From: an uncultured bacterium
GTDB lineage: Bacteria > Sysuimicrobiota > Sysuimicrobiia > Sysuimicrobiales > Sysuimicrobiaceae
DNA: 64,000 bases
Assembly: GCA_938028835.1 (NCBI GenBank)
Contig: CALIMJ010000008.1
Span: forward strand, 1 to 64,000
Direction of reading: 5' to 3'
Positions 1 to 64,000 of this stretch are shown piece after piece (position 1 is the stretch's first letter; every line of letters begins with the position of its first letter). The translations under genes were made by a program, and so were the position numbers. The notes below the pieces were generated by a model, which worked only from the letters and a program-made list of their open reading frames with translations, did no database searches and was not told the origin of the DNA.

Positions 1-39
1 ATCGCCAGGAACCTCAAGGATCTGGGCTATGGGTATTGA
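1..39 (+). CDS. C-terminal fragment of an upstream gene (..IARNLKDLGYGY*), possibly a type I R-M HsdM-like methylase tail
   Basis: Frame 1 reads atc gcc agg aac ctc aag gat ctg ggc tat ggg tat tga; the tail resembles HsdM C-termini (from memory). Confidence 0.4.
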   Translation: MARNLKDLGYGY

Positions 40-319
40 GCAACTGCTGAAAGAGAAACGGGAGGAGATCCTCCGGATCGCCGCCAAGCATGGCGCGCGG
101 AACGTGCGCGTGTTCGGCTCGGTAGCCCGAGGCGAAGCGGACGAGCAAAGCGACATCGACTTTCTGGTTGAGTTCGAGCCGGGCCGGAGCCTCCTGGATC
201 ATGCAGCCTTGGTTCTCGAACTCGAAGAGCTTCTCGGACGCAAGGTGGACGTGGTTACGGAAGGGGGCCTGTACTGGCTCCTGCGTAGGCGAATTCTGAA
301 GGAGGCCCGCGCGCTATGA
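29..319 (+). CDS. mntA: MNT-type nucleotidyltransferase (antitoxin of HEPN/MNT pair)
   Basis: GSVARGEADEQSDIDFLV nucleotidyltransferase motif; 96 aa; followed by overlapping DUF86 gene. Confidence 0.9.
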   Translation: MGIEQLLKEKREEILRIAAKHGARNVRVFGSVARGEADEQSDIDFLVEFEPGRSLLDHAALVLELEELLGRKVDVVTEGGLYWLLRRRILKEARAL

Positions 320-702
320 CCAAGGACCCGCGGGTTTATCTCGCCCACATCATGGAGTGCATCCAGAAGATCGAGCGGTTCACCGCCGATGGGAAGAACC
401 GCTTTCTCGGAGACGCGATGGTCCAGGACGCGGTCCTGCGCAACTTCGAGGTCATCGGCGAAGCCGCCAAGCGGCTTGACGCCGCCTACCGGGCAGCCCA
501 CCCGGAGATCCCTTGGCGTGCTCTGGCGGGCCTGCGGGATGTGCTCATCCACCAGTATGAAGGCGTAGACCTGGAGAAGGTCTGGGCCATAGTGGAGCAT
601 GAACTGCCGGGTCTCCGGCGGGCCATCGCGGCCCTACTGCCGCCCCTCGACCAACTCGAGCGCGAACTGGCGGGAGAAGACGAAGCCGGAGAGGGCTCGT
701 AA
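316..702 (+). CDS. hepT: HepT-like HEPN ribonuclease toxin (DUF86)
   Basis: RDVLIHQY matches RX4HXY; GEAAKRL; ATGA overlap with MNT gene. Confidence 0.9.
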   Translation: MTKDPRVYLAHIMECIQKIERFTADGKNRFLGDAMVQDAVLRNFEVIGEAAKRLDAAYRAAHPEIPWRALAGLRDVLIHQYEGVDLEKVWAIVEHELPGLRRAIAALLPPLDQLERELAGEDEAGEGS

Positions 703-818
703 TGGTAGGGGAAACTCTCCTCTCGGGGACCAACGTTCGAAGGGAACGGACAGCCGAGATGCAATCGGTGGGGCAGGAGATTGGGACGAGCGTGAAGGAG
801 CTGGGCTATGCCGGGTGA
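702..818 (+). other. 38-aa ORF MVGETLLSGTNVRRERTAEMQSVGQEIGTSVKELGYAG, a likely remnant tail of a larger protein
   Basis: Starts in a TAATG overlap with the hepT stop; C-terminus repeats the I-x3-[LV]-K-[DE]-L-G-Y tail seen at positions 1-39. Confidence 0.35.
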
Positions 819-957
819 CAAAGGGGCTGCTCTTCCGTCGGCGGCGCCGGAGCGCCGGAGAGCGTGCAGCCGAGGCGGAGCCAAAACCGGGAGGCCCAGG
901 GCGGGTGGCAGTCCGCTCGCCCCGGCGCACGGACCGGAGCGTCAGGGACCAGCGTGG

Positions 958-2097
958 TCAGCGCATGTTGCCCGTGTGCCCGAGGGAGAAGCGGCCCGGC
1001 TGGGGCCACACGGTGAGGCCGTGGGGACCCCGGCCGACCCGGATCCGGGCCACCAGGGTGCCCGAACGCGTGTCGAACGCGTACACCTCGTCGTCGTAAC
1101 GACCCGAAACCCACAGCTCCCGCCCATCAGGAGTGAAGTTCCCCATGTCGGGGCTACCCCCGCCGGGGACCGGCCAGCGGGAGAGAACCTGGAGCGTCCG
1201 CGCATCCAGGACGGCAATGCTGCCCGGTCCGTGCCTAGCGCCGTAGACGGTGTGCCAGCCGCGGTTCGTTACATACACCCGCCGGCCCTGGGAGTCCGGG
1301 TACACGCCGTGGGCGCCGATCCCGGTTCGGACGAACCCGACCACACGGAGGGGCTCGCCATCGACCACGTGCACGCCGTCCCGGAGCAGATCCGCCACGA
1401 GGAACCTGCGTCCGTCAGGCACCAGACGCACGTCCTGGGGCATGGCCCCGAGTTGCAGGACGCCGAGGATTCGCCGGGAACGCGTGTCTACCTTCACCAG
1501 CCGACCGTCGAACTCGCAGCTCAGCAGGAAGTACGCGCCGTCGGCGGAGAAGTCCAAATGGTTGGGGCCTCGACAGGGGATCGCCACGCTGGCCGTGAGG
1601 TGGAAGGTGCGTGGATCCCGGAAGTCCAGGCGCCGCAGGCCCTCGGCGACCACCACCGCGAACCGGCCGTCGGGCGTGAAGTACAGGTTGTAGGGGTCCT
1701 CCACGGCCACTGGGCGCCCCGGCCGGCCAGACCGCGGGTCGATGGGCGTGAGGCTGTTTGAGCCGTTGTTGTTCACCCACAGGACCCGCAGGTCGTAGGA
1801 GGGCACCACGTGCTGGGGCGCCGCTCCCACCTGGAAGGTGGTGAGGAGCTGCCGCTTCGCAGGATCCAGCACCGTGACGGTGTCGGACAGGCTGTTGGGT
1901 ACGTAGACCCGTACGGGCAGAGTCCACAGGTCCGCGCGCAGGCCAGCCACGGGTGGTGACGGCACCTGCGTGGGCGCCGGCCGGCTCAGGGCGGGGAGGG
2001 GGGATGAGCGGCCGGCGGGGCCGGAGCAGGCGGCCAGTCCCAGCACCACCAGGGCGAGCGCCGCGCGCGGACCTCGAAACCGCAGGGGACTCCTCAC
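958..2097 (-). CDS. YVTN/YncE-like beta-propeller lipoprotein
   Basis: Lipobox-like LGLAACSG and repeated ..PDGR..V.. blades; GTG start overlaps upstream stop. Confidence 0.8.
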   Translation of the reverse strand: MRSPLRFRGPRAALALVVLGLAACSGPAGRSSPLPALSRPAPTQVPSPPVAGLRADLWTLPVRVYVPNSLSDTVTVLDPAKRQLLTTFQVGAAPQHVVPSYDLRVLWVNNNGSNSLTPIDPRSGRPGRPVAVEDPYNLYFTPDGRFAVVVAEGLRRLDFRDPRTFHLTASVAIPCRGPNHLDFSADGAYFLLSCEFDGRLVKVDTRSRRILGVLQLGAMPQDVRLVPDGRRFLVADLLRDGVHVVDGEPLRVVGFVRTGIGAHGVYPDSQGRRVYVTNRGWHTVYGARHGPGSIAVLDARTLQVLSRWPVPGGGSPDMGNFTPDGRELWVSGRYDDEVYAFDTRSGTLVARIRVGRGPHGLTVWPQPGRFSLGHTGNMR

Positions 2098-3158
2098 GCG
2101 TCGGGCTCCAGGGCGAGCGTGGTCCGCAGCCAGTTCAGGAGGCCGTCCAGGGCCGAAGGGGCGGGCTGGACGCCGGTACGATCCGCGACCCCCAGGAGGA
2201 CGTCGGCGCTGAGTTCCGCCACGAGGGTGATCGCCCAGCCAGCATGTTGCCAGTGGACCAGGTGACGCAGGCCCGAGGAACGCAGCCAGACAGGCCCGCC
2301 ACGTCGGTAGATCACCCGGCTGCCTGCCGCGGGAGGCCCAGATGCCTGGGGCCGCCAGGACACCACCAGGGTCGTGAGGCCGTCGGAGTAAGCCCTGCGC
2401 ACCGTGGTGCCACGGTCCTCCAGGAGGAAGGCGGTGACGGGACTGAAGCCCTCCGGGAGCTGCACGTCGGGCAGAGGCTGTTCGAACACGGACCTCAGCT
2501 GCTGGAGCGTCGCTGGCCGGGGAGGAGGTTCCTCGCGCAGCTGCAGGTCGGCGGGGAGCTTCCGAAACCGCATCCAGCCTACGGGACGGGGCGTGAAGTT
2601 GAGGAAGCTGCTGAACTCGCGTGCAGCACCGTCCGCGGAGGTCCGTTCGGATCGGAGGATAACCCCCGTGCGCACGTCCACGTGGACCGTGGCCGTGGGA
2701 CGACCGGCCTGTCGGGGTACGATCCTCAACCGCTCGGTCTGCCGACCCAAAAGGCGGGAGGGTGCCGAGCTGACGGAGTAGTTGCGCGCAAGCCAGGCGA
2801 GCTGCTGGCGGGCGGAGACTTGAGGCCGGTAGGCCCGGTACACGCGGCCGCGGCGGGTGTGCGGGTCGTACTCCAGCGTCCGGTCGGCCGCGTGCCAGAC
2901 CACCCGTCGGTTCTGTCCGCCGGACAGGGAGCGATACACGAGCCGTGTCCCCACCGCGGGGTCGTGCTGGACGTGGGCCAGGGCGAGGTGGGCCTGCTGG
3001 CCCTCCCACGTGGCAACCAGCTGCTCGGCGGAGTAGGCCACCTGTTCTTGAGCAACGGCTGCCCGCAGGAGGAGCTCGAGGGGCGGTGCCTGTGCAGCTG
3101 CCGGCCGGAGCGGAAGGCCCAGGGAGACCAGCAGGAGTGCAGCTGGAAGCGGCCTCAA
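2094..3158 (-). CDS. MucB/RseB-like sigma-factor regulatory / LolA-like periplasmic protein
   Basis: Signal peptide, RseB-like LVYRS..NRRVVW..RT..YDP..; position directly after the anti-sigma gene; TTGA overlap. Confidence 0.65.
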   Translation of the reverse strand: MRPLPAALLLVSLGLPLRPAAAQAPPLELLLRAAVAQEQVAYSAEQLVATWEGQQAHLALAHVQHDPAVGTRLVYRSLSGGQNRRVVWHAADRTLEYDPHTRRGRVYRAYRPQVSARQQLAWLARNYSVSSAPSRLLGRQTERLRIVPRQAGRPTATVHVDVRTGVILRSERTSADGAAREFSSFLNFTPRPVGWMRFRKLPADLQLREEPPPRPATLQQLRSVFEQPLPDVQLPEGFSPVTAFLLEDRGTTVRRAYSDGLTTLVVSWRPQASGPPAAGSRVIYRRGGPVWLRSSGLRHLVHWQHAGWAITLVAELSADVLLGVADRTGVQPAPSALDGLLNWLRTTLALEPDA

Positions 3159-3592
3159 GGGTTGTCCTCCACGGGGTCGGGCAGAAATGCCGAGAGGAAA
3201 GAGGCCAGCCCCACATCCCTCAGGGGGGTGTGCGTGGCCAGTCGGGCGTGCTCCCGCAGCTCCCGCACCGCCCCACCGGACCCTGGGGGCAGGTGGGAGA
3301 CCCGAGCCGACGCCACTGCCAGGAGGGCGGTAGCGCCCGCCACCGCCAGCCACCGACCCCCGTGCAGAAGGGGCCGAGGAGGGCGCGGATCGGTCCTAAG
3401 GAGGCGGGGCAGAAGCTGCGGATCGGGATCGGGCGGTTTGGCGGCAGCCAGCAGGCGACGGAGGGCCCGGAGGTCTGAGACCGTCTCGCGGCACGCCGGG
3501 CACTCTGCCAAGTGGGCGGCGACCTCCGCGGCCTCGTGCGCGGACAGGGCGCCGTCCACGTACCCGCTCAACAGGTCCTGCGGGTGCCTCAT
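3155..3592 (-). CDS. Zinc-finger (ZAS) anti-sigma factor
   Basis: HLAECPACRET (HxxxCxxC), ATGA overlap with sigma gene. Confidence 0.85.
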   Translation of the reverse strand: MRHPQDLLSGYVDGALSAHEAAEVAAHLAECPACRETVSDLRALRRLLAAAKPPDPDPQLLPRLLRTDPRPPRPLLHGGRWLAVAGATALLAVASARVSHLPPGSGGAVRELREHARLATHTPLRDVGLASFLSAFLPDPVEDNP

Positions 3593-4170
3593 CCCAGTTC
3601 GCCTCGCCTGACCGCGTCCACGTACGCCCGCAGCCACTCCCGCAGAGCCAGTCGGCCCCGGTGGAGCCTGGACCGTACGGTGCCGGGCGGGCAGCGGAGG
3701 ACGCGGGCGGCGTCCTCATAGGACAGCCCCTCGAGGTCCACGAGGATCACCGCCGCCCGGAACTCCGGCGGCAGGGCGTTCAGAGCTCTCTGGACCGGCC
3801 CGTCCAGCTGCTCCTCCAAAGCGGCTTCCGGGTCTGCCCAGCTCTCGGTGGCCAGCAACTTCCCGGACAGGTCGTCCAGGGGCAGGTGGGACTGCCGGCG
3901 CTGGCGCCGCGTCCGGTCCACGAAGGAGTTGTACAGGATACGCAGCCACCACCGGTCAAACCGCGTACCCGGCCGGAAGCGGGAGAAGGCCCGGAGGGCC
4001 TCCTCCGCCGCTTCCTGGACCAGGTCGGCTGCCTCCTCCGGGTTCCCCGTCAGCCGGTAGGCGAAGCGGTAGGCCGACCGCCAGTACGCCTCCACGAGGC
4101 GCCCGAACTCCGCCCGAGCGTCCTGCGTCCCGGCACCCTGCGAGGGCAGCGAGCCGGCCTCCGCTTCCAT
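3589..4170 (-). CDS. ECF RNA polymerase sigma factor (SigE/RpoE type)
   Basis: NPEEAADLVQEAAEEALRAF region 2, LEGLSYEDAARVLRCPPGTVRSRLHRGRLALRE region 4. Confidence 0.93.
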   Translation of the reverse strand: MEAEAGSLPSQGAGTQDARAEFGRLVEAYWRSAYRFAYRLTGNPEEAADLVQEAAEEALRAFSRFRPGTRFDRWWLRILYNSFVDRTRRQRRQSHLPLDDLSGKLLATESWADPEAALEEQLDGPVQRALNALPPEFRAAVILVDLEGLSYEDAARVLRCPPGTVRSRLHRGRLALREWLRAYVDAVRRGELG

Positions 4171-4176
4171 AACCGT

Positions 4177-4545
4177 TTACTTGAGCACCGTCACGCGGGC
4201 GGCGGTGTACGCGGCCTGCCTGCCGGAGCCGCGCCACGTGCCCAGCACCCGCACCACGGAGCCCCGCTTCAGCTCCGTGGCCGTTACGCTCTTGCCCCCC
4301 CGCAGGAACTGCGTGGACGCCGCTTCGTCAATCCGGATCCGGGCACGCCGGGCCATGGGTCCTTGGAACACGCGGTCTACGGACAGCTCAAACCAGCGCT
4401 TCGAGACCTCCACCACGGTTCCCTGCACCTCGAAGGACGGGCTGGCGCTGGGTGCCGGGCGCTTCGTGGATGTCGCCGCACCTGCGGAGATCACGCTGCC
4501 TGCCACGAGAACTGTGGCCAGGCTCGCCGCCAACCAGCTTCTCAT
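4177..4545 (-). CDS. Secreted 122-aa protein, DUF5666/OB-fold-like
   Basis: Signal peptide then EVQGTVVEVSKRWFEL...; ATG at 4545; ends 7 bp before the sigma gene. Confidence 0.55.
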   Translation of the reverse strand: MRSWLAASLATVLVAGSVISAGAATSTKRPAPSASPSFEVQGTVVEVSKRWFELSVDRVFQGPMARRARIRIDEAASTQFLRGGKSVTATELKRGSVVRVLGTWRGSGRQAAYTAARVTVLK

Positions 4546-4726
4546 CGCACCACCTCCAGGGGTCGATCTCAACCCGCTAGCGCAAAAACCGTCCCGGAGG
4601 TTCCCGGCGGGACCGCCGGCTGCCAGGGGGGCCGCGACCTGGCGGACCTTCGTCCCCGGGAACCGCAGGACAGGCTGCTGCGCTATTCCCTTGGGGGCCT
4701 TCCAGGTCTCCCAGGAGGTGAGCGCG

Positions 4727-4933
4727 ATGGGGTTCGGCGGGATCGGCGCGTCGGAGCTTGTGGTCATCCTCGTGATCGCCCTCCTCATCTTCGGACCCTC
4801 GCGCCTAGCGGAGATCGGGTCCTCCCTGGGAAAGGCGGTCCGGGACTTCCGCAAGGCGATGCAGGACGAGGACCACCGGGAGGGGCTGAGGGAACGGGAA
4901 GTCAGCGGGAGCGGGTCGGCTTCGGATCGGTGA
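4727..4933 (+). CDS. tatA: Sec-independent protein translocase TatA/E
   Basis: MGFGGIGASELVVILVIALLIFGPSRLAEIGSSLGKAVRDFRKAM. Confidence 0.92.
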   Translation: MGFGGIGASELVVILVIALLIFGPSRLAEIGSSLGKAVRDFRKAMQDEDHREGLREREVSGSGSASDR

Positions 4934-4946
4934 GCTGGGGACGGTT

Positions 4947-6284
4947 CTAGGGCGTGCGCACCTCGGGAGGGTCCAGAATTTGTGTCACGGTACCCACACG
5001 GTAGCCCAGGCGTTGCAGCGTCCGGATCACGTCCGGGAGGATCCGCATTGTGTTCGGAATCCCCTGGTGCAGGAGGACGATGCTCCCGCCGAACGCCCGG
5101 GAGAGCAGCCGAGTGCGCAGCCGCCCGGGGTCGCCGATCCGGTAGTCGCCGGGGTTGTCCGTCCACAGGACGACCAACAGCCCCAGGGCGGAGGCCGCCT
5201 GGAGCACATGGCGGTCGTAGCCCCCACCTGGAGGACGCAGGTACCGCGGCCGGACCCCCGTTGCGGCTTCCACGGCCCGCTGGGCCCGTTCCAGCTCCCC
5301 GCGCAGCTCCGCGGCCTCTAGACGGGTGAGCGGCACGTGCCGGTACCCGTGGTTGCCGATCTCGTGGCCCTCCCGCACCATGGCCCGCGCGAAGTACGGG
5401 TACTGGTCCACGCGCGCGCCCACGAGGAAGAAGGTGGCGTGGACTCCGAGGCGGCGCAGGGTGTCCAGCAGCAGGGGTGTGTACAGCGGCTCCGGGCCGT
5501 CGTCGAAGGTAAAGGCCACGGACCTGCTCGGAGGACGTGCGCGGGATACCGTACCATCTACCACCCCTCCCACCAGCATCCCCAGCAGCCGGGTGCGCAA
5601 GGGGTCCGTCCAGTCCCAGACGGCCTGCCAGGTGTCGGTGGCGATCCTGGGAGAGCTCGCTTTGGGGGATCTCCGGCCGACCTTGAGGGGCGGGACCCCG
5701 TGGGGGAAGGAAGGGTGCACCCACGTGCGCGGCAGTCTGCGGACCACCTGTGCCGGCGGTAGCCCCAGGAGGGACTGCACTTCCGCCCGTGTTGCGGCCG
5801 CGGTGAAGCCCACGTCCTGGCGGTGGCCGTCGAAGGGGTCGGAGTGTTCTTCGAGGGCGGTGACGTCCAACTCGTCCAACACCGGGACGTCCTCGAAGGT
5901 CCGGCGGAGCAGGGTCCCCACGGTGGTCTGCAGGGCCAGCAAGGGGTCCGGCTCCGAGGACTGGTAGGTCACGGTGACCGCGGCCACCGTGATGAACCCG
6001 TTGGTGTCGACCGCGATACGCGCCACGCGCGACTCCAGGCCCGCGCGCCGGACCGACGCCAGGATGGCTTTCTCGGCGTGGGGGAACGTCCCCGCGAGCC
6101 GGACCCCCCGCCTACCGCCTGCGGATGCCTCGGGGCCAGGCACCTGCAGGGCGCACAGGAGGAACCCCAGGAGGGCCGCCAGCGCTTTGCGCCGGCGACG
6201 GAAGGCCGCGGTGGGGCTGCGGGGGTTCGGCGTATGGGAGCTGCAGGGCATCCGGCTTATTTTACTCTCCGTGTCCGGGGCCAC
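4947..6284 (-). CDS. Polysaccharide deacetylase (NodB domain)
   Basis: VAFTFDDGPEPLYTPLLL, HEIGNHGYRH, RPPGGGYD; 5' start uncertain. Confidence 0.88.
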   Translation of the reverse strand: MAPDTESKISRMPCSSHTPNPRSPTAAFRRRRKALAALLGFLLCALQVPGPEASAGGRRGVRLAGTFPHAEKAILASVRRAGLESRVARIAVDTNGFITVAAVTVTYQSSEPDPLLALQTTVGTLLRRTFEDVPVLDELDVTALEEHSDPFDGHRQDVGFTAAATRAEVQSLLGLPPAQVVRRLPRTWVHPSFPHGVPPLKVGRRSPKASSPRIATDTWQAVWDWTDPLRTRLLGMLVGGVVDGTVSRARPPSRSVAFTFDDGPEPLYTPLLLDTLRRLGVHATFFLVGARVDQYPYFARAMVREGHEIGNHGYRHVPLTRLEAAELRGELERAQRAVEAATGVRPRYLRPPGGGYDRHVLQAASALGLLVVLWTDNPGDYRIGDPGRLRTRLLSRAFGGSIVLLHQGIPNTMRILPDVIRTLQRLGYRVGTVTQILDPPEVRTP

Positions 6285-6413
6285 GGCTTACCGGCCCCAG
6301 GAAAGGCGCTGCGGGACAGGCCCGGATGCGTCCTCGCCAGCCCGGGGGGGGCGTGCGGCCTCGGCCTGCGGTAATCGCACCGTAGCGTGAGCGGAGGCCG
6401 GAGGTTCCCGCAC

Positions 6414-7439
6414 ATGCCGTCCGAGGCGCTGGAACGTGAGGTCCGCTGGGCGGTGCGTCTGGCGTGGCTGGCCTTGTTCCTGTGGCTGGCGTCACGGCTG
6501 CGGACGAGCCTGCTGACCCTGACCGTGTCTGCGCTGGTGGCGGCCCTGGTCTCCCCGCTGGCGGACTGGGCCGCCGGGAAGGCCGGGGGCCGGCGTGGGG
6601 TGGGCGCCAACGTGGCAGTGGGAGCCTGCCTGGCGGCGGTGGCGGTGAGCGTGCGCCTGCTGGCCGGCCCCGTGGGCCGCGAGATCGCCCGCCTGGTGGC
6701 TCTGGCTCCCGCATACGCACGCCTGGCGGCGCAACACCTGGCCGAGCTGGAAGCTCGCGGGGGGTTCTTCGGCCAAAACGGAGGCCTGACGCGGCTTGTG
6801 ACCTCCGCGGCCGCGGTTGCGGTGGAGCGGGTGGTGAGCGGGTCGGTGGCCGTGGGCAGCCACGCCTACGCAGTCTTCCTGGTCCCGGTGCTCGCCTTTT
6901 TCCTCCTGAAGGACGGGCCGCAACTCGGCCGTGCTGCCGGGATGTGGCTCCCGCTTCCCTGGCGAGACCCCGCCGCCCGGGCCGTGCGAGCGATGGCGTG
7001 GGCCCTGAACCGCTACCTCGTCGGTCTCCTGTTCATCGCGGCGTTCACGTGGTTGGTGCTGTGGGTCGGGTTGTGGCGGCTGGCGATCCCGAACGCCTTG
7101 GGCTGGTCGGCGCTGGTGGCCGCCGCCGAGACCGTCCCCTACCTCGGCCCGCTGTTCGCCCTGGTGACGCTGGGAACCGCGGCGTTCGCCCGGGGAATCC
7201 ACACCGGCGTGACCGTGGTTCTCTTACTGTTGGCGGTGCGCGGGGCCGTAGACGCCGTGGTGGCTCCCCTGGTGTTCCGAAACCTGCTGCGGCTGCACCC
7301 GGTGGTGGTGATCGGCAGCGTGCTGGTCGGGACGGAGCTGTTCGGGGTCCTCGGGGCCTTCCTGGCAGCCCCGACCGCCACCGCGGTCGCAATCCTCCTT
7401 CGGTCGCTGGCGGAACAGACGCCACGACAGGGTCGTTAG
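6414..7439 (+). CDS. AI-2E family transporter (PerM-like)
   Basis: Multi-TM protein with LVPVLAFFLLKDGP, ETVPYLGPLFALV, VVVIGSVLVGTELFGVLGAFLAAP. Confidence 0.85.
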   Translation: MPSEALEREVRWAVRLAWLALFLWLASRLRTSLLTLTVSALVAALVSPLADWAAGKAGGRRGVGANVAVGACLAAVAVSVRLLAGPVGREIARLVALAPAYARLAAQHLAELEARGGFFGQNGGLTRLVTSAAAVAVERVVSGSVAVGSHAYAVFLVPVLAFFLLKDGPQLGRAAGMWLPLPWRDPAARAVRAMAWALNRYLVGLLFIAAFTWLVLWVGLWRLAIPNALGWSALVAAAETVPYLGPLFALVTLGTAAFARGIHTGVTVVLLLLAVRGAVDAVVAPLVFRNLLRLHPVVVIGSVLVGTELFGVLGAFLAAPTATAVAILLRSLAEQTPRQGR

Positions 7440-7562
7440 ACTGGACTGGCTCCGCTTTCGGGATGCGGCGCTGAGGCTCGTGTCTGGTGCCGACGGTTGC
7501 GGTCCCGCCGGGCAGGTTGAACAACACGGGCCCACGTGCAGGCCCGTACCAGCCCCAGCGGT

Positions 7563-8204
7563 CTACGCGTAGCGCCCAGGAGCGTTAGGCGCTTCTACCC
7601 GCGTACCGTCGGACAGTGCCAGGACCGAGGCAAGGCCTAGATCCACGCCTACCAGCTCCCCCTGCCGGACGGTCGGGTCGGACCGCTCCACCTCACACGC
7701 GAAGCTTACATACCAGCGGTCGGCTTCGCGGGCGACGCTGGCCGAGAGAATGCGGGCCCTGCTCGCCGCCATCAGCGCCAGGAGCTTCTCCGTGCGCTCC
7801 TTGGTGCGCACCTTGCCGATGCGGGGCAGCTGCACGTGGCGGGTGAATACCCGGATGGAGCCGGTAAAGCGCGCTGTGTTGTCGTCCAGGTACTTCTTGC
7901 GCTTGAACCGGGGCCTGCCCGCCCGACACTTTCGCCAGTTCCGGAAGGCGCGGGTCCCTAAACGCTTCCTGCGGAGCACACTTGGACACCTCCACCCACC
8001 AGGGGGCGTGCTGCCGCTTCCAGCGGTTCCACTCCCGGTGGAGCTCAGCAGCGGTGGGGACGGCCTTCCCCTCGTTCAGCGCCTGCAGGCAACGTTCAAG
8101 GCCCAGTTGTAGGCGAAGCGGGCGGCCCCCACGTGCTGGGCCAGGGCTTCCCGCTGCACCCTGTTAGGGTCCAGCTCAAAGCGGAACGCCTGAGTTACCC
8201 ACAC
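7563..8204 (-). pseudogene. tnpB: TnpB/OrfB (RuvC-like RNA-guided nuclease ancestor), frameshifted and truncated
   Basis: TQAFRFELDPNRVQREALAQHVGAARFAYNWAL | ERCLQALNEG..EVSKCAPQEAFRD | RAFRNWRKCRAGRPRFKRKKY..LVGVDLGLASVLALSDGTRVEAP spread over three frames; ORF stops after RuvC-I. Confidence 0.85.
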
Positions 8205-8755
8205 TGCAGAACCTCCACCGCCTTCCTGGCCCGGTCGCGAGCGGAACGGCGGCCATAGAGGCGGCCGCAGGCCGAGGTAAGGATCTCCAGGATTTCCTGA
8301 ACGAGATCATCCCTGACCTCTCCCTCTTCCACCACCACAATTTGCTTCCCGGCTGAGGCCAAGGCTGCTTCTACCATCTCAAACCCGAAGCGGGCCAGGC
8401 GATCTCTGTGCTCCACCACAATGCGGCTCACCTTTGTGTCCCTGAGAACCTTAAGCAGCTTCCTGCGCCTGCCGTTGAGCCCTGAGCCGATCTCCGTCAC
8501 TACCGTCCACTCCTCCAGGCCCTGCTCCCGGGCGAAGATCTGGAGCCGCTCTACCTGGCGCTCCAGATCGGCCTTCTGGTCCCTGGAAGCGACTCTGGCG
8601 TAGAGCACCGTTTTGCCCTTCGGGTAGACCTCCTCCACCAGAATGGTGCCAGTGGGAAGCTGGCGAGCTGGAACAGGGAGCTTCCCTGACCTGAACCACC
8701 GCCAGGCGGTGATGTAGCTGATGCCCTGGAGACGAGCCCAGTCTGAGAGTTTCAT
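8195..8755 (-). CDS. tnpA: IS607-family serine recombinase TnpA (catalytic Ser appears replaced by Ala)
   Basis: MKLSDWARLQGISYITAWRWFRSGKLPVPARQLPTGTILV HTH, YARVASRDQKADLERQ, HRDRLARFGFEMVE, ILTSACGRLYGRRSARDRARKA. Confidence 0.9.
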   Translation of the reverse strand: MKLSDWARLQGISYITAWRWFRSGKLPVPARQLPTGTILVEEVYPKGKTVLYARVASRDQKADLERQVERLQIFAREQGLEEWTVVTEIGSGLNGRRRKLLKVLRDTKVSRIVVEHRDRLARFGFEMVEAALASAGKQIVVVEEGEVRDDLVQEILEILTSACGRLYGRRSARDRARKAVEVLQCG

Positions 8756-8835
8756 CAGTAATAAACAATGGGCAGCTGTCACCCCAGCGTGGGGGTAGTC
8801 CCCCAAGTCGGCTGAGCGGTCCGCGGGGTTACGGC

Positions 8836-10368
8836 TTAAGCCCCCAGGCCGGTGGGGTGGTACCTCTCCGGCAGGACGCTGCGCAGGAGAAATCCAGCGG
8901 GGTCCCGGAGCTCAGGCGGCAGGTTTCGCACGGCTTCGTGCAGGAGGTTGTGGCAGATGCGGTCCCCGCAGACCTGCTGGGCCTGGTCCAGCAGCTCCCG
9001 CAGCTGCTGTCGGTACTGGTCGAGCCGGCGGAGCACGGTGGCGTGGGAGACCGACACGCTGCCGTCGCGGGAGGCCGAGGGCTCGAACAGAGGGATCACC
9101 GGGAGCCGGTCCAGGAGCTGCTCGGCGAGCTCCAACCCCGCGGTCTGCTCGAACCCTTCGATGAAGTACCACGCCAGGGCGTAGAAGCTCTTGGCCAGGA
9201 GGCGCGAGGCTTCAGCGGGGTGCAGGTTCGCGGTGGGGTCTCCGCCGGAGGCGGAGACCGCGCTGATCTCCGCCGCCAGCCAGGCGCGCCGGTGTGGGTC
9301 CGAGAGGATCTCGCACAGGGCCGCCACCACCCGCGGGTCGAACTGCGTCCCTGCCTGACGCTGTAACTCCGCCAGGGCGTTCTCCCAGGTGGTGCCCCGG
9401 CGGTACGGTCGGTCCGCGGTCATGGCCTCGAAGGCGTCCGCCACCGCCACGATCCTGGACAGCAGCGGGATACGGTCGCCCGCGAGCTTAGAGGGGTAGC
9501 CCGTGCCATCGAACCACTCGTGGGCGTGGCGGACCGCCTCCACCACCTCCTCCGGCAGCCCTGCGGCCGCCAGGATCCGCGCACCGATCATGGAGTGCTG
9601 CTCCACCTCCCGGCGCTCGGCCTGTGACAGGTCTCCGGGCTTGAGCAGTACGGCGTCCCGCACGCCGATCTTGCCGATGTCGTGCAGCAGGGCCGCGGTG
9701 TCCAGGTGATCCAAGAGGTCCGGGTCCAGGCCTAGGCCCTGGCCTATGGCCCGGGCCAGCGCCTGGATACGGCGGGAGTGGCCTCCCGTGGGGTGGTCGC
9801 GGGCGTCCACCGCCTCCGCGAGGCTCACGATCATCCGGTCGCGGGTCATCCGCAGGGCCCGGTGGGCCTCCGCACGATCCAGGGTCACGCTTACCTGGCG
9901 GCTGAACGCCCCCAGCAGCGCCAGCAGGTCAGGGGGGAACTCCCGGGGCTTCGGGAAGTTCACGTACACCACCGCGCGCACGCTCCGGTCCCGCAGCAGG
10001 GGCAGGCCCACGAAGGCGCGGACCCCTGCGGCGACCAGCTCGTGCTTCACACCCGGGTCGCGGGCGCAGTCTGTCACGGCCACGGGTCCGAGTGCCCGGA
10101 GCAGGCGGGTCGTGATCCCGTCGCTGCGGATGGGCGCGTAGGGGCGGACCCTCAGGCTCCGGCCCACTGCGGCCCGCAGCTCCAAGGCCCTTTCGCGGGG
10201 GTGGTAGGCGTAGGCCACCGCGGAGTGCGCGACCATGACGCCGTACAGCCCGTCCGCAGCCCGCTGCAGGACCTCGTCGGGATCCAGGGCGTCGGTGACC
10301 CAGGCGGCCAGCTCCAGGAGCCGCAGGGCCAGAGAGCCGGATCCAAGGTTGGGTTCGGGATCCACCAT
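8836..10368 (-). CDS. GAF + HD-GYP domain phosphodiesterase-like protein
   Basis: HSRRIQALARAIG, ALLHDIGKIGV, HAHEWFDGTGYPSKLAGDRIPLLSRIVAVADAFEAMTADRPYR. Confidence 0.9.
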   Translation of the reverse strand: MVDPEPNLGSGSLALRLLELAAWVTDALDPDEVLQRAADGLYGVMVAHSAVAYAYHPRERALELRAAVGRSLRVRPYAPIRSDGITTRLLRALGPVAVTDCARDPGVKHELVAAGVRAFVGLPLLRDRSVRAVVYVNFPKPREFPPDLLALLGAFSRQVSVTLDRAEAHRALRMTRDRMIVSLAEAVDARDHPTGGHSRRIQALARAIGQGLGLDPDLLDHLDTAALLHDIGKIGVRDAVLLKPGDLSQAERREVEQHSMIGARILAAAGLPEEVVEAVRHAHEWFDGTGYPSKLAGDRIPLLSRIVAVADAFEAMTADRPYRRGTTWENALAELQRQAGTQFDPRVVAALCEILSDPHRRAWLAAEISAVSASGGDPTANLHPAEASRLLAKSFYALAWYFIEGFEQTAGLELAEQLLDRLPVIPLFEPSASRDGSVSVSHATVLRRLDQYRQQLRELLDQAQQVCGDRICHNLLHEAVRNLPPELRDPAGFLLRSVLPERYHPTGLGA

Positions 10369-10427
10369 CGCCGACGGGACCCGAGCAAGAAATGTGCCCC
10401 GGTCCCGCCGGCAGAGGCGGCCTATGG

Positions 10428-10970
10428 TTAAGCGGCGGTGCGCTCACCCGCGGCCTGGACCGCCTCCACCTCCAGGTGGAACCGGACCTCCTCGCCCACC
10501 AGCAGGGCGCCGAAGTCCAGGATCTGGTTCCAGGTGAGGCCCCAGTCCTTGCGGTTCAGCTTCCCCGTGGCCGTGGCCGCGGCCCTGCGCATACCCCACG
10601 GGTCCGTGACGGGGTCGGTAGTCTCCACCTCGAACCGGATCGGACGGGTCACGCCCCGGATGGTCAGTTCGCCCTCGACGGAGTAGCGGTTAGCCCCCAG
10701 GGGCTTCACGCGGGTGCTGCGGAAGGTGATCTGCGGGTGGTTGTCGGCGTCCACGAAGTCCGCGGAGCGCAGGTGGGCGTCCCGCTGGGGCTCACCGGTG
10801 TCGATGCTGGCGGCGTCCAGGGTCGCCTCCAGGGCCACCAGCCGGGCGTCCTCGGTGGCCTGTATGGTCCCCGAAACGCCCTTGAACCGCCCCTTGACGG
10901 TCGAGATCCCCATGTGGCGGACGGCGAACTCCACGGTGGTGTGGGCGGGATCGATGGTCCACTCCGGCAC
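10428..10970 (-). CDS. YceI family protein
   Basis: WTIDPAHTTVEFAVRHMGISTVKGRFKGVSG, LTIRGVTRPIRFEVE. Confidence 0.92.
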   Translation of the reverse strand: MPEWTIDPAHTTVEFAVRHMGISTVKGRFKGVSGTIQATEDARLVALEATLDAASIDTGEPQRDAHLRSADFVDADNHPQITFRSTRVKPLGANRYSVEGELTIRGVTRPIRFEVETTDPVTDPWGMRRAAATATGKLNRKDWGLTWNQILDFGALLVGEEVRFHLEVEAVQAAGERTAA

Positions 10971-11039
10971 GGTAGGGCGCCTCCCTGCCTATGATTAATA
11001 AGTATCTTCTGATTCGGTAGCGAATTCTAGTGAAGGCGC

Positions 11040-11070
11040 TTCCAGTTGTCAAGGGACTTCCAAACTGGAA
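11040..11070. promoter_or_regulatory. Inverted repeat TTCCAGTT-N15-AACTGGAA, candidate operator
   Basis: Perfect 8-bp arms in the divergent yceI/hxlR intergenic region, just before the hxlR start. Confidence 0.5.
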
Positions 11071-11072
11071 GA

Positions 11073-11435
11073 ATGGTCCTGAGGGAGTTGGCCGTGGACC
11101 ACGGCGTCGAGCCGGTCTGTCCGAAGTTCCACCGCGCCATCGAGCTCATCGGGAAGCGGTGGACCGGTGCCATCCTGCGGGCGCTGATGGACGGTCCGCG
11201 CCGCTTCAGCGAGTTGCTGGAGGCGGTCCCGGGGCTGCACGATCGGCTGCTGTCCGAGCGGCTGCGGGAGCTGGAATCCGAAGGTCTGGTGGAGCGTCGG
11301 GTTTACCCCGAGGTCCCTGTGCGCATCGAGTACCTCCTGACGGAGAAGGGCCGGGACCTGGAGAGGGTGATCGCGGAGGTCCAGCGGTGGGCGGACCGGT
11401 GGATGCCCGCTCAGGCCCCACACAGCCGGCGCTGA
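11073..11435 (+). CDS. HxlR family winged-helix regulator
   Basis: CPKFHRAIELIGKRWTGAILRALMDGPRRFSELLEAVPGLHDRLLSERLRELESEGLVERRVYPEVPVRIEYLLTEKG. Confidence 0.92.
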   Translation: MVLRELAVDHGVEPVCPKFHRAIELIGKRWTGAILRALMDGPRRFSELLEAVPGLHDRLLSERLRELESEGLVERRVYPEVPVRIEYLLTEKGRDLERVIAEVQRWADRWMPAQAPHSRR

Positions 11436-11455
11436 CCTCCGCGCGGCCGGCTAAG

Positions 11456-11485
11456 TTGCCCGGACCCGTCGCCCCCTGGTAGAAT
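11456..11485 (+). promoter_or_regulatory. Promoter TTGCCC-N18-TAGAAT upstream of rplU
   Basis: -35/-10 spacing 18 nt, about 30 bp upstream of the rplU start. Confidence 0.5.
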
Positions 11486-11515
11486 CCCCTGGGTCCGTGC
11501 ACCGGAGGTGGAGTC

Positions 11516-11830
11516 GTGTACGCGGTCGTGGAGACCGGCGGCAAGCAGCTGCGCGTGTCGGAGGGCCAGACGGTGCGCGTGGAGCGCATCCCCGGAGAAC
11601 CCGGGCAGGAGGTGGTCCTGGACCGGGTGCTGCTGGTATCCGGGGAGCAGACCCTGGTGGGAACTCCCTGGGTCCCCGGGGCCCGGGTGGTGGCCCGCAT
11701 CGTGCAGCAGGGTAAAGGCCGCAAGGTGGTGGTGTTCAAGTACAAGCCGAAGGTGCGCTACCGGCGCAAGCGCGGCCACCGGCAGCCGTTTACCGCGCTG
11801 CGGATCGAGCGCATCGAGCTACCGGCGTAA
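11516..11830 (+). CDS. rplU: 50S ribosomal protein L21
   Basis: MYAVVETGGKQLRVSEG...VVVFKYKPKVRYRRKRGHRQPFTALRIE; GTG start. Confidence 0.97.
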   Translation: MYAVVETGGKQLRVSEGQTVRVERIPGEPGQEVVLDRVLLVSGEQTLVGTPWVPGARVVARIVQQGKGRKVVVFKYKPKVRYRRKRGHRQPFTALRIERIELPA

Positions 11831-11842
11831 CGGGAGGGCTGT

Positions 11843-12103
11843 ATGGCGCAGAAAAAGGGCGGAGGCAGCACGCGGAACGGGCGTGACAGCCGCGGGCAGC
11901 GTCTGGGCGTCAAGCGCTTCGCCGGCCAGTGGGTGCGGGCCGGAAGCATCCTCGTGCGCCAGCGCGGTACCCGGATCTACCCCGGCCGCAACGTGGGAAT
12001 CGGCTCCGACGACACCCTGTTCGCGCTGGTGGACGGGGTGGTTTCGTTCGAGCGGCGGGGTCGGTCGGGCCGGCAGGTGAGCGTGATCCCGGTCGGCGCG
12101 TGA
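11843..12103 (+). CDS. rpmA: 50S ribosomal protein L27
   Basis: [64 protein letters not shown]. Confidence 0.98.
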
Positions 12104-12119
12104 GCCCTCGGGGAGGTGA

Positions 12120-13247
<1,128 letters not shown>

Positions 13248-13249
13248 GC

Positions 13250-13876
13250 ATGAGCCGCATCGGCATCATGGGCGGCACCTTCGACCCCATCCACCTGGGG
13301 CACCTGGTCACCGCGGAGGAGGCACGCTGGCAGCTCGGCCTGGACCGCGTCATCTTCGTGCCCAACCGCCACCCGCCCCATAAGGACCCGGGAGAGGTCA
13401 CGGACCCCGAGCACCGGTTCCGGATGACGTTCCTGGCGACCGCCACGAACCCCTACTTTGACGTGTCCCGGGAGGAGATCGACCGGCCCGGCCCCAGCTA
13501 CACCGTGGACACTCTCCGGGTGTTCCGGGCACGGTTTGCAGGGGTCCAGCTCTTCTACATCACGGGGGCGGACGCCATCCACCAGATCCTCCGGGGCGAG
13601 TGGCACCGCACCGAGGAGCTGCTGCGGCTGTGCGAGTTCATCGCCGCGAGCCGGCCCGGCTACGCCCTGAACCATGAGGACTGGCAGAACAGCCGCATCG
13701 GGCGGGAGTACCGGCACCGCATCCACGTCCTGGAGATCCCCGCCCTGGCCATCTCCTCCACGGAGATCCGCTGGCGGGTGCGGAACGGGAAGCCCATCCG
13801 GTACCTGGTGCCGGAGGCGGTGGAGCAGTACATCGTCAAGCACAACCTCTACCGGGAGGGAGAGGGCACGGCCTGA
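13250..13876 (+). CDS. nadD: Nicotinate-nucleotide adenylyltransferase
   Basis: MSRIGIMGGTFDPIHLGHLVTAEEA...ISSTEIRWRVRNGKPIRYLVPEAVEQYI. Confidence 0.96.
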   Translation: MSRIGIMGGTFDPIHLGHLVTAEEARWQLGLDRVIFVPNRHPPHKDPGEVTDPEHRFRMTFLATATNPYFDVSREEIDRPGPSYTVDTLRVFRARFAGVQLFYITGADAIHQILRGEWHRTEELLRLCEFIAASRPGYALNHEDWQNSRIGREYRHRIHVLEIPALAISSTEIRWRVRNGKPIRYLVPEAVEQYIVKHNLYREGEGTA

Positions 13877-13879
13877 GCG

Positions 13880-14245
13880 ATGCGCGGCTACGACAAGGCC
13901 CTGGTGGCGGCGCGCGCGGCGGAGGAGAAGCGGGCCGGGGACGTGGTGGTCCTGGACCTGCGGGAGTACACCCTGGTGGCGGACTATTTCGTGATCGCCA
14001 CGGGCGAGAGCGTGGTCCAGCTCCGGGCCATCGCGGAAGGGGTCGAGGAGGCCATGGAAGCCGCGGGCGCGCGTCTGCTGGGTCGCGAGGGGACTCCCCA
14101 GAGCCGTTGGGTGCTCATGGACTACGGCGACGTGGTGGTGCACCTGCTGGGGCCCGAGGAGCGGGCCTACTACCGGCTGGAGCGGCTGTGGGGCCCGGAC
14201 CGGGCCCAGACCCAGACACCGCGGCGCGTCCGTAGCCGGCCCTGA
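13880..14245 (+). CDS. rsfS: Ribosome silencing factor RsfS
   Basis: KRAGDVVVLDLREYTLVADYFVIATGESVVQLRAIAEGVEEAM...WVLMDYGDVVVHLL. Confidence 0.95.
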   Translation: MRGYDKALVAARAAEEKRAGDVVVLDLREYTLVADYFVIATGESVVQLRAIAEGVEEAMEAAGARLLGREGTPQSRWVLMDYGDVVVHLLGPEERAYYRLERLWGPDRAQTQTPRRVRSRP

Positions 14246-14264
14246 AGCGGACAGGGGGCAGGCG

Positions 14265-15149
14265 GTGCGGGTGGAGTTCCGACCGGCCACCGCGGAGGAC
14301 ACCGACCGGCTGGTGCAGCTGTACGAGCCCGTGCACGGCGGTGGCTACTCCGCCTGCTTCGACAAGTACGGCTCCATCGGCCCCCAGGACTTCTGGTGGG
14401 TGCAGTCCGAGAAGGAAGTCCACCTCATGCTGGTGAACGGTCGGCCCGCGGGCTTCGTGGTCCTGGGCAGCGAGGGCCGCCGGGTGCTGGTGGAGGAGCT
14501 GGTCGGCCACCCCGCGGGCGTGACGGTGCGCACGGGCCCCCTAGACCCCACCGACGGGGCATTGCTGCGGCGGGTGTGGCAGTTCCTCCTGGAGCGCCAC
14601 CGGGCCGCGCGCCAGGAGTCCGTGTTGCTGCGGACCCACGAGGCCAACCCCCTGGCCCTGGCCCTGGTCCGGCAGCAGAGCTTCACCCTCGTCAACACGT
14701 TGCGCACCGTGGTGCGGCGCGAGCGGTTGAAGCCGGTCGAACCGCCTGAGGGCTACACCGTCCGCCGCGCGGAAGGCCGCGACGCGGCGGAGATCGCCCG
14801 CCTGCACCACGAGGCCTACGGCGAGCGGATCCCGGAGGCGGAGGTGGCCCAGCGGACCGGAAGGCCCCACACCCGGACGTTCGTGTGCGAGCGAGCGGGT
14901 GTACAGGTGGGTTACGCGCACGCGGCGAACCGGGGCGGGATCGGGGACCTGTGGGTGGCGGTGCGCGAGAACCACCGGCGGCGCGGGGTGGGCACGGCCC
15001 TCGCTTCCGCGGCGGTGGCGTTCCTGCACACCAAAGAGCAGCCCGCGCGCCTGAACCACTGGGGGCTGGACGTGCCCGCGGCGGCCCTGCTGCGGCGGCT
15101 GGGCTTCGTCACGGAGCGGGTGCACCTGTACTTCGAGCGGGCCATCTGA
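14265..15149 (+). CDS. GNAT family N-acetyltransferase
   Basis: RVEFRPATAEDTDRLVQLYEP; GIGDLWVAVRENHRRRGVGTALASAAVAFL. Confidence 0.85.
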   Translation: MRVEFRPATAEDTDRLVQLYEPVHGGGYSACFDKYGSIGPQDFWWVQSEKEVHLMLVNGRPAGFVVLGSEGRRVLVEELVGHPAGVTVRTGPLDPTDGALLRRVWQFLLERHRAARQESVLLRTHEANPLALALVRQQSFTLVNTLRTVVRRERLKPVEPPEGYTVRRAEGRDAAEIARLHHEAYGERIPEAEVAQRTGRPHTRTFVCERAGVQVGYAHAANRGGIGDLWVAVRENHRRRGVGTALASAAVAFLHTKEQPARLNHWGLDVPAAALLRRLGFVTERVHLYFERAI

Positions 15150-15192
15150 GGGGGAGGATTCCCTTTCACCCCCGCGAACTGTTTCCAGGCAG

Positions 15193-15865
15193 GACCCCAC
15201 CGTTCCCGGTCTGCTGTACGAGCGGCTCAAGGAGGAGTTCCCGGAGCGGGAACAGAGGCTGGTCCACGAGGTGGAGATGGTCTCCGGCGCTCAGGTCCTG
15301 CAGCAAACGGTCCGTGTGCACGACGCGGTTTTGTTCTTCGATCGGGGACGGAGGATGTTCGTCCAGCTAGGTCCTCAGCTGCTGGCGGTCCACGTGTTGC
15401 AGCCTTACCCCACGTGGCAGGAGTTCCGCCCGCGGATCCAGGGCCCACTAGTCGGTCTCGTGGATTTGGCTGCAGGAAGGGCGTGAGTTGCAGTTCGAAC
15501 GGATCGGGCTTCGCTACCTCAATCGGATTGAGGTTCCCGGGTCCGGGGACGCTCTGTCGCGAGCCCATCACGATTTGCGGATCTACCCGTTCCTGGACCG
15601 TGGTTTTCCAGAGTCCGTCCACGCTTTTGACGTTTCCTGCCAGTTCTCGTACGCGGGTGGTCGGGACCTTTGCCGACTTCGACTGATGTCGGAACCGGGC
15701 GGGCCGGCCCTCCAGCTGGATATGGACTATTTCCTCGCGGCACCGCAGCTGTTTTCCACCTCGGATGCTCTGGGGTGGGTTGATACTGCGCACGGCCGTG
15801 TGGAGGGGCTGTTCGAGGCAAGGATGACCGACGAACTCCGGGTTCTGTTCGAGCCGACCCCATGA
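15193..15865 (+). pseudogene. TIGR04255-like family protein split by a +1 frameshift (or recoded)
   Basis: Frame 1: DPTVPGLLYERLKEEFPEREQRLV..FVQLGPQLLAVHVLQPYPTWQEFRPRI; frame 2: SWIWLQEGRELQFERIGLRYLNRIEVPG...; the two halves join near 15452-15466. No clear start codon assigned. Confidence 0.6.
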
Positions 15866-16770
15866 GCGTTGTTCGTGAGCAGCTGGGGGGCACCGATGAA
15901 GGGCGGGCCGCAGGCGGCCCTGTGGGAGACCCGGTTGTGCCGCGTGGGCGGGAGTCTCTAGTGCCGCCGTGGGTGCGGGGGACGGGCGCATTGAGTCTGG
16001 CGACGCGGCCGGGCGGGGCGCTCGAGCGTTACTCTGCCACCCACGCGCTTTTCGAGGAGGTTGAGGAACTGTTGGGGGAGTGGCAGGTCTCGGGGATCCG
16101 TGTGGCTGACGCCTCGGCTCTCTGGGGGTACCTGCTGCGCCACCCCGGGCTGGTCTCCGTGGTGCGGGACATGCTGCGTGAGGCGCGGGCGCGGTTTCCG
16201 GAAGCCCGCGCGGCGGTCTGCCTGGATCGCGACCCAGAGGGGTCGGACGACGAATATGTCAGCATACGCCTCAGGTTCCCTGCGTATCCGGAAGACTGCC
16301 TGGAAAAGATCCGCAAACTGGAGGAGCGTTTCCTGGCGCAACTGCGATCGGGAGGGGGCTGGGTGGTTCTCACCACCGACTTCGGGCCGGTTGACGGAAG
16401 GATGGTGTTTGACTGGCGCGAGTTTGTAGCTTTGGGGAAGTGGTTGGCGGGGACGGGTCTGGGGTCGGTTCCGGGGGTTTCCGCCGAGGCGACTCAGAGA
16501 ACGGTGGTGGGCAGGGTGTACTACGCCGCCTTCGGCTACCTGATGGACCGTGCCGCGGCTCGGGGATACAAACCGAGGCGGACAGCTGAAGACCACCGAG
16601 CGCTCAGGGAGTCCTTGCGAGGTCAAGGCCGCGAGCAGCTGGCGGCCAATCTCGACCGCCTTCGGCAGTGGCGCAACAGCTGCGACTACGAAGGGTGAGT
16701 CGCAAACCTGCCCGAGCTAGTGCAAAACGCGCTCCATCTGGCAGACGAAGTCACGCGTGGACTTCCCTGA
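15862..16770 (+). pseudogene. Two-domain protein with a C-terminal HEPN-like domain, interrupted by an in-frame TGA at 16696-16698
   Basis: VVGRVYYAAFGYLMDRAAARGY...LRQWRNSCDYEG[*]VANLPELVQNALHLADEVTRGLP*; ATGA overlap with upstream ORF. Confidence 0.6.
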
Positions 16771-16937
16771 GGCTCCCGTCAGGCTCCGGTCGCCCCGACC
16801 CCTTGGCCAGGTGGCGCGGCAGCTCCGCACCAGCGGCAGGCTCCTTCCCCGGTGACCTCGATCCCCTCTCGACTTCGGGCGGCCGGTAGGCTCCCGGAGC
16901 GCTGGCCCGCGGGCGGAGCCGGTGCTAGGATTGGGCC

Positions 16938-17252
16938 GTGGGGTCGGGAGAGCTTGTGGCCATCCTCGTTACGATCGTCCTGGCCGTCATGGCCGGGACG
17001 TTCTACAACAACCGCCGGATCGACGACGTCCACCGGCGCCTGGACGACCTCCGTCAGGATATGAACGCTCGGTTCGCGCAGGTGGACGCCCGGCTCGCCC
17101 AGGTGGACGCTCGGTTCGCGCAGGTGGACGCCCGATTCGGTCAGGTGGACGCCCGGATCGCTCAGGTGGAGGCGCGCCTGGGCGAACTGCGGGACGAGCT
17201 GCGGGAAGTACGGGGGATGCTCCAGGAAGCCCTCAGGGCGCGTACGGGCTGA
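16938..17252 (+). CDS. Small membrane-anchored coiled-coil protein with heptad repeats
   Basis: N-terminal TM then repeated [A/G]QVDAR[FLI] heptads; GTG start. Confidence 0.7.
   Translation: MGSGELVAILVTIVLAVMAGTFYNNRRIDDVHRRLDDLRQDMNARFAQVDARLAQVDARFAQVDARFGQVDARIAQVEARLGELRDELREVRGMLQEALRARTG
17064..17189 (+). repeat. Six 21-nt tandem units encoding coiled-coil heptads
   Basis: gacgcycgg[t/c]tcgcncaggtg repeated in frame. Confidence 0.8.
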
Positions 17253-17330
17253 CCGGCGCTCGACCTCTCCTCTGAAAGCACCAGGCCCCTTCCTCCTCCC
17301 GCCACGCTTTTGAGCGTAGCCCCGTCCGCG

Positions 17331-17360
17331 TTGACTCGGCGGGCTTGGCTGTGCTACAAA
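17331..17360 (+). promoter_or_regulatory. Promoter TTGACT-N18-TACAAA for the T-box leader
   Basis: Consensus-like -35, followed by a structured leader. Confidence 0.55.
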
Positions 17361-17366
17361 CGGTGC

Positions 17367-17624
17367 GAACTCGGCGAGGAAGGGGCCGGCCGGGAGGGGC
17401 GACCGCAAGCGAGCCGGCAGGCGGTGCGAGGCCGGCCGGGAGCTACCCGGCACCCACCCCGGAGCCGCGGGGGAAGCTGCCGCGTCGGGCGGCGTAACCC
17501 CGCCGGGTACGCCCGTTGTCGCGAAACCAAGCGCCGGCCACCCGTGCAGGGTGCCCGGAAGCAAGGTGGTACCGCGGAGCGCGCCTCCGCCCTTGCGGGC
17601 GGAGGCGCTTCGCGTTGAGGTGAG
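17367..17624 (+). promoter_or_regulatory. T-box leader upstream of proC operon
   Basis: AAGGTGGTACCGCGG T-box sequence (17563-17577) then hairpin GCGCCTCCGCCC-TTGC-GGGCGGAGGCGC (17581-17608) adjoining the proC SD. Confidence 0.85.
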
Positions 17625-17626
17625 GC

Positions 17627-18445
17627 ATGGTGGACGGAAAGACCCACCCCACGGTGGGATTCGTGGGCGCCGGGAACATGGCGGAGGCGCTCATCAGCGG
17701 CATGCGGGCTGCGGACTGGCCGCCGGAGCGGATCTGGGTCACCAACCGGTCCAACCGCACGCGCCTGGACTGGTTGCGGGCCCGCTACGGGGTGCAGACC
17801 ACCCAGGACAAGAAAGAGTTGTGCGGAGCCAGCCAGGTCCTGGTGCTGGCCGTGAAGCCCAAGGACGTGCCGGAGGCCACCGACCAGCTGCGGCCCCTGG
17901 TACGCCCCGGCCACCGGCTGCTGTCGGTGGTGGCGGGTCTCACCCTGGCCTCCCTCGAACGGGCCTTCCCCGGAACCCCGGTGGTGCGCGCCATGCCCAA
18001 TACGCCCTCCGCGGTGCGGGAGGGCGTCACCGCCTACGCCCTGGGCCGGTGGGCGGGCCAGGAGGACGCGCGCCTCGCCCAGGAGGTGTTCGGCTCGGTG
18101 GGTGCGGTGGTAGAGGTCCCCGAGGAGCGCATCGACCTCGTCACGGGCCTTTCCGGCAGCGGGCCCGCGTACGTGTTCTTCCTGGTGGAGAGCCTCATTG
18201 AGGCGGGGGTGCGCTCGGGGCTCCCGCCCGAGGTGGCCCGGGACCTGGTGGTGCAGACGGTGTTCGGTGCGGCTCGGATGCTGCGGGAAACGGGCGAGGA
18301 CCCCGCGGAACTCCGCCGGCGGGTCACCTCGCCGGGTGGGACCACCATGGCCGGGGTGGGAGCTCTGGAGGAGCGCGGGGTCAGGGGAGCTTTCCTGGAG
18401 GCAGTACAACGGGCCGCCCGCAGGGCCCGTGAGCTGGCGTCGTGA
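17627..18445 (+). CDS. proC: Pyrroline-5-carboxylate reductase
   Basis: TVGFVGAGNMAEALISGM; GLSGSGPAYVFFLVESLIEAGV; VTSPGGTTMAGVGALEERGVR. Confidence 0.96.
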   Translation: MVDGKTHPTVGFVGAGNMAEALISGMRAADWPPERIWVTNRSNRTRLDWLRARYGVQTTQDKKELCGASQVLVLAVKPKDVPEATDQLRPLVRPGHRLLSVVAGLTLASLERAFPGTPVVRAMPNTPSAVREGVTAYALGRWAGQEDARLAQEVFGSVGAVVEVPEERIDLVTGLSGSGPAYVFFLVESLIEAGVRSGLPPEVARDLVVQTVFGAARMLRETGEDPAELRRRVTSPGGTTMAGVGALEERGVRGAFLEAVQRAARRARELAS

Positions 18446-19275
18446 ACACCCCGCGGGTGGCTTTCCAGGGCGAGCGGGGGGCCTTCAGCGAGGAGGCCGC
18501 CCTGCGCCACTTCGGAACCGCGGAGCTCCTGCCGCGGCGCACGCTGCGGGAAGTCTTCGAGGCGGTGGCCGGGGGCGAAGCCCACGCGGGGATGGTGCCC
18601 GTGGAGAACTCCGAGGCGGGCAGCATCAACGAGACCTACGATCTGCTCCTGCAGTTCCACCACGCCCTGCGGATCACGGGGGAGGTGACCCTGCGGGTGT
18701 CCCACTGCTTGCTGGGGGTACCCGGTACCCGCCTGGACCGCGTGCGGCGCGTGTACTCCCACCCGCAGGCGCTGGCACAGTGTGAGCTGTTCCTCCGGCA
18801 GCTGGGGGTGGAGGTGGTGCCTTATTACGACACCGCGGGCTCGGCGCAGATGCTGGCCCAGAACCCTTCGCCGGAGGCGGCGGCGATTGCCAGCCGCCGC
18901 GCCGCGGAGCTGTACGGCTTGGTGGTGCTGGCGGAGGAGATCCAGACCAACCCGATGAACTACACGCGGTTCCTGTCTGTGGCCAGGAGCCCGGCGATCC
19001 GGCGGGATCCCAGCAAAACGAGTGTGGTGTTCGCCACCGCTCACCGACCCGGCGCGCTGTACCGGGCTCTGGGGGCGCTGGCGGAAGAGGGCCTGAACCT
19101 GACCAAGCTGGAGAGCCGCCCGGCGCGCCAGGCGGTGTGGGAGTACGTGTTCTACGTGGACTTCGAGGGCCACGAGGAGGAAGAGAGGGTGCAGCGGGCG
19201 CTGGAGTCGCTGCGGGCCCAGTGCCTGTGGGTGATCCGCCTGGGCTCGTACCCCGCGGCGGGGCTGCCCGCATGA
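18442..19275 (+). CDS. pheA: Prephenate dehydratase
   Basis: VAFQGERGAFSEEAALRHF; VPVENSEAGSINETYDLL; KTSVVFATAHRPGALYRAL ACT-like. Confidence 0.95.
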   Translation: MNTPRVAFQGERGAFSEEAALRHFGTAELLPRRTLREVFEAVAGGEAHAGMVPVENSEAGSINETYDLLLQFHHALRITGEVTLRVSHCLLGVPGTRLDRVRRVYSHPQALAQCELFLRQLGVEVVPYYDTAGSAQMLAQNPSPEAAAIASRRAAELYGLVVLAEEIQTNPMNYTRFLSVARSPAIRRDPSKTSVVFATAHRPGALYRALGALAEEGLNLTKLESRPARQAVWEYVFYVDFEGHEEEERVQRALESLRAQCLWVIRLGSYPAAGLPA

Positions 19276-20306
19276 GGCCCTGGCCCGGGGTGCTGCAGGC
19301 ATTCGCGGACCGCCTCCCGGTCAGCGACCGCACCCCGCCGCTTTCCCTCCGGGAGGGCAATACCCCTCTTGTACCCTCGGTGTCCATCACTCGGGACCTG
19401 CCGGAGGTGGAGCTGTACTTCAAGTGGGAGGGTGCCAACCCCACCGGCTCCTTCAAGGATCGGGGGATGGTGGTGGCGGTGGCCAAGGCGGCGGAGGCGG
19501 GCGCGCGGGCCGTGGTGTGCGCGTCCACGGGCAACACCGCGGCCTCGGCGGCGGCGTACGCGGCCCGGGCGGGGTTGCGGTGTCTGGTGGTCCTGCCGGA
19601 GGGGTCCGTGGCCACGGGCAAGCTGGCCCAGGCCCGCATGCACGGGGCGGTGGTGGCCAGCGTGCCGTGCTCGTTCGACCAGGCCCTGCAGCTGGTGCGC
19701 GAGGCCAGCGAACGGCTGCACATCGCCCTGGTGAATTCCCTGAACCCCTACCGGCTGGAAGGACAGAAGACCGCGGCGTTTGAGATCCTCGACCAGCTGG
19801 GGAAGCCGCCGGAGGCGGTGGTGCTCCCGGTGGGCAACGCGGGCAACATCACCGCCTACTGGCGCGGGTTCTCCGAGGCCCTGCCGCCCCGCCACAGGCC
19901 CCGCATGTGGGGCGTGCAGGCAGAGGGAGCCGCCCCCATCGTGGTGGGCCGGCCCGTGGAGCACCCGCAGACGGTCGCGAGCGCCATCCGCATCGGGAAG
20001 CCGGCGTCGTGGGAAGGGGCGGTGCGGGCCGCCTCCGAGTCCGGGGGCAGGATTTTTGCGGTCAGCGACGAGGAGATCCTGCACGCGCAGGCCCGCCTCG
20101 CCAGGGAAGAGGGTCTGTTCGTGGAGCCTGCCTCCGCGGCCTCCGTGGCGGGACTGCTGCGTCTGGCGCGGGAGGGCGTCGGGATCCGGGGGGCCGTGGT
20201 GGCGGTACTGACCGGCCACGGCCTCAAGGACCCGGCCACCGCGGAGCGGACGCCCCAGCCGGTGCGCGTGGAGCCCACCGTGGAGGCCCTCGCCTCGCTC
20301 CTCTAG
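19272..20306 (+). CDS. thrC: Threonine synthase
   Basis: SLREGNTPLVPS; FKWEGANPTGSFKDRGMVVAVAKA; STGNTAASAAAYAARAG. Confidence 0.95.
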   Translation: MRPWPGVLQAFADRLPVSDRTPPLSLREGNTPLVPSVSITRDLPEVELYFKWEGANPTGSFKDRGMVVAVAKAAEAGARAVVCASTGNTAASAAAYAARAGLRCLVVLPEGSVATGKLAQARMHGAVVASVPCSFDQALQLVREASERLHIALVNSLNPYRLEGQKTAAFEILDQLGKPPEAVVLPVGNAGNITAYWRGFSEALPPRHRPRMWGVQAEGAAPIVVGRPVEHPQTVASAIRIGKPASWEGAVRAASESGGRIFAVSDEEILHAQARLAREEGLFVEPASAASVAGLLRLAREGVGIRGAVVAVLTGHGLKDPATAERTPQPVRVEPTVEALASLL

Positions 20307-20347
20307 GGCTGTTAGATTCGGTCGGCGAGCCGGTAGAATCGAGCGAG

Positions 20348-21622
20348 ATGCTGCGCGTGGGGCTTCTGGGACTGGGTACCGTGGGCAGCGCGGTGGTGCG
20401 TCGGCTGCAGGACAGCGCCACCGAGCTGGCCCACCGCGCCGGCATGCCCCTCGTCCTCCGCAGGGTAGCGGTGGCGCACCTGGACAAGCCGCGGCAGGTG
20501 TCCGTGGACCGCGACCTGCTCACCGACGACGCGTGGCGGGTGGTGCGGGATCCCGAGGTGGACGTGGTGGTGGAGCTGATCGGCGGGATCGAGCCTGCCC
20601 GGAGCTACGTGCGCGAGGCCCTGAGCCTGGGCAAGTCCGTGGTCACCGCCAACAAGCAGCTCATGGCCAGCCGCGGCCGGGAGCTCCTGGAGGCGGCAGA
20701 GGCTTCGGGAGCCGACCTGTTCTTCGAGGCCAGCGTGGCGGGCGGGATCCCCGTGATCCGCACCCTCAAGGAGTCCCTGGCGGGCGACCGAGTGCGGGAG
20801 ATCGCGGCCATCCTGAACGGCACCACCAACTACATCCTCACGCGGATGGACGAGGAGGGGCTGTCGTTCGCGGAGGCGTTGAGCGAGGCGCAGCGTCTGG
20901 GCTTCGCGGAGAGCGACCCCACGGAGGACATCGAGGGCCACGACGCCGCGGCCAAGCTGGCCATCCTGGCCAGCGTGGCCTTCAACAGCCGGGTGGTGCG
21001 CAGTGACGTCCACTGCGAGGGGATCGCCCAGGTGACCCAGCGGGAAGTGGCCTACACGAAGAGCCTGGGGTTCACCCTGAAGCTGGTGGCCCACGCTCGG
21101 GACCTGGGGGAGGAGGTGGAGGTGGCGGTGTACCCCGCGCTGCTTCCCACCTCCCACCCCCTGGCCTCGGTCCGGCGCGAGTTCAACGCGGTGTGGATGC
21201 GGGCGGAGGCCGCGGGCGAGCTGCTCCTGTACGGCCGGGGAGCCGGCGGGGACCCCACAGCTTCCGCGGTGCTTTCAGACCTGGTGGCGGTGGCCCGGAA
21301 CCGGCGCCACAAGGCCCACGGACGGGTCAGCTGCACGTGCTACCACCGGAAGGGGGTCCGCAGCTCCGCGGACCGCGTCCTGGCCGCGTGCCTGGTGCTG
21401 CGGGTGGTGGACCGGCCGGGGGTGTTCGCCCAGGTGGCCTCGGCCTTCGGAGAGGAGCAGGTGAGCCTGCACTCCATCGTGCAGCAGAGCCGGGGGGAGG
21501 AAGCGGACGTGCTGCTGCGCACGCACCCCGCGGCTGAGCGGAGCCTGCGGGCGGTCCTACACCGGCTGCACCGCATGCCCGTGGTGCGGGGCTGCAGCCC
21601 GCTGCTGCGGGTGATCGAGTAA
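20348..21622 (+). CDS. hom: Homoserine dehydrogenase
   Basis: [73 protein letters not shown]-terminal ACT. Confidence 0.97.
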
Positions 21623-21647
21623 AGCCGACCCGGAGGATGGAGCGACC

Positions 21648-22862
21648 ATGAGCCTCATCGTGCAGAAGTTCGGCGGCAGCTCGGTGGCGACCCCGGAGCG
21701 CATGTTCCACGTGGCGCGCCGAGTGGCCCGGACCCGGCGGGCGGGGCACCAGGTGGTGGTGGTGGTCTCCGCGCCGGGGGACACCACAGACGAACTGATC
21801 CAGCGCGCCCACCGGATCACGGAGCGGCCCTCGCCGCGGGAACTGGACATGCTGCTGGCGGTGGGCGAGCAGATCTCCATCGCGCTGCTGGCCATGGCCC
21901 TGCAGGAGGAAGGGGAGCGGGCCACGTCCCTGACGGGCTGGCAGGTCCGCATCCTCACCGAGCCGGTGCACACCAAGGCCCGCATCCTGGACGTGGAGCG
22001 GGGCCGGCTGCTGGACGAGCTGAGCCGTGGCCGCATCCCTGTGGTGGCGGGCTTCCAGGGGGTCACGGCCTCCGGCGAGCTCACCACCCTGGGGCGGGGC
22101 GGGTCCGATACCACCGCGGTGGCCGTGGCCGCGGCTTTGGGGGCGGACGTGTGTGAGATCTACACGGACGTGCCCGGAGTGTTCACCGCTGACCCGCGGC
22201 TGGTGCCCACGGCCCGGAAGCTGCCCTACCTCACCTACGACGAGATGCTGGAGATGGCGTCCTCGGGCGCGGTGGTGGTGCAGACCCGGGCCGCGGAGTA
22301 CGCCAAGCTGCACCGGGTGCGGTTGCACGTGCGCAGTACGTTCGAGGACGGCGAGGGAACCATCATCGGGGAGGAGCCCATGGAGCCGGTACGGTCCGTG
22401 AACGCGGTGACCCACGACCTGGACGTGTGCAAGATCACCGTCCAGGACCTGCCGGATGTGCCGGGGGTGGCGCACCGGCTGTTCGGGGTGCTGGCGGAGG
22501 CGCACGTGAACGTGGACATGATCGTGCAGACCGCGAGCCGGGGCGGCCGGGCGGACATCTCCTTCACCGTCAGCCGCGGGGACGCGCGGGCGGCGGTGGA
22601 GGGCGCGGAGCGGGTGGCGAGGGAGCTGGGGGCCAGCAAGGTGGAGAGCGAGGAGGGGGTGGCGAAGGTATCCGTGGTGGGAGCGGGGATGGTGAGCAAC
22701 CCCGGCGTGGCTGCCACCATGTTCGGCGCCTTGGCCGCGGAGCAGATCAACATCCAGATGATCAGCACCTCCGAGATCAAGATCTCCTGCGTCATCGACG
22801 CCGCCTCCGTGCCCCGGGCGGTGCGGGCGCTGCACCGGGCCTTCAACCTGGAGGAGGAGTGA
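21648..22862 (+). CDS. lysC: Aspartate kinase
   Basis: [42 protein letters not shown] domains. Confidence 0.97.
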
Positions 22863-22916
22863 AACCCGAACGTTCCGCAGAAGGTCCGTAGACCCCGCCC
22901 GGACCGCGCAGCTAGG

Positions 22917-24380
22917 ATGGTGCGGGGTCCGGGGTTTTCCCTGCCCGCGTCCGTAGAGGTCGAACAGGAGGTGGTGGAGTTGGCGCAGGCGCACGCCCTC
23001 CCCGCACAGGCGGGGTGGTGGGAACGGACCTTCCAGCTGAGCGAACGGGGAACCACGGTGGCCACGGAGCTCAGGGCGGGGCTGGCGACCTTCATGGTCA
23101 TGGCCTACATCATCTTCGTGAACCCCAGCATCCTGGGACAGGTGGCTGACCCCACCGGGGCGAAGATGCCGTTCTCCGCGGCGCTCACGGTGACGTGCCT
23201 CACCGCGGGCGTGCTGAGCATCCTGATGGGGCTGGCGTCCAACTACCCGTTCGCGCTGGCCCCGGGGATGGGGCTGAACGCGGTGGTGACGTTCCAGCTG
23301 GTTGGGGCGCTGAAGCTCACCTGGCCGCAGGCCATGTCCGTGATCCTTCTGGAGGGCCTGGTGATCCTGGTGCTGGTGCTCACCCGCTTCCGGGAGGCGG
23401 TGATGGAGGCCATCCCCATGTCGCTGAAACGGGCCATCGGTGTGGGCATCGGTCTGTTCATCGCCATCATCGGGTTCGTCAACGGTGGCTTCATCTCCCG
23501 GGGAGAGGCCACCGCCCTCACGCTGGGCCGCCTTCACACCCTGCCCGTGGCGGTGTTCGTGCTGGGGTTTCTGATCACCGGCTACCTGCTGGCCCGGCGG
23601 GTGCGGGGGGCCCTGCTGTACGGCATCCTGCTCACCACCGCCATCGCCATCGTGGCCAACGCGGTGTGGGGCGGCGGAAAGGCCTTCGGCCCGTCCGCGG
23701 TCCTACCGGAGCGGTGGGTGGCCGCGCCCGCGGGTCTGTGGGGGCCGGACCGCGTCTTCGGACGGGTGGACTTCGGGTTCTTCGCCACCCTGGGGGTGGC
23801 CACCGCCCTGCTGGTGACCTTTTCCATCATGCTGGCGGACTTCTTCGACACCATGGGGACCGTGGTGGGTATTGGGGCGGAGGCGGGCTTTCTGGACCAG
23901 CAGGGCCGGCTGCCCCGCATCCGCCAGGTCCTGCTGGTGGACTCCCTGGGCGCCGCGTTGGGGGGCTTCGCCAACAGCAGCAGCAACACCACGTACATCG
24001 AAAGCGCCGCAGGCGTGGCGGAGGGAGGGCGCACCGGCTTGGTTTCGGTGGTGGTAGGCGTACTGTTCCTGCTGGCCATGTTCCTGAACCCCGTGGCGGG
24101 GGTGATCCCCAAGGAGGCCACGGCGCCGGCCCTCATCCTCGTGGGGTTCTTCATGATGACGGTGGCCCGGGAGATCCCGTGGACCGACTACGAGGAGGCG
24201 ATCCCGGCCTTCGTCACCATGCTGGTGATGCCCTTCACGTGGAGCATCACCAACGGCATCGGGGCGGGGTTCATCACCTACACGGTGCTGAAGGTGTTGT
24301 CCGGCAAGGCGAAAGAGGTGCGGCCGCTGATGTGGGTAGCGGCCGCCGCCTTCGTGGTGTACTTCCTGTTCCCCGCGTGA
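22917..24380 (+). CDS. NCS2 (AzgA-like) purine/uracil permease
   Basis: TELRAGLATFMVMAYIIFVNPSIL; GMGLNAVVTFQLV; FSIMLADFFDTMGTVVGIG. Confidence 0.92.
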   Translation: MVRGPGFSLPASVEVEQEVVELAQAHALPAQAGWWERTFQLSERGTTVATELRAGLATFMVMAYIIFVNPSILGQVADPTGAKMPFSAALTVTCLTAGVLSILMGLASNYPFALAPGMGLNAVVTFQLVGALKLTWPQAMSVILLEGLVILVLVLTRFREAVMEAIPMSLKRAIGVGIGLFIAIIGFVNGGFISRGEATALTLGRLHTLPVAVFVLGFLITGYLLARRVRGALLYGILLTTAIAIVANAVWGGGKAFGPSAVLPERWVAAPAGLWGPDRVFGRVDFGFFATLGVATALLVTFSIMLADFFDTMGTVVGIGAEAGFLDQQGRLPRIRQVLLVDSLGAALGGFANSSSNTTYIESAAGVAEGGRTGLVSVVVGVLFLLAMFLNPVAGVIPKEATAPALILVGFFMMTVAREIPWTDYEEAIPAFVTMLVMPFTWSITNGIGAGFITYTVLKVLSGKAKEVRPLMWVAAAAFVVYFLFPA

Positions 24381-24384
24381 ACGG

Positions 24385-25176
24385 GTGCGCTCCGGGCTGG
24401 TCAGTCTGCTGACCGACTTCGGGCCGGACAGCCGGTACGCCGCAGAGGTGCGGGCGGTCCTCCTAGCGCCCGCTCCGGGAGCGCGCCTCCAGGTGGTGGA
24501 GATCAGCCACGCGGTCCGACGCCACCACGTCCGGGAGGGAGCATACGTCCTGCGGTCGGTGGTCGCCAGCTTCCCCGCGGGGACCGTGCACCTGGCGGTG
24601 GTGGACCCCGGCGTGGGCACCGGACGACGGGCCGTGGTGCTGCGGTCGGGCGGCCACCTGCTGGTGGGGCCGGACAACGGCCTCCTGCTGCCCGCAGCCC
24701 GGGTCCTGGGCGGCCCGGAGGTACGCCAGCTCACCCACCCGGACCTGCGGCGTCCGCAGGTGTCGCCGACCTTCTGGGGCCGGGACGTGTTCGCACCCGC
24801 GGCCCGCTGGCTCGCCCTGGGTTTCCCCTTCGAGGAGGTGGGGCCGGAGATTTCCGACCCTGTGGAGCTGCAGGAGAAGGCCCCGCAGCGCCGGGCGGAC
24901 GGGTTGAGCGGGGAGGTGGCGTCCTGCGACGCCTTCGGCAACCTCGCCACCAACATCCCGGGGGCGTGGCTGGACGAGCTGCCCCAGGCCCTTTGGGTTC
25001 AGGTGGGCGACCGGACGCACCGCGCCCGCAGGGTCCGCACCTACGGGGATGGGGATCCCGGAGACCTGCTGGTGCTGGTGGGGAGCGACGGGTTTGTGGA
25101 GGTGGCCGTGCGGGAGGGAGACGCCGCCGCCCGGCTGGGCGCGGGGCCCGGGGATCCCGTGATCCTCCGGGTGTGA
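24385..25176 (+). CDS. SAM hydroxide adenosyltransferase / SAM hydrolase (DUF62)
   Basis: LVSLLTDFGPDSRYAAEVRAVLL; VVDPGVGTGRRAVVL; LLVGPDNGLLLPAA. Confidence 0.92.
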   Translation: MRSGLVSLLTDFGPDSRYAAEVRAVLLAPAPGARLQVVEISHAVRRHHVREGAYVLRSVVASFPAGTVHLAVVDPGVGTGRRAVVLRSGGHLLVGPDNGLLLPAARVLGGPEVRQLTHPDLRRPQVSPTFWGRDVFAPAARWLALGFPFEEVGPEISDPVELQEKAPQRRADGLSGEVASCDAFGNLATNIPGAWLDELPQALWVQVGDRTHRARRVRTYGDGDPGDLLVLVGSDGFVEVAVREGDAAARLGAGPGDPVILRV

Positions 25177-25244
25177 CCCCGCTGTCCACCAGAGCGTTAC
25201 AATGGCAGCAAACAGTTTTCCCTGGAAGTTGAGGAGGAGGCCCC

Positions 25245-26588
25245 ATGGGCATGCTGCGCTGGGGGAGGGTGGCGGGAGCGGTCAGTCTGGTGGCCGTCCT
25301 GCTGGCCACAGCGCTTCCCGCAGCACAGGCGGCGGACGCGTCGCTGGTCTTCCGGGTGGTGGAGCTGCTGCGGGACGAGCACGTGGCGCGCCCGGACCCC
25401 GTGCAGCTGTACCGGGCGGCGCTTGGGGGACTGCGGGAAGCGCTGCAGCGCGTGGGGATCCAGACACCCCTTGCGGACCTGTTCGCGCGCGACGAGGAGC
25501 ATGCGCGGGAGCAGTTCCAGCGGCGCTTCGACCAGGCGGTGCGGGCTGCATCCGGCCGGCTTACGGAGCAGGACCTCCAGTTCGCCGCCGCGCGGGCGGC
25601 GGCCAGTAGCCTGCGGGACTCCCACACGGGTTTCATCCCCCCGGAGCGGCTGGCGGAGCTGAGGCGCCAGCAGCAGAACGAGGCGGCGTTCACCGGGATC
25701 GGCATCCTGCTGGTGACCAAGGACGGAAAGTTCTACGCGCGGCTGGTCTTCCCGGGCAGCCCTGCGCAGCGGGCCGGGTTGCGGCCTTTCGACCGCATCC
25801 TGGCCATCGACGGGGTCAGCACCCAGGGGATGACCACCGGCGACGTTTCCAGCCGCATCCGCGGGCCGCAGGGGACTCCTGTCACCCTGACGGTCCAGCG
25901 TCCCGGGCAGCCCGCGCCCCTGGTGGTGTCGGTGGTGCGCGAGCCCATCGTCGTCCCGTCGGTGGAGTGGGCGGTGCTGGACGGGCAGGTGGGGTACGTG
26001 CGCTTCGGGCAGTTCAACCAGGGCTCCAGCGCGAGGTTGGCCCGGGCGGTGGGCGAGCTCCAGCAGCAGGGGATCCGGGGGCTGGTGCTGGACCTGCGGG
26101 GCAACCCGGGCGGGTTCGTGTCGGAGCTGAACCGGGTGGCGGAGCTGTTCCTGCCGCGGGGCGTGGTGGTGTACACGCTGGAAAGCCGAGAGGAGGGGCG
26201 CCGCAGCTACGTGACCCGTTCCGGGCCGGTGCTGCCCCCTACGGTGCCCATGGTGGTCCTGGTGGACGACGACACCGCCAGCGCCGCGGAGCTGTTGAGC
26301 GCGGCCCTGCGGGACCACGGCCGGGCTCCCCTCGTGGGGGTGCGGACGGCGGGTGCTGTGCTGGTGAGCGTCACCTTCCCGTTACCGGGCGGTGCGGGCC
26401 TCAGCGTGGCCATCGCCCGCATGCTGACCCCGCGGGGGGAAGAGCTGGAGGGCCGGGGGATCCAGCCGGACGTGGAGGTCGACCTCACGGTGGCGGACCT
26501 GGACAACGGCATGGACAGCCAGCTGGTTCGCGGGCGGGAGGAGCTGGCCCGGGTCGCCCGGCAAGGCAACCTCCTGCTTACTCGCTGA
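25245..26588 (+). CDS. S41 family C-terminal processing peptidase with PDZ
   Basis: GIGILLVTKDG; LDLRGNPGGFVSELNRVAELFLPRGVVVYT; DDDTASAAELLSAALRDH. Confidence 0.9.
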   Translation: MGMLRWGRVAGAVSLVAVLLATALPAAQAADASLVFRVVELLRDEHVARPDPVQLYRAALGGLREALQRVGIQTPLADLFARDEEHAREQFQRRFDQAVRAASGRLTEQDLQFAAARAAASSLRDSHTGFIPPERLAELRRQQQNEAAFTGIGILLVTKDGKFYARLVFPGSPAQRAGLRPFDRILAIDGVSTQGMTTGDVSSRIRGPQGTPVTLTVQRPGQPAPLVVSVVREPIVVPSVEWAVLDGQVGYVRFGQFNQGSSARLARAVGELQQQGIRGLVLDLRGNPGGFVSELNRVAELFLPRGVVVYTLESREEGRRSYVTRSGPVLPPTVPMVVLVDDDTASAAELLSAALRDHGRAPLVGVRTAGAVLVSVTFPLPGGAGLSVAIARMLTPRGEELEGRGIQPDVEVDLTVADLDNGMDSQLVRGREELARVARQGNLLLTR

Positions 26589-26591
26589 CTG

Positions 26592-27266
26592 TTGCGGCGG
26601 CCCATCCCCACGGAGGCGCACCGGCAAGAGGCGGAGGTACGCTTCCCCGTGTTTTCCACCCGCGGGTTCGGTCGGCGGGTGGAAGCGGCCGGCGGCCGGT
26701 TGCGGTTCGGCTACGCCTTCACGGACACGGTGCTGCGTCCCGCACGTCCCCGCACCGGAGCGGAGGGCAAGGCGGTGCTGCGGCTTCGGGAGGAACGCAG
26801 GCCGCAGGTCCGTTGCAGGCTGCTGCTGAGCTCCGGGGAGTTGGACAGGACCCGCGGGTTTGCGGTCAAGCGGTCGGCGCTGCCGGGCGGCAAGGTTCAG
26901 CTGTACGAGGGGGGCCGCGGCGACGCGCTGAGGGTGGCCCGCGCCCTGGGCTTTGAGCCGGCCTTCCGGATCCGCCACGAACAGGGCAGAGCCTGGACGC
27001 TACCCGGAGGGGTCGAAGTGGTGCTGGAGAGGGTGCGCGGGTACGGAGGCGGCCGTGAGGTGGACCTGGGCTGGTGGGCGGAGGTGGCGGTGCCACACGG
27101 CCCGCTAGCCCGGCGGCGGCTAGCCTCCACCCTGGTGCGCCTGGGTCTGGACCCCCGGAGTGCGGTCGCCCAAGGGCTGCCGGAGATAGTGGCCCGGGCC
27201 CTGGCAGGGGCCGCAGGGAGCCGCGTCGAACCCCGGCGTTCAAACCCCCGCAGGAGGAGGCCATGA
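26592..27266 (+). CDS. CYTH-like domain protein (triphosphate tunnel family)
   Basis: [11 protein letters not shown]-term, [29 protein letters not shown]. Confidence 0.55.
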
Positions 27267-28627
27267 GGGATCTGGTTAAGGTGGTGCTGCCCGACAGCGA
27301 GCTGCCCAAGGCTTGGTACAACATCCTGGCGGACCTGCCCACCCCTCCTCCGCCACCCCTCCACCCCGGAACCAAGCAGCCGGTAGGGCCCGCGGACCTG
27401 GAGCCGTTGTTCCCGCGGGAGATCATCCTGCAGGAGGTGAGCACCGAACGGTGGATCGAGATCCCGGAGCCGGTGCGCGAGGTGTACCGGCTGTGGAGGC
27501 CCACCCCCCTGATCCGGGCCCGGCGGCTGGAGGCGTCCCTACGCACGCCCGCCCGGATCTACTACAAGTACGAGGGCACCAGCCCCGCCGGCAGCCACAA
27601 GCCCAACACCGCGGTGGCACAGGCCTTCTACAACCAGCAGGCCGGCGTGCGCCGCCTGACCACGGAGACCGGGGCAGGACAGTGGGGCTCGGCCCTCGCC
27701 ATGGCCTGCCAGATGTTCGGGCTGGAGTGCACGGTGTACATGGTCCGGGTCAGCTACCAGCAGAAGCCCTACCGTCGCGTGCTCATGGAGACGTGGGGCG
27801 CGGAGGTGGTGCCCAGCCCCAGCGACCGGACCCGCGCGGGCCGGGCCATCCGGGAGCAAAACCCGGACTCGCCGGGCAGCCTGGGGATCGCCATCAGCGA
27901 GGCTGTGGAGGACGCGGCCACCCACGACGACACCAAGTACTCCCTGGGCAGCGTCCTGAACCACGTGCTCCTGCACCAGACGGTCATCGGCCTGGAGGCC
28001 AAGCGGCAGATGGAGCTGTTCGACGACTACCCCGACGTGGTGATCGGGTGCATCGGGGGCGGCAGCAACTTCGCCGGGCTGAGCTTCCCGTTCCTGCAGG
28101 ACAAGCTTCGGGGCAGGGACCTGCGGGTGGTGGCGGTGGAGCCCACCGCGTGCCCCACCCTCACCCGGGGACGTTACCTTTACGACTTCGGGGACACCGC
28201 CCGCATGACCCCGCTGGTGAAGATGTACACCCTGGGGCACACCTTCGTCCCGCCGCGGATCCACGCGGGCGGACTGCGCTACCACGGGGACGCGCCCACG
28301 GTCTGCCTGCTGTACGACCAGGGCTACATCGAGGCGGTGGCCTACCCGCAGAACGCGGTGTTCGAGGCCGCGGTGACCTTCGCCCGGACGGAGGGGATCC
28401 CGCCCGCCCCGGAGAGCGCGCACGCGGTGCGCCGGGCCATCGACGAGGCGCTGGCGTGTCGGGAGTCAGGGGAGTCGAAGGCCATCCTGTTCAACCTTTC
28501 CGGGCACGGGCACTTCGACCTCGCCGCGTACGAGGAGTACCTGGCCGGACGGCTGCAAGACTTCGACTACCCGGAGGCGGACATCCAGAGGGCGCTGGAA
28601 GGGCTGGAGGAGCTACAACCCGCGTAG
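27263..28627 (+). CDS. TrpB2-type tryptophan synthase beta-like protein
   Basis: [62 protein letters not shown]-terminal extension [13 protein letters not shown]. Confidence 0.93.
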
Positions 28628-28631
28628 CCGG

Positions 28632-29033
28632 TCAGGCCTCGGCGAGCGGAAAGCTCAACAGGCGGTCCACGCGCAGGCTCAGCCGGTCGAGGATCTCCGC
28701 GGCGCGATCCCGGCACTCCTCCGGGACCACCACGTGGAACTCCCCGCCGCAGCGGTCCGCGTAGGCCCGGAACAACTGCCACTGGCGGGCGGTCTCCTCC
28801 AGGTCCAGGGTGTCGCAGGTCTCCACCTCTACCACCAGCAGCCGGTTCGCCGGGTCGCGACCGGTGAGGTCCGGCCGCGACGGGGAAAACCCCGGCAGGT
28901 GGAGGGAACGGGGCGGCCGTTCGCCCGGGAGGTCTGCGAAGATCCGGGTGTAGCCGGAAGCGGCGTATTGAACCCGGGCGGCCCGGACCAGCCGCACGTG
29001 ACGCTGGAAGGAAGCGAGCCTGCGGTGCGCCAC
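28632..29033 (-). CDS. Conserved hypothetical, possible PD-(D/E)XK-like fold
   Basis: RPDLTGRDPANRLLVVEVETCDTLDLEETARQWQLF. Confidence 0.5.
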   Translation of the reverse strand: MAHRRLASFQRHVRLVRAARVQYAASGYTRIFADLPGERPPRSLHLPGFSPSRPDLTGRDPANRLLVVEVETCDTLDLEETARQWQLFRAYADRCGGEFHVVVPEECRDRAAEILDRLSLRVDRLLSFPLAEA

Positions 29034-29108
29034 GGTCCCAGCTTGCCACGGGGGCCGGCCCCCGCCAACGGAGCCGGTCCCGTGCTATGGTTTCCGGGGA
29101 GGCAGCCG

Positions 29109-29801
29109 GTGTCCACCCACGACATCGCGAAGACCGAACGCACGGAGATGTACCTGAAGGCGGTGTTCGCCCTGCAGCACACCGCCCCGCCGGCCACGGT
29201 GTCCAAGGTGGCGGAGTTCATGGGGGTTTCCGTGCCCTCCGCCTCGGAGATGCTGAAGCGGCTGGAGCAGCAGGGCTACGTGTGCGGCACCGGCGAAGGG
29301 GTGGGGCTGACGGCTGCCGGCCGGGAGGTGGCCGTGCGCGTGGTGCGCCGGCTGAGGCTGGCAGAACGCCTGCTCACGGACGTGCTGGGCCTCGAGCTGG
29401 AGCGGGTCTACGAGGAGGCCTGCAAGCTGGAACACGTCATCAGCCCTGAGGTGGAGGCCCGGTTGGAGCACGTCCTGGGCTCGCCCGAGCGTTGCCCGCA
29501 CGGACTCCCCATCCCGCGGCCCGACGGGTCAGTGAGCCCGCTGCCCCCGGAAACCCTCGCGGACCTGGAGGAGGGGCAGACGGGGGTGGTTTGGGCGATC
29601 CCCGAAGAGGACCCGCAGCTGGTCGCATACCTGCGGTCCCTTCACCTGGTACCGAACGCGCGTGTGCGGGTCCTGGAGGTGGCGCCCTTCAACGGACCGA
29701 TTTTCTTCGAAGCGGACGGCTTTCGACACGCCGTCGGCCGGGAGGCCGCAGGCCGCGTGCGCGTCCACACCGAGCAAGCCCCGCCCGATCGGGAAGGTTA
29801 G
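29109..29801 (+). CDS. DtxR/MntR-family metal-dependent regulator
   Basis: MYLKAVFAL..VSKVAEFMGVSVPSASEMLKRLEQQGYV; CKLEHVISPEVEARLEHVL..CPHGLPIP; FeoA-like C-term. Confidence 0.93.
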   Translation: MSTHDIAKTERTEMYLKAVFALQHTAPPATVSKVAEFMGVSVPSASEMLKRLEQQGYVCGTGEGVGLTAAGREVAVRVVRRLRLAERLLTDVLGLELERVYEEACKLEHVISPEVEARLEHVLGSPERCPHGLPIPRPDGSVSPLPPETLADLEEGQTGVVWAIPEEDPQLVAYLRSLHLVPNARVRVLEVAPFNGPIFFEADGFRHAVGREAAGRVRVHTEQAPPDREG

Positions 29802-29803
29802 GG

Positions 29804-29835
29804 TTGACAAGCACCAGTCCTTAGAGTAGCCTAAA
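29804..29835 (+). promoter_or_regulatory. Promoter TTGACA-N17-TAGCCT overlapped by DtxR/IdeR-like box TTAGAGTAGCCTAA
   Basis: -35 29804-29809, -10 29827-29832; palindromic TTAG...CTAA resembles the DtxR consensus TTAGGTTAGCCTAACCTAA. Confidence 0.65.
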
Positions 29836-29886
29836 GCCGCAAATTTGACCTTTCCAGTCAACAATGGCACGGAGGTGAGGCGCACG

Positions 29887-30930
29887 ATGGCAGCACGCCC
29901 CGCCGCACTTTGGCCCCTTCTCTTGCTGCTGGTCTTCCTCACTCTTCCGCAGCTACCGGCTTCGGGGCAGGCCCGGGAGCTCAACCTGTACAACGGCCGG
30001 CACTACGACACCGACGAGGCCATCTACCAGGAGTTCACCCGCAGGACCGGGGTACGGGTGAACTTGGTACAGGGTGACGCGGACCAGCTCATCGAGCGCA
30101 TCCGGGCGGAAGGCTCCAACAGCCCCGCGGACGTGCTGGTGACCGTGGACGCCGGGCGCCTGTACCGGGCCCAGCAGCTGGGCCTCTGCCAGCGGGTGGA
30201 CTCGCCGGTGCTGAGCGCCAGGATCCCCGGGCACCTGCGGGATCCCCAGGGGCACTGGTTTGGGTTCACCAAGCGCTTGCGGGTCATCGCGTACTCCCGG
30301 GCCCGCGTGGACCGGGCGGCTCTGTCCACGTACGAGGACCTGGCCTCTCCCCGGTGGCGGCGCAAGGTGCTCGTCCGCAGCTCCAGCCACGTGTACAACC
30401 AGTCCCTGGTGGGAGCCCTTATCGCCTGGCACGGCGAAGCCTTCGTCGCCCGCTGGGCCCGCGGGATGGTGGCCAACTTCGCGCGCCCGCCGCAGGGGGG
30501 AGACACTGACCAGCTGCGGGCCCTGGCCGCGGGGGAGGGCGACGTGGCCTTGGTGAACCACTACTACTACCTGCGGCTGCTGAACTCGTCCAATCCTACT
30601 GACCGAGCGGTGGCGCAGCAGGTGGGGCTGTTCTTTCCCAACCAGGGTCCTGAGGACCGCGGGGTGCACGTCAACCTGAGCGGCGCGTGCGTGGTGAGCA
30701 CGTCCCGGAACCGTCAGGCCGCGGTGGCCTTCCTGGAGTTCCTGAGTTCGGACTTCGCGCAGGAAGTGTTCAGCAAGGGCAACTTCGAGTTCCCCGCGGT
30801 GCGGGGGATCCAAAACCCCATGGCCGCGATCGCCCCCGCCAACCTCCGGGAGGACACGCTGAACGCCGCCACCTACGCCGCCAACGGCGGCAGGGCTCTG
30901 CACCTCATGGTGGCCGCAGGCTGGAGGTGA
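29887..30930 (+). CDS. Fe(III) ABC transporter substrate-binding protein (FbpA/FutA-like)
   Basis: RELNLYNGRHYDTDEAIYQEFTRRTGVRVNLVQGDADQLIERIRAEG; GVHVNLSGACVV. Confidence 0.93.
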   Translation: MAARPAALWPLLLLLVFLTLPQLPASGQARELNLYNGRHYDTDEAIYQEFTRRTGVRVNLVQGDADQLIERIRAEGSNSPADVLVTVDAGRLYRAQQLGLCQRVDSPVLSARIPGHLRDPQGHWFGFTKRLRVIAYSRARVDRAALSTYEDLASPRWRRKVLVRSSSHVYNQSLVGALIAWHGEAFVARWARGMVANFARPPQGGDTDQLRALAAGEGDVALVNHYYYLRLLNSSNPTDRAVAQQVGLFFPNQGPEDRGVHVNLSGACVVSTSRNRQAAVAFLEFLSSDFAQEVFSKGNFEFPAVRGIQNPMAAIAPANLREDTLNAATYAANGGRALHLMVAAGWR

Positions 30931-30940
30931 GGGGCCGTCG

Positions 30941-32695
30941 GTGACCCCTGGCAGTAGGGCCGCGGGCGGAGGCAGTACTGCGGTGACCCGAGGCCGGCGG
31001 CAGAGCTGGCACGGGCTTCTGCCGGGCGCCGGCCTCGGCGTGGCCGGCGCTCTGTCGCTGCCCGTGCTCACCGTGGCCGCCAGCGTGTTCTTCCCCGCCG
31101 AGGCCGCGTGGGCGGAGTTCGTCCGGCTGGTCCTGCCCCGTTACGTCCGCAACACCGTGTGGCTTCTCCTGGGGGTGGGTGCCGGGACCCTGGTGGTGGG
31201 CGTGGGCGCAGCCTGGCTGGTCACCGCGTACCGTTTTCCCGGCCGCCGGCTGTGCCAGGCGCTGCTCCTGCTCCCCCTGGCGGTGCCCGCCTACCTGGTA
31301 GCGTACACCTACGCGGACCTGTTGCAGTACTCGGGCCCGGTGCAGTCCACCCTGCGGGGGTGGTTCGGCTGGACCCGGGGCTACCCGTTTCCAGAAATCC
31401 GCTCCCTCGGCGGCGCGGTGTTCGTCCTCACGTTTGTGCTGTACCCGTACGTGTACCTGCTCACCCGCGCGGCGCTGCTGGAGCAGTCCCCGATCGTTTG
31501 GGAGGTGAGCCGGACCCTGGGCCACGGGCCGTGGAGCACCTTCTTCCAGGTCGCTCTCCCCGTAGCGCGGCCGGGGATCGCCGCGGGGCTGAGCCTCGTG
31601 GCGATGGAGGTGCTGGCGGACTTCGGCACGGTGAAGTACTTCGAGCTGGACACCTTCGCCACGGGGATCTACCTGGTGTGGTTCAGCTTTGGGTCGGTGC
31701 TGGGCGCCGCAAAACTGGCGGTGTGGCTGATGGGGTTCGTGCTGGCGGTCGTGGCCGTGGAACGGCTTTCCCGGGGCCGGAGGCGGTACCACCGGCCGGC
31801 GGCCCCGGTGCGCGAAGCGCGACCCCAGCACCTCACCGGGCTTTGGGCGGCTTTGGCGCTGGGGGCGTGCCTGGTACCTCCGGCCTTGGGGTTCGGGCTT
31901 CCCGGTGCGTACCTCGGGTGGATGGCCTGGGTAGGCGGGGATCCCCTGTGGGGGCGGGCGTTCCTCCGCCTGGCGGGCAACACCTTCGTCCTGGCCACCA
32001 CCGCTGCCGGGGCCGCGGTGCTGATCTCAGCCCTGCTGGCCTACGGGCTGCGCCTTGCCCCCACACCGGTGATGCGGCTGGCGGCCCGGGTGGTGTCCCT
32101 AGGCTACGCGGTGCCGGGCGTGGTGGTGGCGGTAGGTGTGCTGGTGCCCTTCGGGTGGCTGGGCAGCGCCGTGGACACGTACTTCCGGCAGTGGTGGGGA
32201 ATCTCCACGGGGCTGATCCTCACCGGGACCACCTTCACCCTCGTGTACGCCTACCTGGTCCGGTTCCTGGCCGCCGCCCTGAGCACCGTGGAGGCGGGGT
32301 TAAGCCGTATCGGGCCGACCCTGGAGGGGGCCGCTAGGACCCTGGGGCACGGGCCCGGAAGCGTCCTGCTGCGGGTCCACGCCCCCCTCATGCGGGGAAG
32401 CATCTTCACGGCGGCCTTGCTGGTGTTCGCAGACGCCCTCAAGGAGCTCCCGGCCACTCTGGTTTTGCGTCCCCTCAACTTTGACACCCTAGCGGTCCGA
32501 CTTTACCTCCTGGCCAGCGACGAGCGGCTCATGCAGGCTTCCACTTCCGGGCTTTGCATCGTGGCGGTGGGGTTGCTGCCGGTCCTTCTGCTGGACCGGG
32601 CGGTGCACCGGTCCCGGGCCGAGGCCCCCGCGGGGCCGGGTTCGGGCGACCCATCGGGTCGGGATCGGATTGACCCGACTACCGGATTCGCCTAG
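30941..32695 (+). CDS. Iron ABC transporter permease (FbpB-like)
   Basis: Two permease-domain halves; EVSRTLGHGPWSTFFQVALPVARPGIAAGLSLVAMEVLADFG; DALKELPATLVLRPLNFDTLAVRLY. Confidence 0.93.
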   Translation: MTPGSRAAGGGSTAVTRGRRQSWHGLLPGAGLGVAGALSLPVLTVAASVFFPAEAAWAEFVRLVLPRYVRNTVWLLLGVGAGTLVVGVGAAWLVTAYRFPGRRLCQALLLLPLAVPAYLVAYTYADLLQYSGPVQSTLRGWFGWTRGYPFPEIRSLGGAVFVLTFVLYPYVYLLTRAALLEQSPIVWEVSRTLGHGPWSTFFQVALPVARPGIAAGLSLVAMEVLADFGTVKYFELDTFATGIYLVWFSFGSVLGAAKLAVWLMGFVLAVVAVERLSRGRRRYHRPAAPVREARPQHLTGLWAALALGACLVPPALGFGLPGAYLGWMAWVGGDPLWGRAFLRLAGNTFVLATTAAGAAVLISALLAYGLRLAPTPVMRLAARVVSLGYAVPGVVVAVGVLVPFGWLGSAVDTYFRQWWGISTGLILTGTTFTLVYAYLVRFLAAALSTVEAGLSRIGPTLEGAARTLGHGPGSVLLRVHAPLMRGSIFTAALLVFADALKELPATLVLRPLNFDTLAVRLYLLASDERLMQASTSGLCIVAVGLLPVLLLDRAVHRSRAEAPAGPGSGDPSGRDRIDPTTGFA

Positions 32696-32701
32696 CCTAA
32701 A
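32670..32701 (+). promoter_or_regulatory. Promoter TTGACC-N17-TAGCCT-AAA upstream of the iron ABC ATPase; partial DtxR-like site
   Basis: Same architecture and TAGCCTAAA core as 29804-29835; the permease stop TAG lies in the -10. Confidence 0.55.
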
Positions 32702-32722
32702 CGAGCACGGGGAGGACGGCCC

Positions 32723-33802
32723 ATGGTCGCGCACGCGAGGGAAACGGAAGGTGTTCCGGAAGCCCGGGTACGGCTGGTGGGCATCTCCAAGCGCTTCGGG
32801 ACCGTCCAGGCGCTGTCCGGCCTGACGCTGTCCGTGCAGGCCGGGGAGATCCTGGTGTTGTTGGGCCCCAGCGGGTGCGGGAAGACCACGGCTCTCCGGA
32901 TCGTGGCAGGTCTCGAGCACCCGGACGAGGGCTGGGTGGAGCTGGCGGGGCAGGTGGTGGCAGGACCCCGCTGGGTTCCGCCCGAAGCGCGCGGCGTGGG
33001 CATGGTGTTCCAGGAGCCCTCCCTGTTCCCGCACCTCACCGTCCTCCAGAACGTGGCGTTCGGGCTGCGCGGGATGTCCCGGGCCGAGCGGCTCCGGAGG
33101 GCGCACGAGATCTTAGACCGGGTCGGTGCGGGGGAGCTGGCGGGCCGGTTCCCCCACGAGCTGTCCGGAGGAGAGCAGCAGCGCGTGGCCCTGGCCAGGG
33201 CGCTGGCGCCGAGGCCGTCGGTGGTGCTGCTGGACGAACCCCTGAGCAGCTTGGACCCTGAGCTGCGGCGGCGCATGCGGGAGGAGCTGCGTCGCCTGCT
33301 GAAAGTGGAGGGGAGCACTGCCATCGTGGTGACCCACGACCAGGAGGAGGCGTTCGCGCTGGCGGATCGCATCGGGGTGCTAAGCCGGGGGCGGCTGTGG
33401 CAGGTGGGGCCTCCGGAGGAGATCTACCACGCGCCCGCGTGCCGGTTCGTGGCGGACTTCGTGGGCGAGGCGGACTTCCTCCCCGGCCGTGTCCGCGACC
33501 ACGTGGCCCGCACCGAACTCGGGGACTTCCCCTGCAACGGGCTTCCGGAAGGCGCGTTGGTGGAGGTGATGGTGCGGCCCGCGGACCTGGCCGTGGAGCC
33601 GGATGCGGACGGACCCGCAATGGTGGTCGGCCGCCGCTTCCGCGGCCCGGAGACGCTGTACGAGGTACGGCTGGCGTCGGGCCGGGTGGTCAGGTGCCGG
33701 GTCTCCGGCGACGCTGGCCTCAAGCTCGGCACCCGGGTACGGGTGCGGGCGACCACCCCGCGGGTTGTGGTGTTCCCCGCGGAGGCAGGTGAGCCGGGCT
33801 AG
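32723..33802 (+). CDS. Iron ABC transporter ATP-binding protein (FbpC-like)
   Basis: LLGPSGCGKTTALRIVAGLE; LSGGEQQRVALARALA; TOBE-like C-term. Confidence 0.95.
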   Translation: MVAHARETEGVPEARVRLVGISKRFGTVQALSGLTLSVQAGEILVLLGPSGCGKTTALRIVAGLEHPDEGWVELAGQVVAGPRWVPPEARGVGMVFQEPSLFPHLTVLQNVAFGLRGMSRAERLRRAHEILDRVGAGELAGRFPHELSGGEQQRVALARALAPRPSVVLLDEPLSSLDPELRRRMREELRRLLKVEGSTAIVVTHDQEEAFALADRIGVLSRGRLWQVGPPEEIYHAPACRFVADFVGEADFLPGRVRDHVARTELGDFPCNGLPEGALVEVMVRPADLAVEPDADGPAMVVGRRFRGPETLYEVRLASGRVVRCRVSGDAGLKLGTRVRVRATTPRVVVFPAEAGEPG

Positions 33803-33829
33803 GCCCGGTCCGCACGTGCTGCCTGTCCC

Positions 33830-34561
33830 TCAGTCACGGCGCACCCGCAGCTCCCGGTGGAGTCGCCACAACTCCACGAACGCCCGTACCACCACGTCCG
33901 GCCGGCCGCCGCTCTGACGTCCCCACCGCCGGGGGTAGTGGGGGACTCCCACCTCCACCACCCGCGCTCCGCGGGCGGCTGCCCGGCACAGCAGCTCGGT
34001 GCTGAGGAAGGCACCTGTGGCCCTCAGAGGCAGGCCGTCTACCATCTCTTTGCGCAGCAGCTTGAAAGCGCAGTCCACGTCCCGCACCCGGACGCCGAAC
34101 CAGGTCCGCACCAGCAGGTTCCACAGCCAGCCGAAAAGCCTGCGGTGCGGGGGGTCCTGGCGTCGGAGCCGGTAGCCCACCACCAGGTCCGCGTACGCCG
34201 CGTGGGGCAGCAGGCGCGAGAGGTCCTGGGGGTCGAACTGCCCGTCCCCGTCGGTGAAGAAGATCCACGGGTAGCGGGAAGCGGAAAAGCCGGTCCTCAG
34301 GGCTGCGCCGTACCCGAGGTTGCGGGGGTGGCTGACCAGCCGGACCCGCGGGTCCTCCCCTGCCAGGCGCCGGACCACCTCCGCGGTTCGGTCCGTGCTC
34401 CCGTCGTCCACCACGATGACCTCGAAGGGTACGTGGAGGCCCTCTAAGGTGTGCACCACCGCCCGTACCACGCGTTCCACGTTGCCCTCCTCGTTGTGGC
34501 ACGGGAGGAACGCGCTGACCCCTCCGGAGAGGGCTTCCGTGAGCTTCTGGGGGGAGCTCAC
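33830..34561 (-). CDS. Glycosyltransferase family 2 (DPM1-like)
   Basis: SAFLPCHNEEGNVERVV; VIVVDDGSTDRTAEVV; FFTDGDGQFDPQDL; GTG start overlaps EmrE stop. Confidence 0.9.
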   Translation of the reverse strand: MSSPQKLTEALSGGVSAFLPCHNEEGNVERVVRAVVHTLEGLHVPFEVIVVDDGSTDRTAEVVRRLAGEDPRVRLVSHPRNLGYGAALRTGFSASRYPWIFFTDGDGQFDPQDLSRLLPHAAYADLVVGYRLRRQDPPHRRLFGWLWNLLVRTWFGVRVRDVDCAFKLLRKEMVDGLPLRATGAFLSTELLCRAAARGARVVEVGVPHYPRRWGRQSGGRPDVVVRAFVELWRLHRELRVRRD

Positions 34562-34911
34562 GCGCTGCTGCTCACCAGCACTAGTCCCAGGATGATGGCC
34601 GCCACCCCTGCCACCCGTACTGCAGGGATGGTCTCGCCGAACAGGTAGGCGGAAGCCAACAGCACGAGCACGTACCCCAGCGACAGGAGGGGATAGGCCA
34701 GGCTGAGCGGGGCGCGGGAGAGGACCACGATCCACAGCACGCTGGCCACCCCGTACAGGGCGAATCCGGCGAGGATGTGGGGGCTCGTGACGATCCGCCA
34801 CAGGAGCAGGCCCACCTCGGACGCTGCCCCCACCCGCAGGGCTCCCATCTTCAGCAGAATCTGGCCCGCGGCCCCCAGGAGGACGGAGATCAGGATCAGC
34901 AACAGCGTCAT
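34558..34911 (-). CDS. EamA/EmrE-like small multidrug-resistance-type membrane protein (flippase-like)
   Basis: 4-TM MTLLLILISVLLGAAGQILLKMGA...; overlaps GT2. Confidence 0.8.
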   Translation of the reverse strand: MTLLLILISVLLGAAGQILLKMGALRVGAASEVGLLLWRIVTSPHILAGFALYGVASVLWIVVLSRAPLSLAYPLLSLGYVLVLLASAYLFGETIPAVRVAGVAAIILGLVLVSSSA

Positions 34912-34943
34912 GGGCTCCCCCGTCTGCTTGGTGTGCAAAGCCG

Positions 34944-36131
34944 CTAAACCCAGGAACGGACGAGCGTCCACCACCGCAGCCAGGTGGCCGGGACCGGGTA
35001 TGCGGTGAGGACCGGTAGCTGATACAGGAACACCAAAGCGGCCACCGTCCAGTACGTACGGATCCACCGCGGCCGCGGGTGCCGCACCCGCTCCAGGACC
35101 GAAGCCAGGGCCAGGTAGCCGAACGGCAGCACCGGAGTGAAATGGTACACGAAGAGCAGCCGTCCCACGAACGCGTACGGGAGGTAGCTCAGGGCGAACC
35201 CGGCCACCGCAAAGGCCAGGGCCGGGGAGGTCCGCACCTGGCGACATACGGCTGCCACCGCGGGCAGCACGGCCCACCAGATGGCGGGGTTTCCCACGGC
35301 GAAGATCCCCTTCATCCAGCCACCGGAGGTTTCGTAGTAGTACCACATGGGCCGCAGGAGCAGGGGCCAGGACCACCAGGGGCTGGCGTAAGGGTGAGTG
35401 GCCTGCAGGGTCGCGTGATAGCGGTACATGTTGACTTGCAGGAGCGCCAGGTCGGCCAGGCTCTCCCCCCGCACCAGGTGGGGGAGGTAACTGGCCGCGT
35501 ACACAACCAACGGCACGGCCAGCAGGCTGCCGGTTACAGCCCACCCCGGCCATCGCCGACCCAAGCCCCACCACGCCAGTGCCACCAGGAATCCCAGCGC
35601 GGCCAGGCTGGCGAGGCCGGTCCACTTGGTGGCACACGCCGCGCCTGCTGTAGCCCCTGCGGCCGCCAGGTACCCCCACCGCCCGGTGCGCACCGCAGCC
35701 CACCCGAGGGCGTAGGTCAGCACGCTGAAGGTTGCGAGAAACACCTCCGGTTTGGCGATCCGGGACTCCACCACCCAGATGGAGTCCAGCGCGCCCAAAG
35801 CAGCGACCGCCAGACCCGCCGACGGCCGGCCCGTGGCCAGGGTGCCGAAGGCGTACAGGGCGGGGATCAGCAGGGTCCCGAACACCGCGGGCACCAACCG
35901 CCAGCCCCAGGCCTCAAACCCCGCCACGCGGATCCCCAGGGCCACCAGCAGCTTGGACAGGGGAGGGTGCGTCCACTCGTAGATGGGCTGGCCGGTGAGG
36001 TACTCGTGCGCGGTGCGCGCGTAGTAGATCTCGTCGAAGACCTGCTTCGGCGGATCCCCCAGGCGCCAGAACCGGACCGCCGCGGAGAGCAGTACCAGGG
36101 CCAGAAGCCACCATCCCGGACGACGCGCCAT
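34944..36131 (-). CDS. PMT/GT39-family glycosyltransferase
   Basis: WRLGDPPKQVFDEIYYARTAHEYLTGQPIYEWTHPPLSKLLVALG; start could be 36131, 36140 or 36167. Confidence 0.88.
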   Translation of the reverse strand: MARRPGWWLLALVLLSAAVRFWRLGDPPKQVFDEIYYARTAHEYLTGQPIYEWTHPPLSKLLVALGIRVAGFEAWGWRLVPAVFGTLLIPALYAFGTLATGRPSAGLAVAALGALDSIWVVESRIAKPEVFLATFSVLTYALGWAAVRTGRWGYLAAAGATAGAACATKWTGLASLAALGFLVALAWWGLGRRWPGWAVTGSLLAVPLVVYAASYLPHLVRGESLADLALLQVNMYRYHATLQATHPYASPWWSWPLLLRPMWYYYETSGGWMKGIFAVGNPAIWWAVLPAVAAVCRQVRTSPALAFAVAGFALSYLPYAFVGRLLFVYHFTPVLPFGYLALASVLERVRHPRPRWIRTYWTVAALVFLYQLPVLTAYPVPATWLRWWTLVRSWV

Positions 36132-36154
36132 CGACTGCATGGTACGCCCGGCGT

Positions 36155-36183
36155 TTGACAGCGCCAACGTGGCGTGCTACCTT
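36155..36183 (+). promoter_or_regulatory. Promoter TTGACA-N17-TACCTT, divergent from the PMT gene
   Basis: Perfect -35 and 17-nt spacer. Confidence 0.5.
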
Positions 36184-36189
36184 GCCCGC

Positions 36190-36390
36190 AAAGGTCGCGG
36201 GGCCAAGTCTGGCCGCTCTGGGCCGGATGCGCGGGTTTTCAGGTCCCGGCCAATCCCAGCTGCCGGGGCTCGGTGGCCACAAGGAAAGGAGGTGGTGCGC
36301 CGTTGAGTAGACATCGCACCCCAGCCCACCTGGAGGAAAAGGGGTAAAGAGGTTGGGAGTCCCGGCGGTGGGCCGGGACTCCTGGTTTTT
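36190..36390 (+). ncRNA. Short independent transcription unit: candidate ncRNA and/or micro-ORF (TTG 36303-36347, LSRHRTPAHLEEKG)
   Basis: Bounded by a promoter and an intrinsic terminator; extended SD AAAGGAGGT 9 nt before TTG. Confidence 0.4.
36356..36390 (+). terminator. Intrinsic terminator GGAGTCCCGGC-GGTGG-GCCGGGACTCC-TGGTTTTT
   Basis: Perfect 11-bp stem and T run. Confidence 0.85.
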
Positions 36391-36431
36391 CGGAGGGTTT
36401 CCACCCCTGGGCCGCACCGCGGACCCTGCGG

Positions 36432-36437
36432 TATACT
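36432..36437 (+). promoter_or_regulatory. -10 element TATACT for tRNA
   Basis: Ends 8 bp before the tRNA 5' end. Confidence 0.5.
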
Positions 36438-36445
36438 CGGCGTGG

Positions 36446-36522
36446 GGCGGCGTAGCTCAGTTGGTCAGAGCACGCGGTTCATACCCGCGGTGTCGGGGGT
36501 TCGAAGCCCTCCGCCGCCACCA
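36446..36522 (+). tRNA. tRNA-CAT, most likely elongator tRNA-Met
   Basis: Full cloverleaf GGCGGCG TA GCTC..GAGC A CGCGG TTCATAC CCGCG GTGTC GGGGG TTCGAAG CCCTC CGCCGCC A CCA; anticodon 36480-36482; CCA encoded; paired 1:72 argues against initiator. Confidence 0.93.
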
Positions 36523-36536
36523 CCGAGGCGAGGGAG

Positions 36537-38056
36537 TTGTCCACCCGCGTGCGACCGCACACCGCCGGGGCCGCTGTGGCCCGGACCCCAGACGACCTGC
36601 TGAGGATCGTACGGCGCACCCTGGAGGAGGATGGGGGGTTGCCGGCGGGGACCCACGTGCTGGCTGCATGCTCGGGCGGCGCGGACTCCGTGGCTCTGGT
36701 GCACCTCCTGGCCCGCTTGAGCGCCGAGAGGCGGTGGCGGGTCAGCGTGGGGCATGTGCACCACGGGTTGCGGACCTCCGCGGACTCGGACGCCACCTTC
36801 GTGGCGGAGCTGGCCCGGCGCTTGCAGCTCCCCTTCTTCGTGCGGCGTGTGCAGGGACTCGGCGGGGCCAACCTGGAGGCGCGGGCCAGGGCGGCCCGCT
36901 ACGCGGCTCTGGCGGACATGGCCCGCGAGGCGGGCGCACAGGCGGTGGCCACCGGGCACACCCTCGACGACCAGGCGGAGACCGTCCTGTTGCGTCTCGT
37001 CCGGGGAACCGGACTGACCGGGCTTTCGGGCATCCGGCCCCTCCGGTTCCTTGCGCCCGGGATCACGGTGGTCCGTCCCCTCCTGTGGTGCCGACGGCAG
37101 GCGCTGCGGGATTTCATCAGCCAGGAAGGCGAGACGTGGAGGGAGGACGAGACCAACCTCGACCCGCGTTACGCCCGCAACCGGATCCGGGCCCGGCTGA
37201 TGCCGATCCTGGTGGCGGAGAACCCGCGTTTCCCGGAAGCCCTGGCCCATCTGGCGGAGGTGGTGCGGGAGGAGGAGGCGGTGTGGGCGGAGTGGGTCGG
37301 CCAGACGCTGCGGCGTCTTGCGCGGCCCGCGGAGGGTGGCTGGACGGTGCCGCTGCAGGAGTTTTTGCACCTACCCACAGGGCTGCAGCGGCGGGTCTTG
37401 CGGGAGCTGGCGGGAAACTTCCCGGCCGTTTCCTTCGTTCACGTGGAGGAGGCGCGTCGGTTGCTGCGCGGCGGGCAGGCGGGTCAGGAGCTGGCGCTAC
37501 CGGGAGGTGCACGGGTGCGGCGGGAGTCCAGCAGCTTCTGGGTGGGTTGGCCGCGTGAGGCCACTAGCCTAGAGCCCGTGCCCCTGCCGGTGCCAGGCCG
37601 GGCGTGGGTTCCGGACCTGGGCCTCGTGGTGGACGCCCGGGTGGAGTCGCGGGGCGCGTCCGAGCCCGAGGGCCGGTGGGAAGCCGAGCTGGACGAGCGG
37701 TACTGCAAGCGGGACCTGGTGGTGCGCGCCCGCCGGCCCGGGGACCGCATCCGGCTGAAGGTGGGGACGCGCAAGCTGCAGGACCTACTGGTGGACCTGC
37801 GGGTTCCGCGGTGGGAGCGGGACCGTCTCCCTTTCGTGGCCACCGGCGACGGCGAGGTGCTGTGGGTGGTGGGCTACCGCGTGGCGGACGCAGCGCGTCC
37901 GGCGCCGGACGCGGCACGCTGCCTGCGGCTGCGGGCGTGGCCCCTGGAGGCAGGGGCTACACTGGAAGCGGGAGCCGCCGATGGTATACTGGGTGAACAA
38001 CTCCCGGCCGGCCTGGGTGGGTCGGCGCGCGTGAGCGAAGGGCAGGAGGCGATCCG

Positions 38057-38060
<4 letters not shown>
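36537..38060 (+). CDS. tilS: tRNA(Ile)-lysidine synthetase
   Basis: [59 protein letters not shown]. Confidence 0.95.
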
Positions 38061-39976
<1,916 letters not shown>

Positions 39977-40031
39977 CCCCCCGCTCTCTGCCTTCAAGCC
40001 TGGGTGGAGCCCTCCGCCCGGGTGGGCCTGG

Positions 40032-40607
40032 TCAGGCAGGGGAGGCGGCCAGCAGATCCTCGGACCTCACCGCCCGGACGCCCGCCTGCTCCCACTCCTT
40101 GCGCCGCTCCGGGACCTGCTCGGGGTACACGGGCCTCGCCGCGTCCTCCACCACCGCGGTGCGGAACCCCGTACGGGCCGCGTCCAGGGCCGTGGCGTGC
40201 ACGCAGTAGTCGGTGGCGAGCCCGCACACGTACACCTCCTGGACCCCGAGGCCCCGCAGCAGGTCCGCTAGGCCCGTCCCCTGGAACCCGGAGTACGCCT
40301 CCTGGTCGGGCCGGTATGCCTTCCGGACGATGTGGGTGATGGGCTCCCGCCGCAGCTGCGGGTGCAGGTCCGCTCCCGCTGTGCCCTGGACGCAGTGGGG
40401 AGGCCAGGGGCCGCCGCGCTCCCGGAAGGACACGTGGTCCGGGGGATGCCAGTCCTGCGTGGCCACTACAGGGCGACCCGCCCGCGCGAAAGCCTGCGCC
40501 AGGGCGTTCACCACGGGCACGATCCGGTCTCCCTCCGGAACTGCCAGCGCCCCGCCCGGGCAGAAGTCGTTCTGCAGGTCCACCACGATGAGGGCCGCGC
40601 GTTCCAC
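40032..40607 (-). CDS. pncA: Nicotinamidase / isochorismatase family
   Basis: ALIVVDLQNDFCPGGALAV; TQDWHPPDHVSF; VYVCGLATDYCVHATALDA. Confidence 0.93.
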   Translation of the reverse strand: MERAALIVVDLQNDFCPGGALAVPEGDRIVPVVNALAQAFARAGRPVVATQDWHPPDHVSFRERGGPWPPHCVQGTAGADLHPQLRREPITHIVRKAYRPDQEAYSGFQGTGLADLLRGLGVQEVYVCGLATDYCVHATALDAARTGFRTAVVEDAARPVYPEQVPERRKEWEQAGVRAVRSEDLLAASPA

Positions 40608-40697
40608 CGCGCACCACCTCCCCTCCTGTCTGCCACGCCTCGCGCCTCGCCTATAGTATACTTCGGTGCGAATCCGACGCCGTGGCAGGAGGAAGGG

Positions 40698-41159
40698 TTG
40701 GCGAAGCGCAGCGCGAGGGAAGACCTGCGACGGCCGGTGCTGGTCTACGTGAGTGCGGTGGCCGTGCTGGCCGTCGTCCTGGGCGTGCTCCAGGCCCGGT
40801 ACGAGGCGGGCCGTCGTCCCCCCAGCGCGGAAGCGGTGGTGCGCCACCTCACCGAGACCTTTGTGGGGGAGGGTACCGTGCGGTCCGTGCGCCTGCGGGG
40901 CGACGTGGCGGAGCTGGAGGTGGCCATGGACGGGGTCCGGGCCCTGCCCCGGGACCGTGCGGAGTGGCCGCAGTTCTTCCGCGACGCCACCGACGTGGCC
41001 GCGGATCGGCTCTTCAGCCCGCCCGCGCAGATCACGACCCCTGCCCTGGGCGGCCTGGAGCGGGTGGCCATCCGCTACACCCTGCAGGGCAGGGAGGTGG
41101 CCCGGGGTTCAAAACGGAGGGGGGATCGCACCGCCACGGTGACCGTGGCTCGGCCGTGA
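40698..41159 (+). CDS. Hypothetical single-TM protein
   Basis: TTG start; N-terminal TM VYVSAVAVLAVVLGVL; coding context only. Confidence 0.5.
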   Translation: MAKRSAREDLRRPVLVYVSAVAVLAVVLGVLQARYEAGRRPPSAEAVVRHLTETFVGEGTVRSVRLRGDVAELEVAMDGVRALPRDRAEWPQFFRDATDVAADRLFSPPAQITTPALGGLERVAIRYTLQGREVARGSKRRGDRTATVTVARP

Positions 41160-41169
41160 GGAGGACGAC

Positions 41170-41517
41170 GTGTACGCGCTGAACTTCTACTCCAGCCTGT
41201 TTGCCGAACAGCTCCGCCAGGGGCGCAAGACGGCCACCATTCGCCTGGGCGACAAGCGGGACAAGTACCGGGAGGGGCAGATCGTGTGGGTGACCGTAGG
41301 GCGCCGGTTCGGGGAGCGACAGAAGATCTTCTGCGCGGTCATCGACCGCACGGAGTACAAGCAGGTCAAAGACCTCACCCCGCGGGAGATCGAGCGGGAC
41401 CACCCGGAGCTGCGGCGTCACGAGGACCTGCTGGAGTTCCTGTCGTCCATCTACGGACGGCCCGTGACCCTGGAGGACTGGGTCACCGTGGTGCACTTCT
41501 CACCGGTTCGGGAGTGA
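41170..41517 (+). CDS. ASCH domain-like protein
   Basis: NFYSSLFAEQLRQGRKTATIRLGDKRDKYREGQIVWVTVGRRF. Confidence 0.75.
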   Translation: MYALNFYSSLFAEQLRQGRKTATIRLGDKRDKYREGQIVWVTVGRRFGERQKIFCAVIDRTEYKQVKDLTPREIERDHPELRRHEDLLEFLSSIYGRPVTLEDWVTVVHFSPVRE

Positions 41518-42121
41518 CGGGTTCGTTGGGGCGGCCTTCCGGCGGGAGGAGGAACTGCGGAGGGACCGCATCGGTCAGGTACAGGTCCCCGCTGGCGCGG
41601 TAGAAGGCGATCCCCGCCTCGTGGGCCCGGCGAGCCAGCACCGTCAGGACCACCGGTTGGGGAGTGTGCCGCAGCCCCACCTCTCTGGCCTGCAGGGGGG
41701 TGAGGGAGAGGTGCACGAAGCGGCGTGGACCGGGCCGCAGGCCCTCCGACAGGATGGCGGCCACCCGCTCGGGGGCGGTGCCGTGGTACAGCCATTCGGG
41801 CGGACGCTGCGGGGCCCCCTCAGGCTGCACCGGGACGCTGTGCCCGTACAGGGCCCGCATGCGGCCGTCCCGAAGCTCGAACCGCCGGCGCCCCGGGAGG
41901 TTCACCGCCGCTTCCAGATCCGCCGCGGTGGCGTCCTCCCAGCCCCGCTGGCGCCGGACCGCTTCCAAGAGCGCTTCCACCGGGGCCCAGCCGTGCGGGT
42001 CCAGGGAGAGCCCGAAGGCCTCCGGCCGGTGCCGCAGGATCAGGGACAGCAGCCGGCTCAGGCGCTCCGCACGGCGTCGGTCGACGGCAGTCATGGGTCC
42101 CTTTCCCAGCGTATGATACAC
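41483..42121 (-). CDS. kptA: RNA 2'-phosphotransferase (Tpt1/KptA)
   Basis: LSRLLSLILRHRPEAFGLSLDPHGWAPVEALL; LYHGTAPERVAAILSEGLRPGPRRFVHLS; ATG start probably at about 42093. Confidence 0.93.
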   Translation of the reverse strand: MYHTLGKGPMTAVDRRRAERLSRLLSLILRHRPEAFGLSLDPHGWAPVEALLEAVRRQRGWEDATAADLEAAVNLPGRRRFELRDGRMRALYGHSVPVQPEGAPQRPPEWLYHGTAPERVAAILSEGLRPGPRRFVHLSLTPLQAREVGLRHTPQPVVLTVLARRAHEAGIAFYRASGDLYLTDAVPPQFLLPPEGRPNEPVTPEPVRSAPR

Positions 42122-42129
42122 GCGGCGGG

Positions 42130-43035
42130 GTGAGGGTGGTGGCCAGGCCGCTGGTGGAGTGCGTCCCCAACGTGAGCGAGGGTCGGCGTGTGGAGGTGAT
42201 CGAGGAGCTGGCCGAGGCGGTGCGGTCGACCCCGCACGTCCGGCTGCTGGACTACTCGTGGGACGCGGCCCACCACCGGTCCGTGTTCACCTTCGTCGGG
42301 CCGCCTCAGCCCGTGGTGGACGCGGCCCTGGGGTTGGCCGACGTGGCGGTGCGGCGGATCGACCTGCGCAGCCACCAGGGGCTGCACCCGCGGATCGGTG
42401 CGGTGGACGTGGTGCCCTTCGTCCCCCTGCGGGGCGTGACCGTGGAGGACTGCGTGGAGCTGAGCCGCGCCTTCGGGCGGGCCCTGTGGGAACGTCACCG
42501 GGTCCCCGTGTACTTCTACGCCCACTCCGCCCTCCGTCCGGAACGCCGGTGGCTGCCCAACATCCGGCGCGGGGGATTCGAGGGGCTGCAGTCCGCCATC
42601 GCGCAGCCGGACCGACACCCCGACGTGGGCGAGCCCGTACTGCACCCCACCGCGGGCGCCACGGCCACCGGCGCGCGGGATCTGCTGGTCGCGTGGAACT
42701 TCACCCTGGCCACGGAAGACGTACAGGTGGCCCGGGCGGTGGCGCGGCGGGTCCGCCAGTCCTCGGGAGGGCTCCCGGGCATTCAGGCGGCCGGGTGGGC
42801 GTTGCCCCAGGGCGGGGTACAGGTCTCCGTGAACGTACTGGACTACCGCGCCACGCCGCTGCACGTGCTGTACGAGGCGGTCCGCCAGGAGGCCGCGCGG
42901 TTCGGTGTGGAAGTCGCCTCCACGGAGTTCGTGGGGCTGGTGCCCGCGGAGGCGTTGGCCCAGGTGGGCGCGTGGGCTCTGCGCTCGGCCAACCTGGACG
43001 TGCTCCGCGTGCTGGAAGCGAGGCTGGTGGAGTGA
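42130..43035 (+). CDS. ftcD: Glutamate formimidoyltransferase
   Basis: LVECVPNVSEGRRVEVIEELAEAV; HRSVFTFVGPP; RIDLRSHQGLHPRIGAVDVVPFVPL. Confidence 0.9.
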   Translation: MRVVARPLVECVPNVSEGRRVEVIEELAEAVRSTPHVRLLDYSWDAAHHRSVFTFVGPPQPVVDAALGLADVAVRRIDLRSHQGLHPRIGAVDVVPFVPLRGVTVEDCVELSRAFGRALWERHRVPVYFYAHSALRPERRWLPNIRRGGFEGLQSAIAQPDRHPDVGEPVLHPTAGATATGARDLLVAWNFTLATEDVQVARAVARRVRQSSGGLPGIQAAGWALPQGGVQVSVNVLDYRATPLHVLYEAVRQEAARFGVEVASTEFVGLVPAEALAQVGAWALRSANLDVLRVLEARLVE

Positions 43036-43901
43036 CCGCACAGCAGCTGCGCTGCGGCCGCCGGGGCCTGCCGTTCGGGCAGCGGACCCTGGTGATGGGC
43101 GTCGTCAACGTCACCCCGGACTCCTTCAGCGGGGACGGACTGCTTACCGGGCCGGGGTGGCTGGCGCGGGTGGTGGAGGTCGGCCGGCGGATGGTGGAGG
43201 ACGGCGCGGACCTGCTGGACGTGGGCGGGGAGTCCAGCCGGCCCGGCGCCGCGCCCGTGCCGGTGGAGGAGGAGCTGCGGCGGGTGGTGCCGGCGGTGGA
43301 GGCGCTGCGGCGGGTGGTGGACGTCCCCATCTCCGTGGACACCACGAAGGCGGAGGTGGCGCGCCAGGCCCTGCAGGCGGGCGCGGACATCGTGAACGAC
43401 ATCAGCGCCCTCCGGCACGACCCGGACATGGTCCGGGTCGTGGCGGAGTCGGGCTGCGGCGTGGTGTTGATGCACATGAAGGGCACGCCCCAGGACATGC
43501 AGCGGGACCCCCGGTACGAGGACGTGGTGGCGGAGGTGCGGGACTTCCTGGCGGAACGGGTGCGGTGGACCGAGCAGCACGGGATCCCCCGCGACCGGAT
43601 CCTCGTGGACCCCGGCTTCGGCTTCGGGAAACGACCGGAGCACAACCTCGAGCTGGTGCGGAACCTCCGGGCGTTCCGGGAGCTGGGCTGCCCGGTGCTC
43701 CTGGGGCCGTCCCGGAAGAGCACCATCGGCGTGATCTTGGGCGGGCTGCCGCCCGCAGAACGCGTGGAGGGGACTGCGGCGCTGGTCGCCCTGGCGGTGG
43801 CGTGCGGCGTGGACGTGGTGCGGGTGCACGACGTGCGGGCCATGGCCCGCGTGGTGCGGGTGGCGGACGCGGTGGTGCGGGGCTGGGCGCGGGACCCCTA
43901 G
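43032..43901 (+). CDS. folP: Dihydropteroate synthase
   Basis: LVMGVVNVTPDSFSGDG; DLLDVGGESSRPGAAPVPVEEELRRVVP; DPGFGFGKRPEHNLELVRNL. Confidence 0.96.
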   Translation: MTAQQLRCGRRGLPFGQRTLVMGVVNVTPDSFSGDGLLTGPGWLARVVEVGRRMVEDGADLLDVGGESSRPGAAPVPVEEELRRVVPAVEALRRVVDVPISVDTTKAEVARQALQAGADIVNDISALRHDPDMVRVVAESGCGVVLMHMKGTPQDMQRDPRYEDVVAEVRDFLAERVRWTEQHGIPRDRILVDPGFGFGKRPEHNLELVRNLRAFRELGCPVLLGPSRKSTIGVILGGLPPAERVEGTAALVALAVACGVDVVRVHDVRAMARVVRVADAVVRGWARDP

Positions 43902-43933
43902 CACGCAACTTTTCGTGTGGCTGGGAGGCGGTG

Positions 43934-44317
43934 GTGGACCGCATTGTGCTGAAGGACATGGCCTTCTACGGTTACCACGGGGCTCTGCCCGAGGAGCGGC
44001 AGCGGGGCCAGGTGTTCTTCGTGGACGCGGAGGTGGAGTGCGACCTGCACCCCGCCGGCCACAGCGACGACCTGGCGGACACCCTGGACTACCGGGAGAT
44101 CTATTGCAGGGTGCAGGCGGTGCTGCTGGGCCCCCCCAAGGCGCTCCTGGAGGCGGTGGCGGAGGAAGTGGCGCACCGGCTCCTGGAGCTGGATCGGGTG
44201 GAGGCGGTGTGCGTGGAGGTCCGCAAGCCCCACGTGGAGCTGGGAGGGTCGGTGGGGTTCGCGGCGGTGCGGGTGGAGCGGCGGCGGCGTCCGCGGGTGG
44301 GGCCTTCCGCGGTGTGA
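43934..44317 (+). CDS. folB: Dihydroneopterin aldolase
   Basis: IVLKDMAFYGYHGALPEERQRGQVFFVDAEVE; VRKPHVELGGSVGFAAV. Confidence 0.95.
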   Translation: MDRIVLKDMAFYGYHGALPEERQRGQVFFVDAEVECDLHPAGHSDDLADTLDYREIYCRVQAVLLGPPKALLEAVAEEVAHRLLELDRVEAVCVEVRKPHVELGGSVGFAAVRVERRRRPRVGPSAV

Positions 44318-44799
44318 GCGCCGTGGGAGAGCGGGTGTTCCTTTCACTGGGCTCAAACGTGGGAGACCGGCGGGCCAACCTGATGGCGGCCCTGCGCCGG
44401 TTGGAGGCGGAGGGTGTGCGGGTCGTGCGCCAGTCGTCCTGGTACGAGACCGACCCCGTCGGCTACACGGAACAGCCGCCGTTCCTGAACCTCGTGGTGG
44501 AAGTCCGCACCGCCCTGGACCCGCTCGCGCTGCTGCGGTGCGCGCAGCGCGTGGAGGCAGCCCTGGGCAGAGTAAGGGAGGTCCGCTGGGGCCCGCGTAC
44601 GGTCGACGTGGACCTGATCCTCTACGGTCAGCGCGTGATCCGGACCCGTGAGCTGGTCGTGCCGCACCCGCGCATGCGGGAGCGCGCGTTCGTCCTCGTA
44701 CCCCTGTGCGAGGTGGCGCCGGACCTGTTGCTCCCTGACGGGACCCCGGTGGTCACCCTGTTGCCCGCGGTGGCGGACCAGCGGGTCCAGCGGCGATGA
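44314..44799 (+). CDS. folK: 2-amino-4-hydroxy-6-hydroxymethyldihydropteridine pyrophosphokinase
   Basis: VFLSLGSNVGDRRANL; WYETDPVGYTEQPPFLNLVVEV; RWGPRTVDVDLILYG; VPHPRMRERAFVLVPL. Confidence 0.97.
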   Translation: MSAVGERVFLSLGSNVGDRRANLMAALRRLEAEGVRVVRQSSWYETDPVGYTEQPPFLNLVVEVRTALDPLALLRCAQRVEAALGRVREVRWGPRTVDVDLILYGQRVIRTRELVVPHPRMRERAFVLVPLCEVAPDLLLPDGTPVVTLLPAVADQRVQRR

Positions 44800-45560
44800 G
44801 GGAAGGGCCGGTGGAGCTGGAGCAGGTACGGCGCGACCTTCGCACGCGCTACGTGGGCCGCCGCGTTCACTGGTTCGAGCAGGTGACCTCCACCAACGAC
44901 GTGGCCCGCAGTCTGGCGGAGCAGGGGGCTCCGGAGGGGACGGTGGTGCTGGCCCGCGCCCAGACGGAGGGCCGGGGAAGGCTGGGAAGGCGCTGGATCT
45001 CCCCCCCCGGCGGCCTCTGGCTTTCAGTGGTGCTGCGGCCCCTCGCGGCCCCGCACGAGCTGCCGCGCCTCGCGCTGGCGGTGGGGGTGGCGTGCAGCCG
45101 CGCCGTAGAGCGCGCCTGCGGGGTGTCGTTGGGGCTGCGGTGGCCCAACGACCTGGTGGTGGAGGGCAGGAAGGTGGGCGGCGTCCTGGTGGAGTCCGGA
45201 CCCGAGGTGCGGTGGGTGGTGGTGGGGGTGGGGATCAACGTGGCCGTGGCTGCGGACCAGCTGCCGGAGGGAGCTGCCTCCCTGCAGGACGCCGTCCCCG
45301 GGCCGGTGGACCGTGCCGCGCTGCTGCAGGCTCTGATGTCGGAACTGGAGATCGCCTACGAGCTGTTCCGGGGCGGTGACTGGACTACCCTCCTGGACTG
45401 GTGGCGCCGCAGGTCCACCACCCTGGGCCGCCGCGTCCGCGTGCACGTGCCCTCAGGGGTGTACGAGGGCGTGGCGGAGGACGTGGACGAGGACGGCGCG
45501 CTGGTCCTGCGGCTCCCGGATGGCCGGCGCAAGCGCATCGTGGCGGGGGAGGTGGACTGA
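44796..45560 (+). CDS. birA: Biotin--[acetyl-CoA-carboxylase] ligase
   Basis: EQVTSTNDVARSLAEQGAPEGTVVLARAQTEGRGRLGRRWISPPGGLWLSVVLRP. Confidence 0.95.
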   Translation: MREGPVELEQVRRDLRTRYVGRRVHWFEQVTSTNDVARSLAEQGAPEGTVVLARAQTEGRGRLGRRWISPPGGLWLSVVLRPLAAPHELPRLALAVGVACSRAVERACGVSLGLRWPNDLVVEGRKVGGVLVESGPEVRWVVVGVGINVAVAADQLPEGAASLQDAVPGPVDRAALLQALMSELEIAYELFRGGDWTTLLDWWRRRSTTLGRRVRVHVPSGVYEGVAEDVDEDGALVLRLPDGRRKRIVAGEVD

Positions 45561-45574
45561 GAGGAGGGAAGAGG

Positions 45575-46543
45575 ATGCCCGGCATCACGGACGTGGAGGG
45601 ACTGGCAGTCGGCCACGCCACCCACCGCGAGGCCGCCACGGGCTGTACGGTGGTTTTGTGCGAGGCGGGAGCGACCGCAGGCGTGGAGGTGCGGGGCAGC
45701 GCCCCGGGGACGCGCGAGACGGACCTGTTGCACCCGCTGAACCGGGTCCACCAGGTACACGGCGTCCTCCTGACGGGCGGCAGCGCCTTCGGCCTGGCAG
45801 CCGCGGACGGCGTGATGCGCTACCTGGAGGAGCGGGGAGCGGGCTACGACGTGGTGGTGGCGAAGGTCCCCATCGTGCCCGCGGCGGTGATCTTCGACCT
45901 GTGGCTGGGCCGTCCCGACGTGCGGCCGGACGCCGCCATGGGTTACGCCGCCTGCCAGGCTGCCTCCAGCGGTCCCGTGGAGGAGGGCAGCGTGGGCGCC
46001 GGCACCGGCGCCACCGTGGGCAAGCTGCTGGGCCCCGCGGGCGCCATGAAGGGCGGGGTGGGCACGTGGGGCGCGGTCCTCCCGGGCGGGCGGGTGGTGG
46101 CGGCGCTAGTGGTGGTGAACGCCGTGGGCGACGTGCTGGCGCCAGACGGTTCGGTGCTGGCCGGGACGCGGGACCCGGCCACGGGCGAGCTGGTAGGCTC
46201 GGCGGCGCTGCTGCAGAGCGGCTACGTCCCCCCGCGGATGCTGGGGCAGAGCACGGTGATCGGGGTGGTGGCCACCAACGTGGCGCTGTCCAAGGTGGAG
46301 TGCAACCGGCTGGCGCGGGTGGCCCACCACGGGCTGGCGCAGGCCGTGTCCCCGTCCCACACCACCCTGGATGGCGACACCTTCTTCGCCCTCAGCACGG
46401 GGCAGGTGGAGGGTGCCTACGACGGGGTGGCGGCCGCAGTCCCTGGGGTGGTAGCGGAGGCCATCCGGCGGGCGGTGCGCACGGCCTGGGGCCTTCACGG
46501 CATCCCGGGCCTGGCAGACTCCGCCGGAACCGGGGCGGGCTGA
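45575..46543 (+). CDS. P1 family peptidase (DmpA/L-aminopeptidase)
   Basis: ITDVEGLAVGHATHREAATGCTVVLCE; VLLTGGSAFGLAAADGVMRYLEERG. Confidence 0.93.
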   Translation: MPGITDVEGLAVGHATHREAATGCTVVLCEAGATAGVEVRGSAPGTRETDLLHPLNRVHQVHGVLLTGGSAFGLAAADGVMRYLEERGAGYDVVVAKVPIVPAAVIFDLWLGRPDVRPDAAMGYAACQAASSGPVEEGSVGAGTGATVGKLLGPAGAMKGGVGTWGAVLPGGRVVAALVVVNAVGDVLAPDGSVLAGTRDPATGELVGSAALLQSGYVPPRMLGQSTVIGVVATNVALSKVECNRLARVAHHGLAQAVSPSHTTLDGDTFFALSTGQVEGAYDGVAAAVPGVVAEAIRRAVRTAWGLHGIPGLADSAGTGAG

Positions 46544-46680
46544 ACACCGGGCTTGCGGGAAGCCCGCGGGGCGATTAGGCTGTTGGCAGGCCGGCATCCG
46601 AGAGGAGCCGGACCCCGGCGAACCGACCGCGTTTCGGTCCGTCCGGTACTGGACAAACCAGACTGGAACGGAGGTGCACG

Positions 46681-47469
46681 ATGAACACGACTTCCTCTGC
46701 CTCTCCGCAGGCGCGGAGAGGCTTTCGTTTGAGCGCCCACGACCTGACCGTGGTGGGGGCGCTGGGGGCGGTGAGCGCCGTCCTGGGCACCGTGCCAGGC
46801 CTCGGGTTCATCCCCGCTCCCACGCCTGCGGGTGCGGCCACCACCATGCACATCCCGGTCATCCTGGCCGGGATGGCCCGCGGGCCGCTCGCGGGAGCCC
46901 TGGTGGGCGCGGTGTTCGGCTTCTTCAGCTTCACCCGGGCCACCCTCCCCTTCTTCAAGGATCCCCTGATCGCGTTCGTCCCGCGGCTGCTCATCGGGGT
47001 CGTGAGCGCCTACGCCTTCACGGCGCTCACCCACCGGGCCTCACGGCTGGTGGCGGCGCTGGCCTGCGGGGCCGCGGTGTTCACCGCCCTCGGCCCGGGT
47101 GCGGCGGCGTTCGAGGCAGCCTTCGGGGCCGGCCGCGTCCCGCGGAGCTGGCTGGTGGAGCTGTACCACGCGGTGGCCGCGGCCACCGCGCCCGCCCCGT
47201 GGGTGGGGCTGGTGGCGGGGCTAGGGGGCGCGCTGGCCGCGTACAGGGCGCTGCGGGGGGACGACGCGCCCGTGGGTGCGGCGGTGGTGGTGGGGACGTT
47301 GACCAACACCGTGGGCGTGCTGAGCCTCATCGTGCTGCGGTTCCCGGAGATGATGCCGCCCGGCGCAGCGTTCCTGGTGGGGGCCACCCACGGCCTGCCG
47401 GAGGCGGTGCTGGCGGTGGTGGTCACCGTCCCCGTGTACCGCGCCCTGCGGTCGGCGCGGTTGGTGTAA
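46681..47469 (+). CDS. ECF transporter S component, PanT-like (pantothenate)
   Basis: 6-TM S-component features; immediately upstream of coaX. Confidence 0.75.
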   Translation: MNTTSSASPQARRGFRLSAHDLTVVGALGAVSAVLGTVPGLGFIPAPTPAGAATTMHIPVILAGMARGPLAGALVGAVFGFFSFTRATLPFFKDPLIAFVPRLLIGVVSAYAFTALTHRASRLVAALACGAAVFTALGPGAAAFEAAFGAGRVPRSWLVELYHAVAAATAPAPWVGLVAGLGGALAAYRALRGDDAPVGAAVVVGTLTNTVGVLSLIVLRFPEMMPPGAAFLVGATHGLPEAVLAVVVTVPVYRALRSARLV

Positions 47470-47480
47470 AGGGGGGAGAG

Positions 47481-48272
47481 GTGCTCCTGGCCGTCAACGT
47501 GAACAACACCCAGATCAAGCTGGCCATCTACTCCGACCCCGAAAGGGACGCCCAGCCTCGGGTGCACTGGCGGGTGTCCACGGAGTTGCGGAAGACGGAG
47601 GACGAGTACGGCATCCTGTTCGCCCACCTGTTCGAGCACGCGGGGCTGGCCCTCCGGGACGTGACGGACGTGGCGGTGTCGTGCGTGGTACCGCCGCTGC
47701 TGGACACCATGGAGCGGCTCTGCGAGCGGTACTTCGGGACGCAGCCGTTGGTGGTGGGGCCCGGCATCCGCACGGGGATGCGGATCCTGTACGAGAACCC
47801 CAGGGAGGTGGGCGCCGACCGCATCTGCAACGCGGTGGCCGCCTTCGCCAAGTACGGCGGACCCAGCGTGGTGTGCGACTTCGGCACGGCCACCACCTTC
47901 ACCGCGGTCTCCCGGGACGGTGACTTCCTGGGTGGGGCCATCGCCCCCGGGATCGGGATCTCCCTCGACGCCCTGGCGGAGCACACCGCACAGCTGCCCC
48001 GCATCGACCTGGAGAAACCGCGCAGCGCCATCGGTCGGTCCACCGTGGCCGCCATGCAGGCGGGCGTGTACTACGGGTTCGTGGGGCAGGTGGAGGAGAT
48101 CGTCCGCCGCATCCAGCGGGAGCTGGGCGAACCCGCCACCGTGATCGCCACGGGTGGCTGGGCCCGGCTGCTGGCGGAGGAGCTGACGTGCATCCACCAC
48201 CACGACCCCCTGCTGACCCTGGAGGGCCTCCGGATCCTGTTCCTCCGGAACCGACGGGCGGAGGTCCGGTAG
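47481..48272 (+). CDS. coaX: Type III pantothenate kinase
   Basis: LLAVNVNNTQIKLAIY; VGADRICNAVAAFAKYGGPSVVCDFGTATTFTAVSRDGDFLGGAIAPGI. Confidence 0.96.
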   Translation: MLLAVNVNNTQIKLAIYSDPERDAQPRVHWRVSTELRKTEDEYGILFAHLFEHAGLALRDVTDVAVSCVVPPLLDTMERLCERYFGTQPLVVGPGIRTGMRILYENPREVGADRICNAVAAFAKYGGPSVVCDFGTATTFTAVSRDGDFLGGAIAPGIGISLDALAEHTAQLPRIDLEKPRSAIGRSTVAAMQAGVYYGFVGQVEEIVRRIQRELGEPATVIATGGWARLLAEELTCIHHHDPLLTLEGLRILFLRNRRAEVR

Positions 48273-48321
48273 GCGGCGTCCGCCGGCAGCCCGGGGCCGG
48301 GCCCCGTGGTACATTGGCGTC

Positions 48322-49299
48322 GTGAAGCGGATCGTCAGCGTGAGCCTGGGCTCGTCCCGGCGGGACAGTCGCCTGGAGCTGGAGCTGCTGGGCGAGCCGG
48401 TGGTGGTGGAGCGGGTGGGGACCGACGGGGACCTGCGCCGCTGCGCGCAGCTGCTGGAGTCCCTGGACGGGCAGGCGGACGCCATCGGGCTCGGGGGTAT
48501 GGATCTGTTCCTGCAGGCGGGCAGCCGGCGGTACTACCTGCGGGACGCGGTGCGTCTGGCGCGCCGCGTCCGGCACACGCCGGTGGTGGACGGAAGCGGG
48601 CTCAAGCAGGCGTGGGAGCCGTACGTGGTCCTGCACTACCTCCCCGAGGTGGTGGCCTACTCCCTGCGCGGCCGCCGGGTGCTGCAGGTGAGCTCGGTGG
48701 ACCGGTACGGGATGGCGGAAGCCTTCGCCCGTGCGGGCGCCCGGGTGGTCTACGGGGACTTCCTGTTCGCCCTGGGTCTGCCCTTCCCCCTGCGGTCGTT
48801 GCGCGCGGTGCACGTCCTGGCTGCCCTGCTGCTTCCGTTCCTCACCCAGCTGCCGGTTGGGTGGCTGTACCCCACCGGGGCGCGGCAGGAGCGTACCACC
48901 CCGCGGTACGGGGGGTATTTCCGCTGGGCCGAGGTGGTGGCGGGGGACTTCCACTTCATCCGCCGGTACATGCCCGACGACCTACGGGACAAGGTGGTGC
49001 TGACCCAGACCCTCACGCGCCAGGACGTGGAGGAGCTGCGGCGGCGCGGCGTGGCGCTGCTGGTCACCGTGACGCCGGAGATCGGCGGACGGTCCTTGGG
49101 GACCAACGTGTTCCAGGCGCTGGTGGTGGCGTTCGCCGGCAAGCCTCCGGAGGCCATCGCGCCCGGGGAGTACGTGGAGTGGATGCAGCGCCTGGGCTTC
49201 CGGCCGCGGGTGGAGTGGCTGAACGCCCCGCGGTCCGAGGAGCTGCGCCGCCTGTACGACCCTCAGGCCCAGGACGCGGCGGGGGGAAGGACGGCGTAG
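48322..49299 (+). CDS. Conserved protein of the type often annotated quinate 5-dehydrogenase
   Basis: VSVSLGSSRRD...; adjacent to AAR-like gene; GTG start 7 nt after TACATT. Confidence 0.6.
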   Translation: MKRIVSVSLGSSRRDSRLELELLGEPVVVERVGTDGDLRRCAQLLESLDGQADAIGLGGMDLFLQAGSRRYYLRDAVRLARRVRHTPVVDGSGLKQAWEPYVVLHYLPEVVAYSLRGRRVLQVSSVDRYGMAEAFARAGARVVYGDFLFALGLPFPLRSLRAVHVLAALLLPFLTQLPVGWLYPTGARQERTTPRYGGYFRWAEVVAGDFHFIRRYMPDDLRDKVVLTQTLTRQDVEELRRRGVALLVTVTPEIGGRSLGTNVFQALVVAFAGKPPEAIAPGEYVEWMQRLGFRPRVEWLNAPRSEELRRLYDPQAQDAAGGRTA

Positions 49300-49302
49300 G
49301 CG

Positions 49303-50430
49303 GTGGAGCGTTTCGCCTTCGTGATCCACCCGCTCCAGGCGGAGGACTTCTCGCGCAAGTACCCCTTCACCCGGGCGTTGCCACCCCGGTGGGTAGAGGC
49401 GGCCTTCCGCAGGGTGCCGCCCCTGGTCGTCTCCCACATCACCGGGATCCGCTCCGCCGTCGGGAAACAGGCGGAGGGGTGGTTCATCGGACTGCCCCTC
49501 ACTCCCCGGGTCCTGCTAGCCTCGGACCCGGAGTTCGTCTACAGCCGCCTCGTACGCTGCGCGGAGATCGCCCACCGGCTGGGAGCCCGCATCCTGGGGC
49601 TCGGGGCTTTCACCAAGATCGTGGGCGACCGCGGGGTGACGGTGGCCGCGCGGTCGCCCATCCCCGTGACCACGGGCAACTCGTACACCGCCGCCACGGC
49701 GGTGGAGGGCGCCCTGGTGGCCGCGCAGCGCCTGGACATCGTCCCGTCCCGAGCGCGAGCTGCGGTGGTGGGAGCCACGGGTGCCATCGGGGCCGCCTGC
49801 GCCCGGCTGCTGGCCCGCCAGGTGGGGCAGCTGACCCTGGTGGCCCGCGGGCGGGAACGTTTGGAGGAGCTGGCAGACCAGATCCGGGCGGAATCCGCCT
49901 GCTCCGTGGAGGCCACCGATCGGGTTCGGGAGGCCGTGCGGGGGGCGGACATCGTGCTCACGGTCACGAGCGCCACCACGGTGTTGGTGGAGCCGGAGGA
50001 CCTGAAGCCGGGCGCGGTGGTGTGCGACGTGGCCCGGCCCCGGAACGTGTCCCGGGAGGTGTACGCGCGCCGCGACGACGTGCTGGTCCTGGATGGGGGG
50101 GTGATCCAGGTGCCAGGGGAGGTGGACTTCGGTTTGGACTTCGGATTCCCCCCCGGCACCTGCGAGGCGTGCATGGCCGAGACCATGGCGTTGGCCCTGG
50201 AGGGCCGGTACGAGTCCTACACCGTGGGCGCGGACGTCCGGCTGGACCGCGTGGAGGAGATCGCCCGCATCGCGCGCAAGCACGGGTTCCGGCTGGCAGG
50301 CTTCCGGCGGTTCGAGCGCGCCATCGGCGACGAGGAGGTGGAGCGGATCCGGAAGCGGACCCGGGGCCTCAGCGCGGCGGGTGGACCCCCGTTTGAAGGA
50401 TTTGAAGGAACCGGTGGCAGCGCCGTATAA
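49303..50430 (+). CDS. Long-chain acyl-ACP reductase (AAR)-like / shikimate dehydrogenase-like oxidoreductase
   Basis: GLGAFTKIVGDRG..PVTTGNSYTAATAVEGA; AAVVGATGAIGAACARLLAR Rossmann; CEACMAETMALALEGRYESYTVG. Confidence 0.7.
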   Translation: MERFAFVIHPLQAEDFSRKYPFTRALPPRWVEAAFRRVPPLVVSHITGIRSAVGKQAEGWFIGLPLTPRVLLASDPEFVYSRLVRCAEIAHRLGARILGLGAFTKIVGDRGVTVAARSPIPVTTGNSYTAATAVEGALVAAQRLDIVPSRARAAVVGATGAIGAACARLLARQVGQLTLVARGRERLEELADQIRAESACSVEATDRVREAVRGADIVLTVTSATTVLVEPEDLKPGAVVCDVARPRNVSREVYARRDDVLVLDGGVIQVPGEVDFGLDFGFPPGTCEACMAETMALALEGRYESYTVGADVRLDRVEEIARIARKHGFRLAGFRRFERAIGDEEVERIRKRTRGLSAAGGPPFEGFEGTGGSAV

Positions 50431-50453
50431 TACCCTAGGAAACAGGGGACGCT

Positions 50454-50482
50454 GTGGGCGCGGGCCCACGGTGTTTTCTTTT
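50454..50482 (+). terminator. Hairpin GTGGGC-gcgg-GCCCAC followed by GGTGTTTTCTTTT
   Basis: Stem plus T-rich tract in the greA leader, just downstream of a TATAAT. Confidence 0.6.
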
Positions 50483-50553
50483 CCCGCGGCACGGTTTTTG
50501 CCCACGCCCCCTGTGAGTCCACCGGCGAGAAGCCGGGACGACCGGGAGACCGT

Positions 50554-51024
50554 ATGGAGAAGGAAACGTTCCTCACCCCGGAAGGGCTCAGGCGGCTGGA
50601 GGAGGAGCTGGAGTACCTCAAGACCGTCAAGCGCAAGGAAGTGGCCGAGCGGATCAAGCAGGCCAAGGCCTTCGGCGACCTGAGCGAGAACTCGGAGTAC
50701 GAGGACGCGAAGAACGAGCAGGCCTTCGTGGAAGGACGGATCCTGGCCCTGGAGCAGCTGCTGCGGAACGCCAAGGTCATCCAGGGCAACGGGGCTTCCG
50801 GGGAGGTGACCGTCGGATCCCGGGTCCGGGTCCGGGACCTGGCGAACGGGGAGGAGTACGAGTACTGGATCGTGGGTTCGGCGGAGGCGGACCCCTCGCA
50901 GGCCCGCATCTCCAACGAGTCCCCGGTGGGGCGCGCGCTGCTGGGGCGGCGTCCCGGGGAGGTGGTGGAGGTGCAGGTGCCTGCGGGGTTCTTGCGGCTC
51001 CAGATCACGGGCCTGGGTTCCTAG
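50554..51024 (+). CDS. greA: Transcription elongation factor GreA
   Basis: [57 protein letters not shown]. Confidence 0.98.
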
Positions 51025-51249
51025 GTCCCGGTCCGGTTCTGAGCAGCGCGGGAGCCGCCGGGCCGCCGGCGGTTCTCTGTTTGAGGTCGGCGCGGGAATG
51101 AACGCGACCGGCGGCGGCGTTGGACGGGTGGCCGGGAGTGCCGGCGCCGGGATCGGGATGAAGGAGAGGGGGACCCGGGTTGCGAAACCGTCCTGTGGAG
51201 GAAGATCGGGAGGACGGAGCCGGAGGGCGAGGCCGGTAGGGGGCAGCGG

Positions 51250-53715
51250 ATGCCGATGTTCGAGCGGTTCACGGAGCGCGCGCGGCGCGTGATCATCCTG
51301 GCCCAGGATGAGGCGAAACGGCTCAACCACAGCGCGGTGGGCACCGAGCACATCCTGCTCGGGATCGTTCGGGAAGGCGAGGGGGTAGCCAGCAAGGTCC
51401 TGGAGAGCCTGCACATCTCGCCGGAGCGCATCCGGGCGGAGATCGAGAGCGCCATCGGCCGGGGTGACCGCACCCCGTACGAGGAGGTGACCTTCACCCC
51501 GCGCGCCAAGAAGGTGCTGGAGCTGGCGCTGGACGAGGCGCGGCGGCTCGGTCACAACTACATCGGCACCGAGCACCTGCTGTTGGGTCTCATCCGGGAG
51601 GGGGAAGGGGTAGCGGCCCGGGTGCTCGAGGCCATGGGAGCGGATCTGGAACGGGTCCGGGCCCAGGTGGTGTACCTGCTCGGGGAGGAGGGGACGTCCA
51701 CGTACACGCGGCCTTCCAGCAAGACGCCGACCCTGGACGAGTTCGGCCGGGACCTGACCAAGATGGCCCGGGAGGGGAAGCTGGACCCCGTCATCGGACG
51801 GGAGCGGGAGATCGAGCGGGTCATCCAGATCCTCAGCCGACGGACGAAGAACAACCCGGCCCTCATCGGGGAACCCGGGGTCGGAAAGACGGCCATCGTG
51901 GAGGGCCTCGCGCAGCGCATCGTCCGGGGGGACGTGCCGGAGAGCCTGCGGGGCAAGCGGGTAGTGCAGCTGGACCTGGCGGCTCTGGTGGCCGGCACCA
52001 AGTACCGGGGTGAGTTCGAAGAGCGCATGAAGAAGGTGATGGACGAGATCCGCAAGGCCCAGGGCGAGGTCATCCTGTTCGTGGACGAGCTACACACCCT
52101 GGTGGGCGCGGGGGCCGCGGAGGGGGCCATCGACGCCAGCAACATCCTCAAGCCCGCCCTCGCCCGCGGGGAGCTGCAGTGCATCGGGGCCACCACCCTC
52201 GACGAGTTCCGGAAGTACATCGAGCGGGACGCGGCCCTGGAGCGCCGCTTCGCGCCCATCCTGGTGGCGGAGCCCACGGTGGAGCAGACGGTGGAGATCC
52301 TCCGGGGCCTTCGGGAGCGGTACGAGGCGCACCACGGGGTCCGGATCAGCGACGGCGCCCTGGTGGCCGCGGCCACCCTCGCGGAGAAGTACATCACGGA
52401 CCGGTTCCTCCCCGACAAGGCCATCGACCTGATGGACGAGGCCGCCAGCCGCATCCGGCTACAGGCCTCCTTCCTGCCCAGCGAGGTCCGGCAGGCCATG
52501 GAGCGGGTCGAGAAGACCCGCCGGGAGAAGGAGGAGGCCATCAAGAACCAGGACTTCGAGCGAGCCGCGCAGCTGCGGGACCGGGAGAAGGCCCTGCGGC
52601 AGAAACTAGAGGAGCTGGAGGCCAGCCGCCGCAGCCAGCGGGGTCGCGACCTCACCGTGGTCACGGAGGACGACATCGCAGAGATCGTGTCCAGCTGGAC
52701 GGGCATCCCCGTGACGAAGCTCATGCAGGAGGAGACGGAAAAGCTCCTCAAGATGGAGGAGAAGCTGCACGAGCGGATCGTGGGTCAGGAGGAGGCGGTC
52801 GCCGCGGTGTCCCGGGCGGTCCGCCGCGCCCGGGCGGGGCTGAAGGACCCCAAGCGGCCCATCGGGTCCTTCATCTTCCTGGGGCCCACGGGCGTGGGCA
52901 AGACGGAGCTGGCCCGTGCCCTCGCGGAGTTCCTCTTCGGGGATGAAAACGCCCTGATCCGGATCGACATGTCGGAGTATAGCGAGCGGCACACGGTCTC
53001 GCGCCTGGTGGGCGCACCGCCCGGGTACGTGGGCTACGAGGAGGGCGGCCAGCTCACGGAGCAGGTCCGCCGTCGGCCGTACTCCGTGGTACTGCTGGAC
53101 GAGATCGAGAAGGCGCACCCCGAGGTCTTTAACGTCCTCCTGCAGATCCTGGACGACGGCCGGCTCACGGACGCCCAGGGCCGGACCGTGGACTTCAAGA
53201 ACACCGTCCTCATCATGACCAGCAACGTGGGCGCCCCGCAGATCGAACGGGACGCCCCGGTGTTGGGCTTTCGGGCCACCACGGACGAGCGGGCGGAGCA
53301 GCAGCGGGCCTACGAGCGGATGCGGGACCAGGTGATGGAGGAACTCAAGCGCACCTTCCGCCCGGAGTTCCTGAACCGCATCGACGAGATCATCGTGTTC
53401 CGGCCGCTCACGAAGGAGCAGATGCACGCCATCGTCCGCATCCTCCTGGAGCGGGTGCGGCGGGAGCTGCGGGGCCAGGGGATGGAGATCGAGTTCACCG
53501 ACGCCCTGCGGGAGCTGCTGGTCCAGGAGGGGTTCGACCCCCAGTATGGCGCCCGGCCCCTGCGGCGCGCCATCCAGCGCCTGGTGGAAGACCCCCTGTC
53601 GGACGAGCTGCTGCGCGGGCGGTTCCGCCAGGGGGACCACGTGATCGCGGACGTGCGGGACGGCAAGGTCGTCTTCGAAGGGCCGCGGGAGCCCGTGGGC
53701 GCACAGACGGAGTAG
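51250..53715 (+). CDS. clpC: ATP-dependent Clp protease ATP-binding subunit ClpC
   Basis: [44 protein letters not shown]; two AAA modules; UVR motif. Confidence 0.98.
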
Positions 53716-53719
53716 GGCT

Positions 53720-54292
53720 CTATGGGGGACCTCCCGGGCTGAGGAGTTCGTCCCGAAGGACCCCGATGTACGGGAGGTTCCGGTACAGCTGGCGGTAGTC
53801 CAGCCCGTAGCCCACCACGAACCGGTCCGGGACCTCAAACCCCACGTACGCCAGGGGCAGGTTGGGCGCGATGCGCCGGACCCGCTTGTCCAGCAGGGTG
53901 CAGATGACCAGGCTGGCAGGCCGACGCGCCCGCAGCAGGCGCGTCAGGTAGGCAGCGGTGAGGCCGGTGTCCACGATGTCCTCGACCAGGACCACGTGGC
54001 GGTCGGTGATCTCCTCGTCCAGGTCCTTGAGCAGCCGGACGGCGCCGGTGGCCGCGTGCCGGGAGCCGTAGGCGGCGATGGCCATGAAGTCGATCTCGTG
54101 GGGGATGCGCAGGGCGCGGCTCAGGTCCGACAGGAAGTACACGGAACCCCGCAGCATACCCACCAGCAGGGGCCGCAGCCCCGCATAGTCCCGCTCCAGC
54201 TCCGCCGCCAGCTCCCGCACCCGCCGCTGGAGGACGGCCTCGTCGAACAGCACCTCCTGGATGTCCTCGTCCAGGCTGCGGAGGACGCTCAT
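53720..54292 (-). CDS. hpt: Hypoxanthine phosphoribosyltransferase
   Basis: LVGMLRGSVYFLSDLSRAL; VVLVEDIVDTGLTAAYLTRLL; VVGYGLDYRQLYRNLPYIGVL. Confidence 0.96.
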   Translation of the reverse strand: MSVLRSLDEDIQEVLFDEAVLQRRVRELAAELERDYAGLRPLLVGMLRGSVYFLSDLSRALRIPHEIDFMAIAAYGSRHAATGAVRLLKDLDEEITDRHVVLVEDIVDTGLTAAYLTRLLRARRPASLVICTLLDKRVRRIAPNLPLAYVGFEVPDRFVVGYGLDYRQLYRNLPYIGVLRDELLSPGGPP

Positions 54293-54675
54293 GAGGAGCC
54301 AGAGCGGGACGCGGCGGACCCCACCGCCGGACGCAGGCCGTACTTCAACAGGAGGTTGCGGAAGTCGCGGCCGTAGAACACGCGGAGGTTCACGTTGGGG
54401 TACAACTGCCGGAGCCGCCGGATCTTACGGTTCTTCCGGGTGACCAGGGCCTGCTTGAGGGTCGTGAGCTCGATGTACAGGTCGAAGTCGGGCAGGTAGA
54501 AGTCCGGGGTGAAGCGCTCCCGGGGACGGCCTTCCCGGTCCCAGCTCAGGACGAAGGACCGCGGCTCGTACTCCCACCGGATCCCGTAGAAGTCCAGAAT
54601 ACGGGCGAACTCCTCCTCCGCGGGGTTGGCGAACCGCGCGGCCCGCTTGCGTCGGGAGGAAGACGGTGCTCCCAT
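54289..54675 (-). CDS. Hypothetical protein, possible PD-(D/E)XK nuclease-like fold
   Basis: ERFTPDFYLPDFDLYIELTTLKQALVTRKNRKIRRLRQLYP; overlaps hpt start. Confidence 0.55.
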   Translation of the reverse strand: MGAPSSSRRKRAARFANPAEEEFARILDFYGIRWEYEPRSFVLSWDREGRPRERFTPDFYLPDFDLYIELTTLKQALVTRKNRKIRRLRQLYPNVNLRVFYGRDFRNLLLKYGLRPAVGSAASRSGSS

Positions 54676-54857
54676 GCTCGAGCGCCTGTTCGAAGCCAGT
54701 ATACGGGCCCCGGCCCGACGCTGCAACGTGGTGGGTTTGCCAGGGGGCTGCCGGTCGTGGGAGAATAGCGCAGGCGCCCACCTCTCGCGGATCCGTGTTC
54801 GACCCAAAAGGCAGGGGAGTTACGCCCGCAGGTTACGGGCGCCGAAGGAGCTGTGCG

Positions 54858-56048
54858 ATGGCAAAGGACAGCTGGCAGCAACTCGTCAAGGACGCCACGG
54901 AACGCCTGCGCAGCCCGGACGCGACGGTCCGCAGCGACGCGGCCCTGAGCCTGGGCAAGCTGGACGCCCCCGAGGCTCCGGCCACCGTGGTGGCGGAGGC
55001 CATCGACGCCCTCAGCCGGATCCTGGACGACCCGGACGAGTACGTGCGCAAGAGCGCGGTCCACGCCCTGGGCCGACTGAGGGTGAGGGACCCGAGGGCG
55101 CTGGAGGGAATCCGCTTCGCCTTGGGGGACCGGTCGGAGCAGGTGGTCCAGGAGGCGGTGACCCAGGTCCAGCAGGCGGTGGATGCCGGAGCGGTGGACG
55201 GACTCATCCGCGTCCTGGGCCGGCGGGAGCGGACGCTGCAGAACGCGGCCAGCCAGGCCCTGGTGCGCATCGGCGCACCCGCGGTCCGACCCCTGCTGGA
55301 GACCTTCAAGGACCGGAACCTGCGGCGGCGCGTCCACAACCAGGTGCTGCGGATCATCGAGGACATCAAGGGCAGGGCGGTGGAGCCGCTACTGGGGGCC
55401 CTGGAGGACGAGAACCAGTACGTGCGCGCGTACGCGGTGGCCCTGCTGGGCAGGCTGGGGGACGAGCGCGCCGTGGAGCCCCTGGTCCGGCTGTTCCTGA
55501 CGGACCCGAGGCTGCAGGAGACGGTGGTGAACACCCTGCCCCGGCTGGAGGAGCGAGGGGTGCTGGAGGCCCCTTCCGGGGACCGGGACGTCCAGCTGCC
55601 CAGAGAGGTGGCGGCGGCCTTCCGCAGGCTGGCCTCCACGCCGGAGGCCCTGCAGGCCCTGCGGACCGCGGTGGCAGGCGGCAACCCGAAGGTGCGGAAG
55701 TTCGCCCTGCGCGCCCTTTTCGAGGTGGAGGGCGCGCGGGCCAAGGAAACCCTGCTGGGCCTTCTGAGGGACGAGGACGCGGAGGTGCAGCGGCTCGCCA
55801 TCCGGCTGCTGGGCAAGCTGCACGACAAGAGCGTCATCGAGCCGCTCCTCGGGCTGCTGAAGGGTGCGAACCCGCAACTGGAGGAGGTGGTGTGGAACAC
55901 CATCAAGGTACTCACCGACCTCCGGGAGTACGAGCAGTTAAGGTCCCGGGTCGCCCGGGAGCGGGCGGGAGCACCTGCCCGTCCCACGGTCCGGGTGTTC
56001 AAGACCGAACGTGACGTCTCCCCCGACTGGTGGCGGGACCAGGACTAG
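54858..56048 (+). CDS. HEAT-repeat protein
   Basis: Repeated ALxxxDxxVRxxAxxALGxL units. Confidence 0.85.
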   Translation: MAKDSWQQLVKDATERLRSPDATVRSDAALSLGKLDAPEAPATVVAEAIDALSRILDDPDEYVRKSAVHALGRLRVRDPRALEGIRFALGDRSEQVVQEAVTQVQQAVDAGAVDGLIRVLGRRERTLQNAASQALVRIGAPAVRPLLETFKDRNLRRRVHNQVLRIIEDIKGRAVEPLLGALEDENQYVRAYAVALLGRLGDERAVEPLVRLFLTDPRLQETVVNTLPRLEERGVLEAPSGDRDVQLPREVAAAFRRLASTPEALQALRTAVAGGNPKVRKFALRALFEVEGARAKETLLGLLRDEDAEVQRLAIRLLGKLHDKSVIEPLLGLLKGANPQLEEVVWNTIKVLTDLREYEQLRSRVARERAGAPARPTVRVFKTERDVSPDWWRDQD

Positions 56049-56055
56049 GTTCGCT

Positions 56056-56388
56056 GTGCTGGTCTGCCTGGTCACGGTCCCGCACCCGGAGGAGGCCTAC
56101 CGCATCGCCCGGGCCCTGGTGGAGGAACGCCTGGCCGCGTGCGTGAACGTGGTGCCGGGGGTGCGGTCGGTGTACCGCTGGCAGGGGGCGGTGGAGGAGG
56201 CGGGGGAGGTCCTGCTGGTCGTCAAGACCACCCGCCAGCGGTTTCCGGCGCTGCGGGACCGCATCGCGGCCCTCCACCCCTACCAGGTCCCCGAGGTCGT
56301 GAGCCTTCCCGTGGAGGACGCCCTGGCCGCGTACCGGGCCTGGGTGGAGGAGTCCGTGGCGGAAGCGGAGTCTCCGCGGGAGGCCTGA
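56056..56388 (+). CDS. cutA: Divalent cation tolerance protein CutA
   Basis: PHPEEAYRIARALVEERLAACVNVVPGVRSVYRWQGAVEEAGEVLLVVKT; HPYQVPEVVSLPV. Confidence 0.95.
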   Translation: MLVCLVTVPHPEEAYRIARALVEERLAACVNVVPGVRSVYRWQGAVEEAGEVLLVVKTTRQRFPALRDRIAALHPYQVPEVVSLPVEDALAAYRAWVEESVAEAESPREA

Positions 56389-56421
56389 CCGCCGGACGGG
56401 GTCGGGTCGCCTGCTCCACCC

Positions 56422-57210
56422 GTGCGGATTCTCGTGACCAACGACGACGGCATCGAGGCGGAGGGGCTTCACGCCCTTGTGCGGGCCTGCGAGCGGGTGG
56501 CAGAGGTGACCGTGGTGGCTCCCCACCACGACCGGTCCGCCAGCGGCCACGCCATCACCCTCCACAAGCCCCTGCGGGTCTCGCCCGCCACCATCCCCGG
56601 CTCGGGTGCCGTGGCGTGGGCCGCCACGGGGACGCCCGCGGACTGCGTGCTGCTGGCCGTGTACGGGCTGCTGCCGGCCCGGCCCGACGTGGTGCTGTGC
56701 GGGATCAACCTGGGGCCCAACATCGGACACGACCTCACCTACTCCGGCACGGTCTCCGGCGCCATGGAGGCCGCCATCCTGGGCATCCCCGCCATCGCGG
56801 TCTCCCTGGATGCGGAACAGGATCCCCGGTACGAGGTGGCCGCGACGTTTGCGGCCGCGCTGGCGGAGGAGGTGTACCGGCGGGGGATCCCTCCAGACGC
56901 GCTTCTGAACGTGAACGTGCCGAACCTGGAAGTGGGCCAGATCCGCGGGGTCCAGGTCACCCGACAGAGCGCGCGACGGTACCGCACCCGGCTGGAGCGG
57001 CGCACGGACCCCCGCGGCCGGCCGTACTACTGGATCGCGGGGGAGCGGACCTCACCGGAGGAGGCCGAGCCCGGCACCGACAGCCACGCCCTCAGTCACG
57101 GCTTCGTGTCGGTGACCCCCCTGCAGATGGACCTGACCTACCCGGCGCTCCTCTCCGCGCTCGGGAGGTGGGAGCTGGACCGCCTTCTCCGGGGAGGATT
57201 CCCGGCCTAG
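56422..57210 (+). CDS. surE: 5'-nucleotidase SurE
   Basis: ILVTNDDGIEAEGLHAL; VVAPHHDRSASGHAITL; SGINxGxN-type GINLGPNIGHDLTYSGTVSGAMEA. Confidence 0.97.
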   Translation: MRILVTNDDGIEAEGLHALVRACERVAEVTVVAPHHDRSASGHAITLHKPLRVSPATIPGSGAVAWAATGTPADCVLLAVYGLLPARPDVVLCGINLGPNIGHDLTYSGTVSGAMEAAILGIPAIAVSLDAEQDPRYEVAATFAAALAEEVYRRGIPPDALLNVNVPNLEVGQIRGVQVTRQSARRYRTRLERRTDPRGRPYYWIAGERTSPEEAEPGTDSHALSHGFVSVTPLQMDLTYPALLSALGRWELDRLLRGGFPA

Positions 57211-57292
57211 CAGGCCGAACACCGCTCGAAGAGCCCGGGTTCGTAGGCCGGGTTGGCGGCAGACGACGCGGCGGTCGACGGAGCAACAGGTC

Positions 57293-57994
57293 GTGCCCCT
57301 CATCGAGCTGGAAGGCGTCTACAAGGTCTACCCCGGCGGCCGGGTGGCCCTCCGTGACGTGTCCCTCTCCGTGGAAGAAGGCGAGTTCTTGTTCCTGGTG
57401 GGGCCCACCGGCGCGGGCAAGTCCACCCTCCTGCGCCTCCTGTACCGGGACGAGTTGCCCACCCGCGGCCGGGTGCGGGTGGCCGAGTGGGAGGTGCACC
57501 GGCTGCGGCCGGGCCAGGTCCCGTTTCTGCGCCGGCAGCTGGGCGTGGTGTTCCAGGACTTCAAGCTGCTTGCGGATCGCACCGTGTACGAGAACGTGGC
57601 GTTCGCCCTTCGCGCGGTGGGCACCCCGCCCGCGTGGATCCCCGCCCGCGTGCGCGCGGCCCTGGAGCTGGTCGGGCTGTGGGAGCGTGCGAACGCGTTC
57701 CCGCGCCAGCTCTCGGGAGGGGAGCAGCAGCGGGCCAGCATCGCCCGCGCCCTGGCGAACCAACCCCGGATCCTCCTGGCCGACGAGCCCACCGGCAACC
57801 TGGATCCCGACACCTCCTGGGACATCGTGAAACTGCTTTCGCGGATCAACCTGCGGGGCACCACGGTGGTCATGACCACCCACAACAAGACCGTGGTGGA
57901 CATCCTGCGGCGTCGGGTGGTGGAACTGCAGGAAGGACAGGTGGTCCGGGACGAGGTGTGGGGGAGGTATGCGAAGCCTCGCGCCGTTCCGTGA
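57293..57994 (+). CDS. ftsE: Cell division ATP-binding protein FtsE
   Basis: IELEGVYKVYPGGRVALRDVSLSVEEGEFLFLVGPTGAGKSTLLRLLYRDELPTRGRV. Confidence 0.95.
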   Translation: MPLIELEGVYKVYPGGRVALRDVSLSVEEGEFLFLVGPTGAGKSTLLRLLYRDELPTRGRVRVAEWEVHRLRPGQVPFLRRQLGVVFQDFKLLADRTVYENVAFALRAVGTPPAWIPARVRAALELVGLWERANAFPRQLSGGEQQRASIARALANQPRILLADEPTGNLDPDTSWDIVKLLSRINLRGTTVVMTTHNKTVVDILRRRVVELQEGQVVRDEVWGRYAKPRAVP

Positions 57995-58934
57995 ACGCCC
58001 CGCGGCGCTGTCGGCGGCCGGGCTCCCGCCGCGGAAGGCATCGCGCCTTGAGGCCGCGGCCTCCTCCGTGGCGTTCCTGACCCGTGAGGGCGCCGTGGGG
58101 TTCTGGCGGAACGGGCTGATGTCCGCGGCCGCGGTGAGTTCCATCCTCGCGGCCCTGCTGGCCTTCGGCGGGGCCCTGGTGACGCTGTGGAACCTGCAGG
58201 CGGTGGCGGCCCGGGTGGAGGGGCAGCTGGTGGCGGTGGCCTACCTGCGGGACGGACTCTCGCCCGCCCAGCGGGAGGCCGCGCGGCGGGCCGCGGAGCG
58301 GATCCCCGGGGTCCGGACGGTGTCCTTCGTGCCGCGGCAGGAGGCGCTGCGCAGGCTGGAGGAGGCTCTGGGCGGCGTGGAGCTGGAGCAGGCGGTGCGG
58401 GAGAACCCGCTCCCCGACACCTTTGAGGTGCGGCCCGATCAGGCCGAGGACCTCCGGCGGGTGGCCGAAGCCCTGCGGTCGGTGCCCGGAGTCGTGGAGG
58501 TGACCTACGGGGAGGACGCCACGGACCGCGTGCTGGCCTTGACCCGCCTGGTCCGGGGCGCGGGGGCGGCAGCCACGGTGGTCCTGGGGGCTGTGTCGGT
58601 GGTGGTCAGCACCAACGCGCTGCGGCTGACGGTGCTGGCCAGACAGCAGGAGGTGGAGATCATGCGCTTGGTGGGGGCCACGGGCTGGTTCGTGCGCTGG
58701 CCGTTCCTGGTGGAAGGGCTGTTGCAGGGGCTGGTGGCCGCGGTGTGCGCGTCCGCGCTGTGGACGGTTTTCTACCCCTGGGCCGTGGCGCGCCTGCAGC
58801 AGGCGTGGCCCTTCCTCCCCGTGTTGCCACCCTCCCGGGTGGTCCTCCCCCTGGTGGCGAGCCTGCTGGCGGGTGGCGCCTCGGTGGGGCTGTTGGGCGC
58901 CGCGGTGTCCGTGAGGCGGTTTCTGGCCCGGTGA
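57969..58934 (+). CDS. ftsX: Cell division protein FtsX
   Basis: Permease-like ABC protein overlapping ftsE; VVLGAVSVVVSTNALRLTVLARQQEVEIMRLVGATGWFVRWPFLVEGLLQGL. Confidence 0.94.
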   Translation: MRSLAPFRERPAALSAAGLPPRKASRLEAAASSVAFLTREGAVGFWRNGLMSAAAVSSILAALLAFGGALVTLWNLQAVAARVEGQLVAVAYLRDGLSPAQREAARRAAERIPGVRTVSFVPRQEALRRLEEALGGVELEQAVRENPLPDTFEVRPDQAEDLRRVAEALRSVPGVVEVTYGEDATDRVLALTRLVRGAGAAATVVLGAVSVVVSTNALRLTVLARQQEVEIMRLVGATGWFVRWPFLVEGLLQGLVAAVCASALWTVFYPWAVARLQQAWPFLPVLPPSRVVLPLVASLLAGGASVGLLGAAVSVRRFLAR

Positions 58935-60061
58935 ACCCCCGCTCCTTCTTCCTTCTCGTGCTCGTGGCCGCGGTGCTGTCGGCTCCCGGCGACGCGTACG
59001 CGGGCGCGCACCAGGACCGGCGCAGGGAGCTGGAGCGGGTCCGCCAGCAGCTGCAGCGGACCCGGCAGGAGCTGAGCCAGGCCCGCAGGCACGAACGCAG
59101 CGTTCTCGGCGAGCTGCAGCGCATCGAGCAGACCCGGGAGCAGCTGGAGCGCGAGCTGCGGGCGCTGGAGAGCCGGCTGCGAACGGTGCGGGCCCGGGAG
59201 TCGCTCAGCCGGGTCCGGGAGGCCGCCTCCCGGAAACGCTTGGACAGCCTCCAGCGCCGCCTGGAAGAGCGGCTGCGGGCTATCCACCGCCGGGGGCGCG
59301 CGGGCTACGTGGACGTCCTGCTGGCGTCCGCGGACTTTTCCACCTTCCTCACGCGGTTCGACTTCCTCGGCCGCCTGGTGCGCCAGGACGCTCAGCTGGT
59401 GCGGGAGACGGAGGAGGAACGGCGCCGCTGGGAGGCCCTGCGGGACCAGCTGGCCCGCGAGCGGGCGGAGGTGGAGCAGCTCCGCGCCGGCGTGGTGGAG
59501 CGGCGGCGGCGGGTCGCCGAGGAGGAAGCCCGCAAGCGGGCCCTGCTGGCGCGGGTCCAGAAGGAGCGGGCAGCGTACGAACGGCTGGTGGAAGAGCTGG
59601 AGGAGGATTCCCGGAGGCTGGAGGCGCTGCTGCAGCAACTGGCGCCTGTCCGGGGAGCAGGACCTGGCCCGCGGTGGCGTCTGGGGTTCGGGCTGGCGTG
59701 GCCCGCGAGGGGAGCGCTCACCTCGGGGTTCGGGCTACGCCGGCACCCCCTGTTCGGAATCGTCCGGCCGCACCACGGGGTGGACATCGCCGCCCCGTGG
59801 GGGACACCGGTGCGAGCGGCTGGGCCAGGAACGGTGGTGTACGCGGGCTGGTTCGGGGGGTACGGTAAACTGGTCGTGGTCGACCACGGTGGCGGTGTCG
59901 CGACCCTCTACGGGCACCTGTCCTCCATCCTGGTGTCCGTCGGGCAGCGGATCGGTGCGGGTGAGGTGGTGGGACGGGTGGGGAGCACCGGTTACAGCAC
60001 CGGCCCCCACCTCCACTTCGAGATCCGGGTGAACGGCCGACCCGTGGACCCGCTCCGGTGA
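58931..60061 (+). CDS. EnvC-like murein hydrolase activator, M23 domain
   Basis: Long coiled coil then HPLFGIVRPHHGVDIAAPWGTPVRAAGPGTVVYAG; GPHLHFEIRVNGRPVDPL. Confidence 0.93.
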   Translation: MNPRSFFLLVLVAAVLSAPGDAYAGAHQDRRRELERVRQQLQRTRQELSQARRHERSVLGELQRIEQTREQLERELRALESRLRTVRARESLSRVREAASRKRLDSLQRRLEERLRAIHRRGRAGYVDVLLASADFSTFLTRFDFLGRLVRQDAQLVRETEEERRRWEALRDQLARERAEVEQLRAGVVERRRRVAEEEARKRALLARVQKERAAYERLVEELEEDSRRLEALLQQLAPVRGAGPGPRWRLGFGLAWPARGALTSGFGLRRHPLFGIVRPHHGVDIAAPWGTPVRAAGPGTVVYAGWFGGYGKLVVVDHGGGVATLYGHLSSILVSVGQRIGAGEVVGRVGSTGYSTGPHLHFEIRVNGRPVDPLR

Positions 60062-60101
60062 ACTGGAGCCGGCACCGCGACGCTTTCGAGGGGGGCCAGG
60101 A

Positions 60102-61304
60102 ATGACGCGTCGTAACCCGGTGCTGTCAGGGCTGGCGGTCCTGGTGGTGCTGTCCATGGTGTTCTCCGCGGGGTACGCCCTGGGCCTGCGGCAGGCGTCC
60201 GCGGCGGACGCCCGCACCGAGGGACAGCGGATGCTGCAGGCCCTGGCGGACCACCTGCAGCGCAGCTACCTCCAGCGCAACCTGGACTGGCGGAAGCTGT
60301 ACGACGGCGCCGCCCGCGGGATGCTCCAGGCTCTCGACGACCCCTACACCGCTTTCTTCGACGCGCAGGGCTACCGCCGGTTCCGCGAGGACTTCCGGGG
60401 CTTCTTCTACGGGGTTGGGATCTTCATCGAGAAGAAGGACAGCCGGCTTCTGGTGGTGGCCCCCATCCCGGACACGCCCGCGGCCAAGGCAGGGCTGCGT
60501 GCCGGCGACCACATCACCCACGTGGACGGAGTCCCCACCCGCGAGATGCCCATCGAGGAGGCGGTGGCCCGCATCCGGGGGCCGGAGGGCACCACCGTGC
60601 GCCTCCGGATCCAGCGCGGGGACCGCACCTTCGAGGTGCCCATCACCCGGGCGCGGATCGAGGTGGTGAGCGTGCAGGGTGAGGAGGCCCTCACGGACGC
60701 AGAGCGCCAGGTGGTGCAGTCCGCGCAGGCTGCCTACGTGCGCATCCTGGCCTTCAACCAGGACACCGCGGAACGGTTCAGCGCGCAACTTCGCCGTGCG
60801 GAAGCCCGCAACGCCCGGGGGCTGGTCCTGGACCTGCGCTTCAACCCGGGGGGGCTGGTGGACCAGTGCACCGCGGTGGCGGACTGGTTCGTCCCGAGGG
60901 GACCCATCGTGCACGAGGTGGACCGGGACGGCCGCACCCGCACCGTGAACGCCACCCCGCGGGAGAAGTACCGCAGGCCCGTGGTGGTGCTGGTGAACGA
61001 GGGCACCGCCTCCTGCAGCGAGATCGTGGCCGGCGCGCTTCAGGACACCGGGACCGGGGTGCTGGTGGGCCAGCGGACCTTCGGGAAGGGGGTCATCACC
61101 ACGGTGGTGGACCTGCCGGGCGGCCGCGGAGCCACCATCACCACGGCCAAGTACCTCACCCCCAAGCGCCGGGACATCCACCGCAAGGGGATCCAGCCGG
61201 ACGTGCTGGCGGGCGACCGGGTGGAGGGGAAGACCGACCGGGAGGTGGAGGCCATCCGGCTCGAGCAGCTGCGCAGGGCGGTGGAAGTCCTGCGGAAGCG
61301 GTGA
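60102..61304 (+). CDS. S41 C-terminal processing peptidase (CtpA-like)
   Basis: LDDPYTAFFDAQGYRRFREDFRGFFYGVGIFIEKKD; VLVNEGTASCSEIVAGALQDTGTGVLVGQRTFGKGVI. Confidence 0.95.
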   Translation: MTRRNPVLSGLAVLVVLSMVFSAGYALGLRQASAADARTEGQRMLQALADHLQRSYLQRNLDWRKLYDGAARGMLQALDDPYTAFFDAQGYRRFREDFRGFFYGVGIFIEKKDSRLLVVAPIPDTPAAKAGLRAGDHITHVDGVPTREMPIEEAVARIRGPEGTTVRLRIQRGDRTFEVPITRARIEVVSVQGEEALTDAERQVVQSAQAAYVRILAFNQDTAERFSAQLRRAEARNARGLVLDLRFNPGGLVDQCTAVADWFVPRGPIVHEVDRDGRTRTVNATPREKYRRPVVVLVNEGTASCSEIVAGALQDTGTGVLVGQRTFGKGVITTVVDLPGGRGATITTAKYLTPKRRDIHRKGIQPDVLAGDRVEGKTDREVEAIRLEQLRRAVEVLRKR

Positions 61305-61307
61305 GCC

Positions 61308-62492
61308 GTGGCCAGGAGCCGACCGCCGCGCCGTCGCAGGCGTCCCTGGGGCCGCTGGATGTGGCTGGCGGTGGCGGCAGGAGCCGTGGCCGGGCTCGCC
61401 TTTGCGTGCAGCCGGCCGCCGGCGGAGCGGCCCGCCCAGCTTCCCACGTCCCCGCGCGTCGAGACCCCGACACCGCCGGTGCCCGCAAGGTTGGACGTGG
61501 AACCAGAAGCCGCAGCCCTGCGGGGGAAGGTGTTGCAGGCTCTCCCTGCGGGATCCCGCTGGGAGACGCTGGGGAGCAGGTCGCGGCAGGACGGCTCCGT
61601 GGTCTGGCGGCACGTCCGGTACCGCGTTCAGCTGCCGCCGGGCGCCAACGTGAAGGCCGCCACCGGTCTCCTGGTGAAGGCGGCGGAGGATGGCGGCGGC
61701 GTCCTGCTGGCCAGCCGTCCCGAGGGCCGTGGGCAGGTACTGGAGGTGGGGCTGGAGCACGGGGGGAGGGTCCTCCCTGTCCTGCAGATCCACCTTTGGC
61801 CCTCCGAGGACGGAAGCGCCCTGCAGGTCCGGGTGGCGGTGGTGCTGGACGACGCGGGGATGCGGCTGGAAGAGCTGGACCGCGCTCGAAGGGTCGGCCG
61901 GCCGCTGGCCCTGGCCATCCTGCCCGGACTCCCCTATTCGGAGGAACTGGCCCGCAGGGCCCGGGAGGCTGGCCTGGAAGTCCTCCTGCACCTGCCCATG
62001 GAACCTGAAGACCCGGAGCTCGCGTCTCAGTTGGGCGGGCTGGCCGTGCGGGTGGACATGCCGGACGAGGACATCGCGCGCACCGTAAGAGCCGCCCTGC
62101 GGGCCGTACCCGGGGCGGTAGGGGCGAACAACCACATGGGCTCCAAGGCCACCGCCAACCCGAGGGTGATGAGGGCGGTGCTGCGGGCCCTCCGCGAAGA
62201 GGGAATGTTCTTCGTGGACTCGCGCACCACGCCGAAAAGTGCCGCGGAGGTGGTGGCGAAGGAACTGGGGGTACGCGTGGCGCGGCGTGTGGTGTTCCTG
62301 GACAACGACCCCTCGCCCGAGGCGGTGCGGACCCAGATCCGCGAGCTGGTGGACTACGCGCGGCGCCACGGCAGCGCGGTGGGAATCGGGCACGCGAACC
62401 GGCCCCACACCGCGGAAGTGCTGGCGGAGATGGTGCCGGAGATGGAACGGTCGGGCGTGCGGCTGGTCCGGGTGAGCGAGCTGGCCCGCTAA
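61308..62492 (+). CDS. Divergent polysaccharide deacetylase family
   Basis: VAVVLDDAGMRLEEL; EVLLHLPMEP; GANNHMGSKATANPRVMRAVL; FFVDSRTTPKSAAEVVAKELG. Confidence 0.9.
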   Translation: MARSRPPRRRRRPWGRWMWLAVAAGAVAGLAFACSRPPAERPAQLPTSPRVETPTPPVPARLDVEPEAAALRGKVLQALPAGSRWETLGSRSRQDGSVVWRHVRYRVQLPPGANVKAATGLLVKAAEDGGGVLLASRPEGRGQVLEVGLEHGGRVLPVLQIHLWPSEDGSALQVRVAVVLDDAGMRLEELDRARRVGRPLALAILPGLPYSEELARRAREAGLEVLLHLPMEPEDPELASQLGGLAVRVDMPDEDIARTVRAALRAVPGAVGANNHMGSKATANPRVMRAVLRALREEGMFFVDSRTTPKSAAEVVAKELGVRVARRVVFLDNDPSPEAVRTQIRELVDYARRHGSAVGIGHANRPHTAEVLAEMVPEMERSGVRLVRVSELAR

Positions 62493-62687
62493 ACCTCCGG
62501 GGTGCGCCGGGCCCCGGCCCGGCCGCGGCACCGGCAGGAGTGGGGCCAAGGTTAGCGAACCCTAGGGTGCTGGGTTGGGGCCTACCAGAATGCAAACATG
62601 GGTTCGAAAGGGGGTGAGGTCTGAGGGGAACGATTCTTGACGGTACGCGTGCCTGCACAAAAACTGCCAGCAAGGGGGGCTGATGCG

Positions 62688-63950
62688 ATGAGGAAGGCCA
62701 GAGCCACTTGGGCCGTCCTGGTGGCGGCGCTGGTCGCCGTCACGTCCTGGGCGGTGACCTATGCGGCGCCGGTCCGGATGGGGCCGGTGACGGACGACTG
62801 GGGCGTGGTCCGCGTGGCCCGCGGGCAGCCCATCGTGATCGCGTACTGGCTGGTGGTGGCCGGGCCCGACGCCAGCCTGGGGGTGGACAGCCGACGCGGG
62901 ATCGAGATCGCCATCGACGACAAGAAGACGGTAGCCGGCCACCCGGTACGGCTCATCGGTGAGGACAGCGGGTGCAACGCGGAGGGCGGCACCACTGCGG
63001 CCACCAAGCTGGCGGCCAACCGACAGATCGTGGCCGCCATCGGCAGCAGCTGCTCCAGCGAGGCGGTCCCCGGGGCACCCATCCTGTGCAAGGCGGGCAT
63101 CGTGACAGTCTCACCGTCCAACACCGCGCCGAAGCTGACGGATCCCAAGCGGGGCCCGGAGTACGCCTGCTACCTGCGCACCGCCCACAACGACCTGGTG
63201 CAGGGGCGGGCCGCCGCGCAGTTCGCCTACCACGTGCTGGGCGTGCGGCGTGCGGCCACCATCCACGACGGCAGCCCGTACGCGGAGGGGCTGGCGAACG
63301 TGTTTGCGGACGTGTTCAAACGGCTGGGCGGCACCATCACCTCGCAGGAGGCGGTGTCCCCCACGGACACGGACATGCGTCCCGTGCTGACGCGGATCGC
63401 CGCGGGCAAGCCGCAGCTCATCTACTACCCCATCTTCATCGCCGCGGGCGGCCACATCACCCGCCAGGCGAAGGAGGTGGCAGGGCTGGAGAACGTCAAG
63501 CTGATGAGCGCGGACGGCACCTTCTCCCCGGACTTCTGGAAGGCCGCAGGGGAGGCGGCCCGGGGGGTGTACAACTCCAGCCCGGACCTGTCCGTGGAGG
63601 CCCTGGGGTCCAAGTACCAGCAGTTCCTGGACAAGCACCAGAAGAAGTACGGCGAAAAGCCCCTGTCAGCCTTCCACGCCCACGCCTACGACGCGGCCAT
63701 GATGATCTTCGCGGCCATCGAGAAGGTGGCGAAGAAGGACGCGCAGGGCAACACCTACATCGGCCGCAAGGCCCTGCGGGACGCGCTGTTCGCCACCCGG
63801 AACTTCCCGGGGATCACCGGCAACCTCACCTGCAACCCCTACGGCGACTGCGCGGACCCCAAGATCGCCGTGTACCAGACCCTCTCGGCGGACCCCGCGA
63901 AGTGGAACCCGGGGGTGGATCCCAAGAAGGTCTGGGCCATGAAGAGGTAG
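62688..63950 (+). CDS. Branched-chain amino acid ABC transporter substrate-binding protein
   Basis: Periplasmic binding protein type 1 fold; GIEIAIDDKKTVAGHPVRLIGEDSGCNAEGGTTAATKLAA. Confidence 0.9.
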   Translation: MRKARATWAVLVAALVAVTSWAVTYAAPVRMGPVTDDWGVVRVARGQPIVIAYWLVVAGPDASLGVDSRRGIEIAIDDKKTVAGHPVRLIGEDSGCNAEGGTTAATKLAANRQIVAAIGSSCSSEAVPGAPILCKAGIVTVSPSNTAPKLTDPKRGPEYACYLRTAHNDLVQGRAAAQFAYHVLGVRRAATIHDGSPYAEGLANVFADVFKRLGGTITSQEAVSPTDTDMRPVLTRIAAGKPQLIYYPIFIAAGGHITRQAKEVAGLENVKLMSADGTFSPDFWKAAGEAARGVYNSSPDLSVEALGSKYQQFLDKHQKKYGEKPLSAFHAHAYDAAMMIFAAIEKVAKKDAQGNTYIGRKALRDALFATRNFPGITGNLTCNPYGDCADPKIAVYQTLSADPAKWNPGVDPKKVWAMKR

Positions 63951-64000
63951 GTGGCAGGGTTGAGAGGGCGGGGTGGAGCCCGCGAGGGCTCGCTCCCCGC

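Follow-up and report, generated by a model that had tools for sequence, protein, structure and literature searches.

Introduction

Ribosome-mediated transcription attenuators, such as those of the trp, his and similar leader-peptide operons, combine a short leader ORF with a terminator and a second helix that is incompatible with that terminator. In hok-type mRNAs, which encode a hydrophobic toxin and have an antisense RNA as counterpart, translation is held back by fold-back inhibition, the Shine-Dalgarno sequence (SD) being occluded by pairing. A further comparable RNA is rnTrpL/peTrpL of Sinorhizobium meliloti, a small attenuator RNA that ends at a terminator, carries a leader ORF of 14 aa, acts in trans, starts at its ATG (leaderless) and precedes trpE(G) (PMC7298713).

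Here we describe a short segment in a 64,000-nucleotide stretch of DNA from an uncultured bacterium of the Sysuimicrobiaceae (hereafter the window) that shares features with each of these systems. Like the trp and his attenuators it has a short ORF, a terminator and a predicted helix that would exclude the terminator, but it has neither a regulatory codon run nor a constant downstream gene, and its SD is itself one of the competing partners. Like rnTrpL/peTrpL it would be a small terminated RNA with a 14-aa leader-type ORF; unlike it, the unit has a near-perfect SD and no biosynthetic operon, and we saw no sequence relation between the two. Its SD is predicted to be occluded by pairing, as in hok-type mRNAs, but no hydrophobic toxin or antisense RNA was seen in the unit, and its peptide is hydrophilic and not conserved. 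A literature search for a similar stand-alone unit found none. From sequence and folding models we infer transcription, translation, switching and any output, and read the segment as an RNA switch that stands alone, responds to ribosomes and carries a leader-type ORF, a reading that we think has an equal chance of being right or wrong.

Results

Conservation supports a short unit with its own promoter and terminator

The initial annotation had proposed a TTGACA-N17-TACCTT promoter, an SD close to the full anti-SD complement, a TTG-started 14-codon ORF and a perfect 11-bp terminator with a T run, followed by a tRNA with its own -10 box. All of these elements lie where they were placed, and the segment as we read it comprises the following features:

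36155..36160, + strand: -35 element TTGACA, from sequence; 15 of the 20 copies match it perfectly and the other five differ at one position
36178..36183, + strand: -10 element TACCTT, 17-nt spacer to the -35; TAnnnT in 18 of 20 copies
36272..36279, + strand: upstream conserved block GGTGGCCA; TGG invariant, contains an in-frame GTG
36284..36297, + strand: near-perfect SD GAAAGGAGGTGGTG, from sequence, conservation and the 16S 3' end of the window genome
36294..36320, + strand: hairpin GGTGCG/CGCACC with the TTG start in its loop; predicted SD occlusion, window-genus version
36303..36347, + strand: 14-codon ORF LSRHRTPAHLEEKG; TTG start at 36303, stop TAA at 36345-36347
36318..36330, + strand: ORF pairing element ACCCCAGCCCACC, encoding TPAH and complementary to the terminator 3' arm
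36332..36336, + strand: internal SD-like GGAGG, about 9-13 nt ahead of the stop; purine-rich in all copies
36356..36390, + strand: intrinsic terminator, 11-bp stem, loop GGTGG, T run
36446..36522, + strand: neighbouring tRNA-Met(CAU), outside the unit, with its own TATACT at 36432-36437

On the window sequence taken singly, the unit could be a product of chance, since a scanner for strict consensus matches did not call the promoter or the terminator there and the whole-transcript fold of this copy was no better than that of shuffles (z -0.58), making its energy uninformative. Only three of the six positions of the window -10 box match the consensus. That the unit is real is settled by the conservation of its promoter boxes, SD, ORF and terminator. 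Upstream of the 20 copies there is a TTGACA-like box and a TAnnnT, spaced by 16-18 nt. In the window the terminator arms (36356-36366 and 36372-36382) form 11 perfect base pairs ahead of TTTTT at 36386-36390, and across 18 sequences the helix is 100% paired, with compensatory changes on both sides at two pairs.

The 16S 3' end in the window genome is GGATCACCTCCTTTC, complementary to GAAAGGAGGTG, and the SD:anti-SD duplex was computed at about -21 to -23 kcal/mol; the 11-mer GAAAGGAGGTG occurs only seven times in the 2.16-Mb genome, including once at the 16S site. Members of four families share the SD, the ORF and the terminator. A longer alternative start, the GTG at 36273, had also been suggested; it is in frame in the window, but the reading is not conserved, being out of frame in G008 (where it gives MANVKGGGADLE and then a stop). 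We therefore rejected the 24-aa ORF, and the GTG inside GGTGGCCA is probably not a start codon.

The copies form an RNA family within a single phylum

A first covariance model, made from five copies, found further copies at other loci and in two more families. With a second model, 20 of the 43 genomes from the window's phylum each gave a single strong copy; a search of 386 genomes in all, under strict filters, gave no match among the 343 that belong to other phyla. Our sample of the window's phylum consists largely of drafts, several assembled from metagenomes. The copies stand in at least three unrelated neighbourhoods; those at tRNA-Met are called group A, and those at other loci, in 14 genomes, group B. 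Their distribution is patchy, the unit being absent from family f7, genus g7 and genus g2, and the matching site holds nothing in g7 or in G014. The unit may still be present in G028, where a gap of Ns follows directly on an intact-looking promoter at the matching site.

Weak secondary matches of the covariance model were discarded as unrelated terminators or coding DNA. A pattern scan of the genome collection gave three true MAG matches, together with matches in Halomonas (one read) and Paceibacterota that were rejected as coding-like and devoid of the unit's features; viral scans returned one chance viral gene start and otherwise no match, and plasmid searches returned none. Rfam 15, at gathering and permissive thresholds, gave nothing credible for the window and eight group B loci, so that no known family covers the interval there. 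At the sequence level we are nearly certain that the segment is a real conserved unit. By these searches it belongs to an RNA family that is previously uncatalogued and so far found only in the window's phylum, and the gain is a defined set of 20 copies.

This distribution also bears on the idea that the unit, with its several GGA motifs, is a sponge for the RNA-binding protein CsrA. The csrA gene was found in none of the 14 group B genomes, nor in G005 or G008, and it is present in G004, G006 and G009, all of which lack the unit; the idea, contradicted by where csrA occurs, was rejected as having almost no chance of being correct.

The ORF keeps its length while its peptide drifts

Of the 19 complete copies, 18 meet their first in-frame stop at codon 15 and the remaining one at codon 16, always TAG or TAA; the other two frames share no stop position beyond codon 2. 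This fixed frame, with its start and stop, would be a signature of translation. The group A peptides LSRHRTPAHLEEKG, LSRHRTPTHLEEEG, LSQPRTPAHREEMG, LSRPRTPAHLEDKG, LSRTPIPAHLEGEV and LSSPRIPAHLEGIR have 14 residues each. Group B follows the pattern TGGC...GAAAGGAGGTGAGGCCGACG-ATG; its ORFs include MSRLTPAHLRGKAS, and its terminator reads GCGTCCTGGC..GTGGGCCGGGGCGCTTTTCTTTT. In group A, PAH sits one codon further from the start and one codon nearer the stop than in group B, at an unchanged total length.

Pairwise comparisons among 13 group B copies, which are not independent of each other, gave 159 non-synonymous and 20 synonymous codon differences at codons 2-4 and 339 and 41 at codons 9-14, that is 498 against 61 outside codons 5-8, a ratio that gives no sign of purifying selection at the amino-acid level. 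The initial annotation had offered a microprotein as one option, here a functional 14-aa product with a (T)PAH core on a stable mRNA. Frame, start and stop are indeed retained in every copy, and within the only conserved part of the peptide, (T)PAH, P and H are invariant and A is altered only in G003. However, the remaining positions vary freely and mostly non-synonymously, the PAH codons hardly vary even at their silent positions, and a Thr to Val/Ile change tracks the RNA partner (see below); NCBIfam returned no match, although so short a peptide is hard to match. A functional microprotein is thus disfavoured, and we regard it as decidedly unlikely.

A leader option and a structured sRNA had been offered as well, and a leader-type ORF in a structured RNA fits best: a frame that stays open at a fixed length while the peptide drifts is what such an ORF is expected to look like, and a leader-type ORF rather than a microprotein is likely on the sequence comparison. 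Since the conserved residues are only the central ones, which double as the pairing site, the segment reads as a ribosome-responsive RNA switch rather than as a protein gene; outside (T)PAH the ORF length is fixed but the amino acids are not constrained. It would be an unusual case of a reading frame conserved for its length and the RNA that it spans. No regulatory run of codons for one amino acid is present, and codons vary across copies. The internal SD-like stretch, about 8-15 nt ahead of the stop across the copies, has modest support, with a mean best anti-SD energy of -8.5 against -6.8 in shuffles.

One ORF segment has two predicted, competing partners

The ORF segment CCCGGCCCACC has two possible partners that resemble each other, namely the SD region GGTG[A]GGCCG and the terminator 3' arm. 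Family-wide, the SD region is predicted to pair with CGGCCCACC of the ORF. Because they use the same ORF nucleotides, the SD hairpin with the terminator on one side and the ORF:terminator helix on the other would be mutually exclusive. The ORF and the terminator 3' arm match by 10-12 uninterrupted perfect pairs in 16 of 19 copies, each at a level reached by at most 1 in 1000 shuffles, a test that overstates significance since the copies are related by descent. In the window genus this match has decayed to 6-7 bp (not significant in G003), and the models place its copies mainly in the terminator fold. In this genus the switch may be degenerate, or may depend on the local GGTGCG/CGCACC hairpin around the start codon.

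The pair 69-159 is C-G in 12 copies, U-A in three and broken in three window-genus copies; U-A is seen in G031 and, separately, in G005/G008, where it changes the encoded residue from Thr to Val/Ile. The covariation score of the ORF:terminator helix was reached by 14 of 500 shuffles, and its support comes down to this one pair because most pairs in both competing helices never vary. No covarying pair was seen among copies in the SD:ORF helix.

At positions where the competing helix would form Watson-Crick pairs, the group B terminator has G-U pairs. An SD:ORF hairpin with a bulged A is predicted in most group B copies; group A shifts the bulge (GGTGG[U]GCC), and the pairing is kept in G005 and G008. 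Most group B copies also have a hairpin of changing sequence 3' of the stop codon, and in a further likeness to hok-type mRNAs the group B U-tail is predicted to be able to pair with AAAGGA. Without a ribosome, the average predicted probability in group B was 0.52 for the terminator and 0.48 for the ORF:terminator helix, single copies leaning strongly to one fold despite this balanced average. Many copies are predicted to fold in a bistable manner. Placing a ribosome on codon 7 shifted the prediction to 1.0 for the terminator and 0 for the ORF:terminator helix, and a 30S subunit at the start raised the modelled ORF:terminator share only from 0.48 to 0.53.

A possible working of the switch

We propose that the unit is a small RNA gene of about 120-210 nt with its own promoter and terminator, in which ribosome loading, a fixed run length and a fixed stopping place would count, and not the peptide. 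Pairing of the SD with the ORF would block initiation, and the terminator would form. Capture of a 30S subunit by the near-perfect SD would free CCCGGCCCACC to pair with the terminator arm, and an elongating ribosome, covering the ORF segment, would restore the terminator. Once a ribosome has reached the stop codon, the segment would lie just exposed behind it and could refold onto the SD. This switching mechanism is reasoned from models, and we give it roughly even odds. If real, the switch would be a compact test case for ribosome loading feeding back on RNA structure.

A more specific version is an autonomous sensor of free ribosomes, in which the SD would capture 30S subunits and the ORF length would hold the ribosome, as it terminates, immediately 3' of the pairing element; the alternatives would be a short, SD-closed RNA and a longer one, and the output would be the RNA itself rather than a downstream gene. 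We consider this version unlikely.

Genomic context argues for autonomy

In the window the unit is followed by tRNA-Met, tilS and ftsH. It also stands ahead of tRNA-Met in G002, G003, G005 and G008, while in G001 the contig ends inside the unit and tRNA-Met is on another contig; a protein mannosyltransferase gene lies divergently upstream in group A. In group B an NAGPA-family gene is downstream in 13 of 14 copies, at about 50 to several hundred nt, and most members of family f2 have a divergent CobB-like gene upstream (assigned by reading, not by Pfam). In G017 the unit is separated from NAGPA by 9.4 kb, and its immediate neighbour appears, on reading, to be convergent. The downstream gene changes across these contexts, the neighbour being tRNA-Met/tilS, NAGPA or an apparently convergent gene.

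The attenuator option of the initial annotation held up as far as the leader-type ORF is concerned. In its classical form, translation of that ORF would govern read-through in cis into the next gene, which would be NAGPA in most of group B and tRNA-Met, tilS and ftsH in group A. A terminator and an ORF:terminator helix that are predicted to be mutually exclusive would suit this, as would a same-strand downstream gene in 18 of the 19 copies where it is visible and the recurrence of NAGPA in group B. Nevertheless, the downstream genes of groups A and B are unrelated, the distance to NAGPA varies, G017 departs from the arrangement altogether, G014 retains NAGPA and its presumed promoter although the unit is missing at the matching place, and a TATAAT/TATACT-like box precedes tRNA-Met across most of the phylum, including genomes without the unit. 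Classical cis attenuation is doubtful since the downstream gene is not constant, and what we have would be an attenuator-like arrangement without a fixed gene to regulate. From their sequences, the downstream genes appear to have their own promoters. Given the differing contexts, the NAGPA of G014 and the tRNA box found without the unit, the unit is best seen as autonomous, although some members of the family may act in cis. The stand-alone transcription unit first proposed is well supported by conservation.

Autonomy, with an own promoter and terminator, would also suit a trans-acting base-pairing sRNA whose C-rich CCCGGCCCACC, complementary to SD-like GGTGG, targets the SD regions of other mRNAs, the ORF being secondary (a dual-function RNA). 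The element is, however, predicted to be internally paired in most states, and we consider this reading quite unlikely. For the ribosome-responsive switch, we prefer action in trans or self-limitation to control of the next gene.

Other features of these loci were noted in passing. By eye, the TTCATAC loop of the tRNA at 36446-36522 (CAU, near tilS) resembles elongator tRNA-Met rather than tRNA-Ile2. Upstream of NAGPA (L111, L072 and L074), conserved sequence of the type GGAAACCGGGCAGGTGAAGTCGTAGAATG looks similar to an alternative-sigma promoter and is retained in places that lack the small RNA. Finally, another structured RNA, with no Rfam match, is present in one copy each in up to ten f7 genomes (L011:1302-1400, L148-L154 and L156), which lack the unit; it has a near-invariant core GAGAGWGAGGTAGCTCTTCGGAGCCAACCCGGCTTAACC, a closing GC stem and a fold z-score of -5.4, and in some genomes it lies upstream of the tRNA-Met that is also found beside the unit.
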